A DNA stretch of 61,205 nt from Opitutaceae bacterium (GTDB lineage Bacteria > Verrucomicrobiota > Verrucomicrobiia > Opitutales > Opitutaceae): positions 1 through 61,205 of the forward strand of contig JAUYAK010000033.1 of assembly GCA_030693515.1 (NCBI GenBank), in the 5' to 3' direction. The notes under the pieces are model-generated. The model was not told where the DNA came from. It worked only from the letters and a program-made list of their open reading frames with translations, and ran no database searches. The position numbers and the translations under genes are program-made. This document shows, piece by piece, positions 1 through 61,205 of this stretch (position 1 is the stretch's first letter; every line of letters starts with the position of its first letter).

Positions 1-780
1 GTAAACGCGCTTCTTCTCCTCAAACGCCGGACGTTGGTTGAACTCCTCGCGGTCGCGGAGGAGGGCGAGGCGGAGAGCGGCTTTCTGCGGAACGAGCAGG
101 AAATTGAAGTCCGTGGAGGTGCGCCGGCTGTCGTTGTTACCGTAGCGGAAACTGACGGAGTGCTTGTTGCCGCGGAACTCCGGATCGAGGAGTGCGGTGT
201 CCACGATCCCGGCGGCGCTGCCGACGCCGAAGAGCGCGGCGTTGGGTCCGCGATTCACTGTGACGGTGCCGGTGTTGTAGGAGTCGAACGGGATCGAGGT
301 GGCGAAATAGCCGCGCGTGAACGTCGGCGAGGCGAGGCCGCGGGAGCGACTGCTACCCTGCGGGTCGATCCGCGCACTGTTCCCGTTGGGGCGCGCCTCG
401 TTGATGTCGTTGTTGGCGCCGGAGAAATTCCCTCCCGCACCCGCCGCATCCATGCCGGTCGCGAAGATGAGCAGATCCGACGAACTGGTGGCGCCGAGGT
501 CCTCGATCAGATCCTTGGTGTAGATCGAAATCGAGGCGGCGAGCTCCTTGACCGGCGTATTGAGCCGAGTGCCGGCGAGCGTGGAGGTGGCCTGGTAGCC
601 GGTGTCCTTGTTGGAGCTGACTACGAACGGCGAGAGCTCGATGAGTTCACCGGCGGGGGCCGGAACGGCGTTGGCGGTCTCGGTCTTCGGCGTGGCCGTG
701 GATTGGGCTTCGAGCGATGCGGTGGCCAGCAGCAGGGTCGCGAATGCTCCGCGGAGCCCGGGGCAGGGGGTTCGGTTCAT
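1..780 (-). CDS. TonB-dependent receptor, N-terminal part (runs off the left edge)
   Basis: Outer-membrane active-transport receptor. I translated 260 codons from the ATG at 780 back to base 1 with no stop; the barrel lies outside the window. A signal peptide is visible (basic N-terminus, then a hydrophobic stretch ending near AQS at about residue 27). It is followed by a short linker reading ELSPFVVSSNKDTGYQATST and a plug domain with the VKELAASISIYTKDLIED block. That linker and plug style is typical of the large receptor family of Opitutaceae-like Verrucomicrobia. There is no carboxypeptidase-regulatory domain, unlike the receptor at 30-33 kb. It sits 80 bp downstream of the OmpR-type regulator on the same strand. 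The substrate cannot be told from this part; the MbnP/MbnH-like neighbour makes a metal complex one possibility (inference). Confidence 0.88.
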   Translation of the reverse strand, partial: MNRTPCPGLRGAFATLLLATASLEAQSTATPKTETANAVPAPAGELIELSPFVVSSNKDTGYQATSTLAGTRLNTPVKELAASISIYTKDLIEDLGATSSSDLLIFATGMDAAGAGGNFSGANNDINEARPNGNSARIDPQGSSRSRGLASPTFTRGYFATSIPFDSYNTGTVTVNRGPNAALFGVGSAAGIVDTALLDPEFRGNKHSVSFRYGNNDSRRTSTDFNFLLVPQKAALRLALLRDREEFNQRPAFEEKKRVY

Positions 781-860
781 GGACGGGATTGTCGGACGAA
801 TTTCATAATTATCAAGCTTGCGCTCGAGCGCGGGACCGTTCGCCCGGTCGGCGCTCGGGC

Positions 861-1595
861 TTACAAATCCGGCGCGACCATCATGTAGCCGGCGGAGCGC
901 ACGGTGCGGATAAACCGCGGCGACTGGGCGTCGTCGTGGAGCTTTTTACGCAGGGAGGAAATATGCACGTCGATGGAGCGGTCGAAGACGTCGTAATTGC
1001 GATCGCGCGCTTCATCGAGGAGCGCCTCGCGGGATTTGATGCGGCCCTTCGCTTTCGCGAGACTGGCGAGGAGGTCGAATTCGACGGGCGTGAGCACGAG
1101 CGGCTCGGTGCCGAGCACGGCGGAGCGGGCGTCGAGGTTGAGGCGGAGATCGCCGACGACGACTTCCTTGGGCGGAGCCTCGGTGTGGGCGGAGACGGTG
1201 GCGTTGAGCGCACTGCGGCGGAGCACGGCGCGGAGACGGGCGAGGAGTTCGCGAGTGGAAAACGTTTTTGGGAGATAGTCGTCCGCGCCGACTTCAAGAC
1301 CGACGATGCGGTCGGTCTCGTCGCCGCGCGCCGTGAGCATGAGCACCGGCACCGCGGACTTGGCGCGGATTTTTTTCAGCACCTCGAAGCCGTCGATGCC
1401 CGGCAGCATCACATCGAGGATGATGGCGTGCCACGGCTCCTCGGCGGTGGTGGCGCGTTCGACGCCGTCGGGGCCGGTGTGGGCCGCCGTCACCTCGAAG
1501 CCCAGCGGCTGCAGGTAGGTCGCGACGAGCCGGCAGAGCTTGCGGTCGTCGTCGATCATCAGGAGGCGGGTGCGGCCTTCGGGGCGGTCGGGCAT
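861..1595 (-). CDS. OmpR/PhoB-family response regulator
   Basis: A 244-residue two-component response regulator. The receiver domain (about residues 9-125) has acidic residues in MIDDD at 13-17, phospho-acceptor Asp61 in IILDVMLPG, and Lys110 in DDYLPK. The residue after that lysine, usually proline (KPF), is threonine here (KTF). The C-terminal half (about 145-244) is a winged-helix DNA-binding domain with the usual LTPVEFDLL and DRSIDVHISSLRKKL blocks. The ATG at 1595 keeps the first beta strand; the next ATG at 1559 would remove it. An open frame runs far upstream of 1595, but only as the shadow of the opposite gene. No histidine kinase lies beside it. It is divergent from the MbnP/MbnH-like gene, with only nine bases between start codons, and 80 bp upstream of the TonB receptor, so it may regulate either. 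Confidence 0.93.
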   Translation of the reverse strand: MPDRPEGRTRLLMIDDDRKLCRLVATYLQPLGFEVTAAHTGPDGVERATTAEEPWHAIILDVMLPGIDGFEVLKKIRAKSAVPVLMLTARGDETDRIVGLEVGADDYLPKTFSTRELLARLRAVLRRSALNATVSAHTEAPPKEVVVGDLRLNLDARSAVLGTEPLVLTPVEFDLLASLAKAKGRIKSREALLDEARDRNYDVFDRSIDVHISSLRKKLHDDAQSPRFIRTVRSAGYMMVAPDL

Positions 1596-1604
1596 GGGGC
1601 GGTT

Positions 1605-3362
1605 GTGGGCATAATTTCCCTCTGGCGCAACTGCGGGTGCGCACTCGCTTGCGGGCTGGCCCTGCTGGCCCCGGCCGCAGCCGCCGATCTCACCATCAGC
1701 GTGGCGCCGCGCTGGCGCGGCGCGGAGATCGCCGTGCCTTCCGGTGCACTGGCCAACGACACCGGCCAGACGGTGCGCCTGACCCGCGTGGCCCTGCTCG
1801 TCTCCGAGGTCGTGCTGCAGCGGGCCGATGGCGGCGCGGTGCGGCTCGATGGCCAGTTTGGTTTCCTCGATCTGGGGGGCGGGCGGGATGAAATCGTCCT
1901 GCGCGGCGTGCCGGCCGGCGACTACGCCGGAGTGGAGTTTCGCCTCGGCGTGCCGGCCGCCGCCAACCTCGGCGACCCGGGCCGCTGGCCGGCGGACCAT
2001 GCGCTCAACCCGGTCGTCAATGGCCTGCATTGGAGCTGGCAGGGCGGCTACGTCTTCGCCGCGCTCGAGGGCCACTATCGGGCCGGGGCTGGCGCGCCGG
2101 AGAGCTCGGAACGGGGCTTTTCGTTTCACCTCGCGACCGAGGCGCGGCTCATGGCGGTCGGATTCCGCGCCGATTGGAAAATCGCCGGCGACACGACGGT
2201 CAGCCTGGCGCTCGATCTGGCGCGGGTGCTCGCGGCGCAGCGGCTCGCGGCGGACGATGGCAGCGAGTCCACGCACAGCGGCGAGGGCGACACTCTCGCG
2301 CCGCGGCTCGCGACCGCGCTGGAGCGCGCGTGGTTCTGGCTCGGGGTGTCCGGTAGCCGAGAGCGTGAGCGAGCGGGCGGGGCGGATAGTCCACTCGCGC
2401 CCGCCCGCGGCCACGGCGGCCCGCTCGCCTTCACCGTGCCACCGGGTTTCCCTCAACCCGCGCTACCCGCCGACAACCTCCCGACCGCCGCCGGCGTCGC
2501 GCTCGGCGAGGCCCTGTTTTTCGATCCGCGCCTCTCGGGCAACGGCACGCAGTCGTGCGCCGCCTGCCACGCGCCCGCCCAGGCCTTCAGCGATGCCGTG
2601 GCCCTCAGCCGCGGTGCCGAGGGCCACGCCGGAAAACGAAACGCCATGCCGCTCTTCAACCTCGCGTGGAGCCCGAGCTTCGCGTGGGACGGCAGCCAGC
2701 CGCGCATCCGCGACCAGGCGCTCGCGGCGTGGACCAATCCCATCGAGATGAACGCGGAGCCGGCGCGCGTCGTGGCCGCGCTCGCGCGCGATCCTGTGCT
2801 CGCCGAAAAAATCGCCGCCGCCTTCGGCTCCGCCGACGTCACGGCGGAGCGCGTCACTCTCGCGCTCGAGCAATTCCTGCTGATGCAGGTCGCCGCCGCT
2901 TCGCGCTTCGATCGATCGCTGCGCGGCGAGGTCGAGCTCAGCGCCGAGGAGCAGCGCGGCTTCGAGCTGTTTATGCTGGAGCACGATCCGGTGCGCGGCC
3001 GGCGCGGCGCGGATTGCTTCCACTGCCACGGCGGGGCGCTGTTTTCCGACTACGGTTTCAAAAACAACGGCCTCGACCTCGTCTCGGTCGACGCCGGCCG
3101 CGGCGAAGTCACGCGGCAGGCGGGCGACGCCGGCAAGTTCAAGACGCCCTCGCTGCGCAACGTCGCGCTCACCGCGCCCTACATGCACGACGGCCGTTTC
3201 GCCACGCTCGAGGAGGTCGTCGCGCACTACGACCACGGCGTGCAGCGGGCCGTCGCGCTCGACCCCAACCTTGCGAAGCACCCCGCCGCCGGCCTCGGCC
3301 TCACCGCCGAGGATCAGCGTGCGCTGGTGGCGTTTTTGCGGACGCTGACGGACGTGCGGTAG
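1605..3362 (+). CDS. Fused MbnP-like and MbnH-like (MauG/CcpA family) di-haem protein
   Basis: A 585-residue exported protein starting at GTG 1605, which gives a signal peptide (one Arg, then a hydrophobic run ending AAAA|D near residue 24). No ATG fits. Residues about 25-240 resemble MbnP (copper-associated periplasmic protein): a beta-rich domain with no cysteine and a W143-S-W145 motif followed by GGY. Residues about 265-585 resemble MbnH, a MauG/bacterial di-haem peroxidase relative: PPGFPQP, GEALFFDPRLS, haem sites C318-A-A-C-H322 and C471-F-H-C-H475, and the family motif TAPYMHDGRF. In methanotrophs MbnH is a separate protein that oxidises a tryptophan of MbnP to kynurenine to make a copper site. 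Here both appear in one chain, joined by an Arg/Gly/Ala-rich linker at about 245-265. The domain names are my reading of motifs, not a search. It ends 2 bp from the convergent GT-C gene. Confidence 0.8.
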   Translation: MGIISLWRNCGCALACGLALLAPAAAADLTISVAPRWRGAEIAVPSGALANDTGQTVRLTRVALLVSEVVLQRADGGAVRLDGQFGFLDLGGGRDEIVLRGVPAGDYAGVEFRLGVPAAANLGDPGRWPADHALNPVVNGLHWSWQGGYVFAALEGHYRAGAGAPESSERGFSFHLATEARLMAVGFRADWKIAGDTTVSLALDLARVLAAQRLAADDGSESTHSGEGDTLAPRLATALERAWFWLGVSGSRERERAGGADSPLAPARGHGGPLAFTVPPGFPQPALPADNLPTAAGVALGEALFFDPRLSGNGTQSCAACHAPAQAFSDAVALSRGAEGHAGKRNAMPLFNLAWSPSFAWDGSQPRIRDQALAAWTNPIEMNAEPARVVAALARDPVLAEKIAAAFGSADVTAERVTLALEQFLLMQVAAASRFDRSLRGEVELSAEEQRGFELFMLEHDPVRGRRGADCFHCHGGALFSDYGFKNNGLDLVSVDAGRGEVTRQAGDAGKFKTPSLRNVALTAPYMHDGRFATLEEVVAHYDHGVQRAVALDPNLAKHPAAGLGLTAEDQRALVAFLRTLTDVR

Positions 3363-3364
3363 AT

Positions 3365-4693
3365 TTACGCCTGCGCCGGGCTTTCCGCAGCCGACCGGGT
3401 GCGCCGGATCGATTCCGCCAGCCCGCGGCCTGCGGCGGAGAGCGCGAGCCCCACGAGCCAGGCCGAGGGCGCGAGCAGCGGCAGCACGTAGCGCGGCCAG
3501 GCAAAGGGCAGCCAGAGCGTGACGGCCCCGAGTGTCAGCACCCACCAGATCACGGCCACGCGCACGGCGCAGTCCGGCCAGCGCCGCACCGCGACCCACG
3601 CGACGACACCGAGCATCACGGCGAAAAAATACCAGCCGTAGAAAGCCATCGTGACGACCGCGGCGAGCTTCCCGCCCAGCCCCGCCGGAGACGGATGGTG
3701 CAGGTCCACCTGCGTCGCTTCCGTGCTCCGGTGCTCCGTGATCGTTGCGGCAATCGCGCCGGGGAAATCGTTCAGGATCGCCGGGTTGATCGCGACGAAG
3801 ACGGCGAGCGCGGTCGCGAGCACGACGAGCCCGTGCGCCCCGGCCTGCACCGCGGCGCGGCGCGCGCCCTCGCGCCACCGTTGCGTGATCGCGAGCGCCG
3901 TCATCACGCCCGCGAGCAGCACCAGCACGAGCGCGTTCATCTTGGCCCCGCAGGCGAGGGCGAGCATCACGCCGGCCAGCAGCGCGGCGCCGAGCCCGCG
4001 CGCCCCCGCCGGGGGCATCGGTGCCGTGAGCCGCCGATACCACGCCGCCACCGCCCACGCCGCCGCGATCGCGAACAACAGCGCGATCGTGTCGGACATC
4101 GCGTGGCCCGCCGCGGCCGTCGCGACGGGATGGAGCAGAATCAGCTGGCTCGCGATCAGGCCGGCGAGCCGGTCGCCCGTGCTCCAGCCGAGCAGGAAAA
4201 GCAGCAGGCTCCCGAGCACCGCGCACACGAGCACGGTGGTGCGCGCCGCACCCACGACCGCGCGCGGCAGCGGCGCCCGCCGGCCCTCGAGCACCTGCTG
4301 GCGAAACGCCGGCCCCGCGGCCCGCACAACCTCCGCGCGCTTTTCCTCCGCGGCGTTGGCCGGCGCGGCGGCGGGATTGTTTTCCCAGCGCAGCCACTTC
4401 AGGTAGAAGTAGGCGAGATTCTCGATCGACTCGACGCGATGGCCGGCCGTGGCGAGCCCGAGGCCGAGCACATATTTGCACACCGGGGGATTTTCGCGCG
4501 CGGGCAGCCATTGCCACGCCTCGTGCCCCCAGTCGCGCCGCACCCACGCGAGATCGTGGTAGTAGGCCGAGCCGATCCAGTAGACCTCATCCTGATCGAG
4601 CAGCGGATTGTCCGCTTGCCGGGCCACCCAGCCGAGTGCGCCGCACGCCCACGCGACGAGGAGGCCGAGCGATACGATCACGGATGGGCGCAT
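3365..4693 (-). CDS. Polytopic GT-C type glycosyltransferase-like membrane protein
   Basis: A 442-residue integral membrane protein with about nine hydrophobic segments. The N-terminal signature DNPLLDQDEVYWIGSAYYHD, just after the first membrane helix, has the acidic pair expected in the first extracytoplasmic loop of GT-C enzymes (ArnT/PMT-like), which move a sugar from a lipid carrier. A second loop has HAMSDTIALLFA. I chose ATG 4693; an in-frame TTG at 4705 adds only four residues. The donor and acceptor are unknown. It may instead be a GT-C-fold protein of other function, since overall similarity to named enzymes is not obvious by eye. It converges with the MbnP/MbnH-like gene. Confidence 0.72.
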   Translation of the reverse strand: MRPSVIVSLGLLVAWACGALGWVARQADNPLLDQDEVYWIGSAYYHDLAWVRRDWGHEAWQWLPARENPPVCKYVLGLGLATAGHRVESIENLAYFYLKWLRWENNPAAAPANAAEEKRAEVVRAAGPAFRQQVLEGRRAPLPRAVVGAARTTVLVCAVLGSLLLFLLGWSTGDRLAGLIASQLILLHPVATAAAGHAMSDTIALLFAIAAAWAVAAWYRRLTAPMPPAGARGLGAALLAGVMLALACGAKMNALVLVLLAGVMTALAITQRWREGARRAAVQAGAHGLVVLATALAVFVAINPAILNDFPGAIAATITEHRSTEATQVDLHHPSPAGLGGKLAAVVTMAFYGWYFFAVMLGVVAWVAVRRWPDCAVRVAVIWWVLTLGAVTLWLPFAWPRYVLPLLAPSAWLVGLALSAAGRGLAESIRRTRSAAESPAQA

Positions 4694-4782
4694 CGGCCGA
4701 TTCAACGGCGAACCACAACCTGCTCCACCTTTATTTCAGGAGGGCGGCGATGGCGGCCGCGCGCGGGAGGAGCCGCCGGGCC

Positions 4783-4896
4783 TCACTCCTCGCCGTCCCA
4801 GTAGGGGGCGTCGGTGGCGCGGAAGAATTTCCTGGGCTGGCTGTGGCCCCATTTGCCCGCGTCCGGATAGTGCCAGACGTCGAACGGCTGGCCGCC
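4783..4896 (-). pseudogene. C-terminal remnant of a bicupin gene
   Basis: Read on the minus strand this gives 37 residues and a stop, beginning GGQPFDVWHYPDAGKWG and ending PYWDGEE. It matches the end of the bicupin encoded at 10134-11159 (VDYWHYPDSGKWG, RKFFR, DYWDGEE). The DNA match continues past the stop codon: a stretch of about 34 bases around both stops (4772 on, 10121 on) is nearly identical. The same frame has a TGA at 4918-4920 and no start, so nothing functional is likely to be made. It lies between the LytTR regulator stop and the GT-C gene. I read it as the tail of a duplicated or relocated bicupin gene. Confidence 0.75.
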
Positions 4897-4938
4897 GCTT
4901 CCGGTGCCTTGGGCGCGTCAGTCCCGCGCCGAGCAAAA

Positions 4939-5667
4939 TCAGAGTTCCATGCGCTCGCGGAAGAGCTGGGCTTGGCGGCGGGAAAATTCGACCTCGGTGC
5001 CGTCGGTCAGCGTGGCCTTGAGCGAACCGCTGAACCACGGATCGACTTTCCTAATGAAGAGGCGGTTGACCAGCTGCGCGCGATTCGCGCGCAGGAAGAT
5101 CGACTTGGGCAGGCGCTCCTCGAACGACACGAGGGTGCGATAGACCTCGATCTCGCGTGGTTCGCAGACGATGCGGGTGTGGTTGCCGTTGCCTTCGAGC
5201 AGGCGGATGAGATTCACCGGCACGAAGACGCAATGCTGCTCGTCGCGGAGGAGCACTTGATCGTCCTCGCCGAGGCTGGGCAGGGGCGGCGGAGTTTTAG
5301 ACTTCTCCTCGGTGGGCGCGGGACCGGCGGCGCGGCGGTAAGCGGCGGCGAGGCGCCGGGGCACGATGGGTTTCAGCAGGTAGTCGAGGGCGTTGACCTC
5401 GAAGGCCCGCAGCGCGTGGGCGTCGTAGGCGGTCACAAAAATTACCCGGGGCAGCGGCTCGGTGAGCTGGGCGAGCAGGTCGAAGCCGGTGCCGCCCGGC
5501 ATCTCGATGTCGAGGAACACGAGGTCGGGGCGCGTGCGTTTCAAGAGCGGCAGCGCCTCGGCGCAGTGGCTGGCCTCGCCGACGATCTCGGCGTCGGGAA
5601 AATCGCCGAGCAGGGCACGCAGTTCCTTGCGGGCGAGGCGTTCGTCATCCACGAGCACGATTCTCAT
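4939..5667 (-). CDS. LytTR-type response regulator
   Basis: A 242-residue response regulator of the LytR/AlgR (AgrA) type. The receiver domain has Asp7/Asp8 in LVDDE, acceptor Asp53 in LVFLDIEMPG, and LKP near residue 97. An acidic/proline linker follows at about 118-132. The C-terminal LytTR domain contains LLEGNGNHTRI, FLRANRAQLVN and the basic FSRRQAQLFRERM. Its ATG overlaps the stop of the kinase gene by four bases (ATGA at 5664-5667), so the two are translationally coupled and form a cognate pair. It is the last gene of the five-gene operon starting at 8723. Confidence 0.95.
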   Translation of the reverse strand: MRIVLVDDERLARKELRALLGDFPDAEIVGEASHCAEALPLLKRTRPDLVFLDIEMPGGTGFDLLAQLTEPLPRVIFVTAYDAHALRAFEVNALDYLLKPIVPRRLAAAYRRAAGPAPTEEKSKTPPPLPSLGEDDQVLLRDEQHCVFVPVNLIRLLEGNGNHTRIVCEPREIEVYRTLVSFEERLPKSIFLRANRAQLVNRLFIRKVDPWFSGSLKATLTDGTEVEFSRRQAQLFRERMEL

Positions 5668-6839
5668 GGGGCAATGGCGCTGGCGGTTTCGACGCCCGGC
5701 ACTTGGAGCCGGGCGGTGACGGTGTCGGCTTCGTCCTGCGTGAGCTCAAACTGGACGGAGGGCCCGAAGCAGAGCGCGACTTGCGCGCGGATGTTGCGCA
5801 ACCCCAGCCGGTGGGAATCGGAGTCGCCGCGGATGCGCCCGGGGTTTTGCACGATGATCTCAAACGCGGCGCCCGTGTGGGTTGCGGTGATGACGAGTTC
5901 ACCGCCCTCGGGGCGGCGCGCGATGCCGTGGGTGATCGCGTTCTCGACGAGCGTGACGACGACGAGAGGCGGGATCTCGCAGTCGAGCGTCGCGGGGTCG
6001 ATCTCACGGCGCACCCGGAGGCGCGATTCGTGGCGGAGTTGCTCGAGGGTGAGGAAATAATCCACCAGCTCCATCTCCGCGCGGAAGGAGATGAGCGGGC
6101 GGTCGCCCTGCTGGAGCGCGGCGCGGAGCAGTTCCGAGAGCGCAGTCACACCGTGGCGCGGCGCGGGGAGATCGTGCGGGATGAGGGCGCGGATGGTGTT
6201 GAGGGAATTGAAAAGGAAGTGGGGCTTGAGCTGCGATTTCAGGGCGCGCAGCTCGGCCTCGCGGACCTGCGCCTCGAGGCGGAGGCGCGCCTCGGCGTTG
6301 TCGCGCGACTGCCGGTAATTGTGGTAGCCGAAATAGAGGCTGAGCCAGATGCCGATGAGAAAAAGACCGCACGTGAGCATGCCCAAGTAGGCTGCCCAGC
6401 CGTCGCCCTGGACGAGGTTGCGATCGCCTTGGACGAGGGTGCCGGCGGCGAGCTCATCGGCATAGAGCCAGCCCACACTGACGAGGCTGAGCGAGCCGGC
6501 CATCGCGAGACTCGCGGCCAGCCAGGCGCCCAGAATCCGCGGGGCCAGGGCGGCCCACGAGTCGGTGTGTCGGCGGAAGACGAGCAGGAGGATCCTGAGG
6601 GGGTGGGTGGCCAGGATGCCGAAGCCGGCGGTGCAGACGGCCTCCAGCAAGGCCTTCGAGGCGTTCCCCGCGGCGGGGTTCAACCAGTTTTGCGACGTCA
6701 GCCCGATAAAGCCGCCCCAACCGACGCCCTGCGCGATCCAGTAGTCGCGCGAACCGAGCCAGCGGCGTCGCCACGGGTGCGTCTGCGGCGTGGCCAGGCC
6801 GAGGTGCGAGGAGGAATCGAGAAACGAGAGGTTGGCCAT
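5664..6839 (-). CDS. LytS/YehU-type sensor histidine kinase
   Basis: A 391-residue membrane histidine kinase of the His_kinase (PF06580) type. Four hydrophobic segments lie at about 35-50, 65-88, 98-126 and 148-170, followed by a helix rich in Arg, Glu and Ala. The phospho-acceptor His207 is in LKPHFLFNSLNTIRAL, the N box is VTLVENAITHGI, and the G-box region reads HRLGLRNIRAQ. I used ATG 6839; an in-frame TTG nine bases upstream is less likely. It has no separate extracytoplasmic sensor domain, so it probably senses through its membrane segments or with a partner such as the membrane protein two genes upstream. It is coupled to the LytTR regulator downstream. Confidence 0.93.
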   Translation of the reverse strand: MANLSFLDSSSHLGLATPQTHPWRRRWLGSRDYWIAQGVGWGGFIGLTSQNWLNPAAGNASKALLEAVCTAGFGILATHPLRILLLVFRRHTDSWAALAPRILGAWLAASLAMAGSLSLVSVGWLYADELAAGTLVQGDRNLVQGDGWAAYLGMLTCGLFLIGIWLSLYFGYHNYRQSRDNAEARLRLEAQVREAELRALKSQLKPHFLFNSLNTIRALIPHDLPAPRHGVTALSELLRAALQQGDRPLISFRAEMELVDYFLTLEQLRHESRLRVRREIDPATLDCEIPPLVVVTLVENAITHGIARRPEGGELVITATHTGAAFEIIVQNPGRIRGDSDSHRLGLRNIRAQVALCFGPSVQFELTQDEADTVTARLQVPGVETASAIAP

Positions 6840-6848
6840 GGGCGGCAA

Positions 6849-7112
6849 TCACCGGGGACGGGGGCTCGGAGTCGGACGGGCGCGCGTGGGCCGCACAAGG
6901 GCAAACTTGCCGACGGGAGCGGTCGGGTCGAGGGCCGCACGCGTGGCGAGCGACTGGTCGATCCGCCGCGCGACGGCGACGGCAATCCGGGCGGCGCGCA
7001 GGCGACCGCGCCGCTCAAATTCCCATGCGAGATCGTAGAGCTCCGCCCGAAGGCGGGAGCGCGCACGGGAGTTCGCAGGGGAGGGCGAAGGCACGAGGAC
7101 GGCGGGTTTCAC
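6849..7112 (-). CDS. Small basic protein of unknown function coupled to DUF2306 and kinase genes
   Basis: An 87-residue frame starting at GTG 7112, whose first bases overlap the stop of the DUF2306 gene (GTGA at 7109-7112). It ends nine bases before the kinase ATG. It is basic, with a helical central part (AELYDLAWEFERRGRLRAARIAVAVARRID) that could be amphipathic, and Pro/Arg-rich ends. No signal peptide or known motif. The tight position inside the operon supports a real gene, but in DNA this GC-rich a fortuitous frame cannot be ruled out. Confidence 0.5.
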   Translation of the reverse strand: MKPAVLVPSPSPANSRARSRLRAELYDLAWEFERRGRLRAARIAVAVARRIDQSLATRAALDPTAPVGKFALVRPTRARPTPSPRPR

Positions 7113-7777
7113 AGGCGGCGATTCCTCCACTCGGCCCAGAGGAGATTGGGCGCCCAGCTCGTCCACGCGACGATCGGGTAGTAGATCGCGAACGGCACAC
7201 CGAGCACCTCGAAGATCGGATTCTGAAGGCGGAGCGACACGGCGGCGAAGGCGAGGGCGACGCTGCGCGTCATCGCCCGGCGGTGGGCGTCGCGCTCGCC
7301 GCGGATCCCGGCCCGGACGCCCGCGGCGGTGAAGATCATCCATAGTGCGCCGAGGGCGATGAAGCCGATCCGGGCCGGCCAGCCGCCATCGGCCGCGGTG
7401 GCGACGACGAGGCCGGTCGGGCCGGAGAGCGCGACGGCTCCGCCATAAACGTAGCCGAGCCACTGATGACCCCGCGGCGTGAAGTCCCGGCGGCACGGGC
7501 TGATCATCACGCTCGCGATCAGCAGGGCGACGGCACCGCTGACCGCGTGGATGGGCAGGAGCGTTGGGTAAAACGCGTGCGACCGCACGCTGTCCGGCGG
7601 AATCGCCGCGCTGGCGAGCATTGGCACGAAGGTGACGAGGGCATACGCGCCGACCACGATGCCCAGGAGCACGAGCGGACAGCGCGCGGTCGGGCGGAAC
7701 CGGCTTGCCGGGCGGCGTGGCGGCGGGACGACACCGGCCCGCGGTGCGTCCGGATCGGAAACGAGGATGGTGCGCAT
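7109..7777 (-). CDS. DUF2306-type membrane protein
   Basis: A 222-residue membrane protein with about six hydrophobic helices after a Pro/Arg-rich N-terminus. Features of the DUF2306 family are the HAFYPTLLPIHAVSGAVAL block early on and the DFTPRGHQWLGYVY loop, both with histidines placed near the membrane. The role of the family is not established. It starts 19 bp after the outer-membrane protein gene and overlaps the small protein gene by four bases, so it belongs to the same operon as the LytS/LytTR pair and is a candidate partner or target of that system. Confidence 0.75.
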   Translation of the reverse strand: MRTILVSDPDAPRAGVVPPPRRPASRFRPTARCPLVLLGIVVGAYALVTFVPMLASAAIPPDSVRSHAFYPTLLPIHAVSGAVALLIASVMISPCRRDFTPRGHQWLGYVYGGAVALSGPTGLVVATAADGGWPARIGFIALGALWMIFTAAGVRAGIRGERDAHRRAMTRSVALAFAAVSLRLQNPIFEVLGVPFAIYYPIVAWTSWAPNLLWAEWRNRRL

Positions 7778-7796
7778 GAGCGGGAGCGGCGGGCGA

Positions 7797-8723
7797 TCAG
7801 AAGGCGAAGCCGAGCTCCACGGAGGCGTAGCCGCCGGCTTCCCCGCTCGATTTCAGCTTTCGCTGCCGGTCGGGATATTCGAACTGGCGGAGGCCGACGA
7901 CGCCGACGGTGAGGCCGAGATCGACGTGCGAGCTGGCCCGCCACTTGGCCTGAAGGCCGGCGCGCGCCTCGGTGTATTCGATTTTGGTGTCGGTCAGCCG
8001 CAGATCGGCGAGTCGCTGGGCGGCGCCGGAACGCGCGACATAGTAGGTCGTCCACGTGCCCTCGGCGACGAGGCCGAACTCCAGCGCTGGCGTCGGCGTG
8101 AAGAACACCCCGGTCCGCGGCAGGCCGAGCGCGAGACGCCACTGCGGAGCGAAGGCCCAGTCCAAGCCGGCGACGGGCACGAGCCGGTTGCTGCCCTCGG
8201 CGAGCGAATCCGCGCTGGCCCCGAGCGCGAACCTCAGGGCGGGGGAAAACTCATGGACAGCCAGCGTGGTGACGGTCACGCCGAAGCTCCGGGCCACGAG
8301 CCGGGAACCCCCGGCGGTGCGCCACGAGGGGGAAATTTGCAGCAGCCCCTGCCAGCCGGCGCCGAACTGCTCTTCGTAGGAGAACTCCACGCCCGCGCTC
8401 TGGAACCGCTCCGGCAAGGGCAGCGTCCAGGGTTTTCGGTCCTGATTGAAATCGGTGCGTTGCACGAAGGCGCTGAAGCCCAGCGCCGCGCCCCCGACCT
8501 TGAGCGGGCTGTAGTCGGCGCGCAGGCCGATCTCCTCGGTGCGCATCGCGGAGAATTTCTGCCCGCCGCCTGCGAGGCGGACGTCGCCGGAGCCCGCCAC
8601 GGTGGCGCGGAGCGCGACCACGGGGCTCTCCGGTTCAAGCGGCGCGGCGGCCCGCAGGGCCGGCGAGGCGCTGATCAGCGCGAGCATGAGAGTGAGGGAC
8701 GGGAGACAGGTGTGTGAGCACAT
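7797..8723 (-). CDS. Predicted outer-membrane beta-barrel protein
   Basis: A 308-residue protein with a signal peptide (MCSHTCLPSLTLMLALISAS, cleavage near ALRAA at 26). The rest is made of alternating-residue beta strands with aromatic girdles, and the last residue is Phe (VELGFAF), as expected for a Bam-inserted outer-membrane barrel. The layout resembles the DUF6268 family, but that name is tentative. It is first in the operon that continues through DUF2306, the small protein, kinase and regulator. Upstream lies a 380-base non-coding stretch carrying nested palindromes. Confidence 0.7.
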   Translation of the reverse strand: MCSHTCLPSLTLMLALISASPALRAAAPLEPESPVVALRATVAGSGDVRLAGGGQKFSAMRTEEIGLRADYSPLKVGGAALGFSAFVQRTDFNQDRKPWTLPLPERFQSAGVEFSYEEQFGAGWQGLLQISPSWRTAGGSRLVARSFGVTVTTLAVHEFSPALRFALGASADSLAEGSNRLVPVAGLDWAFAPQWRLALGLPRTGVFFTPTPALEFGLVAEGTWTTYYVARSGAAQRLADLRLTDTKIEYTEARAGLQAKWRASSHVDLGLTVGVVGLRQFEYPDRQRKLKSSGEAGGYASVELGFAF

Positions 8724-8830
8724 GAGGCGGCGAAGGTGCGGCCGCGCCCGCCGGCCTCAACGTTCGCACCACCAGCGGGCGCTGGGCACAGCCAACGGTG
8801 CATAGCGCCCGGCGAGTCCCGGGGAGGATT

Positions 8831-8993
8831 ATTGAGAATCGCGCGATAGCCCGACGGCGAGGTCCGAGGTAGGGCGGGTCTGTGACCCGCCCTGAAACGT
8901 TCGGCGCGCGAATGGGCGGGTCACAGCCCCGCCCTACCCCAGGGCCACCGCTTCCGATTTCGCATCGTGTCAGCCTATCACGCGATTCTCAAT
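8831..8993. repeat. Nested pair of inverted repeats, possible mobile palindromic element
   Basis: This stretch is the core of a non-coding gap of 380 bases (8724-9103). The outer arms are 19 bases, at 8831-8849 (attgagaatcgcgcgatag) and 8975-8993 as its reverse complement with one mismatch. Inside them are inner arms of about 25 bases at 8869-8893 and 8914-8938, starting ggtagggcggg and ending cccgccctacc, again with one mismatch. The short ends gtagggc...gccctac recur at 10025-10096 and 18056-18115. There is no open frame of note. A REP/MITE-like element is likely; a structured regulatory RNA ahead of the downstream operon is an alternative. I see nothing else in the gap. Confidence 0.75.
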
Positions 8994-9103
8994 CGGCGCG
9001 GTCCGCAGGGTGGGGACGGGTGGCGGGCCTGAAGCCGGCCCGTTTCACCCGGCCACAAAAAAGCCGGCGCTCCCGGGCGCCGGCGGAAGGGAGCGGGGTG
9101 CGG

Positions 9104-9918
9104 TCAGTTCTTGATCACGTAGACCTCGAGAAGCACAAGGCCGCTGGCGCCGGCATCCGTGGAGTCGGCTTGGACCGTGTAGGCGCCGGCGTCCAATCTG
9201 AGCAGCACAGCGGAATCCTTGCTGCCGTTGGCGAGGCCGAAGGCGCCGACGGCGGTGAAGGCGGCCTTCAGCGCGGACACTTCGGCCGCCGTCGTGCCCC
9301 AGTCGTCATTGGTTTTTATGGTGACGGTGCCCTTGTTGACCGTGAGCCGAGGGTTGGGCAGCACCCCGCCGAGCGGAGCAAGGCTGGGGCCGATCGCGCG
9401 GATGAGGACTTGCTGCGAGCTGGCGTCCGCCAGGACAAACCCCGCGGTGACGACGCCGCCGACCGGACAAAACGCGAGCGTGGAGACGTTCGGCTTGTTC
9501 GTGGTGGTGGGCGTCGATGGAGCAGGTGGGGACGGGAGGGCGGAGGATCTCGTTGCGGTGATGATGCAATGGTCGCTGCCCAGGATGGCATAGACTTCGG
9601 CGGAGCGTTTGAAGTTGGCCGTAAATCCCGGGATTTCGGCGAGGGCGTTGTGATTAACCACACGCATGACGAACTTGTCATGGACAGCGGCAAGCGTGGC
9701 CGGGCTCATGCGCAGGTGGCGAGCGAACGATCATGCGATTGAACCCGGATGAACGTGCCGGTGTGGCCGAGCGTGCCGAACACGTGGCGAACCAGTCCGT
9801 TTCCGAGGTCGGTAAATCGATCGACGTCGGCGGATTGGTTGAATTGCGCATGACCGGTCGCGGCGCCGGCCAAAAGGCCGAGCGCGAGGAGGAGTGAGCG
9901 AATTATTTTGGGCTGCAT
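9104..9918 (-). pseudogene. Secreted Opitutus-type protein, probably one gene broken by a frameshift
   Basis: Two minus-strand frames overlap by four bases at 9706-9709. The upstream one (70 residues from ATG 9918) has a signal peptide ending GHAQ and then FTDLGNGLVRHVFG. The downstream one (201 residues from ATG 9709) has no signal, a Pro/Thr linker, and a C-terminal beta-rich domain containing VLIRAIGPSLAPLG, TNDDWG and YTVQADSTDAGASG. That domain is a recurring C-terminal module of large secreted proteins in Opitutus relatives. The downstream frame extends upstream as SFARHLR before a stop, so a one-base shift near 9730 would join them. Alternatives are a sequencing error or two truly overlapping genes. 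Function unknown. Confidence 0.55.
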
Positions 9919-10024
9919 GGCGTCGCCAACCTGCGAGCCCGCTCCGTCGCATCAACGATCCCGGCACCAACGGCGGCACGGCACAGTGAACGGCGATCCG
10001 GGCGGGACGATTGGGCCGCCTTGG

Positions 10025-10096
10025 GTAGGGCGGCGACTCCGTTCGCCGCCGCCGTCGTCGTCTCCGAACCGGCGCGGAGCGGAGTCCGCGCCCTAC
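10025..10096. repeat. Palindromic repeat with gtagggc...gccctac ends
   Basis: Inverted arms at 10025-10050 (beginning gtagggcggcgactccg) and 10071-10096 (ending cggagtccgcgccctac), with about 20 bases between them. It sits in the gap between the bicupin stop (10134) and the start of the broken secreted gene (9918), both on the minus strand. The same short termini are seen at 8869-8938 and 18056-18115, with different internal sequence, so these are probably members of one element family. It could also fold as a transcription-ending hairpin. Confidence 0.7.
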
Positions 10097-10133
10097 CACA
10101 GGCAGAAATCCAAAAGCAAAGAGCCGCCGGGCC

Positions 10134-11159
10134 TCACTCCTCGCCGTCCCAGTAGTCCGCTTCGGCGATGCGGAAAAATTTCCGCGGCGCGCGCAGGCCC
10201 CATTTGCCGGAGTCGGGGTAGTGCCAGTAGTCCACCGGCGGATTGTCGGCGATGAGCAGGAACTCGAGGGCGGTGTCGGGCGCCGCCGTGATTTGGTGCG
10301 GCTCGCCCGGCGGATGCAGCACGACATCGCCGACCGTGACCTCGTGCGTCGCGTCGCCCGTCCGCACGGTCCCGCGGCCCGTGGTGATGAAAAACAATTC
10401 CCACTGCGCGGCGTGCGAGTGGAACGGGCAGCCGCACTCGCCCGGCTCCAACCGGCTCAGCTCAAGATCGAAGGGGTGGCCGCCGAGGCCGGTGGGCGTG
10501 TGGCGCTGCGCGCCGAGCGCGAGGGAGAGCTCCTTGCTCGCGCCGCGGAATTTTTTCTTCGGCGATGCCCACGGCTCCCACGGCAGGGCATCGGGCTGGA
10601 GCTTCCGCGCTGCGAATGGAGCGATGGCCGGAGCTTGGGGCGGGGGCGCGATCGTGAAGCCCGAGGCGCCGCCGGGCGGGAGCTCATCCTCGCCGTCGAA
10701 GTAGTCGGTCTCCGTGATCCGGAAAAGTTTTCCTGGCGGGCGCAGGCCCCACTTGTCGGAGTCGGGATAGTAAAACGCGTCGAGCGGCGGGTTGTCCGTG
10801 AGGATGAGCACCTCGAGGTCGCCGGGGCCGGCGTTGGTGAGCTGGTGCGGCGCACCCGGCGGATGGAAAAACACGTCGCCGGCCGTCACCGGCGTGCGGC
10901 CTTCCGGGGTGCGCACGGTGCCGGTGCCGGCGCGGACGAGAAACAGCTCCCATTGCGCGAAGTGCAGGTGATAGGGGCACACGCTGGCGCCGGGCGGGAT
11001 GCGGCGGATCTGGACGTCGAACGGATGGCCGCCGCCCCAGGTGCCGGTGTTGCGCACGCCGCCGAGCGCGAGGCTGATATTCTGCGCGAACGAATGAAAC
11101 CTGCCGGTGGGCGAGCGCTGCTCGGCCCACGGGAGCGAGGAGAGGTGGACGCGGTGCAT
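10134..11159 (-). CDS. Bicupin protein
   Basis: A 341-residue cytoplasmic protein made of two related cupin domains. Metal-ligand patterns are H64-x-H66, E71 and H105 in the first, and H247-x-H249, E254 and H288 in the second. Each sits in the same surroundings (AQWELF, then PPGxPHQ). Each half ends with a matching tail, YPDSDKWGLRPPGKLF and YPDSGKWGLRAPRKFF, closing with DYFDGED or DYWDGEE. So the gene arose by internal duplication. Both sites look able to bind metal, so it could be a dioxygenase, isomerase or sugar-sensing protein; I cannot choose. A remnant of a close copy lies at 4783-4896. Confidence 0.8.
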   Translation of the reverse strand: MHRVHLSSLPWAEQRSPTGRFHSFAQNISLALGGVRNTGTWGGGHPFDVQIRRIPPGASVCPYHLHFAQWELFLVRAGTGTVRTPEGRTPVTAGDVFFHPPGAPHQLTNAGPGDLEVLILTDNPPLDAFYYPDSDKWGLRPPGKLFRITETDYFDGEDELPPGGASGFTIAPPPQAPAIAPFAARKLQPDALPWEPWASPKKKFRGASKELSLALGAQRHTPTGLGGHPFDLELSRLEPGECGCPFHSHAAQWELFFITTGRGTVRTGDATHEVTVGDVVLHPPGEPHQITAAPDTALEFLLIADNPPVDYWHYPDSGKWGLRAPRKFFRIAEADYWDGEE

Positions 11160-11181
11160 ACGGCGGTGGTTCAGGCGCTCG

Positions 11182-11482
11182 TCAGGCCTCGTGGGGCCGA
11201 GCCAGGCGCTTGGCGGATTCCGGGGCGTCGAGATAGTTTTCGCGGCTCACGATCTTGCGGCCGGCGAAAGGGAGGGGGCAATTTGCCCCTTCCCTTTGAA
11301 GGCTCGGTTGGCGTAAGAAACTTCAACGCAAAGGAGGGGGACAACTTGTCCCCTCCCTTGACGTCACCGGCTAGGACGTTGGCTGTGAACGCGACGACAT
11401 CGACGATGACGAACCACCACTCGCCGGCGTGGAGGGTTTTGCGGATTTCCTTTTTCTGGAACAGGGCGATGCGGGTTTCCAT
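11182..11482 (-). pseudogene. Bro-N (phage antirepressor-like) gene, internally replaced by a palindromic element
   Basis: From ATG 11482 the first 36 or so residues (METRIALFQKKEIRKTLHAG, then EWWFVIVDVVAF) are the start of a Bro-N domain protein. The frame then runs into two hairpin sequences (11267-11359). Beyond them, in a different frame, comes RKIVSRENYLDAPESAKRLA and a stop at 11182, which looks like the C-terminal tail of the same protein class (compare the usual 'KVVSxENYL' ending). The centre of the gene is gone. It starts 19 bp after the restriction-modification gene on the same strand; Bro-N/KilA-N genes are frequent companions of such loci. A short 103-residue product could still be made. 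Confidence 0.65.
11267..11359. repeat. Paired hairpin element inside the broken Bro-N gene
   Basis: Two hairpins lie in a row: 11267-11297 (aaagggagggggcaatttgc and its complement) and 11330-11359 (aaaggagggggacaacttgt and its complement). They are about 32 bases apart, and each also resembles the reverse complement of the other. This is the layout of a REP doublet (REPIN-like). It occupies the place where the middle of the Bro-N coding sequence should be, and the frame changes across it. Confidence 0.7.
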
Positions 11483-11501
11483 GGCGGAGGATACTGGCGC
11501 G

Positions 11502-14500
11502 CTACCGCACAAACGTGCCGGCTTCGTCGCCGGGGCGGGCGCGGCCGAGGGTGACGAGGGTGTGCAGGATATCGAGGATGTCGGGCGCTTTCGCGCGGGC
11601 GAAGCGGGCCGCCAGGGTCGCGGCGGTCGCGGGGCTGGCCTCGGCGGCGAGCGCGAGTTCGACGGCGCGCACGCGCTCGGCGAGCGACGCCGGCCACGCG
11701 CTCTTGGCCGGCTTGGAGGGAGGGGTTTTAGGCCCCGACTTCCGGCCGCGGGATTGGCCGGGGCGTGAAGCCCCTCCCGCCGTGCCGGCCTCCTCCAGGC
11801 CGAGGGCGGATTGTTTTTCCCCGGCGAAGAGCGGCTGCTGGTAGTCGGGCCGGAGCCAGCGGACGAGGCCCCGGGCCTCCTCGGCGGCGCGGGCGGCGTT
11901 GAGGGCGACGACGCGCCCGAGGATTTCGGCCTCGGTGAGCGGCCAGGGCCAGCCGTAGGCGGCGGCGACGGCGGCATCGAGGTCGTCGTGCAGCTGGCGG
12001 AGGGTGGAGACGAGCGCCCGGTCGTGGACGAGTTTTTCCTTGGCGGTGAGGACGATTGGGGGTGGGGACGGCTCTCCGAGCCGTCCTGGGTTGGCGGTCG
12101 AAGCGGGGAACTCAGGACGCCTCGGAGAGGCGTCCCCACCCCGGACTTTTTCGAGCACGTTGTAGATATCGGTGAGGCCGAGGCCGTGCTGCGCCTGCGC
12201 GCGCTTGCGGTGGGCGTCGAGTTCCTCGGCCAGCGCGCGGATTTTCTCCTTCTGCTTTTCCGTGCAATCGGGGAACGGGAAGGGATCGAAGCATTCCGTT
12301 TTGGGGTAAACGGGACGGTCTTCGAGTAGCGCGCCGCGAGAAAGTGCAAACGTCGCGTGGATGCGGCTACTCGCGACGCCGAGCTGGAAGGCGTCTTCGA
12401 GAGCGATGACGACGAGTTTATTGTCTGGAAGAATTGCGGCGTCGAGAAACTGAAAGATGCGATGCTTTGCGGTCTCGACAGTCGCTATGTAGCGCCGCAG
12501 GCCGACGAGCGCTGGACGAAGCTCGGGACGTGGGCGACCGAACAACCACCAATTTTCTTTTATCTTTGGCTCCCGGTTTTGGTCTCTATCTGGTTTCACG
12601 TTCTTGAGCACGTGCTCGTAAACTTTGGGAAATCGCGTGCGCACCTCTTCGGACGTGAGGCCAAAGAGATCGATCACCATCGCGTCGCGCGGTGTGTCGG
12701 TGAGGTCTCGGCCGTTGCGATAGGAGCGGATGTGTTGCTCAAGGCCGTTCACTTTTCCGAGCCCGAGTGCTTTCGCTTGTTCGGGTGTGATGATGAAGCC
12801 GTCGCCGAAAAGCATCATGCCGCGATAGGTGAGTCCATCGTTCGCCTTGAGCGGCAGCGTGACGGCGACATTCGTGCCGGTCGTGAAGTCGGGGGAAATC
12901 GCGCCGAGATCGAGTCCAAGTTGCACCGCGTTCTCGCCGGTGGCGTCGGGTTCCTCGTGGGTGACTTGCTGGAGCTGGCCGACTGTGGGAGCGGCTTTAC
13001 GCCGCGATGGTTCGTCGCCGGAGTCGCGGGGTAAACCCGCTCCCACAATTTTCGGAAGCGAGCTTGCGCCGACACTCATCGCGATGCGAACGGCGGCTCC
13101 ATCGGAGCTTTCCACCCATGGGTGATCCGGAATCGCGAACGTGAGATAAAGGCCATCGTCCATCGCCGCCTGCACTACCCGGCGGTTGAATGTCTGGCGA
13201 ATGCTGTTGGTCGTGATGAAGCCGAAGCGGCGCGCACGGCCGGCGAGCACTTCCAACGCGGCCTTGTGCCACCAGAACATCACGAAGTCGGCGCTCTCCG
13301 GCATTGCCGGATAGGTTTTACGCAGCGTCTCGGTGTAACCGTCGCCGAGGTCTTCGCGCATCCGGGCTGTGCCGAGAAATGGCGGATTCCCCACGATGAA
13401 GTCCGCCTGCGGCCATTCGGCTTTGTGCGGATCAACGAAGGTTTCGAGCGGGATGACGGCTTTTTCGTCGGGCACGGCGCGGCCGGTTACGGGATCGGTC
13501 TTCATCGTCTTCCGGTCCCAGACGAAGCGCGTCGCGCCGTGGGCGTCCGTGGCGAATTCCTTTTTGTCGTAGGCGAGGACGGCGTCGCGGCACTCGATGT
13601 TCTTGAAGGCGCGGAGGACGGGCTCGGGCCACTCGGTGGCGCCGCGGTTGCGGTGGTGCCACTGGAGGTAGCCGATCCAGAGGACGAGCTCGGCGACGGC
13701 GGCGGCGCGGACGTTGAGTTCGAGGCCGAGGAACTGGTGCGGGTCCACGGTCTCGCCGCCGAGGTCGAGGCGCATGTTCTCGCCGAAGCCTTCGAGGAGC
13801 ACGAGCACCTCGCCCTCGAGGCGCTTGAGGTGCTCGAGGGCGACGTAGAGGAAGTTGCCGGAGCCGCAGGCGGGATCGAGCACGCGCACGGCGCAGAGGC
13901 GGTGGTGGAAGGCGCGGGTCTCCCGGATGGCGGCCTTGAGGTCGCCGCGGTTGGCGAGCGTGATGGCGGCGGCGCTCACCTGGGACCACTCCTCGCGGAG
14001 CGGCTCGACCACGGTGGGGAGCACGAGGCGCTCGACGTAGGCGCGCGGGGTGTAGTGGGCGCCGAGCTTGTGGCGCTCGGCGGGGTGGAGGGCGCGCTCG
14101 AGCAGGGTGCCGAAGATGGCGGGCTCGACGTGGCGCCACTCGCAGGCGGCGGCGCGGCGGAGGAGGCCGAGCTGCGTGCCATCGACCGGCAGGGCGCGGG
14201 CTTCGGCGAAGAGGCCGCCGTTGAAGCAGAGGAGCTTTTTCTTCAGCAGGCCGGAGAAGCGGCCCTCGTTCATGTCCTCAAACAGGAGCTGGAGCAGGGG
14301 CACGAAGGCGCCGGGGTCGGCCTTGGCGGAGTCGAGGAGCTGCTTGAAGCTGTCGGCGGGCAGCAGGCCCACATCCTCGGCAAACATGCAGAAGAGGCAG
14401 CGGGAGAGAAAGGCGGCGACGTCCTTGGGCTCGTGGCGGCGCTCGAAGGATTTGGCGAGTTCGGCGAGGTGGCCGGCGACCTCGCGGGTGACGGCCGCGG

Positions 14501-15134
14501 CGATCTTGGAGGGATCGAGCGCGAACGGATCGAGCCAGAGGGCGCGGAGCCGGGCGCGGACGGCGGGGTCGCGGAGATCGGCGAGGCGGATGCGGTTGGC
14601 GCGGGGATCGGGAAACGGGAGGTAGGCTTTCCCCTGCTGGGAAAAATCGGCGTAGAGCTCGAAGACGTGGCCGACATCGACGACGAGGAGGAACGGCGGG
14701 GTGGGCTCGCCGGCGGGGAGATTGCGGGCGTAGCGCTCGGCCTGGCCACGGGCCTTGAGCATGGCGTCGTCCCACGCCTCGGAGCCGCGGGCGATCTTGG
14801 GTTTCCTCGCGGGCGTGGCATCGAGGGCGAGTTCGGCGGGCTCGCCGGCGGGTTTTTCGGCGGCGTATTGCTTGGCCTCGAGGACGAAGCAGCCGCGCTT
14901 GTAGAGGTCGATGCGGCCGGTGGTGGATTTGCCGTCGCGCTGGTGGAGCGGCACGGCGCGCTCGAAGACGTAGGCGTTGTGCTCGGTGTCGGCGCCGGCG
15001 GGATCGGGACGCGGCACCTCCAGCACATCGCACAGCTCGGCGAGGAAGAGCGCGTAGTTGGCGCGCTCGGAGACGGACGAGGCCGCCCAGCGGGCGATGA
15101 AGGCGGCGACGGCCTCGGCGGTGGCGGCGGGCAT
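11502..15134 (-). CDS. MmeI-like single-chain restriction-modification enzyme (type IIG/IIL)
   Basis: A 1210-residue fused nuclease and adenine methyltransferase. The N-terminal nuclease has D76 in [10 protein letters not shown] and E86-A-K88 (PD-(D/E)xK), so cleavage activity is likely kept. A helical spacer is at about 190-410. The methyltransferase has motif [10 protein letters not shown] at 420 and motif IV NPPF at 583-586 (adenine-N6 type). A target-recognition region follows at about 690-930, then a helical C-terminus. Bases about 12300-13330 (residues 600-930) are clearly AT-richer than both ends, as if the recognition part had been exchanged. Three palindromic elements sit inside the frame (residues about 696-717, 999-1025, 1119-1139) without breaking it. 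They fall in or after the recognition domain and outside all catalytic motifs. Defence role: methylates host sites and cuts unmodified DNA. The recognition sequence is not predictable by eye. Confidence 0.88.
11720..11778. repeat. Palindromic element within the restriction-modification coding sequence (C-terminal)
   Basis: Arms ggaggggttttaggccccga (from 11720) and ggggcgtgaagcccctccc (to 11778) are imperfect reverse complements with about 20 bases between. On the minus strand the stretch is read through as a low-complexity, Gly/Arg/Ser/Pro-rich segment ([17 protein letters not shown]) near residues 1119-1139. The composition contrasts with the helical sequence on both sides, as expected of an inserted element. 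Confidence 0.65.
12061..12140. repeat. Palindromic element within the restriction-modification coding sequence (after the recognition domain)
   Basis: An 80-base element. The left arm starts ggtggggacggctctccgag at 12061 and the right arm ends ctcggagaggcgtccccacc at 12140; over about 32 bases the arms match as reverse complements at about 28 positions. It is read through on the minus strand as [20 protein letters not shown], a Pro-rich stretch (residues about 999-1025) between two ordinary helical regions. The frame is intact on both sides. Confidence 0.8.
12984..13047. repeat. REP-like palindrome within the restriction-modification coding sequence (recognition domain)
   Basis: Left arm tgtgggagcggctttacgcc (12984 on) and right arm ending ggggtaaacccgctcccaca (13047) are reverse complements at 22 of 24 positions, with 16 bases between. 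The tgtgggagcgg start recalls the abundant REP sequences of Pseudomonas, which are moved by RAYT proteins; whether they are related is unknown. The stretch is translated on the minus strand as [20 protein letters not shown], near residues 696-717, within the likely target-recognition region, and keeps the frame. Confidence 0.8.
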
Positions 15135-15143
15135 GGGGCGGAA

Positions 15144-15361
15144 TTATTCGGCGAGGCGGGCGCGGGCGAGGCGGGTGGCGGCGCGGAGCTTGCGGGCGAG
15201 CGGTTTCACCGCGGGAAAAGCGCGGCGAAGGGCACCCTGCGCGGGACGTGCTCGGGTCCGAAGCCATCGCCGAATTCGCGGGCCAATTGTCGCGACACTG
15301 TAGCGACAATCTCGTCGCGGTAGGTGGCGACGACGCGGTGCGGGCGGCGAGCGGTCTTCAT
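15144..15361 (-). pseudogene. Internally deleted YhcG/DUF1016-type nuclease gene remnant
   Basis: From ATG 15361 a 51-residue frame reads YRDEIVATVSRQLAREFGDG, then GPEHVPRRVPFAALFP, and stops at 15206. This resembles the N-terminal domain of YhcG (DUF1016_N), whose usual form is roughly IVATLSQQL...FG.GF...MVRFAE.FP. In another frame just beyond, KPLARKLRAATRLARARLAE ends at a stop at 15144, which could be the C-terminal helix of the same protein. The PD-(D/E)xK nuclease core is absent. It lies ten bases upstream of the restriction-modification gene on the same strand, and looks like another decayed member of the defence locus. Confidence 0.5.
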
Positions 15362-15378
15362 GCGCGCGGAGCGGCGGG

Positions 15379-16182
15379 CTACAGTTTTTCGTTCACCACC
15401 GGATTGGTGAGCGCGCCGATCTTCTCGATGTCGATTGTGACGGTGTCGCCGGCCTTCAGCCAGATGGGCGGGGTGCGCGCGAAGCCGACGCCGTGGGGCG
15501 TGCCGGTGAGGATCACGGTGCCGGGGAGGAGCGTGGTGCTGGCGCTCAGAAACTCGATGATCGCGAGCACGTCGAAGATCATGTCGTCGGTGTTCCAGTC
15601 CTGGAGCGTCTCGCCGTTGAGAATGGTGCGGATGCGGAGGGCGTTGGGGTTGGGGATTTCGTCGCGGGTCACGAGCACGGGGCCGAGCGGGGCGAAGGTG
15701 TCGAAGGTCTTGCCGCGGCACCACTGGCCGCCGCCGCCGTTACGCTGCCAGTCGCGGGCGGAGACATCGTTGGCGCAGGTGTAGCCGAGGACGAAGTCGA
15801 GGGCGTTGGCGCGGGTGGCGTTCTTGCAGCGCTTGCCGATCACGACGGCGAGCTCGCACTCGTAGTCCACGGAGGTGCTCGGGAGCTTGACGGGCAGCTC
15901 GATGGGGTCGCCGGGGTTTTGCGTGCTGGCGGGGTTCTTGACGAAGAGCACGGGATAAGGCGGCGGCGGGCTGTTGCTCTCGGCGGCGTGGCGCTTGTAG
16001 TTGAGGCCGATGCAGGGGAGGAAAACCGGGACGACCGGCGCGAGCAGTTTGCCGGGCGTGACGACGCGATCGGTGGCGCGGAAGTCGCCGTAGAGGTCGC
16101 CGGTGATTTCGCGGGCGGAGCCGTCGGCTTGGAGGGCGGCGTAGGCGGGGCCGGTGGGGGTGAGGTGGCGGATGATCTTCAT
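15379..16182 (-). CDS. Fumarylacetoacetate hydrolase (FAH) family protein
   Basis: A 267-residue cytosolic metal-dependent enzyme of the FAH superfamily. It probably cleaves or decarboxylates a beta-diketo acid in an aromatic or sugar-acid breakdown route. Metal ligands are E108 and E110 in SVDYECELAVVIGK and D139 in YTCANDVSARD. The C-terminal block TVILTGTPHGVG is typical. The start ATG 16182 overlaps the VapC stop by four bases (16179-16182), so it is co-transcribed with the toxin-antitoxin genes, probably by chance of position. The exact substrate is unknown; members include ureidoglycolate lyase-like and oxaloacetate decarboxylase-like enzymes. Confidence 0.92.
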   Translation of the reverse strand: MKIIRHLTPTGPAYAALQADGSAREITGDLYGDFRATDRVVTPGKLLAPVVPVFLPCIGLNYKRHAAESNSPPPPYPVLFVKNPASTQNPGDPIELPVKLPSTSVDYECELAVVIGKRCKNATRANALDFVLGYTCANDVSARDWQRNGGGGQWCRGKTFDTFAPLGPVLVTRDEIPNPNALRIRTILNGETLQDWNTDDMIFDVLAIIEFLSASTTLLPGTVILTGTPHGVGFARTPPIWLKAGDTVTIDIEKIGALTNPVVNEKL

Positions 16183-16625
16183 TTTGATTTAGGAGAAATG
16201 ACGTCGAGGCCCTTGAGGCCGAAGTGGGGCGCGGCGGCGAGCAGATGGCGATCGTGGCTGTAGATTTCCTTGAGGCCGGCGTCGCTGGCGCAGGCGAGAT
16301 GGAGCGCATCGGCGGCGCGGAGGAAGACGGCGGGCGGGAGCTTCTGCAGGCGGGTGCAGGCCTCGCGGATCAAGGCGGCATCGAGCGGCAGCCAGCGCAC
16401 CAGGTCGCGGGCTTCATCCTCCTCCAGGGTGCGGGCCAGGGCGCTGAGCTGGGCGGAGGTCAGCGCGCCTTCGCGCTGCTTGCGCTTGAACGTCGCGATC
16501 AGCTCGAGCCGACCGTGGGCCGCGCACACAAAATCACCCCGGCCCTCGGCCCAGGCCACGACGGCGGGCGCGCCGGACTCGTCGAGGTAGAGTTTCGCCA
16601 GGTAAGAGGTGTCGAGGTAAATCAC
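16179..16625 (-). CDS. vapC: PIN-domain toxin, VapC type
   Basis: A 148-residue PIN-domain endoribonuclease. The catalytic acids are all present: D5 in YLDTSYLAKLY, E41, D106 in RAADALHLA and D125 in YSHDRHLLAAA. It starts at 16625, overlapping the antitoxin stop by four bases. In VapBC systems the toxin cuts a specific RNA, often initiator tRNA or 23S rRNA, when the antitoxin is degraded. The target here is unknown. Confidence 0.93.
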   Translation of the reverse strand: MIYLDTSYLAKLYLDESGAPAVVAWAEGRGDFVCAAHGRLELIATFKRKQREGALTSAQLSALARTLEEDEARDLVRWLPLDAALIREACTRLQKLPPAVFLRAADALHLACASDAGLKEIYSHDRHLLAAAPHFGLKGLDVISPKSK

Positions 16626-16852
16626 CGGGCGTCGCGATCCGCGGAAATCAGATCGGTGGAATCGCCGGCGACCTTCGGGCGGAGCTTGCGGGCGGCGAGT
16701 GTGAACACCGCGCGGGGCAGGGCGGGTTTTTCCCGGGCATTCAAAACGGCGATCTCCTCGCCGCGATCCGTCACGATGACCGGGGAAGTTCGGGCCGCGC
16801 GGACCCAGCGTCCGGTCTGAGCATGGAGCTGCTTGATCGAAATCGTCTTCAC
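16622..16852 (-). CDS. Phd/YefM-type antitoxin of the VapC toxin
   Basis: A 76-residue antitoxin. It starts at GTG 16852, giving the standard opening VKTISIKQLHAQTGRWVRAA and then SPVIVTDRGEEIAVLN, the Phd-fold DNA-binding part. The C-terminal tail would bind VapC. An upstream GTG at 16903 is in frame, but using it would put the near-perfect 20-base palindrome (16861-16880) inside the coding region. That favours the shorter form with the palindrome as operator. Its stop overlaps the toxin start. The complex is expected to repress its own promoter. Confidence 0.85.
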   Translation of the reverse strand: MKTISIKQLHAQTGRWVRAARTSPVIVTDRGEEIAVLNAREKPALPRAVFTLAARKLRPKVAGDSTDLISADRDAR

Positions 16853-16860
16853 GCGGGCGA

Positions 16861-16903
16861 AGGTGTCACCGGTTACACCTTGGTCAAGCCGTGACAGGGT
16901 CAC
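16861..16903. promoter_or_regulatory. Probable operator dyads between vapBC-like genes and the divergent BNR-repeat gene
   Basis: Two dyads stand ahead of the antitoxin start at 16852. The first, aggtgtcaccggttacacct (16861-16880), is a 20-base palindrome with one mismatch per arm. The second, gtgacagggtcac (16891-16903), has perfect five-base arms around three bases. Both share gtgac/gtcac-like cores. The position 8-50 bases from the start is right for autoregulation by a Phd-type antitoxin complex. The divergent gene begins at 16951, so its promoter may be affected too. Confidence 0.5.
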
Positions 16904-16950
16904 ATGGGAAAACGGCTCGCGTGCGGAGGGCGAAATTCATTTCGTGGCGC

Positions 16951-18048
16951 ATGCCCGCCGGCAAAGCTCCCGCCCGGAAACTCACGCTGCTCGTCGGCAC
17001 GGTGAAGGGCGTCTTTCTTTACCACGGTGACGAGCGCCGCGCCGACTGGCGCCTGGCGGGACCGCACCTCGGCGGCTGGGAAATCTTCGCGCTCTGCGGC
17101 GATGTGCGGCGCGGGCGCATCCTTGCGGGCACGGGGCATTTCATGCACGGGCCGACGATCCGCATCTCCGAGGACGACGGGGCCACGTGGCACGGCGTGA
17201 AGCGCGATCCGAAGTTCGCGAAAAGCGCGAAGGCCGAGCTGAAGCACATCTGGCAGATCGTGCCGGGGCATCCCGCGGAGCCGGGCACGTGGTATGCCGG
17301 CGTGGACGACGCGGCGCTCTTTGTGAGCCGCGACGATGGCGACACGTGGACGGAGCTGAAGGGCCTCACGCGCCACCCGACGCGGCCGCGCTGGATGCCG
17401 GGTTTTGGCGGGCTCTGCCTGCACTCCATCGTGGTCGATCCGGCCAACGCGCGGCGGCTGTGGGTCGGCATCTCGGCGGTCGGCGTCTTTCGCACGGAGG
17501 ACGGCGGCGAGTCGTGGACGCTCTGCAACCGCAACCTGCCCAACCCCGCGCCCGACTTCATCAAGGATCCGGAGATGGGCCGCTGCGTCCACAAGCTCGT
17601 GCTCGATCCGCTGCGGCCGGGCGCGCTGGCGATGCAGTATCACGGCGGCGTGTTTGTGTCGGACGATGGAGCGGATTCGTGGACGCGCATCTCGGCCGGG
17701 ATGCCGCACGACTTTGGGTTTCCCATGGCGGCGACGGCGCGCGGCGATCTTTTCGTGGTGCCGCTGCTGGCGGACACCAACCGCGTGGTGCCCGACGGCG
17801 CGCTCAAGGTCTGGCGCAACCGCGCGCGGGGCCGCGCGTGGCGGGTGCTGACGAAGGGCCTGCCGCAGAAGGAGCACTTTGTGGGCGTGCTGCGCGACGC
17901 GATGGCGGCCGACACGCTCACGCCGGGCGGCATCTACATGGGCACGACCGGCGGCGAGTTGTTTTACTCGCGCGACGACGGCGACACGTGGGCGCGCCTG
18001 CCGGGATCGTTTCCGCGGATCACCTCGGTGAAGGTGTGGGAGCGGTGA
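16951..18048 (+). CDS. BNR/Asp-box beta-propeller protein (sortilin/VPS10-like, exo-sialidase-like fold)
   Basis: A 365-residue protein with five Asp-box motifs of the form S-x-D-x-G-x-T-W (SEDDGATW, SRDDGDTW, TEDGGESW, SDDGADSW, SRDDGDTW), which mark the blades of a beta-propeller. I chose ATG 16951 over 16891, because the longer form starts inside the operator region. There is no signal peptide with this start, so it appears cytoplasmic. Catalytic residues of true sialidases are not obvious. Proteins of this kind are often annotated as glycosyl hydrolases without proof. Its role is unknown. Confidence 0.8.
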   Translation: MPAGKAPARKLTLLVGTVKGVFLYHGDERRADWRLAGPHLGGWEIFALCGDVRRGRILAGTGHFMHGPTIRISEDDGATWHGVKRDPKFAKSAKAELKHIWQIVPGHPAEPGTWYAGVDDAALFVSRDDGDTWTELKGLTRHPTRPRWMPGFGGLCLHSIVVDPANARRLWVGISAVGVFRTEDGGESWTLCNRNLPNPAPDFIKDPEMGRCVHKLVLDPLRPGALAMQYHGGVFVSDDGADSWTRISAGMPHDFGFPMAATARGDLFVVPLLADTNRVVPDGALKVWRNRARGRAWRVLTKGLPQKEHFVGVLRDAMAADTLTPGGIYMGTTGGELFYSRDDGDTWARLPGSFPRITSVKVWER

Positions 18049-18055
18049 GCGCGCG

Positions 18056-18115
18056 GTAGGGCCTGAGTTTGCTCAGGCCGTTGGGGGAAAAGGCCCGAGC
18101 AAGCTCGGGCCCTAC
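18056..18115. repeat. Palindromic repeat between convergent genes
   Basis: Arms gtagggcctgagtttgctca (18056 on) and tgagc-like aagctcgggccctac (to 18115) pair at about 21 of 24 positions. The short ends are the same as those at 8869-8938 and 10025-10096. It fills nearly the whole gap between two genes that face each other (stops at 18048 and 18120), so it can serve as a two-way transcription terminator whatever its origin. Confidence 0.75.
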
Positions 18116-18119
18116 GGGA

Positions 18120-19745
18120 TTACTGCGCCTTCTTCGGGTTCTTCTTCTTCCCGCTGTCGACGCCGGGGAGGGGGCCGCTGAAGGGCGGGCGGTCGAAGGT
18201 CTGGCCGTCGCCCGTCACGCGCGGATCCTGGGCGTCCGTGAGGGTCTTCATCAGGCGCGCACCCATCTCGGCCTTGGTCTGCGCGTAGGCGGGATCGGCG
18301 GCGACGTTCTTCACCTGATCGGGATCGGTGCGCAGGTCGTAGAGTTCCTCGCCGGGGCGGCGGCCAAAGGCGTGCTCGTAGTGCCATTTCCATTGGGGGT
18401 CGTCGCGGTGGGCGATGAGCCAGGCCTTGGTGGGACTCCCGTCCATGTCGGACAGGCCCACCCGGGTGGTGTTCTCCAGCACATCTTGGCTGCTGGTGAG
18501 CGCCGTGCCGTGGTCGCCCATCGGCGTGCGGTCGGGCGCGAAATTGCGGATGTAGATGAAGTCCTTGGTGCGCAGCGCACGCATCGGGTAGGGCAGGTAG
18601 CCCGCGCGCGCATCCTCGACGTGGCGCTCGCGGCCGGTGATGACCCAGGTGCGGTCCGCCTCGATCTGGCCGGAGCGCTCCGAGCGCAGGAGGTTGACGA
18701 GCGAGCGGCCGTAAAGGCCGGCCGGCACGGGGGCGCCGCCGATCTCCATGAAGGTGGGCGCGAGATCGGGGAGGCAGACGAAGTCGTCCACGACGCGGCC
18801 GGCTTTGCCACCGGGCACGCGCATGATGAGCGGGACGGCGGTGCCGTGGTCGTAGAGGTTGCACTTGCCGGCGGGCACGCCGGGCATGCCGTGGTCGCCG
18901 CTGAGGACGATGAGCGTGCGGTCGAGCTCGCCCGCGGCCTCGAGGCGCGCGCGGAGCACGCCCACGTAGGCATCGACGGCCTGGCACTCGCCGAGGTAGT
19001 CGGCGATGTCCTCGCGGATTTCGGGCACGTCGGGGTAAAAGGCGGGCAGCTTGCCCTTCAGCGCATCGGGCTCGATGCCCCAGAGTTTCTTGCCGGAGCC
19101 CTTGATCCATTTGCGGTGCGTGGTGGTGGTGCCGAAGAAATAATGCCACGGCTGACCGGGCTTCCGGTCCGCGAGGAAGGCGTCGAAGTTGCCACGCACC
19201 TCGGCGAGCAGCTCGTCGCGCGCGGCGGCGATGCTCTTGCCGTTTGCGACGCGGGCGGTGACCTCCTCGGAGAAGTTGTTGGAGGCGCGGCCGGACTTTT
19301 CATAGGCGTATTGCTGGCCGCCGAACGGCGCGTCGGCCGGCGTGCCTGGGCTCCAGACCTTGTAGCTCTTGCCGATGTGGTAGCCGGCGTCGCGGAGCAG
19401 CAGCGGGAAGCTCGGGATTTTTTCGTCCCACACGGCGCCCTGGAGGATCGCGGCGCGGCCGGTGTTGAAGAAGTAGCGGCCGGAGAGGAGCGAGCTGCGG
19501 CACGGCGTGCACGAGGGGGCGTTGACGAAGGCGCGGCGAAACGCGACGCCCTCGCGCGCGACGCGATCGACGTGGGGCGTCTGGATCGCGTCGTTGATGG
19601 ACGGTTTGCCGTCGAGGCCGGCGTAAACGGAGGCGTAGCGGCCCCAGTCGTCGGCGAAGACGAAGAGGATGTTCCAGCGCGGCGCGGCGGCCTGCGCGGC
19701 GGAGGTGAGGAGGAAGGCGAGGGCGAGGAGGCGGAGGAGGGACAT
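18120..19745 (-). CDS. Exported sulfatase (S1 family)
   Basis: A 541-residue secreted sulfatase with an N-terminal signal peptide (MSLLRLLALAFLLTSAAQAA). The alkaline-phosphatase fold has the metal-binding pair D32-D33 in FVFADDWGRY, the formylglycine site C79-T-P-C-R83 followed by SSLLSGRYFF, and a later metal site SGDHGMPG. The Cys-type site needs an FGE maturase encoded elsewhere. The family resemblance is to heparan-N-sulfatase-like enzymes (S1_8-type), but the subfamily is a guess. A longer frame upstream of 19745 only reads into a repeat. The lysine-rich tail (GKKKNPKKAQ) is unremarkable for secreted proteins here. Probably removes sulfate from algal or host glycans. Confidence 0.93.
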   Translation of the reverse strand: MSLLRLLALAFLLTSAAQAAAPRWNILFVFADDWGRYASVYAGLDGKPSINDAIQTPHVDRVAREGVAFRRAFVNAPSCTPCRSSLLSGRYFFNTGRAAILQGAVWDEKIPSFPLLLRDAGYHIGKSYKVWSPGTPADAPFGGQQYAYEKSGRASNNFSEEVTARVANGKSIAAARDELLAEVRGNFDAFLADRKPGQPWHYFFGTTTTHRKWIKGSGKKLWGIEPDALKGKLPAFYPDVPEIREDIADYLGECQAVDAYVGVLRARLEAAGELDRTLIVLSGDHGMPGVPAGKCNLYDHGTAVPLIMRVPGGKAGRVVDDFVCLPDLAPTFMEIGGAPVPAGLYGRSLVNLLRSERSGQIEADRTWVITGRERHVEDARAGYLPYPMRALRTKDFIYIRNFAPDRTPMGDHGTALTSSQDVLENTTRVGLSDMDGSPTKAWLIAHRDDPQWKWHYEHAFGRRPGEELYDLRTDPDQVKNVAADPAYAQTKAEMGARLMKTLTDAQDPRVTGDGQTFDRPPFSGPLPGVDSGKKKNPKKAQ

Positions 19746-19779
19746 GGGGTGGACTGGTGAAGAGGGGGAGAGGGGGAGA

Positions 19780-19805
19780 CCCTGCTTCGCCAAGGCTACG
19801 CAGGG
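19780..19805. repeat. Short hairpin repeat (ccctgcttcgccaaggctacgcaggg)
   Basis: An imperfect hairpin with ccctgc/gcaggg ends between the serine hydrolase stop and the sulfatase start. The inner cgccaaggctacg unit is one I recognise as frequent in related genomes, though only one copy is in this window. It could end transcription of the upstream gene. Confidence 0.4.
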
Positions 19806-19844
19806 CAAGCGGGGAGAAAAGGCGGAAGGTGCGCGGGAGTGAAG

Positions 19845-21392
19845 TCAGGGCTTCGGGACAAACGTGAGGCGCAACTCCTGCACGCGGGGATCGCGCTCCG
19901 GGGTGAGCGTGAAGAAGACGTCCACGCGGCCGCGCTCGCCGTGGAGCGGGAAGGTGCCCCGTAGTTGGTTCTCGGGCACGATGTCGCCGACGGACTTGAT
20001 CGCGCCGGCTTGGGCGAGCGTCGCGGTGGCGTGCGTGCGCCACGACTCGAGCGCGCGATCCGGGAAGAAGTTTTCCGCGACGATTTTTTCGGCGAGCGCC
20101 TTGTCCCACGATTGCACGAGCTGCGCGACCTGCGTGGCGCGCGTGCGCAGGATCGGCGCGGGTGGGAGCGTGCGGCGCGGGAGCCTGGCTTTCTCGATGA
20201 GGAGATCGGCGACCTTGGCGTTGACGGCGCCGGTGCCGGCGTAGGTGAGGTTGGCGAAGGAGATCACGGCGAAACCGTGGTCGGGGTAGAAGCGCCAGTT
20301 GCTGCCGAAGCCGGGCAGGCCGCCGCTGTGGCCGACGCGCACGACGCCGCGGCTGTCGAACGACCAGCCGAGGCCGAAGGCGTAGGCGTTGACGATGGGC
20401 TGAGGGCTGCCGTCGAGGGCTTTGGCCTGCGCGGCGAGGCCGGAGAACATCGCGGGCAGGTGCATCTCGCGCAGGGTGGCGCGGCGCGCGACCGGGCTCT
20501 CGGGATCGTTGCGCGGCGGCCAGGCGCCGAGGTGGAGCGCGGCGTAGCGGGCAAAGTCGTTCATCGTGGTGAGGAGTCCGCCCATCGCGCCGTAGGTGCC
20601 GTCGGGCAGCAGCGGCTCGAGTTGCCACGCGCCGGTGGCGCCGCGGTAGCCGAGCGCGAGCTGGGCGGCGGGGACGGCGGAAAATTCCCACACCGTGTCC
20701 TTCAGGCCGAGCGGGCGGAGGATTTTTTCCGTGATGAAGCGCTGGTAGGGCTGGCCGGAAACGTGCGTGATGATCTGGCCGAGGAGGGCGTAGGCGAGGT
20801 TGCTGTATTCGAAGGCGACGCCCGGCACGTTGGAGAGGGCGAGGCCCTCGCGGAGGAAGGCTTCAAACTCGGCCACGGTGACGGCGAGCTGGCGATCGCC
20901 CCAGGGGTTGTCTTCGGGGAAGCCGGGGCTCATCGCGAGCAGGTGGCGGATCGTGATCGGGGGCGCATCGGCGGTGAGGGGCGCGGTGCGCGCGAGCTCG
21001 GGCACGTGCCGCACGACGTGATCTTCGAGGCTGAGCTGGCCGGTGTCGCGGAGCTGGAGGATGGCGAGGGCGGTGAAGCTCTTCGTCATCGAGGCGATGC
21101 GGAAGCGGGTGTCGGCCGCGGCGGGGATATTTTTGTCCACGTGGGCGAAGCCCTGCGCGCCGGTGTGGACGAGCGCGCCGTCGAGCACGATACCCCAGAC
21201 GAGGCCGGGATAGTTTTTCTTCGCCGCATGGTCGCGAAACTCGCGGTCGATCTCGGGCAGCAGCGCGTCGAGCCGCGCGCGGCGATCGGGATCGGAAAAA
21301 CGCGGCGTGACGTAGGCGTTGGTCGAGGCCGGTTCGGCGGCGACGGCGCGCACGATGAGCGTGAGCAGGAGAAAAAATGCGGCGGGCTTCAT
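19845..21392 (-). CDS. Exported serine hydrolase, beta-lactamase/class C PBP family
   Basis: A 515-residue protein with a signal peptide (cleavage near AVAA at 19). The active-site pattern of the serine beta-lactamase fold is complete: S101-M-T-K104, Y196-S-N198 and H355-S-G-G358 in place of K-T-G. After about residue 370 comes an extra C-terminal beta-rich domain of about 140 residues (to LTFVPKP), as in D-aminopeptidase or esterase-like relatives. Likely a peptidase or esterase rather than a true beta-lactamase. ATG 21392 was chosen for its signal peptide; the open frame upstream is not convincing. Divergent from the MBL-fold gene, with 52 bp between. Confidence 0.9.
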   Translation of the reverse strand: MKPAAFFLLLTLIVRAVAAEPASTNAYVTPRFSDPDRRARLDALLPEIDREFRDHAAKKNYPGLVWGIVLDGALVHTGAQGFAHVDKNIPAAADTRFRIASMTKSFTALAILQLRDTGQLSLEDHVVRHVPELARTAPLTADAPPITIRHLLAMSPGFPEDNPWGDRQLAVTVAEFEAFLREGLALSNVPGVAFEYSNLAYALLGQIITHVSGQPYQRFITEKILRPLGLKDTVWEFSAVPAAQLALGYRGATGAWQLEPLLPDGTYGAMGGLLTTMNDFARYAALHLGAWPPRNDPESPVARRATLREMHLPAMFSGLAAQAKALDGSPQPIVNAYAFGLGWSFDSRGVVRVGHSGGLPGFGSNWRFYPDHGFAVISFANLTYAGTGAVNAKVADLLIEKARLPRRTLPPAPILRTRATQVAQLVQSWDKALAEKIVAENFFPDRALESWRTHATATLAQAGAIKSVGDIVPENQLRGTFPLHGERGRVDVFFTLTPERDPRVQELRLTFVPKP

Positions 21393-21444
21393 CGAGGAAA
21401 GGCGTTGCGGGCGGAGGTGCGGCGCGGCAGGACGGGGCCGCGCG

Positions 21445-22410
21445 ATGACAACACTCAAAGTCCTCCTGTTCGGCTTGGCGATGGCGATTCCGTGGGCGCT
21501 GCCGGCCGCGGAGCGCACGTCGGTGCGTGCGCTGAAAATCACGATTCTCTCGACGATGCTCGCCGACGGCGACGAGCTGGGCGAATGGGGCTTCGCGGCG
21601 CTGGTCGAGGCGGACGGAAAGAAAATCCTCTTCGACACCGGGGCGAAGACCGACGTCGTGCAGAAGAATCTCCAGACCCTGAAACTCTCGCTCGCCGACG
21701 TGACCGACGTGGTGCTGAGCCACTGGCACGGGGATCACGTGGGCGGCTTCATGACGCTGCGGCGCGAGGCGATGGCGAAAAATCCCGCGGCACTCGGGCG
21801 CACGCACGTGGCGGCGGGGTTTTTCGATTCGCGGGTCGGCGTGCCGCCGGGCGTGGAGCTGAACCGCATGATCGCCGTGCGCCCGGAGTATGAAGCGACG
21901 GGCGGGAAATTTCTCGTGCATACCGCGCCCGTCGCGTTGCAGCCCGGGGTGTGGCTCACCGGTCCGGTGCCCCGCAAACATCCGGAGCGCAACTGGAGCG
22001 GCAGCACGCGCGTGCGCACCGCGGCCGGCGAGCGTGAGGACACGGTGGCGGACGACCTGGCGCTCGTCGTCGACACCGCGCAGGGCCTCGTGGTCGTGAC
22101 CGGCTGCGGCCACGCCGGCGTGATCAACATCATTGAGCACGCGCGCAGCGTGGTGCGCCCGGCCCGCGTGCAGGCGCTCATCGGCGGCATCCATCTGTTT
22201 CGCGCGAGCGAGGAGACGCTGGCGTGGACGACGGGCCGGCTGCGCGAGTTCGGCGTGGATCATTTCATCGGCGCGCACTGCACGGGCATCGAGACGGTGT
22301 GGCGTTTCCGCGCCGATCTCGGCCTCGATCGCGCGCGCTGCGTGGTCGGCGCCGTCGGGCAGACCTTCGAGCTGGGCAAGGGCATCGACGCGCGGGCGAT
22401 CGCGAAGTGA
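21445..22410 (+). CDS. Exported metallo-beta-lactamase-fold hydrolase
   Basis: A 321-residue protein with a signal peptide (MTTLKVLLFGLAMAIPWALP, cleavage near PAAE at 22). The MBL metal motif is H93-W-H95-G-D97-H98 in VVLSHWHGDHVGGF. Later metal-ligand regions are VVVTGCGHAGVINI and FIGAHCTGIE. The arrangement resembles the pterin-phosphate synthase/dihydropteroate-like MBL group (7,8-dihydropterin-6-methyl-4-(beta-D-ribofuranosyl)-aminobenzene-5'-phosphate synthase homologues), but an exported form suggests another substrate. Followed after 39 bp by a second serine hydrolase on the same strand. Confidence 0.88.
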   Translation: MTTLKVLLFGLAMAIPWALPAAERTSVRALKITILSTMLADGDELGEWGFAALVEADGKKILFDTGAKTDVVQKNLQTLKLSLADVTDVVLSHWHGDHVGGFMTLRREAMAKNPAALGRTHVAAGFFDSRVGVPPGVELNRMIAVRPEYEATGGKFLVHTAPVALQPGVWLTGPVPRKHPERNWSGSTRVRTAAGEREDTVADDLALVVDTAQGLVVVTGCGHAGVINIIEHARSVVRPARVQALIGGIHLFRASEETLAWTTGRLREFGVDHFIGAHCTGIETVWRFRADLGLDRARCVVGAVGQTFELGKGIDARAIAK

Positions 22411-22449
22411 GTTGCCGGCGCGCGCGGGGTCCGGCCAACTCGGGGCGCC

Positions 22450-23649
22450 ATGACCATCCCTGCCCCGGTTTCGCGTCGGCGGTTTCTCACTCTTTCGGCG
22501 GTCGGTGCGGCTGCCCTGGCCGTGGCACCGCGATCCCTGCGCGCGGCGTCGGCTGACCCGTTGCCCAAGACCCGCGCCGTCCTGCTGCGTGGCATGGAAC
22601 GCGGGCTGCACCTTGGCGCGCAGCTCTACGTTTCGCGCGATGGCCGCCCGGTGGCGGATTTCGGCGTGGGCGAGGCCAAGCCCGGCGTGCCGATGACGGC
22701 GGACACGCTCATGACGTGGTATTCCTCGACGAAGCCGCTCACGTCGATGTGCGTCGGCCAGTGCTGGGAGCGTGGCCGCGTGGAACTCGATGCGCCCGTG
22801 GCGACCTATCTCCCGGAGTTTGCCAAGCACGGGAAAAACAAGATCACGCTGCGGCACGTGCTCACGCACACGAGCGGTTTTCCCAACGCCGACCTCGCGG
22901 TGCGCTTCAAGCAGCCGTGGCCCGCCGTGATCGCGGCGATTTGCGACGCGAAAGTCGAGGACGGCTGGGAAATCGGGCGTCACGCGCAGTATCACGCGAC
23001 CTCGGGCATGTATGTGCTCGGCGAGATCGTGGCGCGCGTGAGCGGGATGCCGTTCGAGCGCTACATCCTGAAGGAACTGTTCGAGCTGATCGGGATGAAG
23101 GACAGCTGGGTCGGCATGACGGCGGAGACGTTCCGCGCCTACGGCGACCGCATGGGCACGATGATGAACACGGACGGCGCGAAACCCGAGCCGGCGGAAC
23201 ATTACAAGGACATCGGCGTGCAAGGCTGGGCGACGCAGTGCGTGCCCGGCGGCAACGGCCACGGGCCGATGCGGGAGCTGGCGCGTTTCTACGAGATGAT
23301 GCTGGGCGGCGGGGAACTGAACGGCAACCGCGTGCTCGCGGCGAAGACCGTGGCGGAGTTCACGAAGGTGCAACGGCCGGACGCGCCGAACTTCAAGGGC
23401 AAGGGCAACGCGGCAGCCTGGGGCCTCGGCATCAGCCGGCAGCGCGCGGTGGGCGGCGTGCATTGCTCGGACCGGACCTTCGGCCACGGCGGCTCGCTGT
23501 CGTCCCTGGCGTTCTGCGATCCGGAAAAGCGCGTCGTCGCCGCCTTCGTCTGCAACGGCCGCCCGAAGCAGCCCGACCACGCGGCGCGCGTGCGCGAGAT
23601 CACCGCGGCGATCTACGAGGATCTCGGCCTCGCGGGGAAGCGCGGGTAG
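22450..23649 (+). CDS. Tat-exported serine hydrolase, class C beta-lactamase-like
   Basis: A 399-residue protein. The N-terminus has a twin-arginine motif (SRRRFLTLSAVGAAALAV), so it is probably exported folded by the Tat system. Active-site Ser92-S-T-K95 sits in YSSTKPLTS. Position two has a Tyr in QYHATSGMY, and the third box is FGHGGSLS. It differs clearly from the protein at 19845-21392 and has no C-terminal extra domain. Likely an esterase or peptidase. It faces the DUF1501 gene, with 122 bp between the two stops. That gap holds GC-rich short dyads but no clear repeat element. Confidence 0.88.
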   Translation: MTIPAPVSRRRFLTLSAVGAAALAVAPRSLRAASADPLPKTRAVLLRGMERGLHLGAQLYVSRDGRPVADFGVGEAKPGVPMTADTLMTWYSSTKPLTSMCVGQCWERGRVELDAPVATYLPEFAKHGKNKITLRHVLTHTSGFPNADLAVRFKQPWPAVIAAICDAKVEDGWEIGRHAQYHATSGMYVLGEIVARVSGMPFERYILKELFELIGMKDSWVGMTAETFRAYGDRMGTMMNTDGAKPEPAEHYKDIGVQGWATQCVPGGNGHGPMRELARFYEMMLGGGELNGNRVLAAKTVAEFTKVQRPDAPNFKGKGNAAAWGLGISRQRAVGGVHCSDRTFGHGGSLSSLAFCDPEKRVVAAFVCNGRPKQPDHAARVREITAAIYEDLGLAGKRG

Positions 23650-23771
23650 GCGCGGGCGAGTGCAACAACATGGCGTCGGGCGGCTTTTCTGGCGCTGGCG
23701 CCTGACCCGTATGCCAGGCTCCTGAACACGCGGAGCTTCATTGGTCCAGCCTCGCGCGAGGCGCGGCGTGC

Positions 23772-25049
23772 TCAGGAAAAAAGGGCCGTCACGGGCTGAC
23801 CCTTGTCGGCCACCGTGAAGGGCCGGCCCGAGGGCGAGTGCTCGATGTGGCCGACATCAATGCCGAGTGCCAGCGCCACGGTCGCGTTGAGGTCGGGCAT
23901 GGTGACGGGATGCTCCGCGACGGTCTCGCCGATGGCGTCGGACTTCCCGTGGACGTAGCCGCCCTTCACGCCGCCGCCGGCGAGCCACCACGTGAAAACT
24001 CCGGGGTGATGCCCGCGGCCGGCGGTGACGGTGCTGATCTGCGGCGTCCGGCCGAACTCCGTCGCCATGACGACGAGCGTGCGCGCGAGCAGGCCGCGCT
24101 GATGGAGATCCTCGAGCAGCGCGGCCATCGTCTGGTCCGCGGAGGGCGTCATGAGGCGCATGGCTTTTATCTGATCGTTGTGGGTGTCCCAGTTTTGATC
24201 GTCCTCCACCTCGACGAACCGCACGCCGGCCTCGACGAGGCGGCGCGCGAGCAGGCAGCCCTTGCCGAAGGTGTGCGAGCCGTAGGCCGCCTGGGTCCGC
24301 GCGTCCTCGCGCGCGATGTCGAAGACCTTGAGATCCTCGCTCTTCATGAGGGCCGCGGCTTCCTGCTGGATTGTGAGATAGGCCGCAGCGTCGCGGTGCG
24401 GCGTCTGCTGGACGAAGTGGCTGCCGATGGCGCGCGCGAGGGCGGCGCGGCGGTTGAAGTCCGCCTCGCTCACCGCGGCGGCCCGCGTGGAGTTTTGCAA
24501 ACCCGCGCCCGGATCGACGATCGGCAGCGGGGCGAGGTGCGCGGGGAAATAGCCGCTGCCCGGGTGCTGCGGGCTGCCGTTGATCAGCACGTTGCCGGGC
24601 AGCAGCCGGTTCTCGGAGCCGAGCAGCTTCACGGCCCACGAGCCGAGCGCCGGGTGCCGGATCGTGGGGGTCATGAAATGGCTCGTGTGAGCCGAGTAGG
24701 CCCCGAGCTCGTGGATGCCCTGCGTCGAGGTCATCGAGCGCACGAGCGACACGTGGTGCATCTGCCGCGCCATGCGCGGAAACCACTCGGAGACCTGCAC
24801 GCCGTCTGCGCTCGTGCCGATGGCGCTTACGCCGCCCATCTCGGGCCGGCCCGGCTTGGGGTCAAACGTGTCGATGTGCGAGAGCCCGCCGCGCAGGTAG
24901 AGGAAGATGACGCTCTTCGCCCGCGCGCGCGGCGGCGCGCCCGCGGCCCGCAGCGCGCGCGGGCCGGACAGCAGGCTTACGCCGAGAAACGTTTTGACGA
25001 AGCGCTCCACGAACGCGCGGCGGGACAGGTCGGTCATGATCGGTTTCAT
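23772..25049 (-). CDS. DUF1501 family exported protein
   Basis: A 425-residue protein of the DUF1501 family (alkaline-phosphatase-like superfamily), abundant in Planctomycetes and Verrucomicrobia. A Tat-like signal (SRRAFVERFVKTFLGVSLL) is followed by FLYLRGGLSHIDTFDPKPG, which holds presumed metal ligands, then VEVEDDQNWDTH, ATEFGRTPQI and GRGHHPG. The function is not established. It is 18 bp downstream of the DUF1549/DUF1553 gene, the standard pairing, so the two probably act together in the periplasm. Last gene of the long minus-strand block. Confidence 0.93.
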   Translation of the reverse strand: MKPIMTDLSRRAFVERFVKTFLGVSLLSGPRALRAAGAPPRARAKSVIFLYLRGGLSHIDTFDPKPGRPEMGGVSAIGTSADGVQVSEWFPRMARQMHHVSLVRSMTSTQGIHELGAYSAHTSHFMTPTIRHPALGSWAVKLLGSENRLLPGNVLINGSPQHPGSGYFPAHLAPLPIVDPGAGLQNSTRAAAVSEADFNRRAALARAIGSHFVQQTPHRDAAAYLTIQQEAAALMKSEDLKVFDIAREDARTQAAYGSHTFGKGCLLARRLVEAGVRFVEVEDDQNWDTHNDQIKAMRLMTPSADQTMAALLEDLHQRGLLARTLVVMATEFGRTPQISTVTAGRGHHPGVFTWWLAGGGVKGGYVHGKSDAIGETVAEHPVTMPDLNATVALALGIDVGHIEHSPSGRPFTVADKGQPVTALFS

Positions 25050-25067
25050 GCGGGGAAGGGGCGTGGG

Positions 25068-27401
25068 TTAGTCTTGGAAAAGAAACTCCGGCGAATTCAA
25101 CAGCGCCCAAATCGTGTCGTCCTCCGGCGTGAGGCTGGAGGCCGTGAGGGTCGCCAAGGTCGCAAGCTCACCGTCGGTCGGGGCGCGCACGAGGAGGGCG
25201 CGGTAGATGAGCGATGTCATCCGGTCCCGGGATCCGCCGGCCGCGGCGAGCTGGCGCCGCAGGTGGGAGTCGGGCGCGAGGATCCGCGCGGCGAGCGCGC
25301 CGTTCATCAGCGCGAGCGCGTGCGTGGTGTTGGGATCGCGGTTGAAGGCATCGATCTCGCGCCGGTCCGACTGGCCGAACTGGCGCAGGAAGTGCCCGAG
25401 CGGCAGCGGCAGCGGAATCTCCGAGGCGCGGAGAAAATCGCGCGGCAGGGATTTCCAGCGCGGATCGGTTTCCGGCACCGGCTCGGCGCCGCCCATCTCC
25501 AGCGCCAGCAGCTCCGGGCTGAAAAAATTATCGTTCTCGCGGGCGTGGTCGGCCTGCAGCTGGCGCACCGCAGCGGCGTCGCCTCGGGCCTGCGCGGCGG
25601 TGATTTCCTTTTTCTGCTCGGTCAGGCGCAGCGTGAAGTCACGGCGCCGGGCGCGGTAGGCCATCTCGTCGCGCGCCCGGCTGATAATTTGCTCGGCGGG
25701 CATGTCGGTGAGCCGGCGCAGGCGCGCCGGGTTCAAGTTCGATCCTTCGTGGCGCAGCGCGGCTTTGCGCTGGTCGAGTTCTGGCACGAGGAGCACGAGG
25801 TGCGAGTCCCAGATTTGCTCGGCGGATAGGCGCCGCAGCAGCGGCCCGTGCAGCGCGAACGGCGTCCCGGGCTCCGGACGGTCGCGCACGGCTTCACTCT
25901 GGTAGAGCCGCGTGTTCAGCAGCGCGGCGAGGAACGCGCGTTCGTCGAAGCGAAAGCCGATCAGCGCGGACGTAAGGGTGTCGAGCAGCTCGCGATGCTC
26001 CGGAGGCGGCAGGGCGGTGAGGCTGTCAACCGGCTCGATCAAGCCGGCGCCCGTGACCCGTTTCCAGAGCCGGTTCGCGGCGTTTTTTGCGAAGCGCGGA
26101 TTGCGCGGCGAGGTCAGCCACTCCGCGAAGGCGCGCCGCCGGTCGCCGTCGACGATCGGGGCCTCGTCGCCGAAGAGCGTGCGTGGCGAGACGGGCTGGC
26201 CCCGCGCCGACTCGTCGTAGGCGTAGGTGGCGGGAAACGTGAGCGGCTTGTCCGTGTCGCGCGTGAGCCGCTTCAGCGGCGCGATCGCGCGGCTCACGCC
26301 GTCCTGGAGCGCCTTGTCTTCGCCCATCCCCTCCAGGAGCGCCTTGAGTTGCGGCCACTGCTTCACGTTGTCGTTGGAGTAGCCGCTCGGGCTGCTGAGG
26401 TTCGACACGCCGGCGGTGAACGCCGCCATCTGGAGAAAATCCTTCTGCGTCACCGGCTCGAGCGGGTTGTCGTGGCATTGGGCGCACTCCATGCGCGTGC
26501 CGAGAAAGATCCGCGACAGGTTCGACGCGTGGTCCAGCGGCATGCCGAGATCGCGCAGATAGAATCCGGCGGCGCCGTTTTCCCAGAGGTAGCCGCTGGC
26601 CGTGATGAGCTGGCGCACGATCTCGTCGTGCGCCAGGCCCGAGCGGACCGCGTGCTTCACCCAGTCGTCGTAGAGCCAGCCCGGCTGCCCGGCGGCGAGC
26701 AGGCGCGGGTTGAGCCGGAGCTGGTCCGCCTTCCAGTTGTAGGTGTGGCTCACGTAACCCTCGCTCGACAGCAACTCGTCGATCAGCCGGGCGCGGCGGC
26801 CTTCGCGGGGAGAGGCGAGGAACCGGTTGCTCTCCTCGAGGCTCGGGATGCGGCCGACGACATCCAGATACACGCGGCGCAGAAACCCCTCGTCGCCGAC
26901 GGGCGCGTTGAGCCGCGTGCCCTTCGCCGCATGATGGCGCTCGATCAACGCGTCCACCTGGCGCGCGATCTCCGGCGCTGCGGCGCGCGCCACGGCCGCA
27001 CCGGGCTCGGGGAGCGGCGCGTCGCGATGCTCGAACTTCACCCAGCCGTCCATCTTCGCCCCCGCCACGATCCAGGCGCGCAGCGTTGCGCGCTCGGCTT
27101 CGGAGAGCGGCTGCGCGCCGCCCTTCAATGGCGGCATCGCGTCCTCGTGCGTGGGCGGCAACGACACGCGTTGCATCAGTTCACTCAAGTCCGGCTTGCC
27201 GGCGACGACGACCCCGGCATCGGCAATTCCCGCCGCCGAATCGAGCCGCAGATCACCCTTGGGCTTCGCCTGCTTCTCGCTGTGACAGCTGAAGCAATGC
27301 CGATACAGCACCGGCAGCACGTCCGCCTCGAAACGCGGCGGCTCGGCGCCGATGAGTGGCGCCGCGAGGCCGACGAATAACACCATCACGCTCGCTTTCA
27401 T
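25068..27401 (-). CDS. DUF1549/DUF1553 protein with N-terminal cytochrome c-type domain
   Basis: A 777-residue exported protein. After a signal peptide (cleavage near IGAE at 19) comes a planctomycete-type cytochrome c domain (PSCyt1) with haem site C36-F-S-C-H40 and a later DAMPPLKGG methionine region. A DUF1549 domain follows (about 150-370, including FLGTRMECAQCHDNPLEP, a second CxxCH), then DUF1553 (about 400-740, with NPRFAKNAANRLWK and a C-terminal LLNSPEFLFQD). The family is thought to be periplasmic and possibly redox-active, but no reaction is proven. Fixed partner of the DUF1501 protein. Fifteen bases separate it from the oxidoreductase upstream. Confidence 0.93.
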   Translation of the reverse strand: MKASVMVLFVGLAAPLIGAEPPRFEADVLPVLYRHCFSCHSEKQAKPKGDLRLDSAAGIADAGVVVAGKPDLSELMQRVSLPPTHEDAMPPLKGGAQPLSEAERATLRAWIVAGAKMDGWVKFEHRDAPLPEPGAAVARAAAPEIARQVDALIERHHAAKGTRLNAPVGDEGFLRRVYLDVVGRIPSLEESNRFLASPREGRRARLIDELLSSEGYVSHTYNWKADQLRLNPRLLAAGQPGWLYDDWVKHAVRSGLAHDEIVRQLITASGYLWENGAAGFYLRDLGMPLDHASNLSRIFLGTRMECAQCHDNPLEPVTQKDFLQMAAFTAGVSNLSSPSGYSNDNVKQWPQLKALLEGMGEDKALQDGVSRAIAPLKRLTRDTDKPLTFPATYAYDESARGQPVSPRTLFGDEAPIVDGDRRRAFAEWLTSPRNPRFAKNAANRLWKRVTGAGLIEPVDSLTALPPPEHRELLDTLTSALIGFRFDERAFLAALLNTRLYQSEAVRDRPEPGTPFALHGPLLRRLSAEQIWDSHLVLLVPELDQRKAALRHEGSNLNPARLRRLTDMPAEQIISRARDEMAYRARRRDFTLRLTEQKKEITAAQARGDAAAVRQLQADHARENDNFFSPELLALEMGGAEPVPETDPRWKSLPRDFLRASEIPLPLPLGHFLRQFGQSDRREIDAFNRDPNTTHALALMNGALAARILAPDSHLRRQLAAAGGSRDRMTSLIYRALLVRAPTDGELATLATLTASSLTPEDDTIWALLNSPEFLFQD

Positions 27402-27416
27402 TTTATTGCGCGGCAG

Positions 27417-28829
27417 CTAAACGCCCCAACCGGGGCGGTAGTCGTAGCCGGGACCGACGAAGACATCGCAATCCGGGCGGTTGGGAAAACGGCCAGCGGC
27501 GGCGTCCCACTCGAGTCGGGCCTGGGCGCGTTGTGCGGCGACGCCGAGCAGCACGACCTCGGTGAGGCCGGCGGCGTAATCGAAACTTGAGCCGCACTTG
27601 GGGCCGCCGCGGATGGCCGTCGCCCACTCGGGGAACGGACCGCCGACGACGCGCGGGAGGGACTTCGGCGGCAGCGATCCCGCCATCGCCTGCATGCGCT
27701 CCTCAGGCAGGAGGCGGCACGAGCCGCTGTGCGAGGTGACGCTCATGATGCCCTTGGTCCCGTAGAAGAGGCTGCCGCCGCTCTCGGAGAGCTTGAAGCC
27801 CGGCACGGGCAACGGCGGCTTCATGGTGCCGTCGAACCACTTCATCTCCACGGGGCCGCGCCCGCCGCGCGCGGGGAATTTCCACGTCACCGCGGTCGAG
27901 GCCGGAAACGTCTTCGGATATTGCTTCGTGGTGGCGGCCTCCACGCTCGTGGGCGAACCGAGATCGAGCGCGTAGAACGGCGCGTCGAGCTGGTGGCAGC
28001 CCATGTCGCCCAGCGATCCGGTGCCGTAGTCGGTAAATCCGCGCCAGAAGGACGGCGCGAGTTCGGGCCGGTAAGGGCGCGCCGGCGCGACGCCGAGCCA
28101 GAGCTCCCAGTCGAGCGTCTCGGGCACGGGCGTCTCCTTCGGGTTCGCGTCGGGATCGAAATCGGCCGGATAAAACCACGGCGTGCGCGGGCGATCCGTC
28201 CACGTGTGCACGGTGTGGACCTCGCCGATCAGGCCGGCCTGCACCCACTCGCGCGCGAGGCGGATGCCCTCCGCCGCGCGGCCTTGGTTGCCCATCTGCG
28301 TCACGACGCCCGCGGCCTTGGCGGCGGCGTGCAAGCGGCGCACCTCGGAGAGGCAGCGGCACATCGGCTTCTCGACGTAGACGTGTTTCTTCCGCGCGAT
28401 CGCGGCCATCGCGATCGGGAAGTGCATGTGGTCCGGCGTCGCGATCGCGACGGCGTCGATCTTGTCCTCCATCTGCTCGAACATCACGCGGAAGTCCTTG
28501 AACCACCTCGCGTCCTTCAGCCGCTCCGCGTGGGGCGACGCTTTCTTGGCACTGGCGGCGCCGGCGTGGCTGCGCTTCTCGTCCACATCGCACAGGGCGA
28601 CGAACTGCTCGTCCGCGAGGCCGGAGAGCGACGCGCCGCCGCGTCCGCCCACGCCGACCTGCGCGATGCGCAGGCGCTCGTTGGGCGAACGCGTGCCTTG
28701 GCCGCGCAGGCCACGGGGCAGGATCAGGACGGAGCCGAAGGTTGCAGCCGTCGCCAAAAACTGGCGACGTGTCGACGGAGACCGCGGAGACGATGGCGAG
28801 GAGGAAGACGGGGGTCGGTTTAGGTTCAT
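27417..28829 (-). CDS. Exported Gfo/Idh/MocA-family oxidoreductase
   Basis: A 470-residue NAD(P)-dependent oxidoreductase. The N-terminus is a Ser/Pro-rich stretch and a twin-arginine signal (STRRQFLATAATFG), so the folded cofactor-loaded enzyme is probably sent out by Tat. The Rossmann motif is RIAQVGVGGRGG. The conserved EKP is in HVYVEKPMC, and the C-terminal domain carries GTGSLGDMGCHQLD. Such enzymes often oxidise sugar or sugar-acid hydroxyls. It lies 15 bp from the DUF1549/1553 gene, and 28 bp after the alpha/beta hydrolase gene. Confidence 0.93.
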   Translation of the reverse strand: MNLNRPPSSSSPSSPRSPSTRRQFLATAATFGSVLILPRGLRGQGTRSPNERLRIAQVGVGGRGGASLSGLADEQFVALCDVDEKRSHAGAASAKKASPHAERLKDARWFKDFRVMFEQMEDKIDAVAIATPDHMHFPIAMAAIARKKHVYVEKPMCRCLSEVRRLHAAAKAAGVVTQMGNQGRAAEGIRLAREWVQAGLIGEVHTVHTWTDRPRTPWFYPADFDPDANPKETPVPETLDWELWLGVAPARPYRPELAPSFWRGFTDYGTGSLGDMGCHQLDAPFYALDLGSPTSVEAATTKQYPKTFPASTAVTWKFPARGGRGPVEMKWFDGTMKPPLPVPGFKLSESGGSLFYGTKGIMSVTSHSGSCRLLPEERMQAMAGSLPPKSLPRVVGGPFPEWATAIRGGPKCGSSFDYAAGLTEVVLLGVAAQRAQARLEWDAAAGRFPNRPDCDVFVGPGYDYRPGWGV

Positions 28830-28857
28830 GAGCAAGGAACGACGTTTTTCGGTGCGG

Positions 28858-30165
28858 CTAGGGTGCAGTGCGTCGCGCAAGAATCTCCTGCATCCAACGG
28901 CGCGTCGCCACCGTCGAGGGACGGTCTTCGAGATACTCGACGTCGACGTGCACGTGGGCGCCGAGGTTGGCCGGGGCGGCGAACCAGGGGCGCCCTCGCA
29001 GGCGGGCGGCGCGTTCATCCCAGCCGAGGCCGACTTTGTTCCAGCCGGCACCGTCGGCGGGTTTCCACGGGCGGCCGGGGTTGGTGCCGACGAAAGCCAG
29101 CCACAACGAAGCGATCCGATCGTCGCGCAGCGCGAGATAGTTGGCGGCGTATTCGCCGCGGGAGAAACCGACGAAGAAGACCGCGCCCGCGTCGCCGCCG
29201 AATTCCTCGCACACTGCGCGGACCGCCGCGACGCAGTAGTCGGCGGTTTTGTCGATGTCGCCCCAGCCGTCGATTTGCTCGCGTTGTCCATCGACGCCAA
29301 TGAACGGCAGATTGAGGGTGATGAATTTTTCGCCGCGGGCCAAACCGTAGGCCATGGTTCCCTGATCGGTGTAGCCCGTCGAATGGCAAAACTTGTGGTA
29401 GAAAATGTTGCCGGTGTATTCGACGATGACCGGATATTTCGCGCCGGGCTTCCACTCGCGGGGCAGGGTCAGCACGTGAGTGACGCTCGTTTTTTCCCAA
29501 CCCGGCAACTGCTGGTAAACGCGCCGCCCGGGCGCGGGCAGATCGCGGGAGATGTCGGGCACGAGCACGCGGCGCGAGACATCGGGCCGTTCGACCGGCG
29601 CCTCGCCGGTCGCGCGAAGGCTCCGCGCCCGCAGCGAGGACGTGCTGCGACTGTCGCCGACGACGAGTTCCAGCCGGCGGATCGCGGCCGGATTGGTCGC
29701 CGGGGTGTAGACATCCTCGCCGGGATAGCGGGTGTGCAGGTCGATCTTGAACGTGCCGCGTTGCCCGGGGGCGAGCGTCTCGCGCCCAGCGGCGGGGCCG
29801 CCTTCGGGTGTGAACGTGCTCACTCCGCCCCAGCCCTGGCCCGACAGCGCCCAAAACGTAAATCGCAGGGGCTTGTCGCCGGTGTTCTCGACGTCGGCCT
29901 CGACGAAGCGAAAACGCGAAAGGTCCTGTGATTTGTCAGGCAAAGGAAAGACTACGCCGCTGTCGGAGGCAGGCACGGTGCCCTTGATGTCCAAGGCACC
30001 GTCCGTCACGGCAATCGTCACGCCTCGCGCAGTGAGTTGGGCGGGATCAAACGAACGGCTGAAATCGAATAATTCTGTCGCACTGGCTACCACGGTCGCC
30101 GCCAGCAAGATGCCGGCGCGAAGCAGACGTTGAAGGCATCCGGGGTATGCGCGCAGTGGTTTCAC
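28858..30165 (-). CDS. Secreted two-domain alpha/beta-hydrolase-like protein
   Basis: A 435-residue secreted protein. I start it at GTG 30165, which gives a signal peptide (RLLRAGILLAATVVASA). A TTG at 30222 is also in frame. Residues about 20-165 form a beta-sandwich-like domain (LRFTFWALSGQGWGG). Residues about 205-430 look like an alpha/beta hydrolase with the nucleophile elbow G-F-S-R-G in AVFFVGFSRGEYAANYLA and a charged loop DGWGDIDKTADYC. It may be a carbohydrate esterase or similar. It lies just downstream of the TonB receptor in the glycan locus, so a side-chain ester on the imported glycan is a plausible target (inference). Confidence 0.7.
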   Translation of the reverse strand: MKPLRAYPGCLQRLLRAGILLAATVVASATELFDFSRSFDPAQLTARGVTIAVTDGALDIKGTVPASDSGVVFPLPDKSQDLSRFRFVEADVENTGDKPLRFTFWALSGQGWGGVSTFTPEGGPAAGRETLAPGQRGTFKIDLHTRYPGEDVYTPATNPAAIRRLELVVGDSRSTSSLRARSLRATGEAPVERPDVSRRVLVPDISRDLPAPGRRVYQQLPGWEKTSVTHVLTLPREWKPGAKYPVIVEYTGNIFYHKFCHSTGYTDQGTMAYGLARGEKFITLNLPFIGVDGQREQIDGWGDIDKTADYCVAAVRAVCEEFGGDAGAVFFVGFSRGEYAANYLALRDDRIASLWLAFVGTNPGRPWKPADGAGWNKVGLGWDERAARLRGRPWFAAPANLGAHVHVDVEYLEDRPSTVATRRWMQEILARRTAP

Positions 30166-30237
30166 AATGATGTCGCTGCGAGTGCTGAAGCGGCTGAACG
30201 CGCTTTCCTTAAAACTCTTCAATCGCGGGGCCCCCCG

Positions 30238-33200
30238 TCAGAAACTGCCCTTCACGCCTATCACGATGTAGGAAGGGGTGACGTAGCGTTGGTAGGTTTG
30301 GGCAAAGGCTGGGGTATCCGGCGCCCGGCGATACACCAGGCGATCCTTGGCTAACACGTCGTCCCAGTTTAAGTAGAGGGAGAGCTTCTTGTTCAGCGCG
30401 TATTCTGCACTGATCCCATACCGGGTGTAGGCCGCTTGGTATTCATAGGTGGACAGCGGAATAAACCCTTCGACTGAGGTGCCGGGAACGACCACCACTT
30501 CCGACCGCTTCGTTTCGGCCTGATAGGCCGCAGTCAGACGGACGGAGAAGCGCGGCCTGATGTAGTTCAACCCCGCCGTCAGCGAGTCGGGACTGAAACC
30601 CACGAAATCCGCCGCATTGCGTCCACCCACCTTCAGATGCGTGTAGTTCACCCAAGCCTGCATTAACCGCAACCACGACGGCATGAACAGCAGATCCTGC
30701 CGGTAGCTCAGTTCGATGCCGTCCAGCGTCGCATCGCCCACATTTTCCCAGCGGCGCAAGACGTAGTTGTCGGCCAACATATACTCGATGTCTCCCTCCG
30801 GGATGCCGTAGGCCTCGAGCGTTGCCGCCGTAGTCGGCTGGCCGCGCTGCGCGAAGAAGTTGCTGACCTTCTTGTGATAGACCCCGACGGAGCCGAATCC
30901 GCCCTTCAGATGATAGGAGTCGAGGGACAGGTGGAAACTATCCGCAGTCCAGGGCTCCAAGCCGGGATTGCCGACCACGATGGTGCGAGCGGTGGTAGCA
31001 TTGGTGTCGGTGGGAACAGGAATCGTGATCCCGGCTACGACATATTGCACATCTGGGCGCCCGATCGTTCGAGCGTAGGCCGCCCGCGCCACCAGGTTCT
31101 CGGTAAACGCGTAGTTGGCGTTCAGGCTTGGATAGAGCCCGTCGTAGCTCTGGCTTTCGATGTTGCCACGCTCCTGATTGATGAGTCTGAGGCGCTCCTC
31201 GGCATTGTTGGTGACGGGGATCAACGCGCCGCTGCTGTTGCGCAGCAGGTTGCCGGCCGCGTCCCGCTGGTAGATGGCGAAGTTGTCCCGTTTCAGGCTC
31301 CACCCCTTGAGATCGGTTTTTTCGTAGCGGGCACCGCCGGTGAAGTTCAGCCGGCCGGAGAGCAGGCGCAGATCGAACCGGAAATAGCCGGCCAGGATAT
31401 CCTCGAGCATCCGCTTGGAATTCTGCGCCCGGTTCGCGATGAAAGTGTTGTTCAGGGTAAAATACTCCGGGTTTTTCACGAAGAGATTATAGGTTTTCAC
31501 CGGGCTGATCCACCGCACCGGGTTCCCGTTCATTTTCACGTCGATGGATTCATCCACGAGGTCATAGAGCGAGACGGCTGTCTGCCCGCTACCCCGGCCG
31601 ACAAAGGTATAGTTTTTGACCGGGCGAGTGTCGTCTTTGTCGAGACGGTTGAAAGCGCCGCCGATTTTGAGCGTGAGATTCCGGCCGATCGCGCGGCTCG
31701 CGTTCAGGCGCCCGGCTGTGAGGTCGGTTTGGTAAAGGGCATACTCCTCATTCGCCGTGCCCAGGGTATAGCTGTTGGCGTCGTAGGGGTCCACTAGCGT
31801 GCCGTCGGCGCGCTTGAGTGTATAGGTTTTCGGCCCGATGCTCGAACCCTGCCCAATCCCGTCGCCGCGGATATTGAGGTTGAGGGCATTGGCCACGACA
31901 CCGTTGAAGTAGCCCTTTCCGATGCTGCTGCGCTCCCGGTCAGCGGCTGAATAGGACGCCTGCCCGTCGACCTTCCACACCGGTCCCCGATGCTGATACT
32001 TCAGTGACAGTATGCCGGTGTCGGTGCTCGCGTCGTAGTTCGACGGATTGAGGGTGCCCATTTCGAAGCGTCCGGTGGTGCCGCGGCTTTCGGTGTAATT
32101 CGCATTACCGATCGCATCGTAATTGGCGTTAATGCGTGAGGTGAAAAAACTCATGGCCTTTTTGTCGAGGACAGCCCGTTGCTGAACCTGCAGGCTGAGG
32201 GTGTCATTTTTCGATAGTTTCCAATCGACGCCCAATTGAATATTTTCGGTCCTGGAGATTGAGGCCTCCTGGCGCCATTGCGTGATCGCGAGCGCGAAGT
32301 CTTTCGGCGCGCCGGTCGCAAGGTAGGTGTTTTTCAAATTCCAGAAGGCGACTTCCGAGGGTGTGTCGTCCGTCGGCCGCTGGCGCCAGGAGCGGGACAC
32401 GCCCAGACTGACCGCGAGGCGCTTCCCCACCGGGAAGGCGTAGCTCAGGCTGAACGAGGGCTCCTTGTGACGCGGCGACGCCCGGTCATGGGGCTGCCGC
32501 GATCCACCATCAAAACCCAAGCCGTCCACGTTGTTGAAATTCATATAAATTTGGTAGCGTCCGACCGGGCGCTTGATGCCCGTTCCGGTCTTCGCGATCA
32601 GGTTCATCGAGCCGCCCAAGCCTGCAGCCGGCTGGTCGGGCGTGGGCACCTTCGAGACCTCCACGCGGTCGATATTCAGGATCGGCACGTCCTGCAGCGC
32701 CGCGGCGCGACTGCTGGTCGGGCCAAAGCCCGTGGCCGCGACGTCCACGCCGTCAATCTGGATGCTGGACATTTCTGCGGGAAACCCGCCCAGGGCGATC
32801 CGGCCGGGATTCTCCCCGTCGTCCAGAATGGAGACGCCAGGCAGGAAGCGCACATAATCGCCGATGTTTTCCTGGCCGCGGTCACCGAGTTCATCAAACG
32901 AGACCACGTTCTTGATATTGGCCGCATGGCGTTGCTCGTTCATCGCGACCGCCTGGCCGCTCATCGTCTGTTCCGCGACCACCTGGAACTTCTCCAGCAT
33001 AATCGTCTGGGCTTCCGCGCCGCGACGGTCGATTGCCTCCCGACTGAGTAGGAAATCCTGAGCAACTTGGCCGCCGGGCGGCACCGTCACCCGTGACGTT
33101 TGCGACACGAAGCCCAAATAAGAAACTTCCAACTCAATATCCTTGGCCGGGGCTCCTCGGAAATAAAACCGGCCGTCGTCGTCCGTCAGTGTCTCCTGGG

Positions 33201-33414
33201 TCGTGCCTCGGATAGTCACTTTAGCCCGGCCGAGCGGGGAACCGCTTGCCGCGTTGGACACCGTGCCCTGGACTGCGCCCATGGGCTCGCCCGAGGATTG
33301 GGCCTGGCCGCCAAGAACAAAAGTGAGAGACACGAACAGACTCAAAACAACACGTCGGACGGAAATGCGCGTTCCATTTGGCCAAGAGGAAGTGAAGGAT
33401 AGTTTGGAGTTCAT
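30238..33414 (-). CDS. TonB-dependent receptor with N-terminal carboxypeptidase-regulatory-like domain
   Basis: A 1058-residue outer-membrane receptor. Order of parts: signal peptide (cleavage near QAQS at 39), CarboxypepD-reg-like beta-sandwich (about 48-120, AVQGTVSNAASGSPLGRAKV), TonB plug (about 150-260, FLPGVSILDDGENPGRIALG), then a large barrel ending in Phe (IGVKGSF). The regulatory domain is shared with SusC-like receptors of polysaccharide loci, but no SusD gene is present. Base composition is visibly less GC-rich than the genes on both sides, which hints at separate acquisition. It is 26 bp downstream of the GH106-type gene and is probably co-transcribed with it. Likely imports oligosaccharides released by the neighbouring enzymes. 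Confidence 0.95.
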   Translation of the reverse strand: MNSKLSFTSSWPNGTRISVRRVVLSLFVSLTFVLGGQAQSSGEPMGAVQGTVSNAASGSPLGRAKVTIRGTTQETLTDDDGRFYFRGAPAKDIELEVSYLGFVSQTSRVTVPPGGQVAQDFLLSREAIDRRGAEAQTIMLEKFQVVAEQTMSGQAVAMNEQRHAANIKNVVSFDELGDRGQENIGDYVRFLPGVSILDDGENPGRIALGGFPAEMSSIQIDGVDVAATGFGPTSSRAAALQDVPILNIDRVEVSKVPTPDQPAAGLGGSMNLIAKTGTGIKRPVGRYQIYMNFNNVDGLGFDGGSRQPHDRASPRHKEPSFSLSYAFPVGKRLAVSLGVSRSWRQRPTDDTPSEVAFWNLKNTYLATGAPKDFALAITQWRQEASISRTENIQLGVDWKLSKNDTLSLQVQQRAVLDKKAMSFFTSRINANYDAIGNANYTESRGTTGRFEMGTLNPSNYDASTDTGILSLKYQHRGPVWKVDGQASYSAADRERSSIGKGYFNGVVANALNLNIRGDGIGQGSSIGPKTYTLKRADGTLVDPYDANSYTLGTANEEYALYQTDLTAGRLNASRAIGRNLTLKIGGAFNRLDKDDTRPVKNYTFVGRGSGQTAVSLYDLVDESIDVKMNGNPVRWISPVKTYNLFVKNPEYFTLNNTFIANRAQNSKRMLEDILAGYFRFDLRLLSGRLNFTGGARYEKTDLKGWSLKRDNFAIYQRDAAGNLLRNSSGALIPVTNNAEERLRLINQERGNIESQSYDGLYPSLNANYAFTENLVARAAYARTIGRPDVQYVVAGITIPVPTDTNATTARTIVVGNPGLEPWTADSFHLSLDSYHLKGGFGSVGVYHKKVSNFFAQRGQPTTAATLEAYGIPEGDIEYMLADNYVLRRWENVGDATLDGIELSYRQDLLFMPSWLRLMQAWVNYTHLKVGGRNAADFVGFSPDSLTAGLNYIRPRFSVRLTAAYQAETKRSEVVVVPGTSVEGFIPLSTYEYQAAYTRYGISAEYALNKKLSLYLNWDDVLAKDRLVYRRAPDTPAFAQTYQRYVTPSYIVIGVKGSF

Positions 33415-33440
33415 CGGGTTTGGTTATCGGGATTGTGTGG

Positions 33441-36350
33441 TTAAAGTTGTGATGGCCTGCGCTCTGGCGCTGGGGCATTCCAGTTGATCGTGACGGGGCC
33501 CAGCAGACCGGAGGGGACGAGCGGGGATTTTGCCCCGTAGTGTTTCCAAGTGGTGAAGCTGTAGCGCTTCCGCTCGGAGAGGCGCGTGCGGTCGTAAAGC
33601 CAGGCGGGGAGTTGTTTGAGCCTTCCGTCGGTAAACTTGTTCGTGCCCTCGGGCTGATAAGTGAGATCGGTGGGCAGTGACTCGTCGCCAATCACGCGGT
33701 TGATCCAACGGTTGGCCACGCGGACCTCGAGGGTGTTGTCGCCGGCGCGCAGGTGGCGCGTGACCTCGGCGCGAAACGGCGGTTGCCAGAGCGTGCCGAT
33801 GAGCGCGCCGTTGAGCCGGATTTCGGCGAGATCGGCGACCGTGCCGAGGTCGAGTGTGGCGGTGGCGCCGGCGCGGAAATTGGCGGCAGAAATCGGGAAG
33901 GTGGTGTGATACGTGGCGGTTCCGGAGTAGAACTTGATGCCGGGGTTTTCGTGTTCCGTCCACGATGCGAGGATCGCGAAGGTCGCGTTGGGCGGGGCGC
34001 CGCGACCGTCGTGAAACGCGACGTGCCACGGCCCGGCAATCGGCAGAGTCGCAGCGACCGCGGTCTTCGGAGCGTCGGCGCTCGGTCCGGCCGCAGCGCG
34101 GCGGAAGACGACGAAGATCGAGCCGCGCGGTTCGAGGTGGAGCGGCACAGTGGTGCCGGCGGCGCCCGGCCGGAACGCGGAGGCGTCGGCGCAGGCGCCG
34201 GTGATCGCGTTCCAGAGCTCGGGCTGGCGGCCGGTGACGCGGAAGGTGAAGTCGCCAGCGACGTCGCGGTCCGAGTGGTTGAAGACGAAATAGATTTCGG
34301 CGCCGGGCGTGCGGCGGTGAATGAAGCGGAGTTCGCCTCCCGCCGGCGCGGCCGGCAGCATCACGTCGGGCGCCAAACCGATTTCACCGAGCGCAGCGGG
34401 CAGCGCGGCGCGCCGGACGAGCGGGCGGGGAGCTTCCCACAACTCGCGCACGAGCGCGGCGAATTCGTTGCGCGCCTCGTAGTCGCGCACGCCGGCGGGA
34501 ACCACGGGCGCGGCGCCGAAGATCGGTGCGCCGGCGCGGGCGAAATCGCGGAGGCGGCGCAGCGTCGCGAGATCGGCGGCCCAGTTTTCCGGGAGCATCA
34601 GCACACGATAGGCAGGACCGGTCGGGAGCGTGAGCGCGCCGTCGCGCCACGTCATTGCGCCGAGGTGGTGCGGGTAGACGATGTCGAAATCGTAGCCGGC
34701 CGGCGTAGTCACCATGCCGGCGGGGAAAGCGTAGCCGTGGTCCTCGGTGTGGAGGAACGCGATGTCGGCGACGGTGCGGCCTTGTTGCAGGAGAAATTGC
34801 CCGCGCGCCACGTAGTCGATCCAGGCGCCGGCAAGGGGCCACCACGTGTTGAGACGGCCGAAGTGCGTGCCGTAGCGGCCGAGTGCGAAGCCGGGACCGT
34901 CGTCGGTGGGTTGGTGCACGTAATGGTGGAGGATGAAGCGGTTGATGCCGGCCGTCCACGCGTAGTCGCCCGGATCCTTGAGCGTGGCGGGAGTCGCGAG
35001 CCAACGGCCGTCTTCGGGCTTGGCGGTAAACGCCTCGGCGCCGACAAGCGGGCGTCCGAGGACATTGGCGACGGACGCGACGAGCTTGATCCGCGAAAGA
35101 CGCGGCGCGGTGTCGGGCATCCAGAATTCGTTCATCGGCACATCGACAAACTCGTTCGCCGAAACCGGATTCAGCGGCCCGCCCTGCGCCTCGGCGTAGA
35201 GCACGAGGCCGTGCTCTCGGGCGCGGCGTTGCATCGTGCCGAAATAGTTTTTCGCGATGAGCTCCTCGACCGCACCGCGGAAATCGCGGAGCGCGGCCTC
35301 GGTGAACGACGGGCTCTCCACCACACGGCCCGTGAGCACGGGCAGCAGTGGCACGAAGTCGTAGCCCTTCAATGCGAGAAACTGCGCGGGGAAGGTGTCG
35401 GTCCAGGTTTGCGGGCCGCCCTCGAAGCTGTCGAAGAGCAGTCCCTTGAGCGTGCGGCCCACCCGCGGGCCGGCCTCGCGCAGGATACGGCCGAGCGCCT
35501 GATCGAAGTAGAACGAGACGGCGCCGGCGTCCATCTTGTCGATCTCGAGGCCGTGGCCCTCAGGCACGGCGGGATGGTTCGTCGAACTCGTCGAGGTAAA
35601 TCCGAAACGTAAGATCGTCCACTCGCCGGCGGGGAGCGTGGCGCGCAAGGTGCCGGTGGCGGCATCGAAGTCGGCCGTGAGGTCGATCAGCTGGGCGCGG
35701 GGAATGCAGCCCGTGGCATCCGGGTCGAGCGGCGCAGCGTTGAGCGTCTTCTCCTTGAGCTTGGTCTTGAATTCCCAGTCGGGAGTGCGGCGGGTGGATT
35801 CGGCCGGAACCGCCAGCACGACGATATCGCGAAAAAAATTCTCCATCTTCGCCGTGGGCGGAGTGCGGAACTTCAACGGGTCGATCTTCGGCCGGGGCAC
35901 GGCGAGCGTGACCGCGCCGCCGCCGGTCGCCGGGGTTTCGCTCCACACGAGTTTCTTCATTGAGCGCTCGGGGGTCACCCACGGACCGCCGCTGGCGGAC
36001 CAGCCGGGCGTGTTCATGAGATGAAACTCCAGGCCGAGTTGGTCCGCTGTGGCGATCGCGTGCTGCACGTGCTCATGCCATTGGTCGGTGCCGTAGCGGA
36101 CGGGACCGGGCGGCAGGTAGATGCTCGCGTCGAACATCTGCACGCCCGCGATCCCGACGCGCTTCATATCGGCAAGATCGGCCTCGATGCCGCGCTTGGT
36201 CACGTTGCCATTGATCCAATGCCACCAAACGAGCGGGCGGGCGATCGGAGGTGGTGCGGCGAAACCGGCGTCGAGCGCATCGGCACCCGTGGCGCGGGCG
36301 ACGAGCAAAAGCATGAACAACGCAAGGGCGGGGCGACGGGGCGGGCGCAT
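33441..36350 (-). CDS. GH106-type glycoside hydrolase (alpha-L-rhamnosidase-like)
   Basis: A 969-residue secreted enzyme with a signal peptide (MRPPRRPALALFMLLLVARA). The N-terminal region reads PLVWWHWINGNVTKRGIEAD and VGIAGVQMFDAS, then FHLMNTPGWSASGGPWVTPE, all characteristic of GH106 and GH106-like proteins. Later come DSFEGGPQTWTD and a C-terminal beta-sandwich domain with LDLGTVADLAEIRLNG and DNTLEVRVANRWINR, typical of the terminal jelly-roll domains in these enzymes. Expected to release rhamnose from plant or algal polysaccharides. It lies between the decayed GH95 gene and the TonB receptor gene. Confidence 0.88.
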   Translation of the reverse strand: MRPPRRPALALFMLLLVARATGADALDAGFAAPPPIARPLVWWHWINGNVTKRGIEADLADMKRVGIAGVQMFDASIYLPPGPVRYGTDQWHEHVQHAIATADQLGLEFHLMNTPGWSASGGPWVTPERSMKKLVWSETPATGGGAVTLAVPRPKIDPLKFRTPPTAKMENFFRDIVVLAVPAESTRRTPDWEFKTKLKEKTLNAAPLDPDATGCIPRAQLIDLTADFDAATGTLRATLPAGEWTILRFGFTSTSSTNHPAVPEGHGLEIDKMDAGAVSFYFDQALGRILREAGPRVGRTLKGLLFDSFEGGPQTWTDTFPAQFLALKGYDFVPLLPVLTGRVVESPSFTEAALRDFRGAVEELIAKNYFGTMQRRAREHGLVLYAEAQGGPLNPVSANEFVDVPMNEFWMPDTAPRLSRIKLVASVANVLGRPLVGAEAFTAKPEDGRWLATPATLKDPGDYAWTAGINRFILHHYVHQPTDDGPGFALGRYGTHFGRLNTWWPLAGAWIDYVARGQFLLQQGRTVADIAFLHTEDHGYAFPAGMVTTPAGYDFDIVYPHHLGAMTWRDGALTLPTGPAYRVLMLPENWAADLATLRRLRDFARAGAPIFGAAPVVPAGVRDYEARNEFAALVRELWEAPRPLVRRAALPAALGEIGLAPDVMLPAAPAGGELRFIHRRTPGAEIYFVFNHSDRDVAGDFTFRVTGRQPELWNAITGACADASAFRPGAAGTTVPLHLEPRGSIFVVFRRAAAGPSADAPKTAVAATLPIAGPWHVAFHDGRGAPPNATFAILASWTEHENPGIKFYSGTATYHTTFPISAANFRAGATATLDLGTVADLAEIRLNGALIGTLWQPPFRAEVTRHLRAGDNTLEVRVANRWINRVIGDESLPTDLTYQPEGTNKFTDGRLKQLPAWLYDRTRLSERKRYSFTTWKHYGAKSPLVPSGLLGPVTINWNAPAPERRPSQL

Positions 36351-36408
36351 GGGCGGTGATGTTTACGGTGTGGGACGCGGCGAAGACTACGGGGCACTGC
36401 GCCGCCGA

Positions 36409-37095
36409 CTATCTCGGCGCGAAGGCGCGGAATCGCAGCGGTGAAACTGCGGGTGCGGTCGCTCGGGTAGGCGCCGGCGCAGAGGAGGGTGACGGGAGCG
36501 TCGTGGTCGTCGAAGACGAACTGGGGACGCTCGACAGCGTTGAGCTTTCTGCGCGTGCCGTGGGTCCACGCGATCTCGGGAGTGGTGACGAAGACGTGCC
36601 GGGCTTGAACGTCGTGCGCGCCACCGCGGTATCGAGGTTGAGCTCAGGGCGGTAGTCCCGGACGTGCGCGATGTCGGTGGCGAATTCCAGGCGCAGGTCG
36701 CCGAGCGGCTGAGAGCTGCCGTAGTCAAGACGCGGCACGGTGGTCAGGTGCTTTTTGGCGGGAGCTTCGGCCTCGGCGTGTTTCCCGGCGAAGAGCAACT
36801 CGCGCAGCCGGGGAAGATTCTGCCGCACCTCGGGTTTCTCGACGTAGGCCGTGCGACCGGACCACACGCTGCCTTCGTTCAGATGGAGCAACTCGCTGTC
36901 CGGGCCGCCATGCACGAGCGGGCCGATGCGACCGTTGCCCACGGGCGACGCCTCGTGCCAGGTGCGCGCGGGTTCGCGATACCAGAGCGCGGAGGAATCC
37001 GGCGCCGCGGATTGCGCCGGCGCCAACTGAGCCGCGGTCGCCTCGTCGAGCAGGGCGGACCTCCCACGAATCCGAAGAGAGAAACGTGTTCTCAT
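36409..37095 (-). pseudogene. Chimeric glycoside-hydrolase remnant (GH95 N-terminus joined to another GH C-terminus)
   Basis: The frame from ATG 37095 gives about 130 residues of a GH95 (alpha-L-fucosidase/galactosidase) N-terminal domain: TWHEASPVGNGRIGPLVHGG, LHLNEGSVWSGR, PLGDLRLEF. A normal GH95 enzyme is near 750-800 residues. After TTFKPG the frame turns into Ser/Pro/Thr noise. In another frame, the same DNA reads EIAWTHGTRRKLNAVERPQF, then VFDDHDAPVTLLCAGAY, which looks like the C-terminus of an unrelated GH43/GH117-like protein. So most of two genes appears lost, with the ends joined. The ATG overlaps the stop of the upstream gene (37092-37095), which shows it was once in the operon. 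Its signal peptide is also poor. Confidence 0.65.
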
Positions 37096-39977
37096 TCTAG
37101 GAGCAGTCGTCCGACGGGAGATTTTTCCACCGGCGCGGCGCCCGACTTAACCTCGAACCAGAACTCCAACGGAGCCGACCCCGTGACGGGGAGCGTGAAA
37201 TCAAACGGGAAGGAGCTGTCGGTGAGCGTGCGGACTTCCCCGTCGCCCTGGCGGAAGCTCACCGTGCAGGTCGTCACGGTGCGCTCGAAGTCCGGCAGGA
37301 AAACGTAGGCGCTCGTCAGCTCGTCCGCGCCGAGGGAGAGCACGACGCCCCGCGCCCCGCGCCAGCCGAGGTCGCACACGCTTTCCGCCGGGAGCCGCGC
37401 GGCGCGGCCGAGAATTCGATCGTGAAACTCCACGCGCGGCGTCACGCCCTCGACGATTAAGGCCGTGATGCCTTCGGCGGCCACGTCGACCGCCACGCGG
37501 CCATCCGCTGGCAGCGGCAGCTCGCGGACGCGGCGGTTGTTTTCCCAGACGACGACTTTCGCGCCCGCGCCCGGGGGCCGCGCGAGGCGGTCACGGGATA
37601 GGGCGACGGTGGATTTCACCGCGGCCTTCGATTGGTTCGTCAGCGCGATCACTAATGTGGAGGAGCCGCGGGCAGTGATGAAGTTCAACTCCGGGTGATC
37701 GACCGTCACCACGCCGCGCGGCATCCACAGGTGGAGGCCGCTCGTGTCGTAGACACGGCCCGGGCGGTCGCCGAATACGCGCTGCTGCAGGTAGCCATAG
37801 CCTTCCGCGTAGCGCCCCGGAAAATCGATCTGCCCGCGGGACTTCGCGAACGCGTCCGCCACGAGGTAGTCGAGCAGCAGCGCGATGTGCGGCCAGATGT
37901 GATTATAGTGGATCGAGGTCGTGGAGTTGAGCTCGTCCTTGCCGCGGCGCGCGAAGCCGGGCTTCTCGTAGGCGGTGTTGCGGGCCGTGTTGATGTGGTA
38001 GCCCGGGAAGCTCGTGTAGCGCCCGACGATCGCGGAGCGCGCGATGTCGTGGAGGAACGCGTCGTTCGTCAGCGCGGCGAGGCGCAGCATCCACGGCGCG
38101 TAGCACGCGAGGAAGATCCCGCGCGCGCCCTTGCTCGTCGGCGCTGATTCGCTCGTGAGCCCGATCTCGGAGGTGCGCCAGGCGGGGACGGTCTCGGGCT
38201 CGGCCTTGATGCGCGGGAAGCGGGGGCCGCTGCGGTAGGCGGGCGCGAGGCCGTCCTCATGCACGCGCACGTCGCCGTCCGGAATCCGCGGCGCGAGCCA
38301 CACGAACTGCGCGTAGTCCCGCGCGCCGCGGTGGGCCGCGTCGAGGAAGCGCGCCTCGCGCGTCTCCTCGTAGAGTTCGAACAGCTCGATCCACTGCGGC
38401 GTGAAGGCGGTCCAGAAAAACAGCCCGCGCGAATCGGGATCGGCGTAGTCGGCGGGGCGCACGGCGACGCGGCGCGCCAAGTAGGCATCGGCGTCCTTCA
38501 CCGCGTGATCGAGCCAGCGGCGCTCGCCGGTGGCGCGGTAGAGAGCGAGCGCATTAGACCAGTTGTCGCCGCGGATTTTGCCCTCGAGGTTCAGCACCCG
38601 GTCTTTCCCGAAGAGTCCCTCGGCCGCGGTGCGGAAGAACGGCGTGCGCCCGCCCGACATCGCGTAGAGGTTTGCATACTCGGTCAGCGGCGCGCCGAGG
38701 CCGCCGAGCCGCGACGACGCCGACTGGCCCTTCACCTTGGGATCCGTCGTGAAGAGGAACCGCTCGCGCGACACGAAGAACTCCATCAACGGCCGCGCGA
38801 GCTTCGTGTAGATGTCCGCGCGGTCGGTGACGAGCGCGAGGCCGAGCGGGTGGAGCGCGGACACGTTTTTCACCGCGCCCGGCACGTCGGTGTCGTAGGC
38901 GAAGCCGCGCAGGTCGGGGTTGAACTTTGCGTAGTCGCTCAGGCCGAACTCGAGCATCGCGTCGAACGCGGCGTTGAGCGAGCCGAGGGCGTTGTGCCGC
39001 ACGTCGGCGAAGCCGTAGAGCGAGCGGGCCGTGCGCTCGTAGGTGGCGGAGAGATTGGCCTTCGCCACGACGAGCCGCATCGTGAACTCGCGCGTCTCGC
39101 CCGCCTTCATCCGCGAGCCGGCGCCGCCTAACAGCGGCGCGAACAGCATCGGCTGCGCGAGCCCGCGGGCGTTGCGCAGCGCGACGCCGAAACGCGAGTT
39201 GGCGAGGTTGGGGAGCGGCTGGAACGGATACTCCGCGGAATCGGCGAGCACGCCGGTCGTCACGCCGCCGCGAGCGACCAAAGTCGTCGGCAGGGGGCAG
39301 CGATACGCGGCCTCGAGGAACGCCTCGTGCGGGAAGCGACGCTCGTTGTAGATGAGCGGCTGCCAGAACTCGTCGGCCTCGGCGGACGCGCATTCCGGCG
39401 CGCCGGTGTAGCCGAACGAATACCAGCCGTCCTCCTTCGCCGTTGCCCGCAGCCGCAGGCGCGGCGCCGTGCCGTCGGCCGGCAGATCGAGCTCGGCCTG
39501 CACGGTGGCGGTGGCGTCGACGGGAAACGTCCACACGATCTTGCCGCCGTCGATGCGGGCGTCGTTCGCCCGCAGCGTGGTCAGTTGTCCCGCCGTGAAA
39601 AGATTGGCGGTGCGGCCCACGCCGTAACCGCGGTCGGCCGTGGAGTCGAAGCCGTCCGCGGGGTCGGCGGTTTTGCGGTCCCACGTGAGCACGTTGTAGA
39701 TCGAGCCGGTGTCGTTCAGCTTCATCTCCGGCACGGGAAACTGGCCCCAGCGCATCTCGAGCTTCGGATCCTCGCGCGCGGCGAGCACGGTGACCACGGG
39801 CGCGAATCGCGCGACCGCACCGTCGCTTATGGACACGACGACTTCGCCCGACGGCGCGAGCGTAAGACGGCCGGCCGCTCCCTTGAGTGAAGGCTCGGCG
39901 GCGGTGACGCCTACGGCGAAGCCGAAGGCCGGCAGGGCGAGGAGGACGCGGATGTTCAACTTCGGGCGGAGTTGCAT
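37092..39977 (-). CDS. Large secreted protein with (alpha/alpha)-toroid-like domain, family not recognised
   Basis: A 961-residue secreted protein; signal peptide cleaves near VTAAE at 28. Residues about 30-330 are beta-rich, with LRLRATAKEDGWYSFGYTGA. Residues about 330-740 are helical, with repeated aromatic/acidic patterns (FFWTAFTPQWIELFELYEET, DAAHRGARDYAQFVW, SIHYNHIWPHIALLLDYLV), as in (alpha/alpha)n-toroid glycosidases and lyases. Residues about 780-960 are beta-sandwich-like. That order (beta, toroid, beta) is common in glycan-active enzymes, and the neighbours are glycoside hydrolases, so a glycosidase or polysaccharide lyase is likely. I cannot assign a numbered family or catalytic residues. 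It is 22 bp downstream of the anti-sigma factor gene. Confidence 0.7.
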   Translation of the reverse strand: MQLRPKLNIRVLLALPAFGFAVGVTAAEPSLKGAAGRLTLAPSGEVVVSISDGAVARFAPVVTVLAAREDPKLEMRWGQFPVPEMKLNDTGSIYNVLTWDRKTADPADGFDSTADRGYGVGRTANLFTAGQLTTLRANDARIDGGKIVWTFPVDATATVQAELDLPADGTAPRLRLRATAKEDGWYSFGYTGAPECASAEADEFWQPLIYNERRFPHEAFLEAAYRCPLPTTLVARGGVTTGVLADSAEYPFQPLPNLANSRFGVALRNARGLAQPMLFAPLLGGAGSRMKAGETREFTMRLVVAKANLSATYERTARSLYGFADVRHNALGSLNAAFDAMLEFGLSDYAKFNPDLRGFAYDTDVPGAVKNVSALHPLGLALVTDRADIYTKLARPLMEFFVSRERFLFTTDPKVKGQSASSRLGGLGAPLTEYANLYAMSGGRTPFFRTAAEGLFGKDRVLNLEGKIRGDNWSNALALYRATGERRWLDHAVKDADAYLARRVAVRPADYADPDSRGLFFWTAFTPQWIELFELYEETREARFLDAAHRGARDYAQFVWLAPRIPDGDVRVHEDGLAPAYRSGPRFPRIKAEPETVPAWRTSEIGLTSESAPTSKGARGIFLACYAPWMLRLAALTNDAFLHDIARSAIVGRYTSFPGYHINTARNTAYEKPGFARRGKDELNSTTSIHYNHIWPHIALLLDYLVADAFAKSRGQIDFPGRYAEGYGYLQQRVFGDRPGRVYDTSGLHLWMPRGVVTVDHPELNFITARGSSTLVIALTNQSKAAVKSTVALSRDRLARPPGAGAKVVVWENNRRVRELPLPADGRVAVDVAAEGITALIVEGVTPRVEFHDRILGRAARLPAESVCDLGWRGARGVVLSLGADELTSAYVFLPDFERTVTTCTVSFRQGDGEVRTLTDSSFPFDFTLPVTGSAPLEFWFEVKSGAAPVEKSPVGRLLLE

Positions 39978-39999
39978 GCTTGGGCGATTAGCTTGCCGC

Positions 40000-40974
40000 T
40001 CACGGCACCGGAATCTCGGACCGCTGCGCGAGGACGAGCTGCAGCTTGTCCACGAAGTGCCCGCCGAAACTATCCCGGCGCAGGCCAGGCGACTTCGTGT
40101 CGTTCGACATCCCGATGCGGAGCATCAGGTAGTCCGTGCCGGGTGGCAGCCGGAGTTCATTGCTCACCTTTTGCCACGTGCCCGGGTCTCGATCCATCAC
40201 CACCTTGGTGCTGCGGGAATAGGCGAGCGACTCCGTCGAGAGCACGTTCTCCGCCTTGATGTTTTCGTTGCCGACCAAGGCCGCATCGAGGGCAAAGATC
40301 GTCAGCGTGGCGCTGAAAGTTTCGCCCGCGGGAAACGGCTGCGCGTTGAAGACCGCCGTCAACTGCACCACCGCTTCGCCGCCCTCCAGGTCGCGCCGAT
40401 AGGGCCGGACATCAACCAGACGGAAAACATCACAGCTGTGGCTCGTCGGGATGTCCCTCCCTTCGAAATCGCCGCGCAAGAACCGCAGCATCTTTGTCCC
40501 GCTTTCCGGTTTCAACTGTGGCTGCGCGCCGGCCAGCTCCGAGTAGTCGCCGCCCCAGTGCCCTGGTTCGACCGGCACGCCCGTCACCCGCGGCGCGAGG
40601 CTGGTCTCAAAACCCTCCTGCAACAGCGTGATCACTTTTCCCAGCGATGGACCGACGATCGCCCAGGCCACCGAGGCGCAGCACAACCCGAGCACCAGGC
40701 CGACGGCGGCGGCCGCGAGCGGACGCCCCGCGAGCCAGCGTTGGCGGGCGGGATGAACCCGGGCGGCGGCGAGGCTCGAGTCGGCCGCAGGGCCCACCCA
40801 GAGACTCTCGTCCGCGGCGAGGCAGGAATGGGTGTCCGCGAGCCGCAGATACAGTTCGCGCGCCGCCTCGTCGTCGCGGAGGCGGGCGTTGAGCCGCGCG
40901 ATCTGGTCGTCGGTGGCGGTGCCGTCCAGGCACGCGTGAATCAGTTCACTGAGCTCGTGGTGGCCGGTGGTCAT
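40000..40974 (-). CDS. Membrane anti-sigma factor with extracytoplasmic jelly-roll-like domain
   Basis: A 324-residue protein. Residues 1-55 form the cytoplasmic sigma-binding helices (ELSELIHACLDGTATDDQIA, LNARLRDDEAARELYLRLAD), as in anti-sigma factors of planctomycetes and verrucomicrobia. One membrane helix is at about 84-105. The outer part (about 125-324) is beta-rich and acidic/aromatic: HWGGDYSELAG, DPGTWQKVSNELRLPPGTDY, LMLRIGMSNDT. It looks like a carbohydrate-binding-module-like jelly roll. It follows the ECF sigma gene by three bases and precedes the glycan-active genes, so it probably holds the sigma factor until a glycan signal arrives. Confidence 0.8.
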   Translation of the reverse strand: MTTGHHELSELIHACLDGTATDDQIARLNARLRDDEAARELYLRLADTHSCLAADESLWVGPAADSSLAAARVHPARQRWLAGRPLAAAAVGLVLGLCCASVAWAIVGPSLGKVITLLQEGFETSLAPRVTGVPVEPGHWGGDYSELAGAQPQLKPESGTKMLRFLRGDFEGRDIPTSHSCDVFRLVDVRPYRRDLEGGEAVVQLTAVFNAQPFPAGETFSATLTIFALDAALVGNENIKAENVLSTESLAYSRSTKVVMDRDPGTWQKVSNELRLPPGTDYLMLRIGMSNDTKSPGLRRDSFGGHFVDKLQLVLAQRSEIPVP

Positions 40975-40977
40975 GGG

Positions 40978-41523
40978 TTAGCGCGCCGTCTGGAGTTTCC
41001 GCTCGATGCACCCGTGCAACGCCTGGCGGATCCGTTGCAGGGTCTTGTAGATCGCCTCCGGGCCGCGGCCGAGCCGCGCAGCCAGATCGGGGATGCTCTC
41101 CTCGTCGAAATAGTAGCCGCGCACGAGCTGCCGCTGATCATCGGGCAGGCGGCCGAGGCAGTCCCGCAGATGTTCGCGGCGGAGGTCCAGCTGGCCGGCC
41201 GTCTCCACGCGCCGCTCGCCGAGCATCGCCGCCACGTCCTCCTCCAGCAGACGGCGCCGGCGCGACTCCCGGCGCAGATGTGACCGCGCCTCGTTCAGCG
41301 CGAAGCGGCACGCCCACGGGACGAAAGGCCGGGCCGGATCATATTTCCCGATCGCCTGCCAGAGCGCGACGGCGGTCTCCTGGACCACGTCGCGTGCATC
41401 GGCGACATTCGGCACCAGCGCCATGACGTAGCGCAGCAGCTCCCGCTCGGCCCCGAGGAAGAGCCGCATGAATTGCTCGTGCGAAAGGGACGGGGGTGCG
41501 TCGTTGGAAGCATCGGGTTTCAT
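40978..41523 (-). CDS. ECF-type RNA polymerase sigma factor
   Basis: A 181-residue sigma-70 factor of the extracytoplasmic-function class. Region 2 (about 16-85) has FLGAERELLRYVMALVPNVA and DARDVVQETAVALWQ. Region 4 (about 115-175) has LGRLPDDQRQLVRGYYFDEE and the helix-turn-helix SIPDLAARLGRGPEAIYKTL. The type is the one common in Rhodopirellula/Verrucomicrobium-like bacteria. Paired with the membrane anti-sigma factor three bases downstream. It is the first gene of the glycan block, so it likely drives the genes after it. 75 bp separate it from the gamma-glutamyltransferase gene upstream. Confidence 0.93.
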   Translation of the reverse strand: MKPDASNDAPPSLSHEQFMRLFLGAERELLRYVMALVPNVADARDVVQETAVALWQAIGKYDPARPFVPWACRFALNEARSHLRRESRRRRLLEEDVAAMLGERRVETAGQLDLRREHLRDCLGRLPDDQRQLVRGYYFDEESIPDLAARLGRGPEAIYKTLQRIRQALHGCIERKLQTAR

Positions 41524-41598
41524 GCATCTCTCCTCTGCCGGTGGGCGGCGGATTTGGACAAAAATCTTGTCGGGCCACGCGTCCGGCGCAGCGCTCGC

Positions 41599-43329
41599 TC
41601 AATACCCCATCGCGGCGCCGTCTTTCCGGCCCTCGCTGGCGCCCCAGTAGACCTTGTTCACCGGATCCCAGCGGATGGCTTGGTAGCCGCCGAAGCCGTC
41701 GGTGGGCGTGCCGGCGCGGACATCGTGCCCGCGGGCGATCAGGGCGCGCGCCGACTCGTAGGGGACGCCGCGCTCGAGCCGCACGAAGCCGCCGTCGCGC
41801 ATCTTGGGCAGGTCGAAGTTGGAGGAGCCTTCGTGCACCCAGCGCGCGGCGTCGCCGGCCTCCTGCACGTTCATGCCGAAGTCGATTTGGTTCACCAGCA
41901 CCTGCACGTGGCCCTGCGGCTGCATCGCGCCGCCCATCACGCCGAATGCCAGCCACGGCTGGCCGTCCTTCATCACGAAGCCGGGGATGATGGTCTGGAA
42001 CGGCCGCTTGCCCGGCGCGTAGGCGTTGGCGTGCGCAGGGTCGTGCGTCACGAACATCACGCCGCGGTTCTGCAGTCCGAAGCCGTGGCCGGGCACAGCG
42101 ATGAACGAGCCAAGGTTCCAGTAGTTGCTCTGGATCAGCGAAACCATGTTGCCCGCGGCGTCGGCGGTGCAGAGGTAGATCGTGTCGCCCCGCTCGAGCG
42201 CGGGGTTGCCGGCGTCGTAGGCGAGCGCGGCGCGCGCGGGATCGATGAGCCGGCGGCGCGCGGCGGCGTAGTCCTTGGCGAGAAGGCCCGCGAGCGGGAT
42301 TTTGGCAAAGGCGGGATCGGCGTAAAATTTCGCGCGGTCCTCGAACGCGAGCTTCTTCGCCTCGATCATGAGGTGCAGCGTCTCGGGCGAGTTGAAGCCG
42401 AGCTTGGCGAGATCGTGGCCCTCGAGGATGTTCAGCATCTGCAGCGCGGCGATGCCCTGCGAATTGGGCGGCAGCTCGTAGACATCGTAGCCGCGGTAGT
42501 TGACCGAGACAGGATCGACCCACGTGGAGGTGTGCTTCTCAAAATCGATCCGGCGCAGCCAGCCGCCGTGCGCACGCATGAAGGCGTCGGTCTCGTCGGC
42601 GACGGCCCCGCGGTAGAAGGCGTCGCGGCCGCCGGCGGCAAGGGCGCGCAGCGTGCGCGCGAGGCCGGGGTTGCGGAAAATCTCGCCCTCGCGCGGCGCG
42701 CGCCCGCCGGGCGCGAAGACCTCGAGAATCGCGCCCGGCAGCCGCTCCGCCTGCGCGGCCCGGACCTCGCGCTCCCAGAGGTGGGCGATGAACTGCGTGA
42801 CCGGAAAACCCTCCTCGGCGTAGCGGATCGCCGGCGCGAGCACGTCGCGCATGGGGAGCCGGCCAAACTTGCCGTGGAGCTCAAACCAGCCGTCCACCGC
42901 GCCGGGCACGGAGACGGTCAGCAGGCCGCGCGACGGGAGGGTCGTGCGGCCGAGCTTCGCGAGCTCGGCCTGCAGCTGGGCGGCCGAGAGGCCGAGCGTC
43001 GAGCGGCCGGAGGCGTTGAGGCCGTGGAGCTTTTTCCCTTTCGCGTCCCACACGATGGCGAAGAGATCGCCGCCGAGGCCGTTGCCGGTGGGCTCCATGA
43101 GGCCGAGCGCGGCGTTGGCGGCGATGGCGGCATCGACGGCGGAGCCGCCGGCCTTGAGCACGTCGAGCCCGATCTGCGAGGCGAGCGGATGGCTGGTGCA
43201 GACCAGGCCGTGCTGCGCGAGCACGGGGGAGCGCGTGGCGAACGGGCGGCCGTTGATCCGATCCACTTGGGCGGGCGAGGCGAGCGGAACGGCGAGGGCC
43301 AGCGTGGCGGGGAGCAGGAGGCGGGGCAT
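41599..43329 (-). CDS. ggt: Gamma-glutamyltransferase (Ntn hydrolase)
   Basis: A 576-residue periplasmic enzyme with a signal peptide (MPRLLLPATLALAVPLASPA). Features are HPLASQIGLDVLKAGGSAVD, EPTGNGLGGDLF, and the self-cleavage region ALERGDTIYLCTADAAGNMV, where Thr383 is the expected new N-terminal nucleophile of the small subunit. It hydrolyses or transfers the gamma-glutamyl group of glutathione and related peptides. The motif around the nucleophile (GDTIYL rather than TTH) matches the GGT-like branch that includes acylases, so the substrate is not certain. Divergent from the small membrane protein gene at 43505. Confidence 0.93.
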   Translation of the reverse strand: MPRLLLPATLALAVPLASPAQVDRINGRPFATRSPVLAQHGLVCTSHPLASQIGLDVLKAGGSAVDAAIAANAALGLMEPTGNGLGGDLFAIVWDAKGKKLHGLNASGRSTLGLSAAQLQAELAKLGRTTLPSRGLLTVSVPGAVDGWFELHGKFGRLPMRDVLAPAIRYAEEGFPVTQFIAHLWEREVRAAQAERLPGAILEVFAPGGRAPREGEIFRNPGLARTLRALAAGGRDAFYRGAVADETDAFMRAHGGWLRRIDFEKHTSTWVDPVSVNYRGYDVYELPPNSQGIAALQMLNILEGHDLAKLGFNSPETLHLMIEAKKLAFEDRAKFYADPAFAKIPLAGLLAKDYAAARRRLIDPARAALAYDAGNPALERGDTIYLCTADAAGNMVSLIQSNYWNLGSFIAVPGHGFGLQNRGVMFVTHDPAHANAYAPGKRPFQTIIPGFVMKDGQPWLAFGVMGGAMQPQGHVQVLVNQIDFGMNVQEAGDAARWVHEGSSNFDLPKMRDGGFVRLERGVPYESARALIARGHDVRAGTPTDGFGGYQAIRWDPVNKVYWGASEGRKDGAAMGY

Positions 43330-43504
43330 GGGGCGGATGCAGTGGGGTGAGCCGGAGGTTGCAAGCCGCTTCGCCCGGCCCGGCGCGGCGGGAAAACAAG
43401 TGGCAATTCTCACCGAGCCGGGCATGGTCATCGGCAACGGCGGCGCCACCCCGCGCCGTCCGGCGGACAGCCGCTTTCCCTCATCCCTCAACCATGAAGG
43501 CAAC

Positions 43505-43969
43505 ATGACGACGACCGTGCAAATTGTGCCGTTTCTCCTGACGGCGTTGGTGGCGGCCGCCCTGGCGGGCGTCGCGATGGAACTCGTGATGGGCGTGATC
43601 GCCCGGGTGGCCCGCGTGAAGGGCAACATGATCCTCGCGCTCGGCAGCCTGCTGACCAAGCGGCGCGAGCAGGCGTTTCGCGTGGGCCTGATCGTGCATG
43701 CGACGGCCGCAGTCGCGTTTGGCGTGCTCTACACGCTGCTGATGGTGACGCTCGGCCTCACCGCCATGCCGATCAGCATGATGCTGGGGCTGGGGGTGGG
43801 CGTGCTGCACGGAATCGTCTTCAGCCTGATGCTGGTGTGGGTGGTGGCCGACCAGCACCCGCTGGAGGAATTCAAGGAGGCCGACCTGCTCGTGGGCCTG
43901 AGCCACCTCGCGGGGCACGCGGCGTTTGGCGCGGTGGTGGGCGTGATCGTGGGGGTGTCGCCGATTTGA
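43505..43969 (+). CDS. Small four-helix membrane protein
   Basis: A 154-residue protein with about four hydrophobic helices (IVPFLLTALVAAALAG; VGLIVHATAAVAFGVLYTLL; ISMMLGLGVGVLHGIVFSLM; GHAAFGAVVGVIVG) and short loops with histidines and acidic residues (VVADQHPLEEFKEADLL). It resembles DUF6789-type proteins, tentatively. I chose ATG 43505; an upstream ATG at 43492 is out of frame and stops at once. Role unknown. Confidence 0.65.
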   Translation: MTTTVQIVPFLLTALVAAALAGVAMELVMGVIARVARVKGNMILALGSLLTKRREQAFRVGLIVHATAAVAFGVLYTLLMVTLGLTAMPISMMLGLGVGVLHGIVFSLMLVWVVADQHPLEEFKEADLLVGLSHLAGHAAFGAVVGVIVGVSPI

Positions 43970-44416
43970 GCTGAACCCGTGAAATGATGGCAGGGTTGCC
44001 ACGCAATCCGTCGTGGCCACGCGGTGGGTAACATGGTCGCCATTGGCACCCGTTTCACGTTGCGCAAGCTGGTCCGCCCGGAGGACGCGGCGGAGGAAGC
44101 AGGCGCTGAGGAAACTGAAACGGATGTTTGCGAAGGCGGCGCCGATCGCGGCGCGCAAGAGAACGAATGCGCTCAAGCGTATCCGCGATGACAGCGCCGC
44201 CCGCATCCGTCGCGCAGGGTGGCCGCCCGCGGTTATTTCTACGACAAAACACGCCCGAAGACCGGCCGGCTCGGCCATCATCCGCTGCACGGCGGGCAAG
44301 GTGGAGAAGCGCTACGGCGCGCTGCCGGGGTGGGCGAAACCGATTTGGTGGGCGCTGTCTGGATGAGGGTAAAACTCAGCGCTTGGCTACTCGCGCTGTC
44401 TCCCTGAAGACACGCA
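43970..44416. other. 447-base stretch with no convincing gene
   Basis: Several short overlapping frames exist on both strands here, none with a family motif. The plus-strand frame from 44013 to 44366 (117 residues) is very basic and ends KVEKRYGALPGWAKPIWWAL, which reads like a real protein end, but its first two thirds look random. I take this as decayed coding DNA or spacer. It adjoins the AT-richer gene at 44417-44869, so it may be part of a small acquired segment. Confidence 0.4.
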
Positions 44417-44869
44417 CTAACTCGAAATCTTATGAAAAAGGTAGAACTGAAATTCGCGCATGTGCCGGCCCCAATGGCGCCAGTAGCCTTCGTGAAAATC
44501 CCACAATGCATCATCGACGCTTGTGTGTTCAAAGCGCCAAAGCACCTCTTCGAAATCGCGCGAAATGTCGGACAAATCATCAATCGCGTCACCGATCATC
44601 TGATCCGTTGAGCATTCTGCATTCATGGTGGTGGGCAGACAATAGGGGCCGTAATTTGGGAAGAGCGCCGAGATTTTCGCCCTTTGTTCTCCATAGTCGG
44701 TTCTCGGTGCATCAGGGAAATCGCGGTTGTCGAATGTGTAGCTCGTGTTTCGGTAGGCGAAGACGAGGCGATCACAAAGTTCCAACATATGTTCGTCGGA
44801 TTTCTCACCGGGCTTGGTGACATAGCCGACGAATTGCTTGAGTAGGTCTCTGACCTCGGCGGGTTGCAT
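44417..44869 (-). CDS. DUF5063-like protein, AT-rich compared with its surroundings
   Basis: A 150-residue, acidic, soluble protein. The C-terminal half has DDLSDISRDFEEVLWRFEH and WDFHEGYWRHWGRHM, which match the general form of DUF5063 proteins (DDLADIYRDL ... HWGRHL). Function unknown. G+C is about half, against about two thirds for its neighbours, so it was probably gained recently. The downstream neighbour is decayed-looking DNA. Confidence 0.7.
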   Translation of the reverse strand: MQPAEVRDLLKQFVGYVTKPGEKSDEHMLELCDRLVFAYRNTSYTFDNRDFPDAPRTDYGEQRAKISALFPNYGPYCLPTTMNAECSTDQMIGDAIDDLSDISRDFEEVLWRFEHTSVDDALWDFHEGYWRHWGRHMREFQFYLFHKISS

Positions 44870-44897
44870 CTTGGTTACGCTGACAGGGGATGAACAT

Positions 44898-44917
44898 CCC
44901 GGCTCTCACGAGCCGGG
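44898..44917. repeat. Hairpin repeat with eight-base stem
   Basis: Perfect stem cccggctc / gagccggg around tcac, flanked by gaacat and ctacac. The larger unit (gtagcccggctcgtgagagc on the minus strand) looks like another dispersed palindromic repeat, with just this copy in the window. It lies between the oxidoreductase stop (44932) and the DUF5063-like start (44869), so it may also end transcription of the oxidoreductase gene. Confidence 0.5.
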
Positions 44918-44931
44918 CTACACGACGCTGC

Positions 44932-46302
44932 TCACCCCTTCGGATACTCGTAGCCCTTTCGATACTCGCGGCGGAGGAGTTTGTTGGCGGCGGGGTCGCC
45001 GATGATCTGTTCCTTGGCGCCGTCCCATTCGATGCTCTTGCCGTGTTTGAGCGAGAGCATGCCGAGGAGCGCCATATTGGTGGAGAGGTGGATTTCGCCA
45101 ATGTCGCACACGGGTTTGATTTTTCCGTCGCTGCGGATCGCGGCGAGGAAATCGGCGAAGAGTTCCTTGATGTTTTGCGAATCGGGCGAGTTGAGCTTGG
45201 GCTCCTCGGTGATGGCGGGTTGGCGGGCGTCGGTCGGGTAGAAGGTCCAGCCCTTTTGCCAACCCATGTGGAAGATGCCCTTGGTCCCGTAGAAATAGCA
45301 GCCGACGTTTTCGCCCTTGTCGGTGTTGTTGGCGGCGAAGCGGCGGTGCTCCCACTGCACGGTGAACTTGTCGAACGCGTAGGTCGCGACCTGATGGTCG
45401 GGCGCATCGGTCGTCTGCTCGCTCGCAGTGGCGACGACGGGGCCGGCGATGGGGCGACCGCCGGAGGAGAAGATGCGCTTCGGATATTTCTCGCCGGTGA
45501 CCCAAAGCACCTGGTCGAGCCAGTGGATGCCCCAGTCGCCGAGCGTGCCGTTGGCGTAGTCGAGGTAGTTGCGGAAGCCGCGCGGGTGGATGCCGCGGTT
45601 GCCGGCGCCCTGCGTGGGGGTGCGCGGATCGCCGCCGTTGAAGGGGCGGAGCGGGGCGGGGCCGCACCACATGTCCCAGTCGAGTTCCTTCGGCACGGCG
45701 ACCGTGGGGAGCGGCTTTTCGGGGCCGCCGCCGTAGTTGACAAAGCAGCGGACCATGCCGATTTCGCCGGCCTTGCCGGAGCGGATGAAGTCGCGGCCGC
45801 TGACATTGTGCGGCGAGATGCGGCGGTGCGTGCCGACTTGCACGACGCGGCCGGTGGCGCGCGCGGCGTTCACCATCGCGCGGCCTTCCATCACGGTGTG
45901 GCCGATCGGTTTCTCGACGTAAACGTGCGCGCCGGCCTTGACCGCGGCGATCATCGGGAGCGCGTGCCAGTGGTCGGGTGTGCCGATGATGGCGATGTCG
46001 GGCTTCATCGCGGCGAGGCACTCGCGGTAGTCCTTGAAGAGCTTGGGCGAATCGCCGGTGCCGGCCGCGACGTGCTTGAGCGTGGCCTCGAACTGCCGCG
46101 CATCGACATCGCAGAGCGCGACGACCTCGCAGGCGCCGCTGGCCATCGCCTCGCGGAGGATGTTGTTGCCCCACCAGCCGCAGCCGATGAGGGCGGTGCG
46201 AAATTTTTTCGCGCCTGCCCTGTCGGCGGCCTGGATCGAGAAGGGCAGCGCGGCGAGCGTGGCCGCGGTGGCGGAGTTTTGGAGGAAGGTGCGGCGGTTC
46301 AT
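44932..46302 (-). CDS. Tat-exported Gfo/Idh/MocA-family oxidoreductase
   Basis: A 456-residue NAD(P)-dependent oxidoreductase with a twin-arginine signal ([20 protein letters not shown]). The Rossmann fingerprint is TALIGCGWWGNNILR, the conserved EKP is in HVYVEKPIGH, and the catalytic-domain region is GTLGDWGIHWLDQVLW. Likely oxidises a sugar or inositol-type alcohol. It is downstream of, and in the same direction as, the sugar-phosphate-isomerase-like gene, separated by a palindromic repeat; enzymes of these two families are often functional partners (for example in inositol or 3-keto-glycoside metabolism). ATG 46302 was chosen for the Tat motif. Confidence 0.93.
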   Translation of the reverse strand: MNRRTFLQNSATAATLAALPFSIQAADRAGAKKFRTALIGCGWWGNNILREAMASGACEVVALCDVDARQFEATLKHVAAGTGDSPKLFKDYRECLAAMKPDIAIIGTPDHWHALPMIAAVKAGAHVYVEKPIGHTVMEGRAMVNAARATGRVVQVGTHRRISPHNVSGRDFIRSGKAGEIGMVRCFVNYGGGPEKPLPTVAVPKELDWDMWCGPAPLRPFNGGDPRTPTQGAGNRGIHPRGFRNYLDYANGTLGDWGIHWLDQVLWVTGEKYPKRIFSSGGRPIAGPVVATASEQTTDAPDHQVATYAFDKFTVQWEHRRFAANNTDKGENVGCYFYGTKGIFHMGWQKGWTFYPTDARQPAITEEPKLNSPDSQNIKELFADFLAAIRSDGKIKPVCDIGEIHLSTNMALLGMLSLKHGKSIEWDGAKEQIIGDPAANKLLRREYRKGYEYPKG

Positions 46303-46317
46303 GGGGAGAAATTGTTT

Positions 46318-46398
46318 AACCACGAATGGACACGAAGAGACACGAATTCAAAAGAAGCGGTTTGGAGCATTCGTGTGGATTCGTGTCCATTCGTGGTT
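46318..46398. repeat. Inverted repeat built from aaccacgaatggacacgaa units
   Basis: Arms at 46318-46347 (aaccacgaatggacacgaag...) and 46369-46398 pair at about 26 of 30 positions. Each arm itself contains tandem cacgaa units. It is far more AT-rich than its surroundings. It fills the 98-base gap between two co-oriented genes. I recognise this type of repeat from other Verrucomicrobia-like genomes, but there is only one copy here. Confidence 0.7.
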
Positions 46399-46400
46399 GT

Positions 46401-47483
46401 TCAGCTTTTGAGCCCGAGGCCGATTTCCTTGCGGAGATAGGTGAGTGATTTTTCGAGGTCGGCTTTCTGGAAAGTCTGCGTGGCGAGCGTGCGCTCCTTC
46501 GGATCGGACGGCGGCTTGAAGGCGACGGGGATTTGTTTCCCGCGTTTCGCGAGCGCCTCGAACTTCGCGAGCTTGTCGGGGCGTTTGTCGTAGTGCTGCC
46601 AGAACTCGGGCTGCTTGTATTTGAACTCCCGCGGGCCGCCCGAGATCGTCTCGATCATGATGGGGACTTTGGGGCAGAGCTGAGCCCAGCGGGCGGCGTA
46701 TTTTTTCCAGTCGATGAGGCCGTCGCCGGCGGCGGTCCACTGCACGGCGGCGCCGTCGGGCGTCTCCCAGATCATCTCGTCGCGCAGGCTGGAGCAAATC
46801 GTTACCGGCCCGAGCGTCTCAAGCACGTCGTGCGGATCCTCGAGGGTCCAGGCGGCGTTGCCGGAGTCGATGTTGGCGCCGACGAAGTCGCGCCCGGCGG
46901 CGTCGATGAGCTGGAGGAGTTCCCACGAGTGCAGGTCGCCGGCGTGGTTTTCGATGGCGATCTTCACGCCGGCGGAGCGGGCATCGGCGCGGCAGGCCTT
47001 GAGGACGGCGACGGTGTCGCGGATGCGCGCCTGGATGCCGCCCTCGGTCTTGCGATCCTCGGCGTTGCCGAGGACGACGCGGAAGACGGGTGAGCCGAGC
47101 GCCTTCGACACGCGGAGGCCGAGGCGGAGGTGCTCCTCGGCGGTGCCGCGGTTGGGGCGAAACGCCTTCGACGTCGGGCAAATGCTCCAGCTGCCGGCGT
47201 AGAGCTGCACGCCCGCGGCCTCGGCCCGGGCGCGCACGGCGCGGAGCGCGGCCTCGTCGAGGCTCTCGTAGGCGTCGAGGTCGGAGATGAGGAGGGAGTC
47301 GCACTTGAGCTGGGCCGCGTAGTCGATGAGCGCGGGGGCTTTCCACTGCATGGCGCGCACGGCGAAGTTGTCGTAACCGAGGGCGATTTTCAGCTTGGGC
47401 GCCGGCGCGGCGGCGAGAGGGGAGCGCGTGGCGGCGAGCGTGGTCGCGGCGGCGAGGCCGGTGAGGAAGGAGCGGCGTTGCAT
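46401..47483 (-). CDS. Exported sugar phosphate isomerase/epimerase-like TIM-barrel protein
   Basis: A 360-residue protein of the AP-endonuclease-2/xylose-isomerase-like TIM-barrel superfamily. It has a short signal (MQRRSFLTGLAAATTLAATR) that may be Tat-dependent. Metal-site regions are VKIAIENHAGDLHS (Glu and His), FVGANIDSGNAAW (Asp) and MIETISGG (Glu). Likely acts on a keto-sugar or inositol-like substrate together with the oxidoreductase downstream. Divergent from the phosphoglycerol-transferase-like gene; the 207-base gap between (47484-47690) should contain promoters for both, but I could not single them out. Confidence 0.9.
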   Translation of the reverse strand: MQRRSFLTGLAAATTLAATRSPLAAAPAPKLKIALGYDNFAVRAMQWKAPALIDYAAQLKCDSLLISDLDAYESLDEAALRAVRARAEAAGVQLYAGSWSICPTSKAFRPNRGTAEEHLRLGLRVSKALGSPVFRVVLGNAEDRKTEGGIQARIRDTVAVLKACRADARSAGVKIAIENHAGDLHSWELLQLIDAAGRDFVGANIDSGNAAWTLEDPHDVLETLGPVTICSSLRDEMIWETPDGAAVQWTAAGDGLIDWKKYAARWAQLCPKVPIMIETISGGPREFKYKQPEFWQHYDKRPDKLAKFEALAKRGKQIPVAFKPPSDPKERTLATQTFQKADLEKSLTYLRKEIGLGLKS

Positions 47484-47690
47484 GAGGGCGGGGAGGGTGC
47501 CCCGACGGAAGCGAGCGTGCGGCGCGCTGTCGATAGCAGCCTTGGCGCGAGCGGATATTTGACCGGTCGCGGGCATAGCCGTTGACGTGCTGTCGCCCAG
47601 CCCCGTAAATCGTCCTTCCCAGCTGCGAACCCCTGCGCTCCCGGGAGGACTTCCCGTCCGCGTGCTTTCCCGCCCCCAACTCCTTTCATT

Positions 47691-49706
47691 ATGCCGCCCG
47701 TTCCACCGTTGATTCGGTGGGTCGTCGGACTCGCGTTGAGTCTGCTCGTGGTGCTCACGGCCCTGCGCGTGGCGGCGTTTCTGGCCTTCCGGCCCGAAGT
47801 GGCGACGTGGGCGCAAGCGGGTCCGGCGTTTGTGCTCGGCTGGCGTTTCGATGTCCGGGTGGTGGCCGCCGCGATGCTGGTGCTGCTGGCGCTGGGCGCG
47901 TGGCCCGGGATCGGGGCGTTTCGGGGCGAGGGGGCGCGCCGCGGTTGGCTGGCGGCGCTGGGGGTGTTTGGCGCGGGGCTCGCGGTGTTCTACACCTGTG
48001 ATTTTCTGCACTTCAGCTATCTGAACCAGCGGCTCAACGCCTCCGCGCTCGGCCTGCTCGCCGACACCAAAATCTCGGCGACGATGATCTGGGAAACTTA
48101 TCCCGTGCTCCGGCTGCTGCTGGTGATCGGGGCGGCGACGGCCGGATTCGTGTTCCTGGCCCGCTGGCTGCACGCGCGCGCCGCGGCGGGCGCGACGCCC
48201 GGGCGGCGCGGGGTGCGCGGCCTGTGGTATGCAGGCGCAGCCGCGGCCTGCATCGTGGGGGCCTTTGGCCGCGTGGGGCAATATCCGCTGCGGTGGAGCG
48301 ACGCGTTCGCGCTGCGCAACGACTTCGCCGCGCATCTCGCGCTCAATCCCGTGGAATCGTTTCTCAGTTCGCTGAGCTTCCGCGCCTCGGGCTACGATGC
48401 ACAGGAGGTCGGGGCGCACTACCTGCGCATGGCGGCCTATCTCGGCATCGCCCAACCCGATCCGGCGCAGTTGCCGTTTGAGCGGCACGTGCCGGCGCGG
48501 CCGGCTGCAACCGCGGGCGCGGCCCGGCCGCCCAACATCGTGCTCGTCATCTGCGAGTCGTTCAGCGGCTACAAAAGCTCCATGTGGGGCAACCCGCTCG
48601 ACACGACGCCGTTCTTCGCGGAGCTGTGCCGGCAGGGGATTTTTTTCGACAACTGCTACACCCCGCACGTCGGCACCGCGCGCGGCGTGTGGGCGACGAT
48701 CACCGGCCTCCCCGACACGGAGATGGTCGAGACCGCGAGCCGCAATCCCGCGCTGGTGGACCAGCACACGATCATCGGGGAGTTCGCGGGCTACGAGAAA
48801 CTCTACTTCCTCGGCGGCAGCACGAGCTGGGCGAACATCCGCGGCGTGCTCACGGCCAACATCCCCGGCCTGCAGCTCTTCGAGACCGGCTACTTCAAGT
48901 CGCCGCGCGTCGATGTCTGGGGCATCAGCGACAAGAGCCTCTTCCTTGAGGCGCACGAGGTGCTGCGCGCGCAGACCAAGCCTTTCTTCGCCGTCATCCA
49001 GACCGCGGGCAACCACCGCCCCTACACGATCCCGCGCGAGGATCTGCATGAATTCTCCCGCGTCGAGCTGCCCGAGGCGGAGCTGAAGGCCGCGGGCTTC
49101 GACACGCTCGCGGAGCTGAATGCGTTTCGCTATTCGGACTATACCTTCCGCAAGTTCATCGAGGCGGCGAAGGCCGCGCCGTATTTCAACGACACGATCT
49201 TCGTCTTCGTGGGCGACCACGGCATCGGCGGCAACGCGGGGCCGCGTTTCCCGCCGGCCTGGACCGATCAACAGCTGACGCGCTACCACGTGCCGCTGCT
49301 CTTCTACGCGCCGGGGCGGCTCGCCCCGCGGCGCATCCACAGCGTCGCGTCCCAGGTCGATGTGCTGCCGACGATCGCCGGGCTCGTCGGCGTGGCGCAC
49401 CGCAACGCCACGCTCGGCCGCGATCTCCTGCGCCAGCAGCAGATCGACGGCGGGCGCAGCAACGCGGCCTTCATCGTGGACCACAACACCAAGACCATCG
49501 GCCTCATCCAGGGTCCGCATTACGGCACGCGTCATCTGCCGAGCGGCCGCGTCGCGACGGTCTGGGCGGATTTTGCGTCGCCGACGGGCGGGCCCGAAGC
49601 GGCCCCGGACGAACACGCGCAGCTCGCGACCGCCTTCTACGAGACGGCGCGATTCCTCCTGCGGCACAACCGCAAGTCCGCCGCGGCGGGGAAAGGCGCG
49701 GATTAA
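47691..49706 (+). CDS. LTA-synthase/phosphoglycerol-transferase-like membrane sulfatase-fold enzyme
   Basis: A 671-residue membrane protein. The first 200 residues hold about five membrane helices. The outer catalytic domain (about 270-600) has the sulfatase/alkaline-phosphatase fold: NIVLVICESFSGYKSSMWG, YTPHVGTARGVWATITGL (Thr nucleophile in GTARG), and FVFVGDHGIGG. In this family the threonine takes phosphoglycerol (or phosphoethanolamine) from a lipid and adds it to a glycan or lipid. The exact donor is unknown. First gene of a three-gene plus-strand unit with 67 and 6 bp gaps. Confidence 0.88.
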   Translation: MPPVPPLIRWVVGLALSLLVVLTALRVAAFLAFRPEVATWAQAGPAFVLGWRFDVRVVAAAMLVLLALGAWPGIGAFRGEGARRGWLAALGVFGAGLAVFYTCDFLHFSYLNQRLNASALGLLADTKISATMIWETYPVLRLLLVIGAATAGFVFLARWLHARAAAGATPGRRGVRGLWYAGAAAACIVGAFGRVGQYPLRWSDAFALRNDFAAHLALNPVESFLSSLSFRASGYDAQEVGAHYLRMAAYLGIAQPDPAQLPFERHVPARPAATAGAARPPNIVLVICESFSGYKSSMWGNPLDTTPFFAELCRQGIFFDNCYTPHVGTARGVWATITGLPDTEMVETASRNPALVDQHTIIGEFAGYEKLYFLGGSTSWANIRGVLTANIPGLQLFETGYFKSPRVDVWGISDKSLFLEAHEVLRAQTKPFFAVIQTAGNHRPYTIPREDLHEFSRVELPEAELKAAGFDTLAELNAFRYSDYTFRKFIEAAKAAPYFNDTIFVFVGDHGIGGNAGPRFPPAWTDQQLTRYHVPLLFYAPGRLAPRRIHSVASQVDVLPTIAGLVGVAHRNATLGRDLLRQQQIDGGRSNAAFIVDHNTKTIGLIQGPHYGTRHLPSGRVATVWADFASPTGGPEAAPDEHAQLATAFYETARFLLRHNRKSAAAGKGAD

Positions 49707-49773
49707 CCCCGGCGCCAACACGCCCCGGGCCGTTGGGCCCGCCGCACCGCGCGGCTCGCGGCGACTGCCGCCG

Positions 49774-50952
49774 GTGCATCGTGTGGCGCTCATCGCCTTC
49801 GCGCTCGGGGTCGCATGGACCACGGCGCACCGCGCGCCGCCGGGCGAGGTGGAGGCCCCGGAGGACGTGGTGCCGCTCACCAGCCTCCGTGCCACCGTAG
49901 CAGGCCCGGAAAACGTGCGACCGCGGCACACGGCCTCATGGGTTTCGCCGCCCGGCCACCGGCGCTCGGCGCACGGGAGTGCGCTCTGTGCGCTCCCCAG
50001 CGGTGATCTGCTGGCGGTGTGGTATGGCGGCACGCGCGAAGGCGCGGCGGATGTGGCGCTCTTCACCGCGCGGCGCGCGGCCGGCACGGACCACTGGACG
50101 GCCCCGCGCCTCGCCGTCGACCGGATCAGTGCGCAGGATGAGCTGGAGCGATCCATCAAGAAAATTGGCAACGCCGTGGTCTTCCCCGACGCGAGTGGCA
50201 CGCTCTGGATGATTTATGTGACGGTCTCGATGGGCGGCTGGTCGGGCAGCGCGCTCAATGTGAAGACTTCGCCGGACGAAGGGCGCACGTGGACGGCGAG
50301 CCGCCGGCTCACCCTCAATCCCTTTCTCAACCTGAGCACGCTCGTGCGCAACAAGCCAATCCACGCCAGCGACGGCCGCATCGGCCTGCCGGTTTACCAC
50401 GAGATGGCGCTCAAGTTTCCGCAGATGCTGTGGCTCACACCCGGCCCCGGCGGCGGCGTCGGCGACTACCGCATGCGCAACCTCGCGGCGGAGACCGGCC
50501 TCATCCAGCCGACGCTCGTGGCGCTCGGCGACGATCGCGTGTTGATGATGCTGCGTGACCGTCGGCCCGATCGACGCATGCACACGGCCTATTCCGAGGA
50601 CAACGGCTGGACATGGTCCGAGGCCGTGCCCAGCGATCTGCCCAATCCCGACTCGGCGCTCGACGCGCTGCGGCTCGCCGACGGCCGGATCCTGATGGTT
50701 TACAACCACGCGCACCGCGGCCGGGAAAACCTGCGCATCGCCGTCTCTGGGGATGGCGGCCGCCGCTGGGTGGCCGGACCGGTGCTCGAATCGGCCGCGG
50801 GGCGGGAGTTCTCCTATCCCAGCCTCGCCGAGGATCACGGCGGCCGCATCCACGTGACCTACACGTGGCAGCGCGAGCGCATCAAGCACGTCGAGTTCAA
50901 CCTCGCCTGGCTCGACCGCCCGATGACCGTCGCGACGACGGCGCAGGAATAA
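49774..50952 (+). CDS. Sialidase-like (BNR_2) exported beta-propeller protein
   Basis: A 392-residue protein, started at GTG 49774, which opens with a hydrophobic signal-like segment (VALIAFALGVAWTTA). Asp boxes are SPDEGRTWT, SEDNGWTWS and SGDGGRRWV. Other blocks are GSALCALPSGDLLAVWYGG, IGLPVYHEM and YTWQRERIKHVEFNL, typical of the sialidase-like BNR_2 family (six-bladed propeller). It could be an exo-sialidase or a propeller of other function. Its fixed position with the phosphoglycerol-transferase-like gene suggests cell-surface glycan modification. 67 bp after the first gene. Confidence 0.85.
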   Translation: MHRVALIAFALGVAWTTAHRAPPGEVEAPEDVVPLTSLRATVAGPENVRPRHTASWVSPPGHRRSAHGSALCALPSGDLLAVWYGGTREGAADVALFTARRAAGTDHWTAPRLAVDRISAQDELERSIKKIGNAVVFPDASGTLWMIYVTVSMGGWSGSALNVKTSPDEGRTWTASRRLTLNPFLNLSTLVRNKPIHASDGRIGLPVYHEMALKFPQMLWLTPGPGGGVGDYRMRNLAAETGLIQPTLVALGDDRVLMMLRDRRPDRRMHTAYSEDNGWTWSEAVPSDLPNPDSALDALRLADGRILMVYNHAHRGRENLRIAVSGDGGRRWVAGPVLESAAGREFSYPSLAEDHGGRIHVTYTWQRERIKHVEFNLAWLDRPMTVATTAQE

Positions 50953-50958
50953 GCCCCG

Positions 50959-51576
50959 ATGAGCACCGCCCTCTACACCCTCGTGCTCGTCGCGCTGCTC
51001 TGGCTGGTCCTCATGTGGCTGGGCGCGCGGCTGCGCCCGCAGGGCTGCCCACGGGTGCTCAACCTCGCCTTCGGCGTGGTGGCGGCGCTGCTGCTCTTCG
51101 TGCCGGTGGACGGCTTGCGGATGGCGAACTGGGTGTTTGGTTTTTGCCCCAACCCGAGCCTGCCGTTGATCGGCGTGGTGTGCGCGGGGATTTGGCAGCG
51201 CTTGGGCGGCCTCACGGTGCTGCGGCTGGCCGATTGGACCGCGGCGTGGATCTTCGGGGCCGTGGCCGGATCGGCGCTCTACCTGCACCCGATGGTCCTC
51301 GGTTCGCTCGATCTCTATTTTTGGGGCTGGGACCGCGCGGGTGCGGCGTGGGGCTTGGCGGCGCTGGCGATCATGTTTCTGGCGGCGGGCAACCGCTTCG
51401 GCGTGCTGTTGCTCGCGGCGCTCATCGGCTTCGCCTGCCATGCGCTCGAGTCGAGCAACGCCTGGGATTACGCGATCGATCCGATTTTCTGGTTCGTGAG
51501 CATGGGGGCGCTGGCCTGGCGCGCCGTGCACCGGCACCGGGAGCGGCGGGGCCGGGTGGCGCCGGCAGCTGGCTGA
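50959..51576 (+). CDS. Polytopic membrane protein of unknown function
   Basis: A 205-residue protein with about six hydrophobic helices and the loops MANWVFGFCPNPSLPLIGV and ALESSNAWDYAIDPIFWF. It starts six bases after the sialidase-like gene, so it belongs to the same unit. I do not recognise a family. It converges with the M16 peptidase gene, whose stop is only 17 bp away. Confidence 0.75.
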   Translation: MSTALYTLVLVALLWLVLMWLGARLRPQGCPRVLNLAFGVVAALLLFVPVDGLRMANWVFGFCPNPSLPLIGVVCAGIWQRLGGLTVLRLADWTAAWIFGAVAGSALYLHPMVLGSLDLYFWGWDRAGAAWGLAALAIMFLAAGNRFGVLLLAALIGFACHALESSNAWDYAIDPIFWFVSMGALAWRAVHRHRERRGRVAPAAG

Positions 51577-51593
51577 GGTGCGGGCGGCCGGCT

Positions 51594-53093
51594 TTACGGT
51601 TCGAACAGCTCCGCGACCGGCACGATCTTCACGGCTTCGCGTTTGATTTTCAGCGGGAAGATCGCGATCGCCTGGTCCTCCTCCATGATGGCGGCGGGCT
51701 TGGGCGTGGCGTAGGTGATCGGGCTCGGGGCATCGGCCACGAGCGCGGCGGCGAAGGCGGCGGCATCCTGCGTGACGGCCACGATTTTCAGGTCGGCGAG
51801 CGACCAGTGCTTTTTGATCGCGGCGTTGACCTCGGCCAGCGTGAGATCGTCCATCAGGCGACGGTATTTTTCGAGGTGCGGCTCGTCGAGGCCGTAGAAG
51901 GCGTCGTCGATCGCGTAGCCGAGGCGCTCGCTGGTGGTGGCGGCGTAATGGAGCACGTATTTTTTCAGGAACGCCCGGCGCTCCTCGAACTGCGCCGCGG
52001 TCAGGCCATTTTTAATCAACTGATCGACTTCGCGCAGCGCGGCGCGGAGGGCGAAGTGCCGCGCCTCGTGCGGCACGGGACGGATCCAGAGTTCGAAGAG
52101 CTGCCGGCGGCGCGCGACGTTCTGCGGCGGCGTCATGCGCAGGCCGCCGTTGGGGTAGTGCTCGATGTAGGAGTAGTCGCCGTAGTTGAGGCCGCGTTTT
52201 TCCCGGATGACCTGGAAGAGCCGGCCGCTCTGGTTGCGGTGCTCGCCGAGCCAGGAGTTGGCGATGGCGAGCGCATACCACTCGCGCGAGCCGCGCACGA
52301 CAGTGAGCGGGAAGCCGACGCTGAGGGCGGTCGAGGCATTTTTCTTCTCAACCAGCGTGACGCTGAGGCCGGAGAGCGGCGGGGGCTGCGGGGCGGGCAC
52401 GCGGGGCGGGCTGCCGGCGGGGAGTTGCGCGAGGTCGGCGCGGAGTTGCTCGAGCAGGGCGGGCTGATAGCCGCCGCCGAGGCCAATGACGACGTTGTCG
52501 CGCGTGTAGTGCGCAGCGTAGAAGGCCTTCACGTCGTCGAGCGTGATGCGCTTGAGCGAGGCGACCGTGCCGGCGCCGAGGTGGCCGTAGGGCGTGCCGG
52601 CGAAGATTTCGCCGTAGAGAACGGCTTTGCCGAGCTCCTCGTCGTCGGCGAAGCGGAGCTGGTTCTCGATGAAGTTGAGCGTGCGGCTGCGCAGCCGGTC
52701 GAGGTCCTCCTGCTTGAAGGCGGGCGCGAGCACGGCGTCGCGGAGCAGCGGGTAGAAATCGGCCAGATTGTCGACGTGCGTGCGGCCGGTGATGACCGTC
52801 ATCTCCATCGAAGGCGTGGCGCTGTAGCCCGAGGCGAGCGGGAAAAGTTTGTCGAGGATTTCGTCGTAGCGGTGCCATTGCGTGGCGGCCTCGGTGAGCA
52901 TCGCGGCGGTGAGGGCGGCGAGACCGGCCTGGCCCGCGGGATCGTTTTGGGCGCCGACCTTGAACCAGAGGCGGAAGGAGACGGTCGGGTCGTTGGCCAC
53001 CGGGACGAGGATCGGGGCCGCGGGTTCGCGCAGAGGGGCGGCTCCGAGCGGGAGGACGGCGAGGGCGGCGAGGGCAAACAGGTGGCGATTCAT
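51594..53093 (-). CDS. M16-family peptidase-like subunit without the catalytic zinc motif
   Basis: A 499-residue exported protein (signal MNRHLFALAALAVLPLGAA). The fold signature of M16 enzymes is visible (VSFRLWFKVGAQNDPAGQAG, FYAAHYTRDNVVIGLGGGY), but where HxxEH should be there is LAALTAAMLTEAATQW, so it cannot bind zinc in the usual way. It overlaps the active-type gene upstream by four bases (ATGA at 53090-53093). In two-subunit M16B peptidases one subunit carries zinc and the other helps form the closed chamber, so this is the partner subunit. Confidence 0.92.
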   Translation of the reverse strand: MNRHLFALAALAVLPLGAAPLREPAAPILVPVANDPTVSFRLWFKVGAQNDPAGQAGLAALTAAMLTEAATQWHRYDEILDKLFPLASGYSATPSMEMTVITGRTHVDNLADFYPLLRDAVLAPAFKQEDLDRLRSRTLNFIENQLRFADDEELGKAVLYGEIFAGTPYGHLGAGTVASLKRITLDDVKAFYAAHYTRDNVVIGLGGGYQPALLEQLRADLAQLPAGSPPRVPAPQPPPLSGLSVTLVEKKNASTALSVGFPLTVVRGSREWYALAIANSWLGEHRNQSGRLFQVIREKRGLNYGDYSYIEHYPNGGLRMTPPQNVARRRQLFELWIRPVPHEARHFALRAALREVDQLIKNGLTAAQFEERRAFLKKYVLHYAATTSERLGYAIDDAFYGLDEPHLEKYRRLMDDLTLAEVNAAIKKHWSLADLKIVAVTQDAAAFAAALVADAPSPITYATPKPAAIMEEDQAIAIFPLKIKREAVKIVPVAELFEP

Positions 53094-54439
53094 GACTGGC
53101 CTCCTTTCAGCACGATCACGTTGCGGCGGGCGGGGACGAAATATTTTTTCGCGGCGTTCATGATGTCCTCGGCGGTCACGGCGTCGGCCGCGGCGTAGAG
53201 CTGGTCGATCACGGCGATGTCGCCGGTGAGGGAGATGAAGCGCGCGAGGCCGCCGGCCACGGCATCGGGGGTATCGAGGCCCATGAGGAACGAGTATTTG
53301 TTGCGGCGCTTGAGATCGCGCAGGCGCTGGGGATCGACGGGCGTGGTCTTGAAGTGCTCGAGGGTCGCGTAGATTTCGTCGCGGATGGCGGCGATATCAT
53401 CGGGCTTTTTGATCATCGCGTAGATGCTGAAGAGGGGCTGGTCGCGGTTCTGCGGGATGCTGGCGCCGAGGAGCTGCACGCGCTGTTCACGGAGGAGGAG
53501 GCGCTTGCGCAGCTCGCTGGTCTCGCCGAAGGCGAGTTCGCCGAGCAGCAGCGCGGCGACGTAGTCGCGGTTCGCCGGATCGAAAGCGTCGCCTTTGTAG
53601 GCGACGGCGAGGATGGGCAGGGTTTTGCCCGGATAGGTGACCTCGGCCGTGCGCTCGGCGGTCTGCGCCGGCTCGGGCGTGATGGCGGGCGCGGTGTAGC
53701 CGCGCGCCCAGCCGCCGTAGTGCTTTTCGATGAGCGCCAGCGTGGGCTGGGGCGCAAAGTCGCCGGTGATCACGAGCACGGTGTTTTCCGGACGGTAGAA
53801 GCGCTTGAAGAAGGTGAGGCTGTAGTCGAACTGGCCCGCCATGACCATGATGTCGCGCTCGAAGCCGATGGTCGTGTGCTTGTAGGTGTGCGTGTCGTAG
53901 GCGAGGTCCTGCAGGCGCTCGTGCAGGAGGGAAAAGGGGCTCGAGATGCTCTTGCGATATTCGCCGTAGACGGCGCCGGCCTCGGTCTGGAAAACGGTCC
54001 GGGAGAAGGCGAGGTTTTGGAAACGATCGGCCTCGATCTCGATGACCTTGGGGAGATCCTCGGTGGTGAACTTGAGGTGGTAGGCGGTGTGGTCGTCGGT
54101 GGTGTAGGCGTTGGTGTTGGCACCCATTTTTGTGACGATGCCCTCGTAAACGGCCTGCGGAAACGTGGGGGTGCCACGGAACATCATGTGCTCGAAAAAG
54201 TGCGCGAAGCCGGACTTGCCCTCCTCGACTTCGTCGCGGCTGCCGGTGCGCACGACCGAGTAGTAGGCGACGACGCCCGGGCTCTGCATCGGCACGAGGA
54301 TGGCCGTGAGGCCGTTGGGCAGCGTGTGCTTCTCGTAGGCGTAGGGAAACGTGCGCGGGGGCGTGGTCGTCGCGCAGCCGGAAACGAGCGCGGCGAAACT
54401 GAGCGCGGCGGCCAGCGCGAGGCGGGGAGGAGGTCGCAT
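53090..54439 (-). CDS. M16-family zinc peptidase, lipoprotein
   Basis: A 449-residue predicted lipoprotein with lipobox LVSG|C22. The inverse zinc motif H80-F-F-E-H84 is in GFAHFFEHMMFRGT, and the third ligand lies in TEAGAVYGEYR. The ATG at 54439 gives the lipoprotein signal. It probably degrades short peptides at the cell envelope, with the non-catalytic subunit made from the overlapping gene. An in-frame TTG at 54457 is less likely. Confidence 0.94.
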   Translation of the reverse strand: MRPPPRLALAAALSFAALVSGCATTTPPRTFPYAYEKHTLPNGLTAILVPMQSPGVVAYYSVVRTGSRDEVEEGKSGFAHFFEHMMFRGTPTFPQAVYEGIVTKMGANTNAYTTDDHTAYHLKFTTEDLPKVIEIEADRFQNLAFSRTVFQTEAGAVYGEYRKSISSPFSLLHERLQDLAYDTHTYKHTTIGFERDIMVMAGQFDYSLTFFKRFYRPENTVLVITGDFAPQPTLALIEKHYGGWARGYTAPAITPEPAQTAERTAEVTYPGKTLPILAVAYKGDAFDPANRDYVAALLLGELAFGETSELRKRLLLREQRVQLLGASIPQNRDQPLFSIYAMIKKPDDIAAIRDEIYATLEHFKTTPVDPQRLRDLKRRNKYSFLMGLDTPDAVAGGLARFISLTGDIAVIDQLYAAADAVTAEDIMNAAKKYFVPARRNVIVLKGGQS

Positions 54440-54495
54440 GGGAATGCCGCGGAGCAAACCCAGCGGCCCGCGCGCGTCAAACCGCCACCGCGGGA

Positions 54496-55734
54496 TCAGC
54501 GCTGTTCTGCGTCGCGGGCGCGGAGCTGCGCGGCGAGGCGGTCGCGCTCCTCGGCCAGGCTGGCGTGCTGCGCGCGCCAGTCCTCGACGAGCGTGTCGAG
54601 GGCGCGGTTGGCCTGCGCGACCTCGTCGGTGCCGTGGGGGCGCGGCAGCAGGGCGAGCACGTCGCCGCCCCGGATGCGATGGGCGGCCAGCCCGATGCCG
54701 CGCAGACGGCGCGCGGTGCGCCCCGCGACAATCCAGGCGAGGAGGCCGCCGACGGCCGCGAGGGCGAGGCCGAAGCCCTCGATGCCGCGCCGCAGCGCCA
54801 GCACCGGCGCGAGCGCGAGGTCGAGGGGCTGGCGCACGACGGCCACCCAGCCGAGCCCGCGGTAGTCGCGGAAACCGCGGCTGCGGGCGTAGGCGGTGTA
54901 GAATGACGCGCTGTTGGCGGGCTCTTCCACGAGGGTGCCCCGGGCGCCGCGGGCCTCGGGGATCGCGGGCGGCTCCGGTGGCTGCGACCAGCCGGTGGCG
55001 CCGGAATCGAGCAGCACATCGTGGCTGGCATCATAGAGAGTGCCGCCAATCTTCTCGCGCACGAGGGCATCGGGCACGACGGACAGCAGCACGTCTTGCG
55101 ACCAATTCCAGCGCACGTGGGCGGCGATCATGCCGGCGAACTGGCCGGCGGCATCGGTGAACGGCACGGCGAGGTCAAAAAAGCGCGTGGCGGCGCGGCC
55201 TTCGTCGTCCGCCGAGGCGAAGCGCGCCAGTTCGGGCCGCTCGCGCGGTGGACCCAGGTGGGGGCGATCCTGCGCGCCACGGAACCAGGGTTGGTTGGCG
55301 GCGTCCGCACCCTCGTTGAAGCGCCCCGTGGCGACGACGACGCGGCCCGCGGCGTCGGTCACGCCGAGCCAGGAGAAATCAAACGCCGCGTCCTGCAGCG
55401 CATCGAGCGCGCGGCGGGCCTCCGCGGTGGCGGTCGCCGCCTCGCGAATCGCTGGCAGCCGTGCGGCGAGCGCGAGCGCGCGCTGGCGTTCGTAGAGCGC
55501 ACGGTCGATTTTGTCGCCGAGCTGAAAAGCCAGCGCTTCGAAGCGGGCCTGCCGCTCCGCCTCGATGGTGCGGCGGAGGAGCCCGCCCGCGCCCCAGCTG
55601 AGCAGCAGGGTGAACACCACGGCTGAGCCCCCGACGACCAGCGCCGCGCGCGCCCGCAAGCTGCGCCGCGGATCGAGGATATGCCACCAGGCTTCGTCGT
55701 CGGGCGCGGAGGAGGAGGAGGAGGGGAGGGCCAT
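54496..55734 (-). CDS. dCACHE-like membrane sensor with HAMP-like region but no output domain
   Basis: A 412-residue protein. One membrane helix is at about 31-52, an extracytoplasmic double-CACHE-like sensor follows at about 60-310 (LGVTDAAGRVVVATGRFNEG; DYRGLGWVAVVRQPLD), a second helix at about 325-345, a HAMP-like stretch at about 345-400, then a short coiled coil ending RDAEQR and a stop. No kinase, GGDEF, EAL or methyl-accepting domain follows. It may pass signal to a separate protein through the coiled coil, or be a shortened form of a larger sensor. No partner gene stands next to it. Confidence 0.75.
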   Translation of the reverse strand: MALPSSSSSAPDDEAWWHILDPRRSLRARAALVVGGSAVVFTLLLSWGAGGLLRRTIEAERQARFEALAFQLGDKIDRALYERQRALALAARLPAIREAATATAEARRALDALQDAAFDFSWLGVTDAAGRVVVATGRFNEGADAANQPWFRGAQDRPHLGPPRERPELARFASADDEGRAATRFFDLAVPFTDAAGQFAGMIAAHVRWNWSQDVLLSVVPDALVREKIGGTLYDASHDVLLDSGATGWSQPPEPPAIPEARGARGTLVEEPANSASFYTAYARSRGFRDYRGLGWVAVVRQPLDLALAPVLALRRGIEGFGLALAAVGGLLAWIVAGRTARRLRGIGLAAHRIRGGDVLALLPRPHGTDEVAQANRALDTLVEDWRAQHASLAEERDRLAAQLRARDAEQR

Positions 55735-55792
55735 CGCGGGCAGGACGCATGGCGCCGGGGCAAGTGACGGGCGGCGCGTCCGGGCGCCGGTT

Positions 55793-56182
55793 TTATGGCA
55801 TCGGAAACGGCTTGGTGCGCTGGCAAAGCTGCAACGGCACGCCCCACGGGTCGCGCATCATAATGAGCAGCGAACCGTCGGGCTGGGGCTCCTCCAGGAA
55901 GAGCGTGGCCCCGGCCTTTTCGAGGCGCGCGCGCTCGGCCTTCGCATCGGCGGCGACGAGCGCGATATGAAACAGCAGCGGGTGGGCCTGCGCGTAGGCG
56001 GGGTAGGGGGCCTTGGGATTGGAATAGAGCTCGACGATGATGCGGCCCGTCTCGTCGGCGAGGAAGTGCATGAACGGCGCATCCTCGCGCCGCCGCGCGA
56101 CCGTGAAGCCTACATGCTCGACATACCACTGCGCGTGCGCGCGGACTTCAGGGACGTTGAGGGCAAAGTGCTCGAATTTCAT
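55793..56182 (-). CDS. VOC-superfamily (glyoxalase-like) protein
   Basis: A 129-residue single-domain protein with the paired beta-alpha-beta-beta-beta modules of the vicinal-oxygen-chelate fold: KFEHFALNVPEVRAHAQWYV, then FHIALVAADAKAERARLEKA, and RDPWGVPLQLCQR. Possible metal ligands are His5 and the Glu or Gln residues near the ends of the strands. The substrate is unknown; members include glyoxalase I, dioxygenases and resistance proteins. Confidence 0.88.
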   Translation of the reverse strand: MKFEHFALNVPEVRAHAQWYVEHVGFTVARRREDAPFMHFLADETGRIIVELYSNPKAPYPAYAQAHPLLFHIALVAADAKAERARLEKAGATLFLEEPQPDGSLLIMMRDPWGVPLQLCQRTKPFPMP

Positions 56183-56215
56183 GGGGCGCGGTGAGATTCC
56201 CGAATCGGAACGGCG

Positions 56216-56935
56216 TCAGACGTCCCAATAGACAATCCGCCCGCACTGGTCGCACGTCGGCGGAGGGGCAAGGGGATCGGTGCCTTTGCCGCGTGAGGCA
56301 GATTCGACCTCGCTGGACACTTTCAGGTGGCAGCCGCCGCACTTGCTGTCGCGGATGGCGACCACGGCGGGCATGTTGCGGGCGGCCACGCGGTCGTAGA
56401 GGCGGATTATGAGGAGTTCGATGGGCGCCCGGGCGGCGGCGACCTCGGCCTGAGCCGTGGTGAGTTCGGCGGCGAGGTTCGTGGCGCGTTCGTTCAGGGT
56501 GCGGATACGGGTCTCGTGACCGGTGATGTTGGCCTTCAGCTCGGCCTCGGCGGCGGCGAACTTCTTCTTCGCCTCGTCGATGGCATACATGATCTCGAGT
56601 TCCTGGCCCTCGAAGTCGCCGATGGCCTTCTCGGTGCCCTCGATTTCGTGGCCGAGGGCCTGGTATTCGTCGTTCTTTTTGACGAGCGACTGTTGGGTCT
56701 TGTATTTCGCGAGCTTGGCTTCGGCGGAGCCAATTTCGTTCTCGAGCATCTTTTTCCGGACCTCCAGCGCCGTCACCTCATGTTTGGCGGCCTCAATCGC
56801 GGCTTTCTCGGCGGCGATCTTGGCCTCGATCCGCGCGATGTCGGCGGGCACCTGCTTGAGCTGGGCTTCCAAGCCTAGGCGATGGGAGTCGCGATCTTGC
56901 AGGATGAGCAGGGTTTGGATCGCAGGGGTGAGCAT
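56216..56935 (-). CDS. Coiled-coil protein with C-terminal zinc ribbon (CdsZ-like)
   Basis: A 239-residue protein. Residues about 15-165 form a long charged coiled coil (IEAKIAAEKAAIEAAKHEVT, KTQQSLVKKNDEYQALGHEI). The C-terminus has a zinc ribbon with CGGCH and CDQCGRIVYW (about 200-235). This is the C4-type zinc-ribbon family found in most bacteria and called CdsZ in chlamydiae. Proposed roles include nucleic-acid or secretion functions; none is settled. Divergent from gyrB with a 235-base gap (56936-57170) that becomes AT-rich near gyrB and should hold both promoters. Confidence 0.92.
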   Translation of the reverse strand: MLTPAIQTLLILQDRDSHRLGLEAQLKQVPADIARIEAKIAAEKAAIEAAKHEVTALEVRKKMLENEIGSAEAKLAKYKTQQSLVKKNDEYQALGHEIEGTEKAIGDFEGQELEIMYAIDEAKKKFAAAEAELKANITGHETRIRTLNERATNLAAELTTAQAEVAAARAPIELLIIRLYDRVAARNMPAVVAIRDSKCGGCHLKVSSEVESASRGKGTDPLAPPPTCDQCGRIVYWDV

Positions 56936-56975
56936 GCGGCGCCACTGTGCCGCGGGCGGCAGGTCGGTCAAATGA

Positions 56976-59723
<2,748 letters not shown>

Positions 59724-59750
59724 GCGCTTAATCCTCTTCCGAATTTCCGA

Positions 59751-61205
59751 ATGTATACTGCGAGCGAAAAACTCACCTCGGCCAACATCACCGACATCAT
59801 GCAGTCGGCCTACATCGAGTATTCGATGTCGGTCATCATCGCGCGCGCCCTGCCTGATGCGCGCGACGGCCTGAAGCCGGTGCAACGCCGCGTGCTCTAC
59901 GCGATGCTCCGCGAGGGCCTGCTGCACAACCGCTCGTTCGACAAGTGCGCGGGCGTCGTCGGCGAGGTGCTGAAGAACTACCACCCGCACGGCGACTCCT
60001 CGGTTTACGACACGCTCGTCCGCCTCGCGCAGCCGTGGGTCATGCGCTACCCGCTCATCGATCCGCAGGGCAACTTCGGCTCCGTGGACGGCGATCCGCC
60101 CGCGGCCTACCGTTACACCGAGGCCCGCCTCAAGAACATCGCCGAGGATCTGCTCAAGGATATCGATGAAGACACGGTAGACTTCGTCCCCAACTACAAG
60201 GAATCGACCACCGAGCCGACCGTCCTTCCGTCCGCGTTGCCGAATCTCCTGATGAACGGCTCGACCGGCATCGCGGTCGGCATGACGACCAACATCCCGC
60301 CGCACAACCTCGACGAGATCATCGACGCCACGTTCGCCATCATCGACGACCCGCGCATCTCCGTCGATGCGCTCTGCGAAATCGTGAAGGGCCCGGATTT
60401 CCCCACGGGCGGCGTCATCTCCGGCCGCGAGGGCATCCTCTCCTACCTGAAGACCGGCAAGGGCATCGTCCGCACCCGCGGCAAGGCCCACACCGAGGAA
60501 CTCAAGGGCGGCATGGAGCAGATCGTCATCACCGAGATCCCCTACAACGTTAACCGCAACACCCTCGTCACCCGCATCGCCGAACTCGTCGGCGAAAAGG
60601 AAATCGACGGCATCCGCGACCTCCGCGACGAGTCCGACGAAAACACCCGCATCGTCATCGAGCTGAAACGCGGCGAGCAGGCGAAGGTCGTCATCAATCA
60701 GCTCTTCCAGAAAACCGCGCTCGAATCCTCCTTCGGTGTCACGCTCCTGGCCCTCGACAAGAAGCGGCCGAAGCAGATGAACATCAAGGAACTCATCGAG
60801 TGCTACATCGAGCACCGCCGCGATGTCGTCACTCGCCGCACCAAGTTCCGCCTCCGCGAGGCCGAGGACCGCGCGCACATCCTCGAGGGCTACATCATCG
60901 CCCTCGATAACCTCGACGACTTCGTCAAAATCATCCGCGCCTCCGCCAACCGCGAGGAAGCCAAGGTGAAGTTGATGGCCAAATACCCGCTCTCCGAGCG
61001 CCAGACCGACGCCATCCTCGAACTCCGCCTCTACCAACTCACCGGTCTCGAGCGCGGCAAGATCGAGGCCGAATACCTCGAACTCATGAAGGTCATCGAG
61101 GAACTCCGCGCCATCCTCGAGTCCGAGACCGTCCTGATGGCCCTCATCAAAAAGGAACTCGGCGACATGAAGGCGAAATACACCTCGCCCCGCCGCACCG
61201 AAATT
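59751..61205 (+). CDS. gyrA: DNA gyrase subunit A, N-terminal part (runs off the right edge)
   Basis: I translated 485 codons from ATG 59751 to the end with no stop. The winged-helix/5Y-CAP domain has [15 protein letters not shown], the PHGDSSVYD segment with Ser83 and Asp87 (the usual quinolone-target residues, in their sensitive form), and catalytic Tyr122 in [10 protein letters not shown], at the same numbers as in E. coli. The tower and coiled-coil parts follow ([35 protein letters not shown]). The C-terminal beta-pinwheel is outside the window. Forms the A2B2 enzyme that introduces negative supercoils. Co-transcribed with gyrB. Confidence 0.98.

Follow-up and report, generated by a model that had tools for sequence, protein, structure and literature searches.

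Probable REP-type palindromes inserted in frame into the linkers of an MmeI-like restriction gene from Opitutaceae, and candidate in-frame RAYT transposases in Verrucomicrobiota

Intragenic REPs are already known from bacteria. Di Nocera et al. 2013 (PMC3733652) describe GTAG-tagged REPs, often dimers, that lie in frame within genes; Opitutus terrae has the most intragenic GTAG repeats, with uvrA genes that took up two insertions, and in two Xanthomonas species recB carries different REPs at nearly the same position. A second kind of in-frame palindrome, the Rickettsia palindromic elements (RPEs), carries a CGTC tag, and that paper reports CGTC repeats found without a dedicated transposase. 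RPEs are also covered by a review of MITEs (PMC10969869).

The elements described here resemble the REPs of Di Nocera et al. in being palindromes with a GTRG-type tag, arranged in pairs and placed in frame inside genes. They differ in that the accessible part of PMC3733652 names no restriction-modification genes and describes no host gene containing a whole RAYT, the accessible part of PMC10969869 likewise describing no RAYT within a host reading frame, and in that reuse of a site there concerns one gene pair, whereas here it concerns five places in one gene family and two phyla. With RPEs, as portrayed in both sources, they share palindromic inserts that are translated in frame as extra peptide, but their tag is GTRG, the RAYT-associated kind, instead of CGTC, and it is by the tag that they are set apart; by analogy, the elements appear to work like RPEs without being classed as such. 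Among the papers surveyed, nothing was found beyond these two for REPs within restriction genes or for intragenic RAYTs, and neither repeated invasion of the same linkers across phyla nor whole transposases in frame in essential genes was found described there.

The window analysed, a stretch of 61,205 nucleotides from an Opitutaceae bacterium (contig JAUYAK010000033.1), contains at 11502..15134 on the minus strand a gene for an MmeI-like type IIG restriction endonuclease-methyltransferase of 1210 aa, with the frame open throughout. The enzyme is of the MmeI-like type IIG/IIL kind, with nuclease, helical, methyltransferase and recognition domains on a single chain: MmeI_N, MmeI_hel and MmeI_Mtase all match above their Pfam cut-offs, and the MmeI_TRD match (residues 779-956) is sub-threshold at 20.6 bits, below its 27-bit cut-off. 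A PADLOC scan returned REase_MTase_IIG at 1481 bits, MmeI 5hr4 is the sole PDB sequence hit with E <= 0.001, and the same entry ranks best in a fold search with the model of the protein.

Three palindromes, each a REP pair given without strand, are read through by this gene. Site 1 (12984..13047, beginning TGTGGGAGCGG, with 24-nt arms, residues 696-717) lies between the methyltransferase and recognition-domain matches and adds 23 aa to the alignment median. Site 2 (12059..12142, GTGGGGACGCCTCTCCGAGGCGTCC, with 34-nt arms, residues 998-1026) sits in the turn joining the helices YNVLEKLR and LTAKEK and adds 26 aa. Site 3 (11720..11778, GGGAGGGGCTTCACGCCCCG, residues 1119-1139), missed by the automated repeat search that reported the other two, adds 14 aa to the linker preceding the C-terminal WPxxLAERV segment, and its inverted repeat extends across 11706-11790, the span used for scoring. 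As expected of REPs and REPINs, a GTRG tetranucleotide adjoins the hairpin at sites 1 and 2 (beginning TGTGGGAG and GGTGGGGACG, respectively); the tag at site 3 is degenerate, with GCGG at one side and GAGG at the other.

In a structure model of residues 385-1210 with a mean pLDDT of 83.9, the sole segments of at least three residues with pLDDT below 50 are 697-712, 1003-1023 and 1101-1140, and these are the three sites. In this structure prediction, a check proposed in the first-pass annotation, the three palindromes are read as loops predicted to be disordered. The same annotation had suggested that such loops might alter specificity, and two of the sites do flank the recognition-domain match, as an adaptive effect on recognition or on the balance between cutting and methylation might lead one to expect. 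That suggestion is not supported, as residues 696-717 fall before the match at 779-956 and residues 998-1026 and 1119-1139 after it, leaving none of the three inserts inside the matched domain; given also the predicted disorder and the different sequences of inserts among relatives, an adaptive role is very unlikely.

The linkers of the gene are low-complexity and GC-rich, and the palindromes could in principle be products of chance or codon bias in Pro/Gly/Arg-rich linkers of a GC-rich genome. Palindrome scores at sites 1, 2 and 3 are, however, 18, 25 and 14, compared with 9, 10 and 10 for the best of 20 codon shuffles. Across 81 genes, namely the window gene and 80 homologue rows, some of them partial, 24 palindromes with a score of at least 14 were observed against 0 in two synonymous-codon shuffles of each gene. 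The claim that three palindromes are translated through within one gene therefore holds, over 1210 open codons and with none in the shuffles. The same sequences also recur elsewhere in the genome, and palindromes occupy the equivalent linkers of relatives (below). On the strength of the codon shuffles and the copies elsewhere in the genome, chance was rejected as an explanation, and its probability is considered negligible.

The three sites had been taken to represent three different families, whereas two are found, since sites 1 and 3 share family A/C. The genome-wide count of copies that had been proposed gave 23 matches for the A/C pattern GGGAGNGGNNTNANNCCNCG (10 forward and 13 reverse) compared with 2 for the reversed control (0 and 2, respectively); these fall in 14 places, with both arms matching at nine, and so form dispersed inverted pairs. 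Family B, that of site 2, has 3 matches and a reversed control of 0, in just two places, site 2 and one single other place in the genome, which is a weak sign of dispersal. The genome contains seven matches to Y1_Tnp. REPs of families other than A/C and B border the RAYTs at L112/L165, L115 and L116, and one RAYT has a lone B-like hairpin nearby (L111); no RAYT bordered by REPs of family A/C turned up in this genome.

A 400-kb sample of the genome was drawn as 20 pieces of 20 kb each, on contigs that had come up earlier in the analysis. Its predicted genes (369,005 bp) contain 9 palindromes with a score of at least 14 and its intergenic sequence (30,995 bp) contains 14, with 2 more at edges; as judged by eye, 16 of these 25 have an outer end tagged with GTRG. 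The predicted-gene control includes spurious frames, such as the L165 frame antisense to a RAYT, and a Pfam family was matched in five of the eight host frames scanned (of nine palindromes), so that the true in-gene rate is lower. From the sample rate, three palindromes in a gene of this size have a probability of P = 1.1e-4, so that a genome should contain about 0.2 genes of this kind. Three in one gene, which had been called striking, is unusual but not astronomically so. Palindrome density in the IIG gene family is 7.7 per 100 kb, compared with 2.7 in neighbouring predicted frames and 20.4 between frames, a comparison that rests on crude gene calls.

Five family A/C copies lie in long, coding-like frames, to which the count is limited (shorter covering frames at L084, L086, L091, L094, L101 and L103 are excluded). 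Two of these are in the window gene, and the others are in an RNA methyltransferase gene (Methyltransf_10; L088), in a recD2 gene that includes a LAGLIDADG stretch (L099) and in a frame in which no Pfam family was found (L090). All five share one reading frame, of the VGGALRPD..HKAPPT type, as does the copy in the homologue L005. Among the 24 palindromes of the 81-gene scan, two of the three forward frames are open in 19, all three in 3 and one in 2.

To place the inserts among homologues, an alignment of 98 rows was used, in which one pair is near-identical (L055/L141) and a row is termed long if it exceeds the median by at least 8 residues; the homologues used to compare empty sites reach 66% identity at most. 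Length is ordinary at site 1 in 90 of 97 rows and at site 2 in 86 of 94. Homologues that lack the palindromes and yet have the same residues, which would have pointed to chance, were looked for; this is not the case at sites 1 and 2, whereas the site 3 linker is of variable length in most rows. Long rows occur at five places: near residue 529 (10/97), at 660 (15/97), at 696, which is site 1 (7/97), at 1000, which is site 2 (8/94), and at 1120, which is site 3 (13/91). At four of the five, length hardly varies among most rows, and the long ones form a distinct minority. A palindrome with a score of at least 11 is present in 24 of the 53 long sites but in only 11 of the 423 ordinary sites (Fisher p 1e-17), and in 24 of 52 long sites once the near-duplicate is removed. 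In the order given above, the places contribute 2, 9, 1, 5 and 7 of the 24, and eight of the 11 palindromes at ordinary-length sites sit in the variable site 3 linker. The best of 20 codon shuffles reached a score of 11 in five of the 53 long sites, three of which are among the 24, with observed scores of 17, 19 and 23. The other 29 long sites have no palindrome of that score, indicating that other insertions or decayed elements exist too.

Place 660, between a helix ending RRVLExHL and the strand LSLxFAIPDHP, has palindromes that are by eye mostly unlike in sequence (L074, L156, L030, L040, L023/L041, L138/L139 and L069); the palindrome of L156 resembles family B, and that of L005 at site 3 resembles family A/C, also by eye. 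In a FastTree tree built from 97 rows, 9 changes are required to explain the 10 rows with a palindrome at place 660 (L139 counted among them by its GTRG hairpins), 5 for the 5 rows at place 1000, and 13 for the 17 with a palindrome at any of the five places. Thirteen of these 17 rows carry a name, and the names are of Verrucomicrobiota or Pseudomonadota. In homologues from both phyla, the same linkers hold other palindromes and appear to have been occupied repeatedly.

Reuse of the same sites by distant bacteria might also arise if the palindromes were selected as regulatory or structural mRNA or DNA elements of restriction-modification genes, acting as attenuators or on mRNA stability or expression. 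At site 1120, the arms in four genes (L023, L030, L031 and L082) differ between species yet stay matched, a pattern that could result from selection on a hairpin or from hairpin-templated repair. One pattern from the Rhodocyclaceae arms at this site, allowed at most one mismatch in 8 genomes, gave no sign of dispersal, and its zero-mismatch matches are solely the gene itself (G600-G602). The sites nonetheless coincide with linkers of the protein, most homologues are without palindromes, the palindrome sequences differ widely, and in-frame elements are also present in LeuS, PriA, CarB and other genes, which together make a regulatory role unlikely.

Whole RAYTs occur in frame in related genes. 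In the relative G055, two IIG paralogues share one REP family, and one of them, L139, has a RAYT in frame near residue 529 (REP_Tyr_transpos, 44.7 bits). L139 comprises 1504 translated residues inside an open frame of 1552 aa and matches MmeI_N, hel, Mtase and TRD together with Y1_Tnp. Allowing at most one mismatch, its REP has 17 copies in G055 and none with the reversed control: the two IIG genes contain 10, another 4 lie near one of them, and 3 are elsewhere. G055 also holds a RAYT in frame within HsdR (L207), and in the genome of the window a RAYT lies in frame inside the alanyl-tRNA synthetase gene (L208). The L208 synthetase scores 795 bits against the alaS cut-off of 457, and its insert covers positions 4-145 of 146 of REP_Tyr_transpos, at 78.4 bits against a cut-off of 80, and also matches Y1_Tnp. 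The synthetase profile runs from 1 to 378, is followed by the insert, and resumes from 379 to 537 with no stops, and in a PDB alignment host sequence continues on either side of the insert. No second alaS copy was found in this genome, which is rated 100% complete, by a search that was positive in 14 of 14 control genomes. These in-frame RAYTs in relatives suggest a mechanism for the palindromes of the window.

Across the phylum, a search profile built from three RAYTs matched in 117 of 387 genomes. Among 150 matches listed, 51 are in open frames of at least 540 aa, 9 in frames of 340-539 aa and 90 in shorter ones, values that were copied by hand and are not totals. Forty of the 51 listed large frames and one from another search, all outside G055 and G000, were examined, and a host family was matched in 35 of these 41. 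The hosts are Eco57I/PglX-like methyltransferases (6), LeuS, PriA, HsdR and B12 radical-SAM proteins (4 each), RarA-like ATPases and glycosyltransferases (2 each), one each of ValS, XseA, HypF, MvaD, CarB, NspC and an FAD oxidoreductase, an adenosine deaminase with one half matched, and an aspartase-like protein with a C-terminal RAYT. The curated cut-off is passed by 22 of the 35 host matches; the 13 sub-threshold hosts are four methyltransferases, two HsdR, and the radical-SAM, glycosyltransferase and adenosine deaminase cases. No host family was found for L288, L291, L296, L299, L303 and L305. Both flanks of the host are directly readable in LeuS L281 (PDB 1h3n chain up to 374 and again from 379), PriA L282 (chain to 121, then from 182), CarB L298 (two models, to 472 and from 478), PriA L310 and HsdR L242. 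The four LeuS RAYTs occupy the same stretch, between AVPAHDxRD and NSGFLDG, and are not all nearest relatives of one another.

REP_Tyr_transpos (NCBIfam) is matched in all 37 frames scanned, above its 80-bit cut-off solely in L274 and L293. By regular expression, the HUH motif together with the tyrosine taken as catalytic is kept in 38 of 41 in-frame RAYTs, and HUH in 40 of 41, compared with both in 28 of 28 free-standing RAYTs; L309 and L208 were excluded from this count as too short. The three misses are one motif variant, one sequence cut short and L310, which lacks the tyrosine. In a tree that combines 42 in-frame with 28 free-standing RAYTs, the in-frame rows cluster, with 14 changes compared with 22 in shuffles and 0 of 500 as low in a short search; L242 and L208 were excluded, along with the free-standing L244, L259, L260, L266, L267 and L271, which were missed by the motif search. 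As in REPtrons, these RAYTs have flanking GTRG REPs and keep the HUH motif; unlike those of REPtrons, the in-frame RAYT lacks its own stop codon and is read together with the host protein as a portion of it.

Inteins recurrently occupy the same spots of large nucleic-acid enzymes in frame and carry an embedded DNA enzyme. The RAYT inserts are alike in that the same spots are refilled in frame and a DNA enzyme is embedded, but no splicing domain was found in them, so that the protein would retain its insert. Pfam searches of L139, L207 and L208 (E <= 0.001) and of L242 (E <= 1e-5) listed neither a Hint nor an intein family, and an intein reading of these four was rejected. An intron reading, as an IStron or group I intron, was likewise rejected, since L139, L207, L208 and L117 gave no Rfam match that reached the gathering score.

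Taken from sequence comparison, the palindromes of the window gene are very probably REP/REPIN-type elements inserted in frame in three flexible linkers, as a short, non-autonomous form of REPtron-type elements that insert likewise. The Rickettsia-like insertion proposed in the first-pass annotation is borne out to this extent: the residues are missing from most homologues, the sequences occur at further places in the genome, and the model predicts the inserts to be disordered loops. The full element would be a REPtron, a RAYT transposase gene with flanking REPs, which would also insert in frame. RAYTs may have carried REPs and themselves widely, including into genes, where copies would persist solely if the frame stays open and the loop is tolerated; under such limited survival, the same few linkers would fill repeatedly. 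The host enzymes would still work with their inserts, and large multi-domain enzymes may supply more tolerant linkers, targeting to restriction genes being no part of the proposal. A broader reading, to which we give an even chance, is that a branch of Verrucomicrobiota RAYTs lives inside host proteins, as a stop-free whole element in tolerant loops of large enzymes that are often essential (AlaS, LeuS, ValS, PriA, CarB and restriction enzymes), forming a non-splicing domain in an intein-like niche, with the palindromes of the window as its non-autonomous offspring. Part of this reading is that the element would be hard to lose, because a careless deletion would break an essential gene.

Read-through mobile elements of this kind would be a source of new loops, and of whole domains, in bacterial proteins, and would provide a natural map of insertion-tolerant positions in restriction enzymes and tRNA synthetases. 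Genes that contain them resemble odd fusions, which is a warning for annotation, and the in-frame RAYTs would offer a testable case of a transposase maintained within an essential protein.

Further palindromes are present in the window: two GTAG-tagged REP pairs lie between predicted genes (8868-8938 and 18056-18115), and other palindromes are located at 11268-11359 and 46318-46398. Elsewhere in the same assembly, a recD2 gene (L099, contig C67) contains a REP pair together with an intein-like LAGLIDADG stretch, and the sole alaS copy detected there (L208, contig C44, 24238-27597) has a REP-associated tyrosine transposase (RAYT) in frame.

In-frame RAYTs are also present in two HsdR genes (L207, genome G055, contig C77; L242, genome G007, contig C47) and, among loci L273-L312, within the genes for LeuS, ValS, PriA, XseA, CarB, HypF, MvaD, NspC and DNA methyltransferases. 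One of these LeuS proteins (L281, genome G508) possesses, in addition to its RAYT, three copies of the REP-like peptide GSEGFQPS, at residues of about 322, 464 and 1044, with RRQDAFAPL following at two of the three places.

In the type IIG homologues L023, L030, L031 and L082, the palindrome arms at alignment site 1120, which is site 3 of the window gene, vary jointly across species with pairing retained, and the arms in L023 and L041 likewise change together between species at places 660 and 1120 and remain matched. Joint arm change in these type IIG palindromes could arise from hairpin repair, independent insertion or selection.
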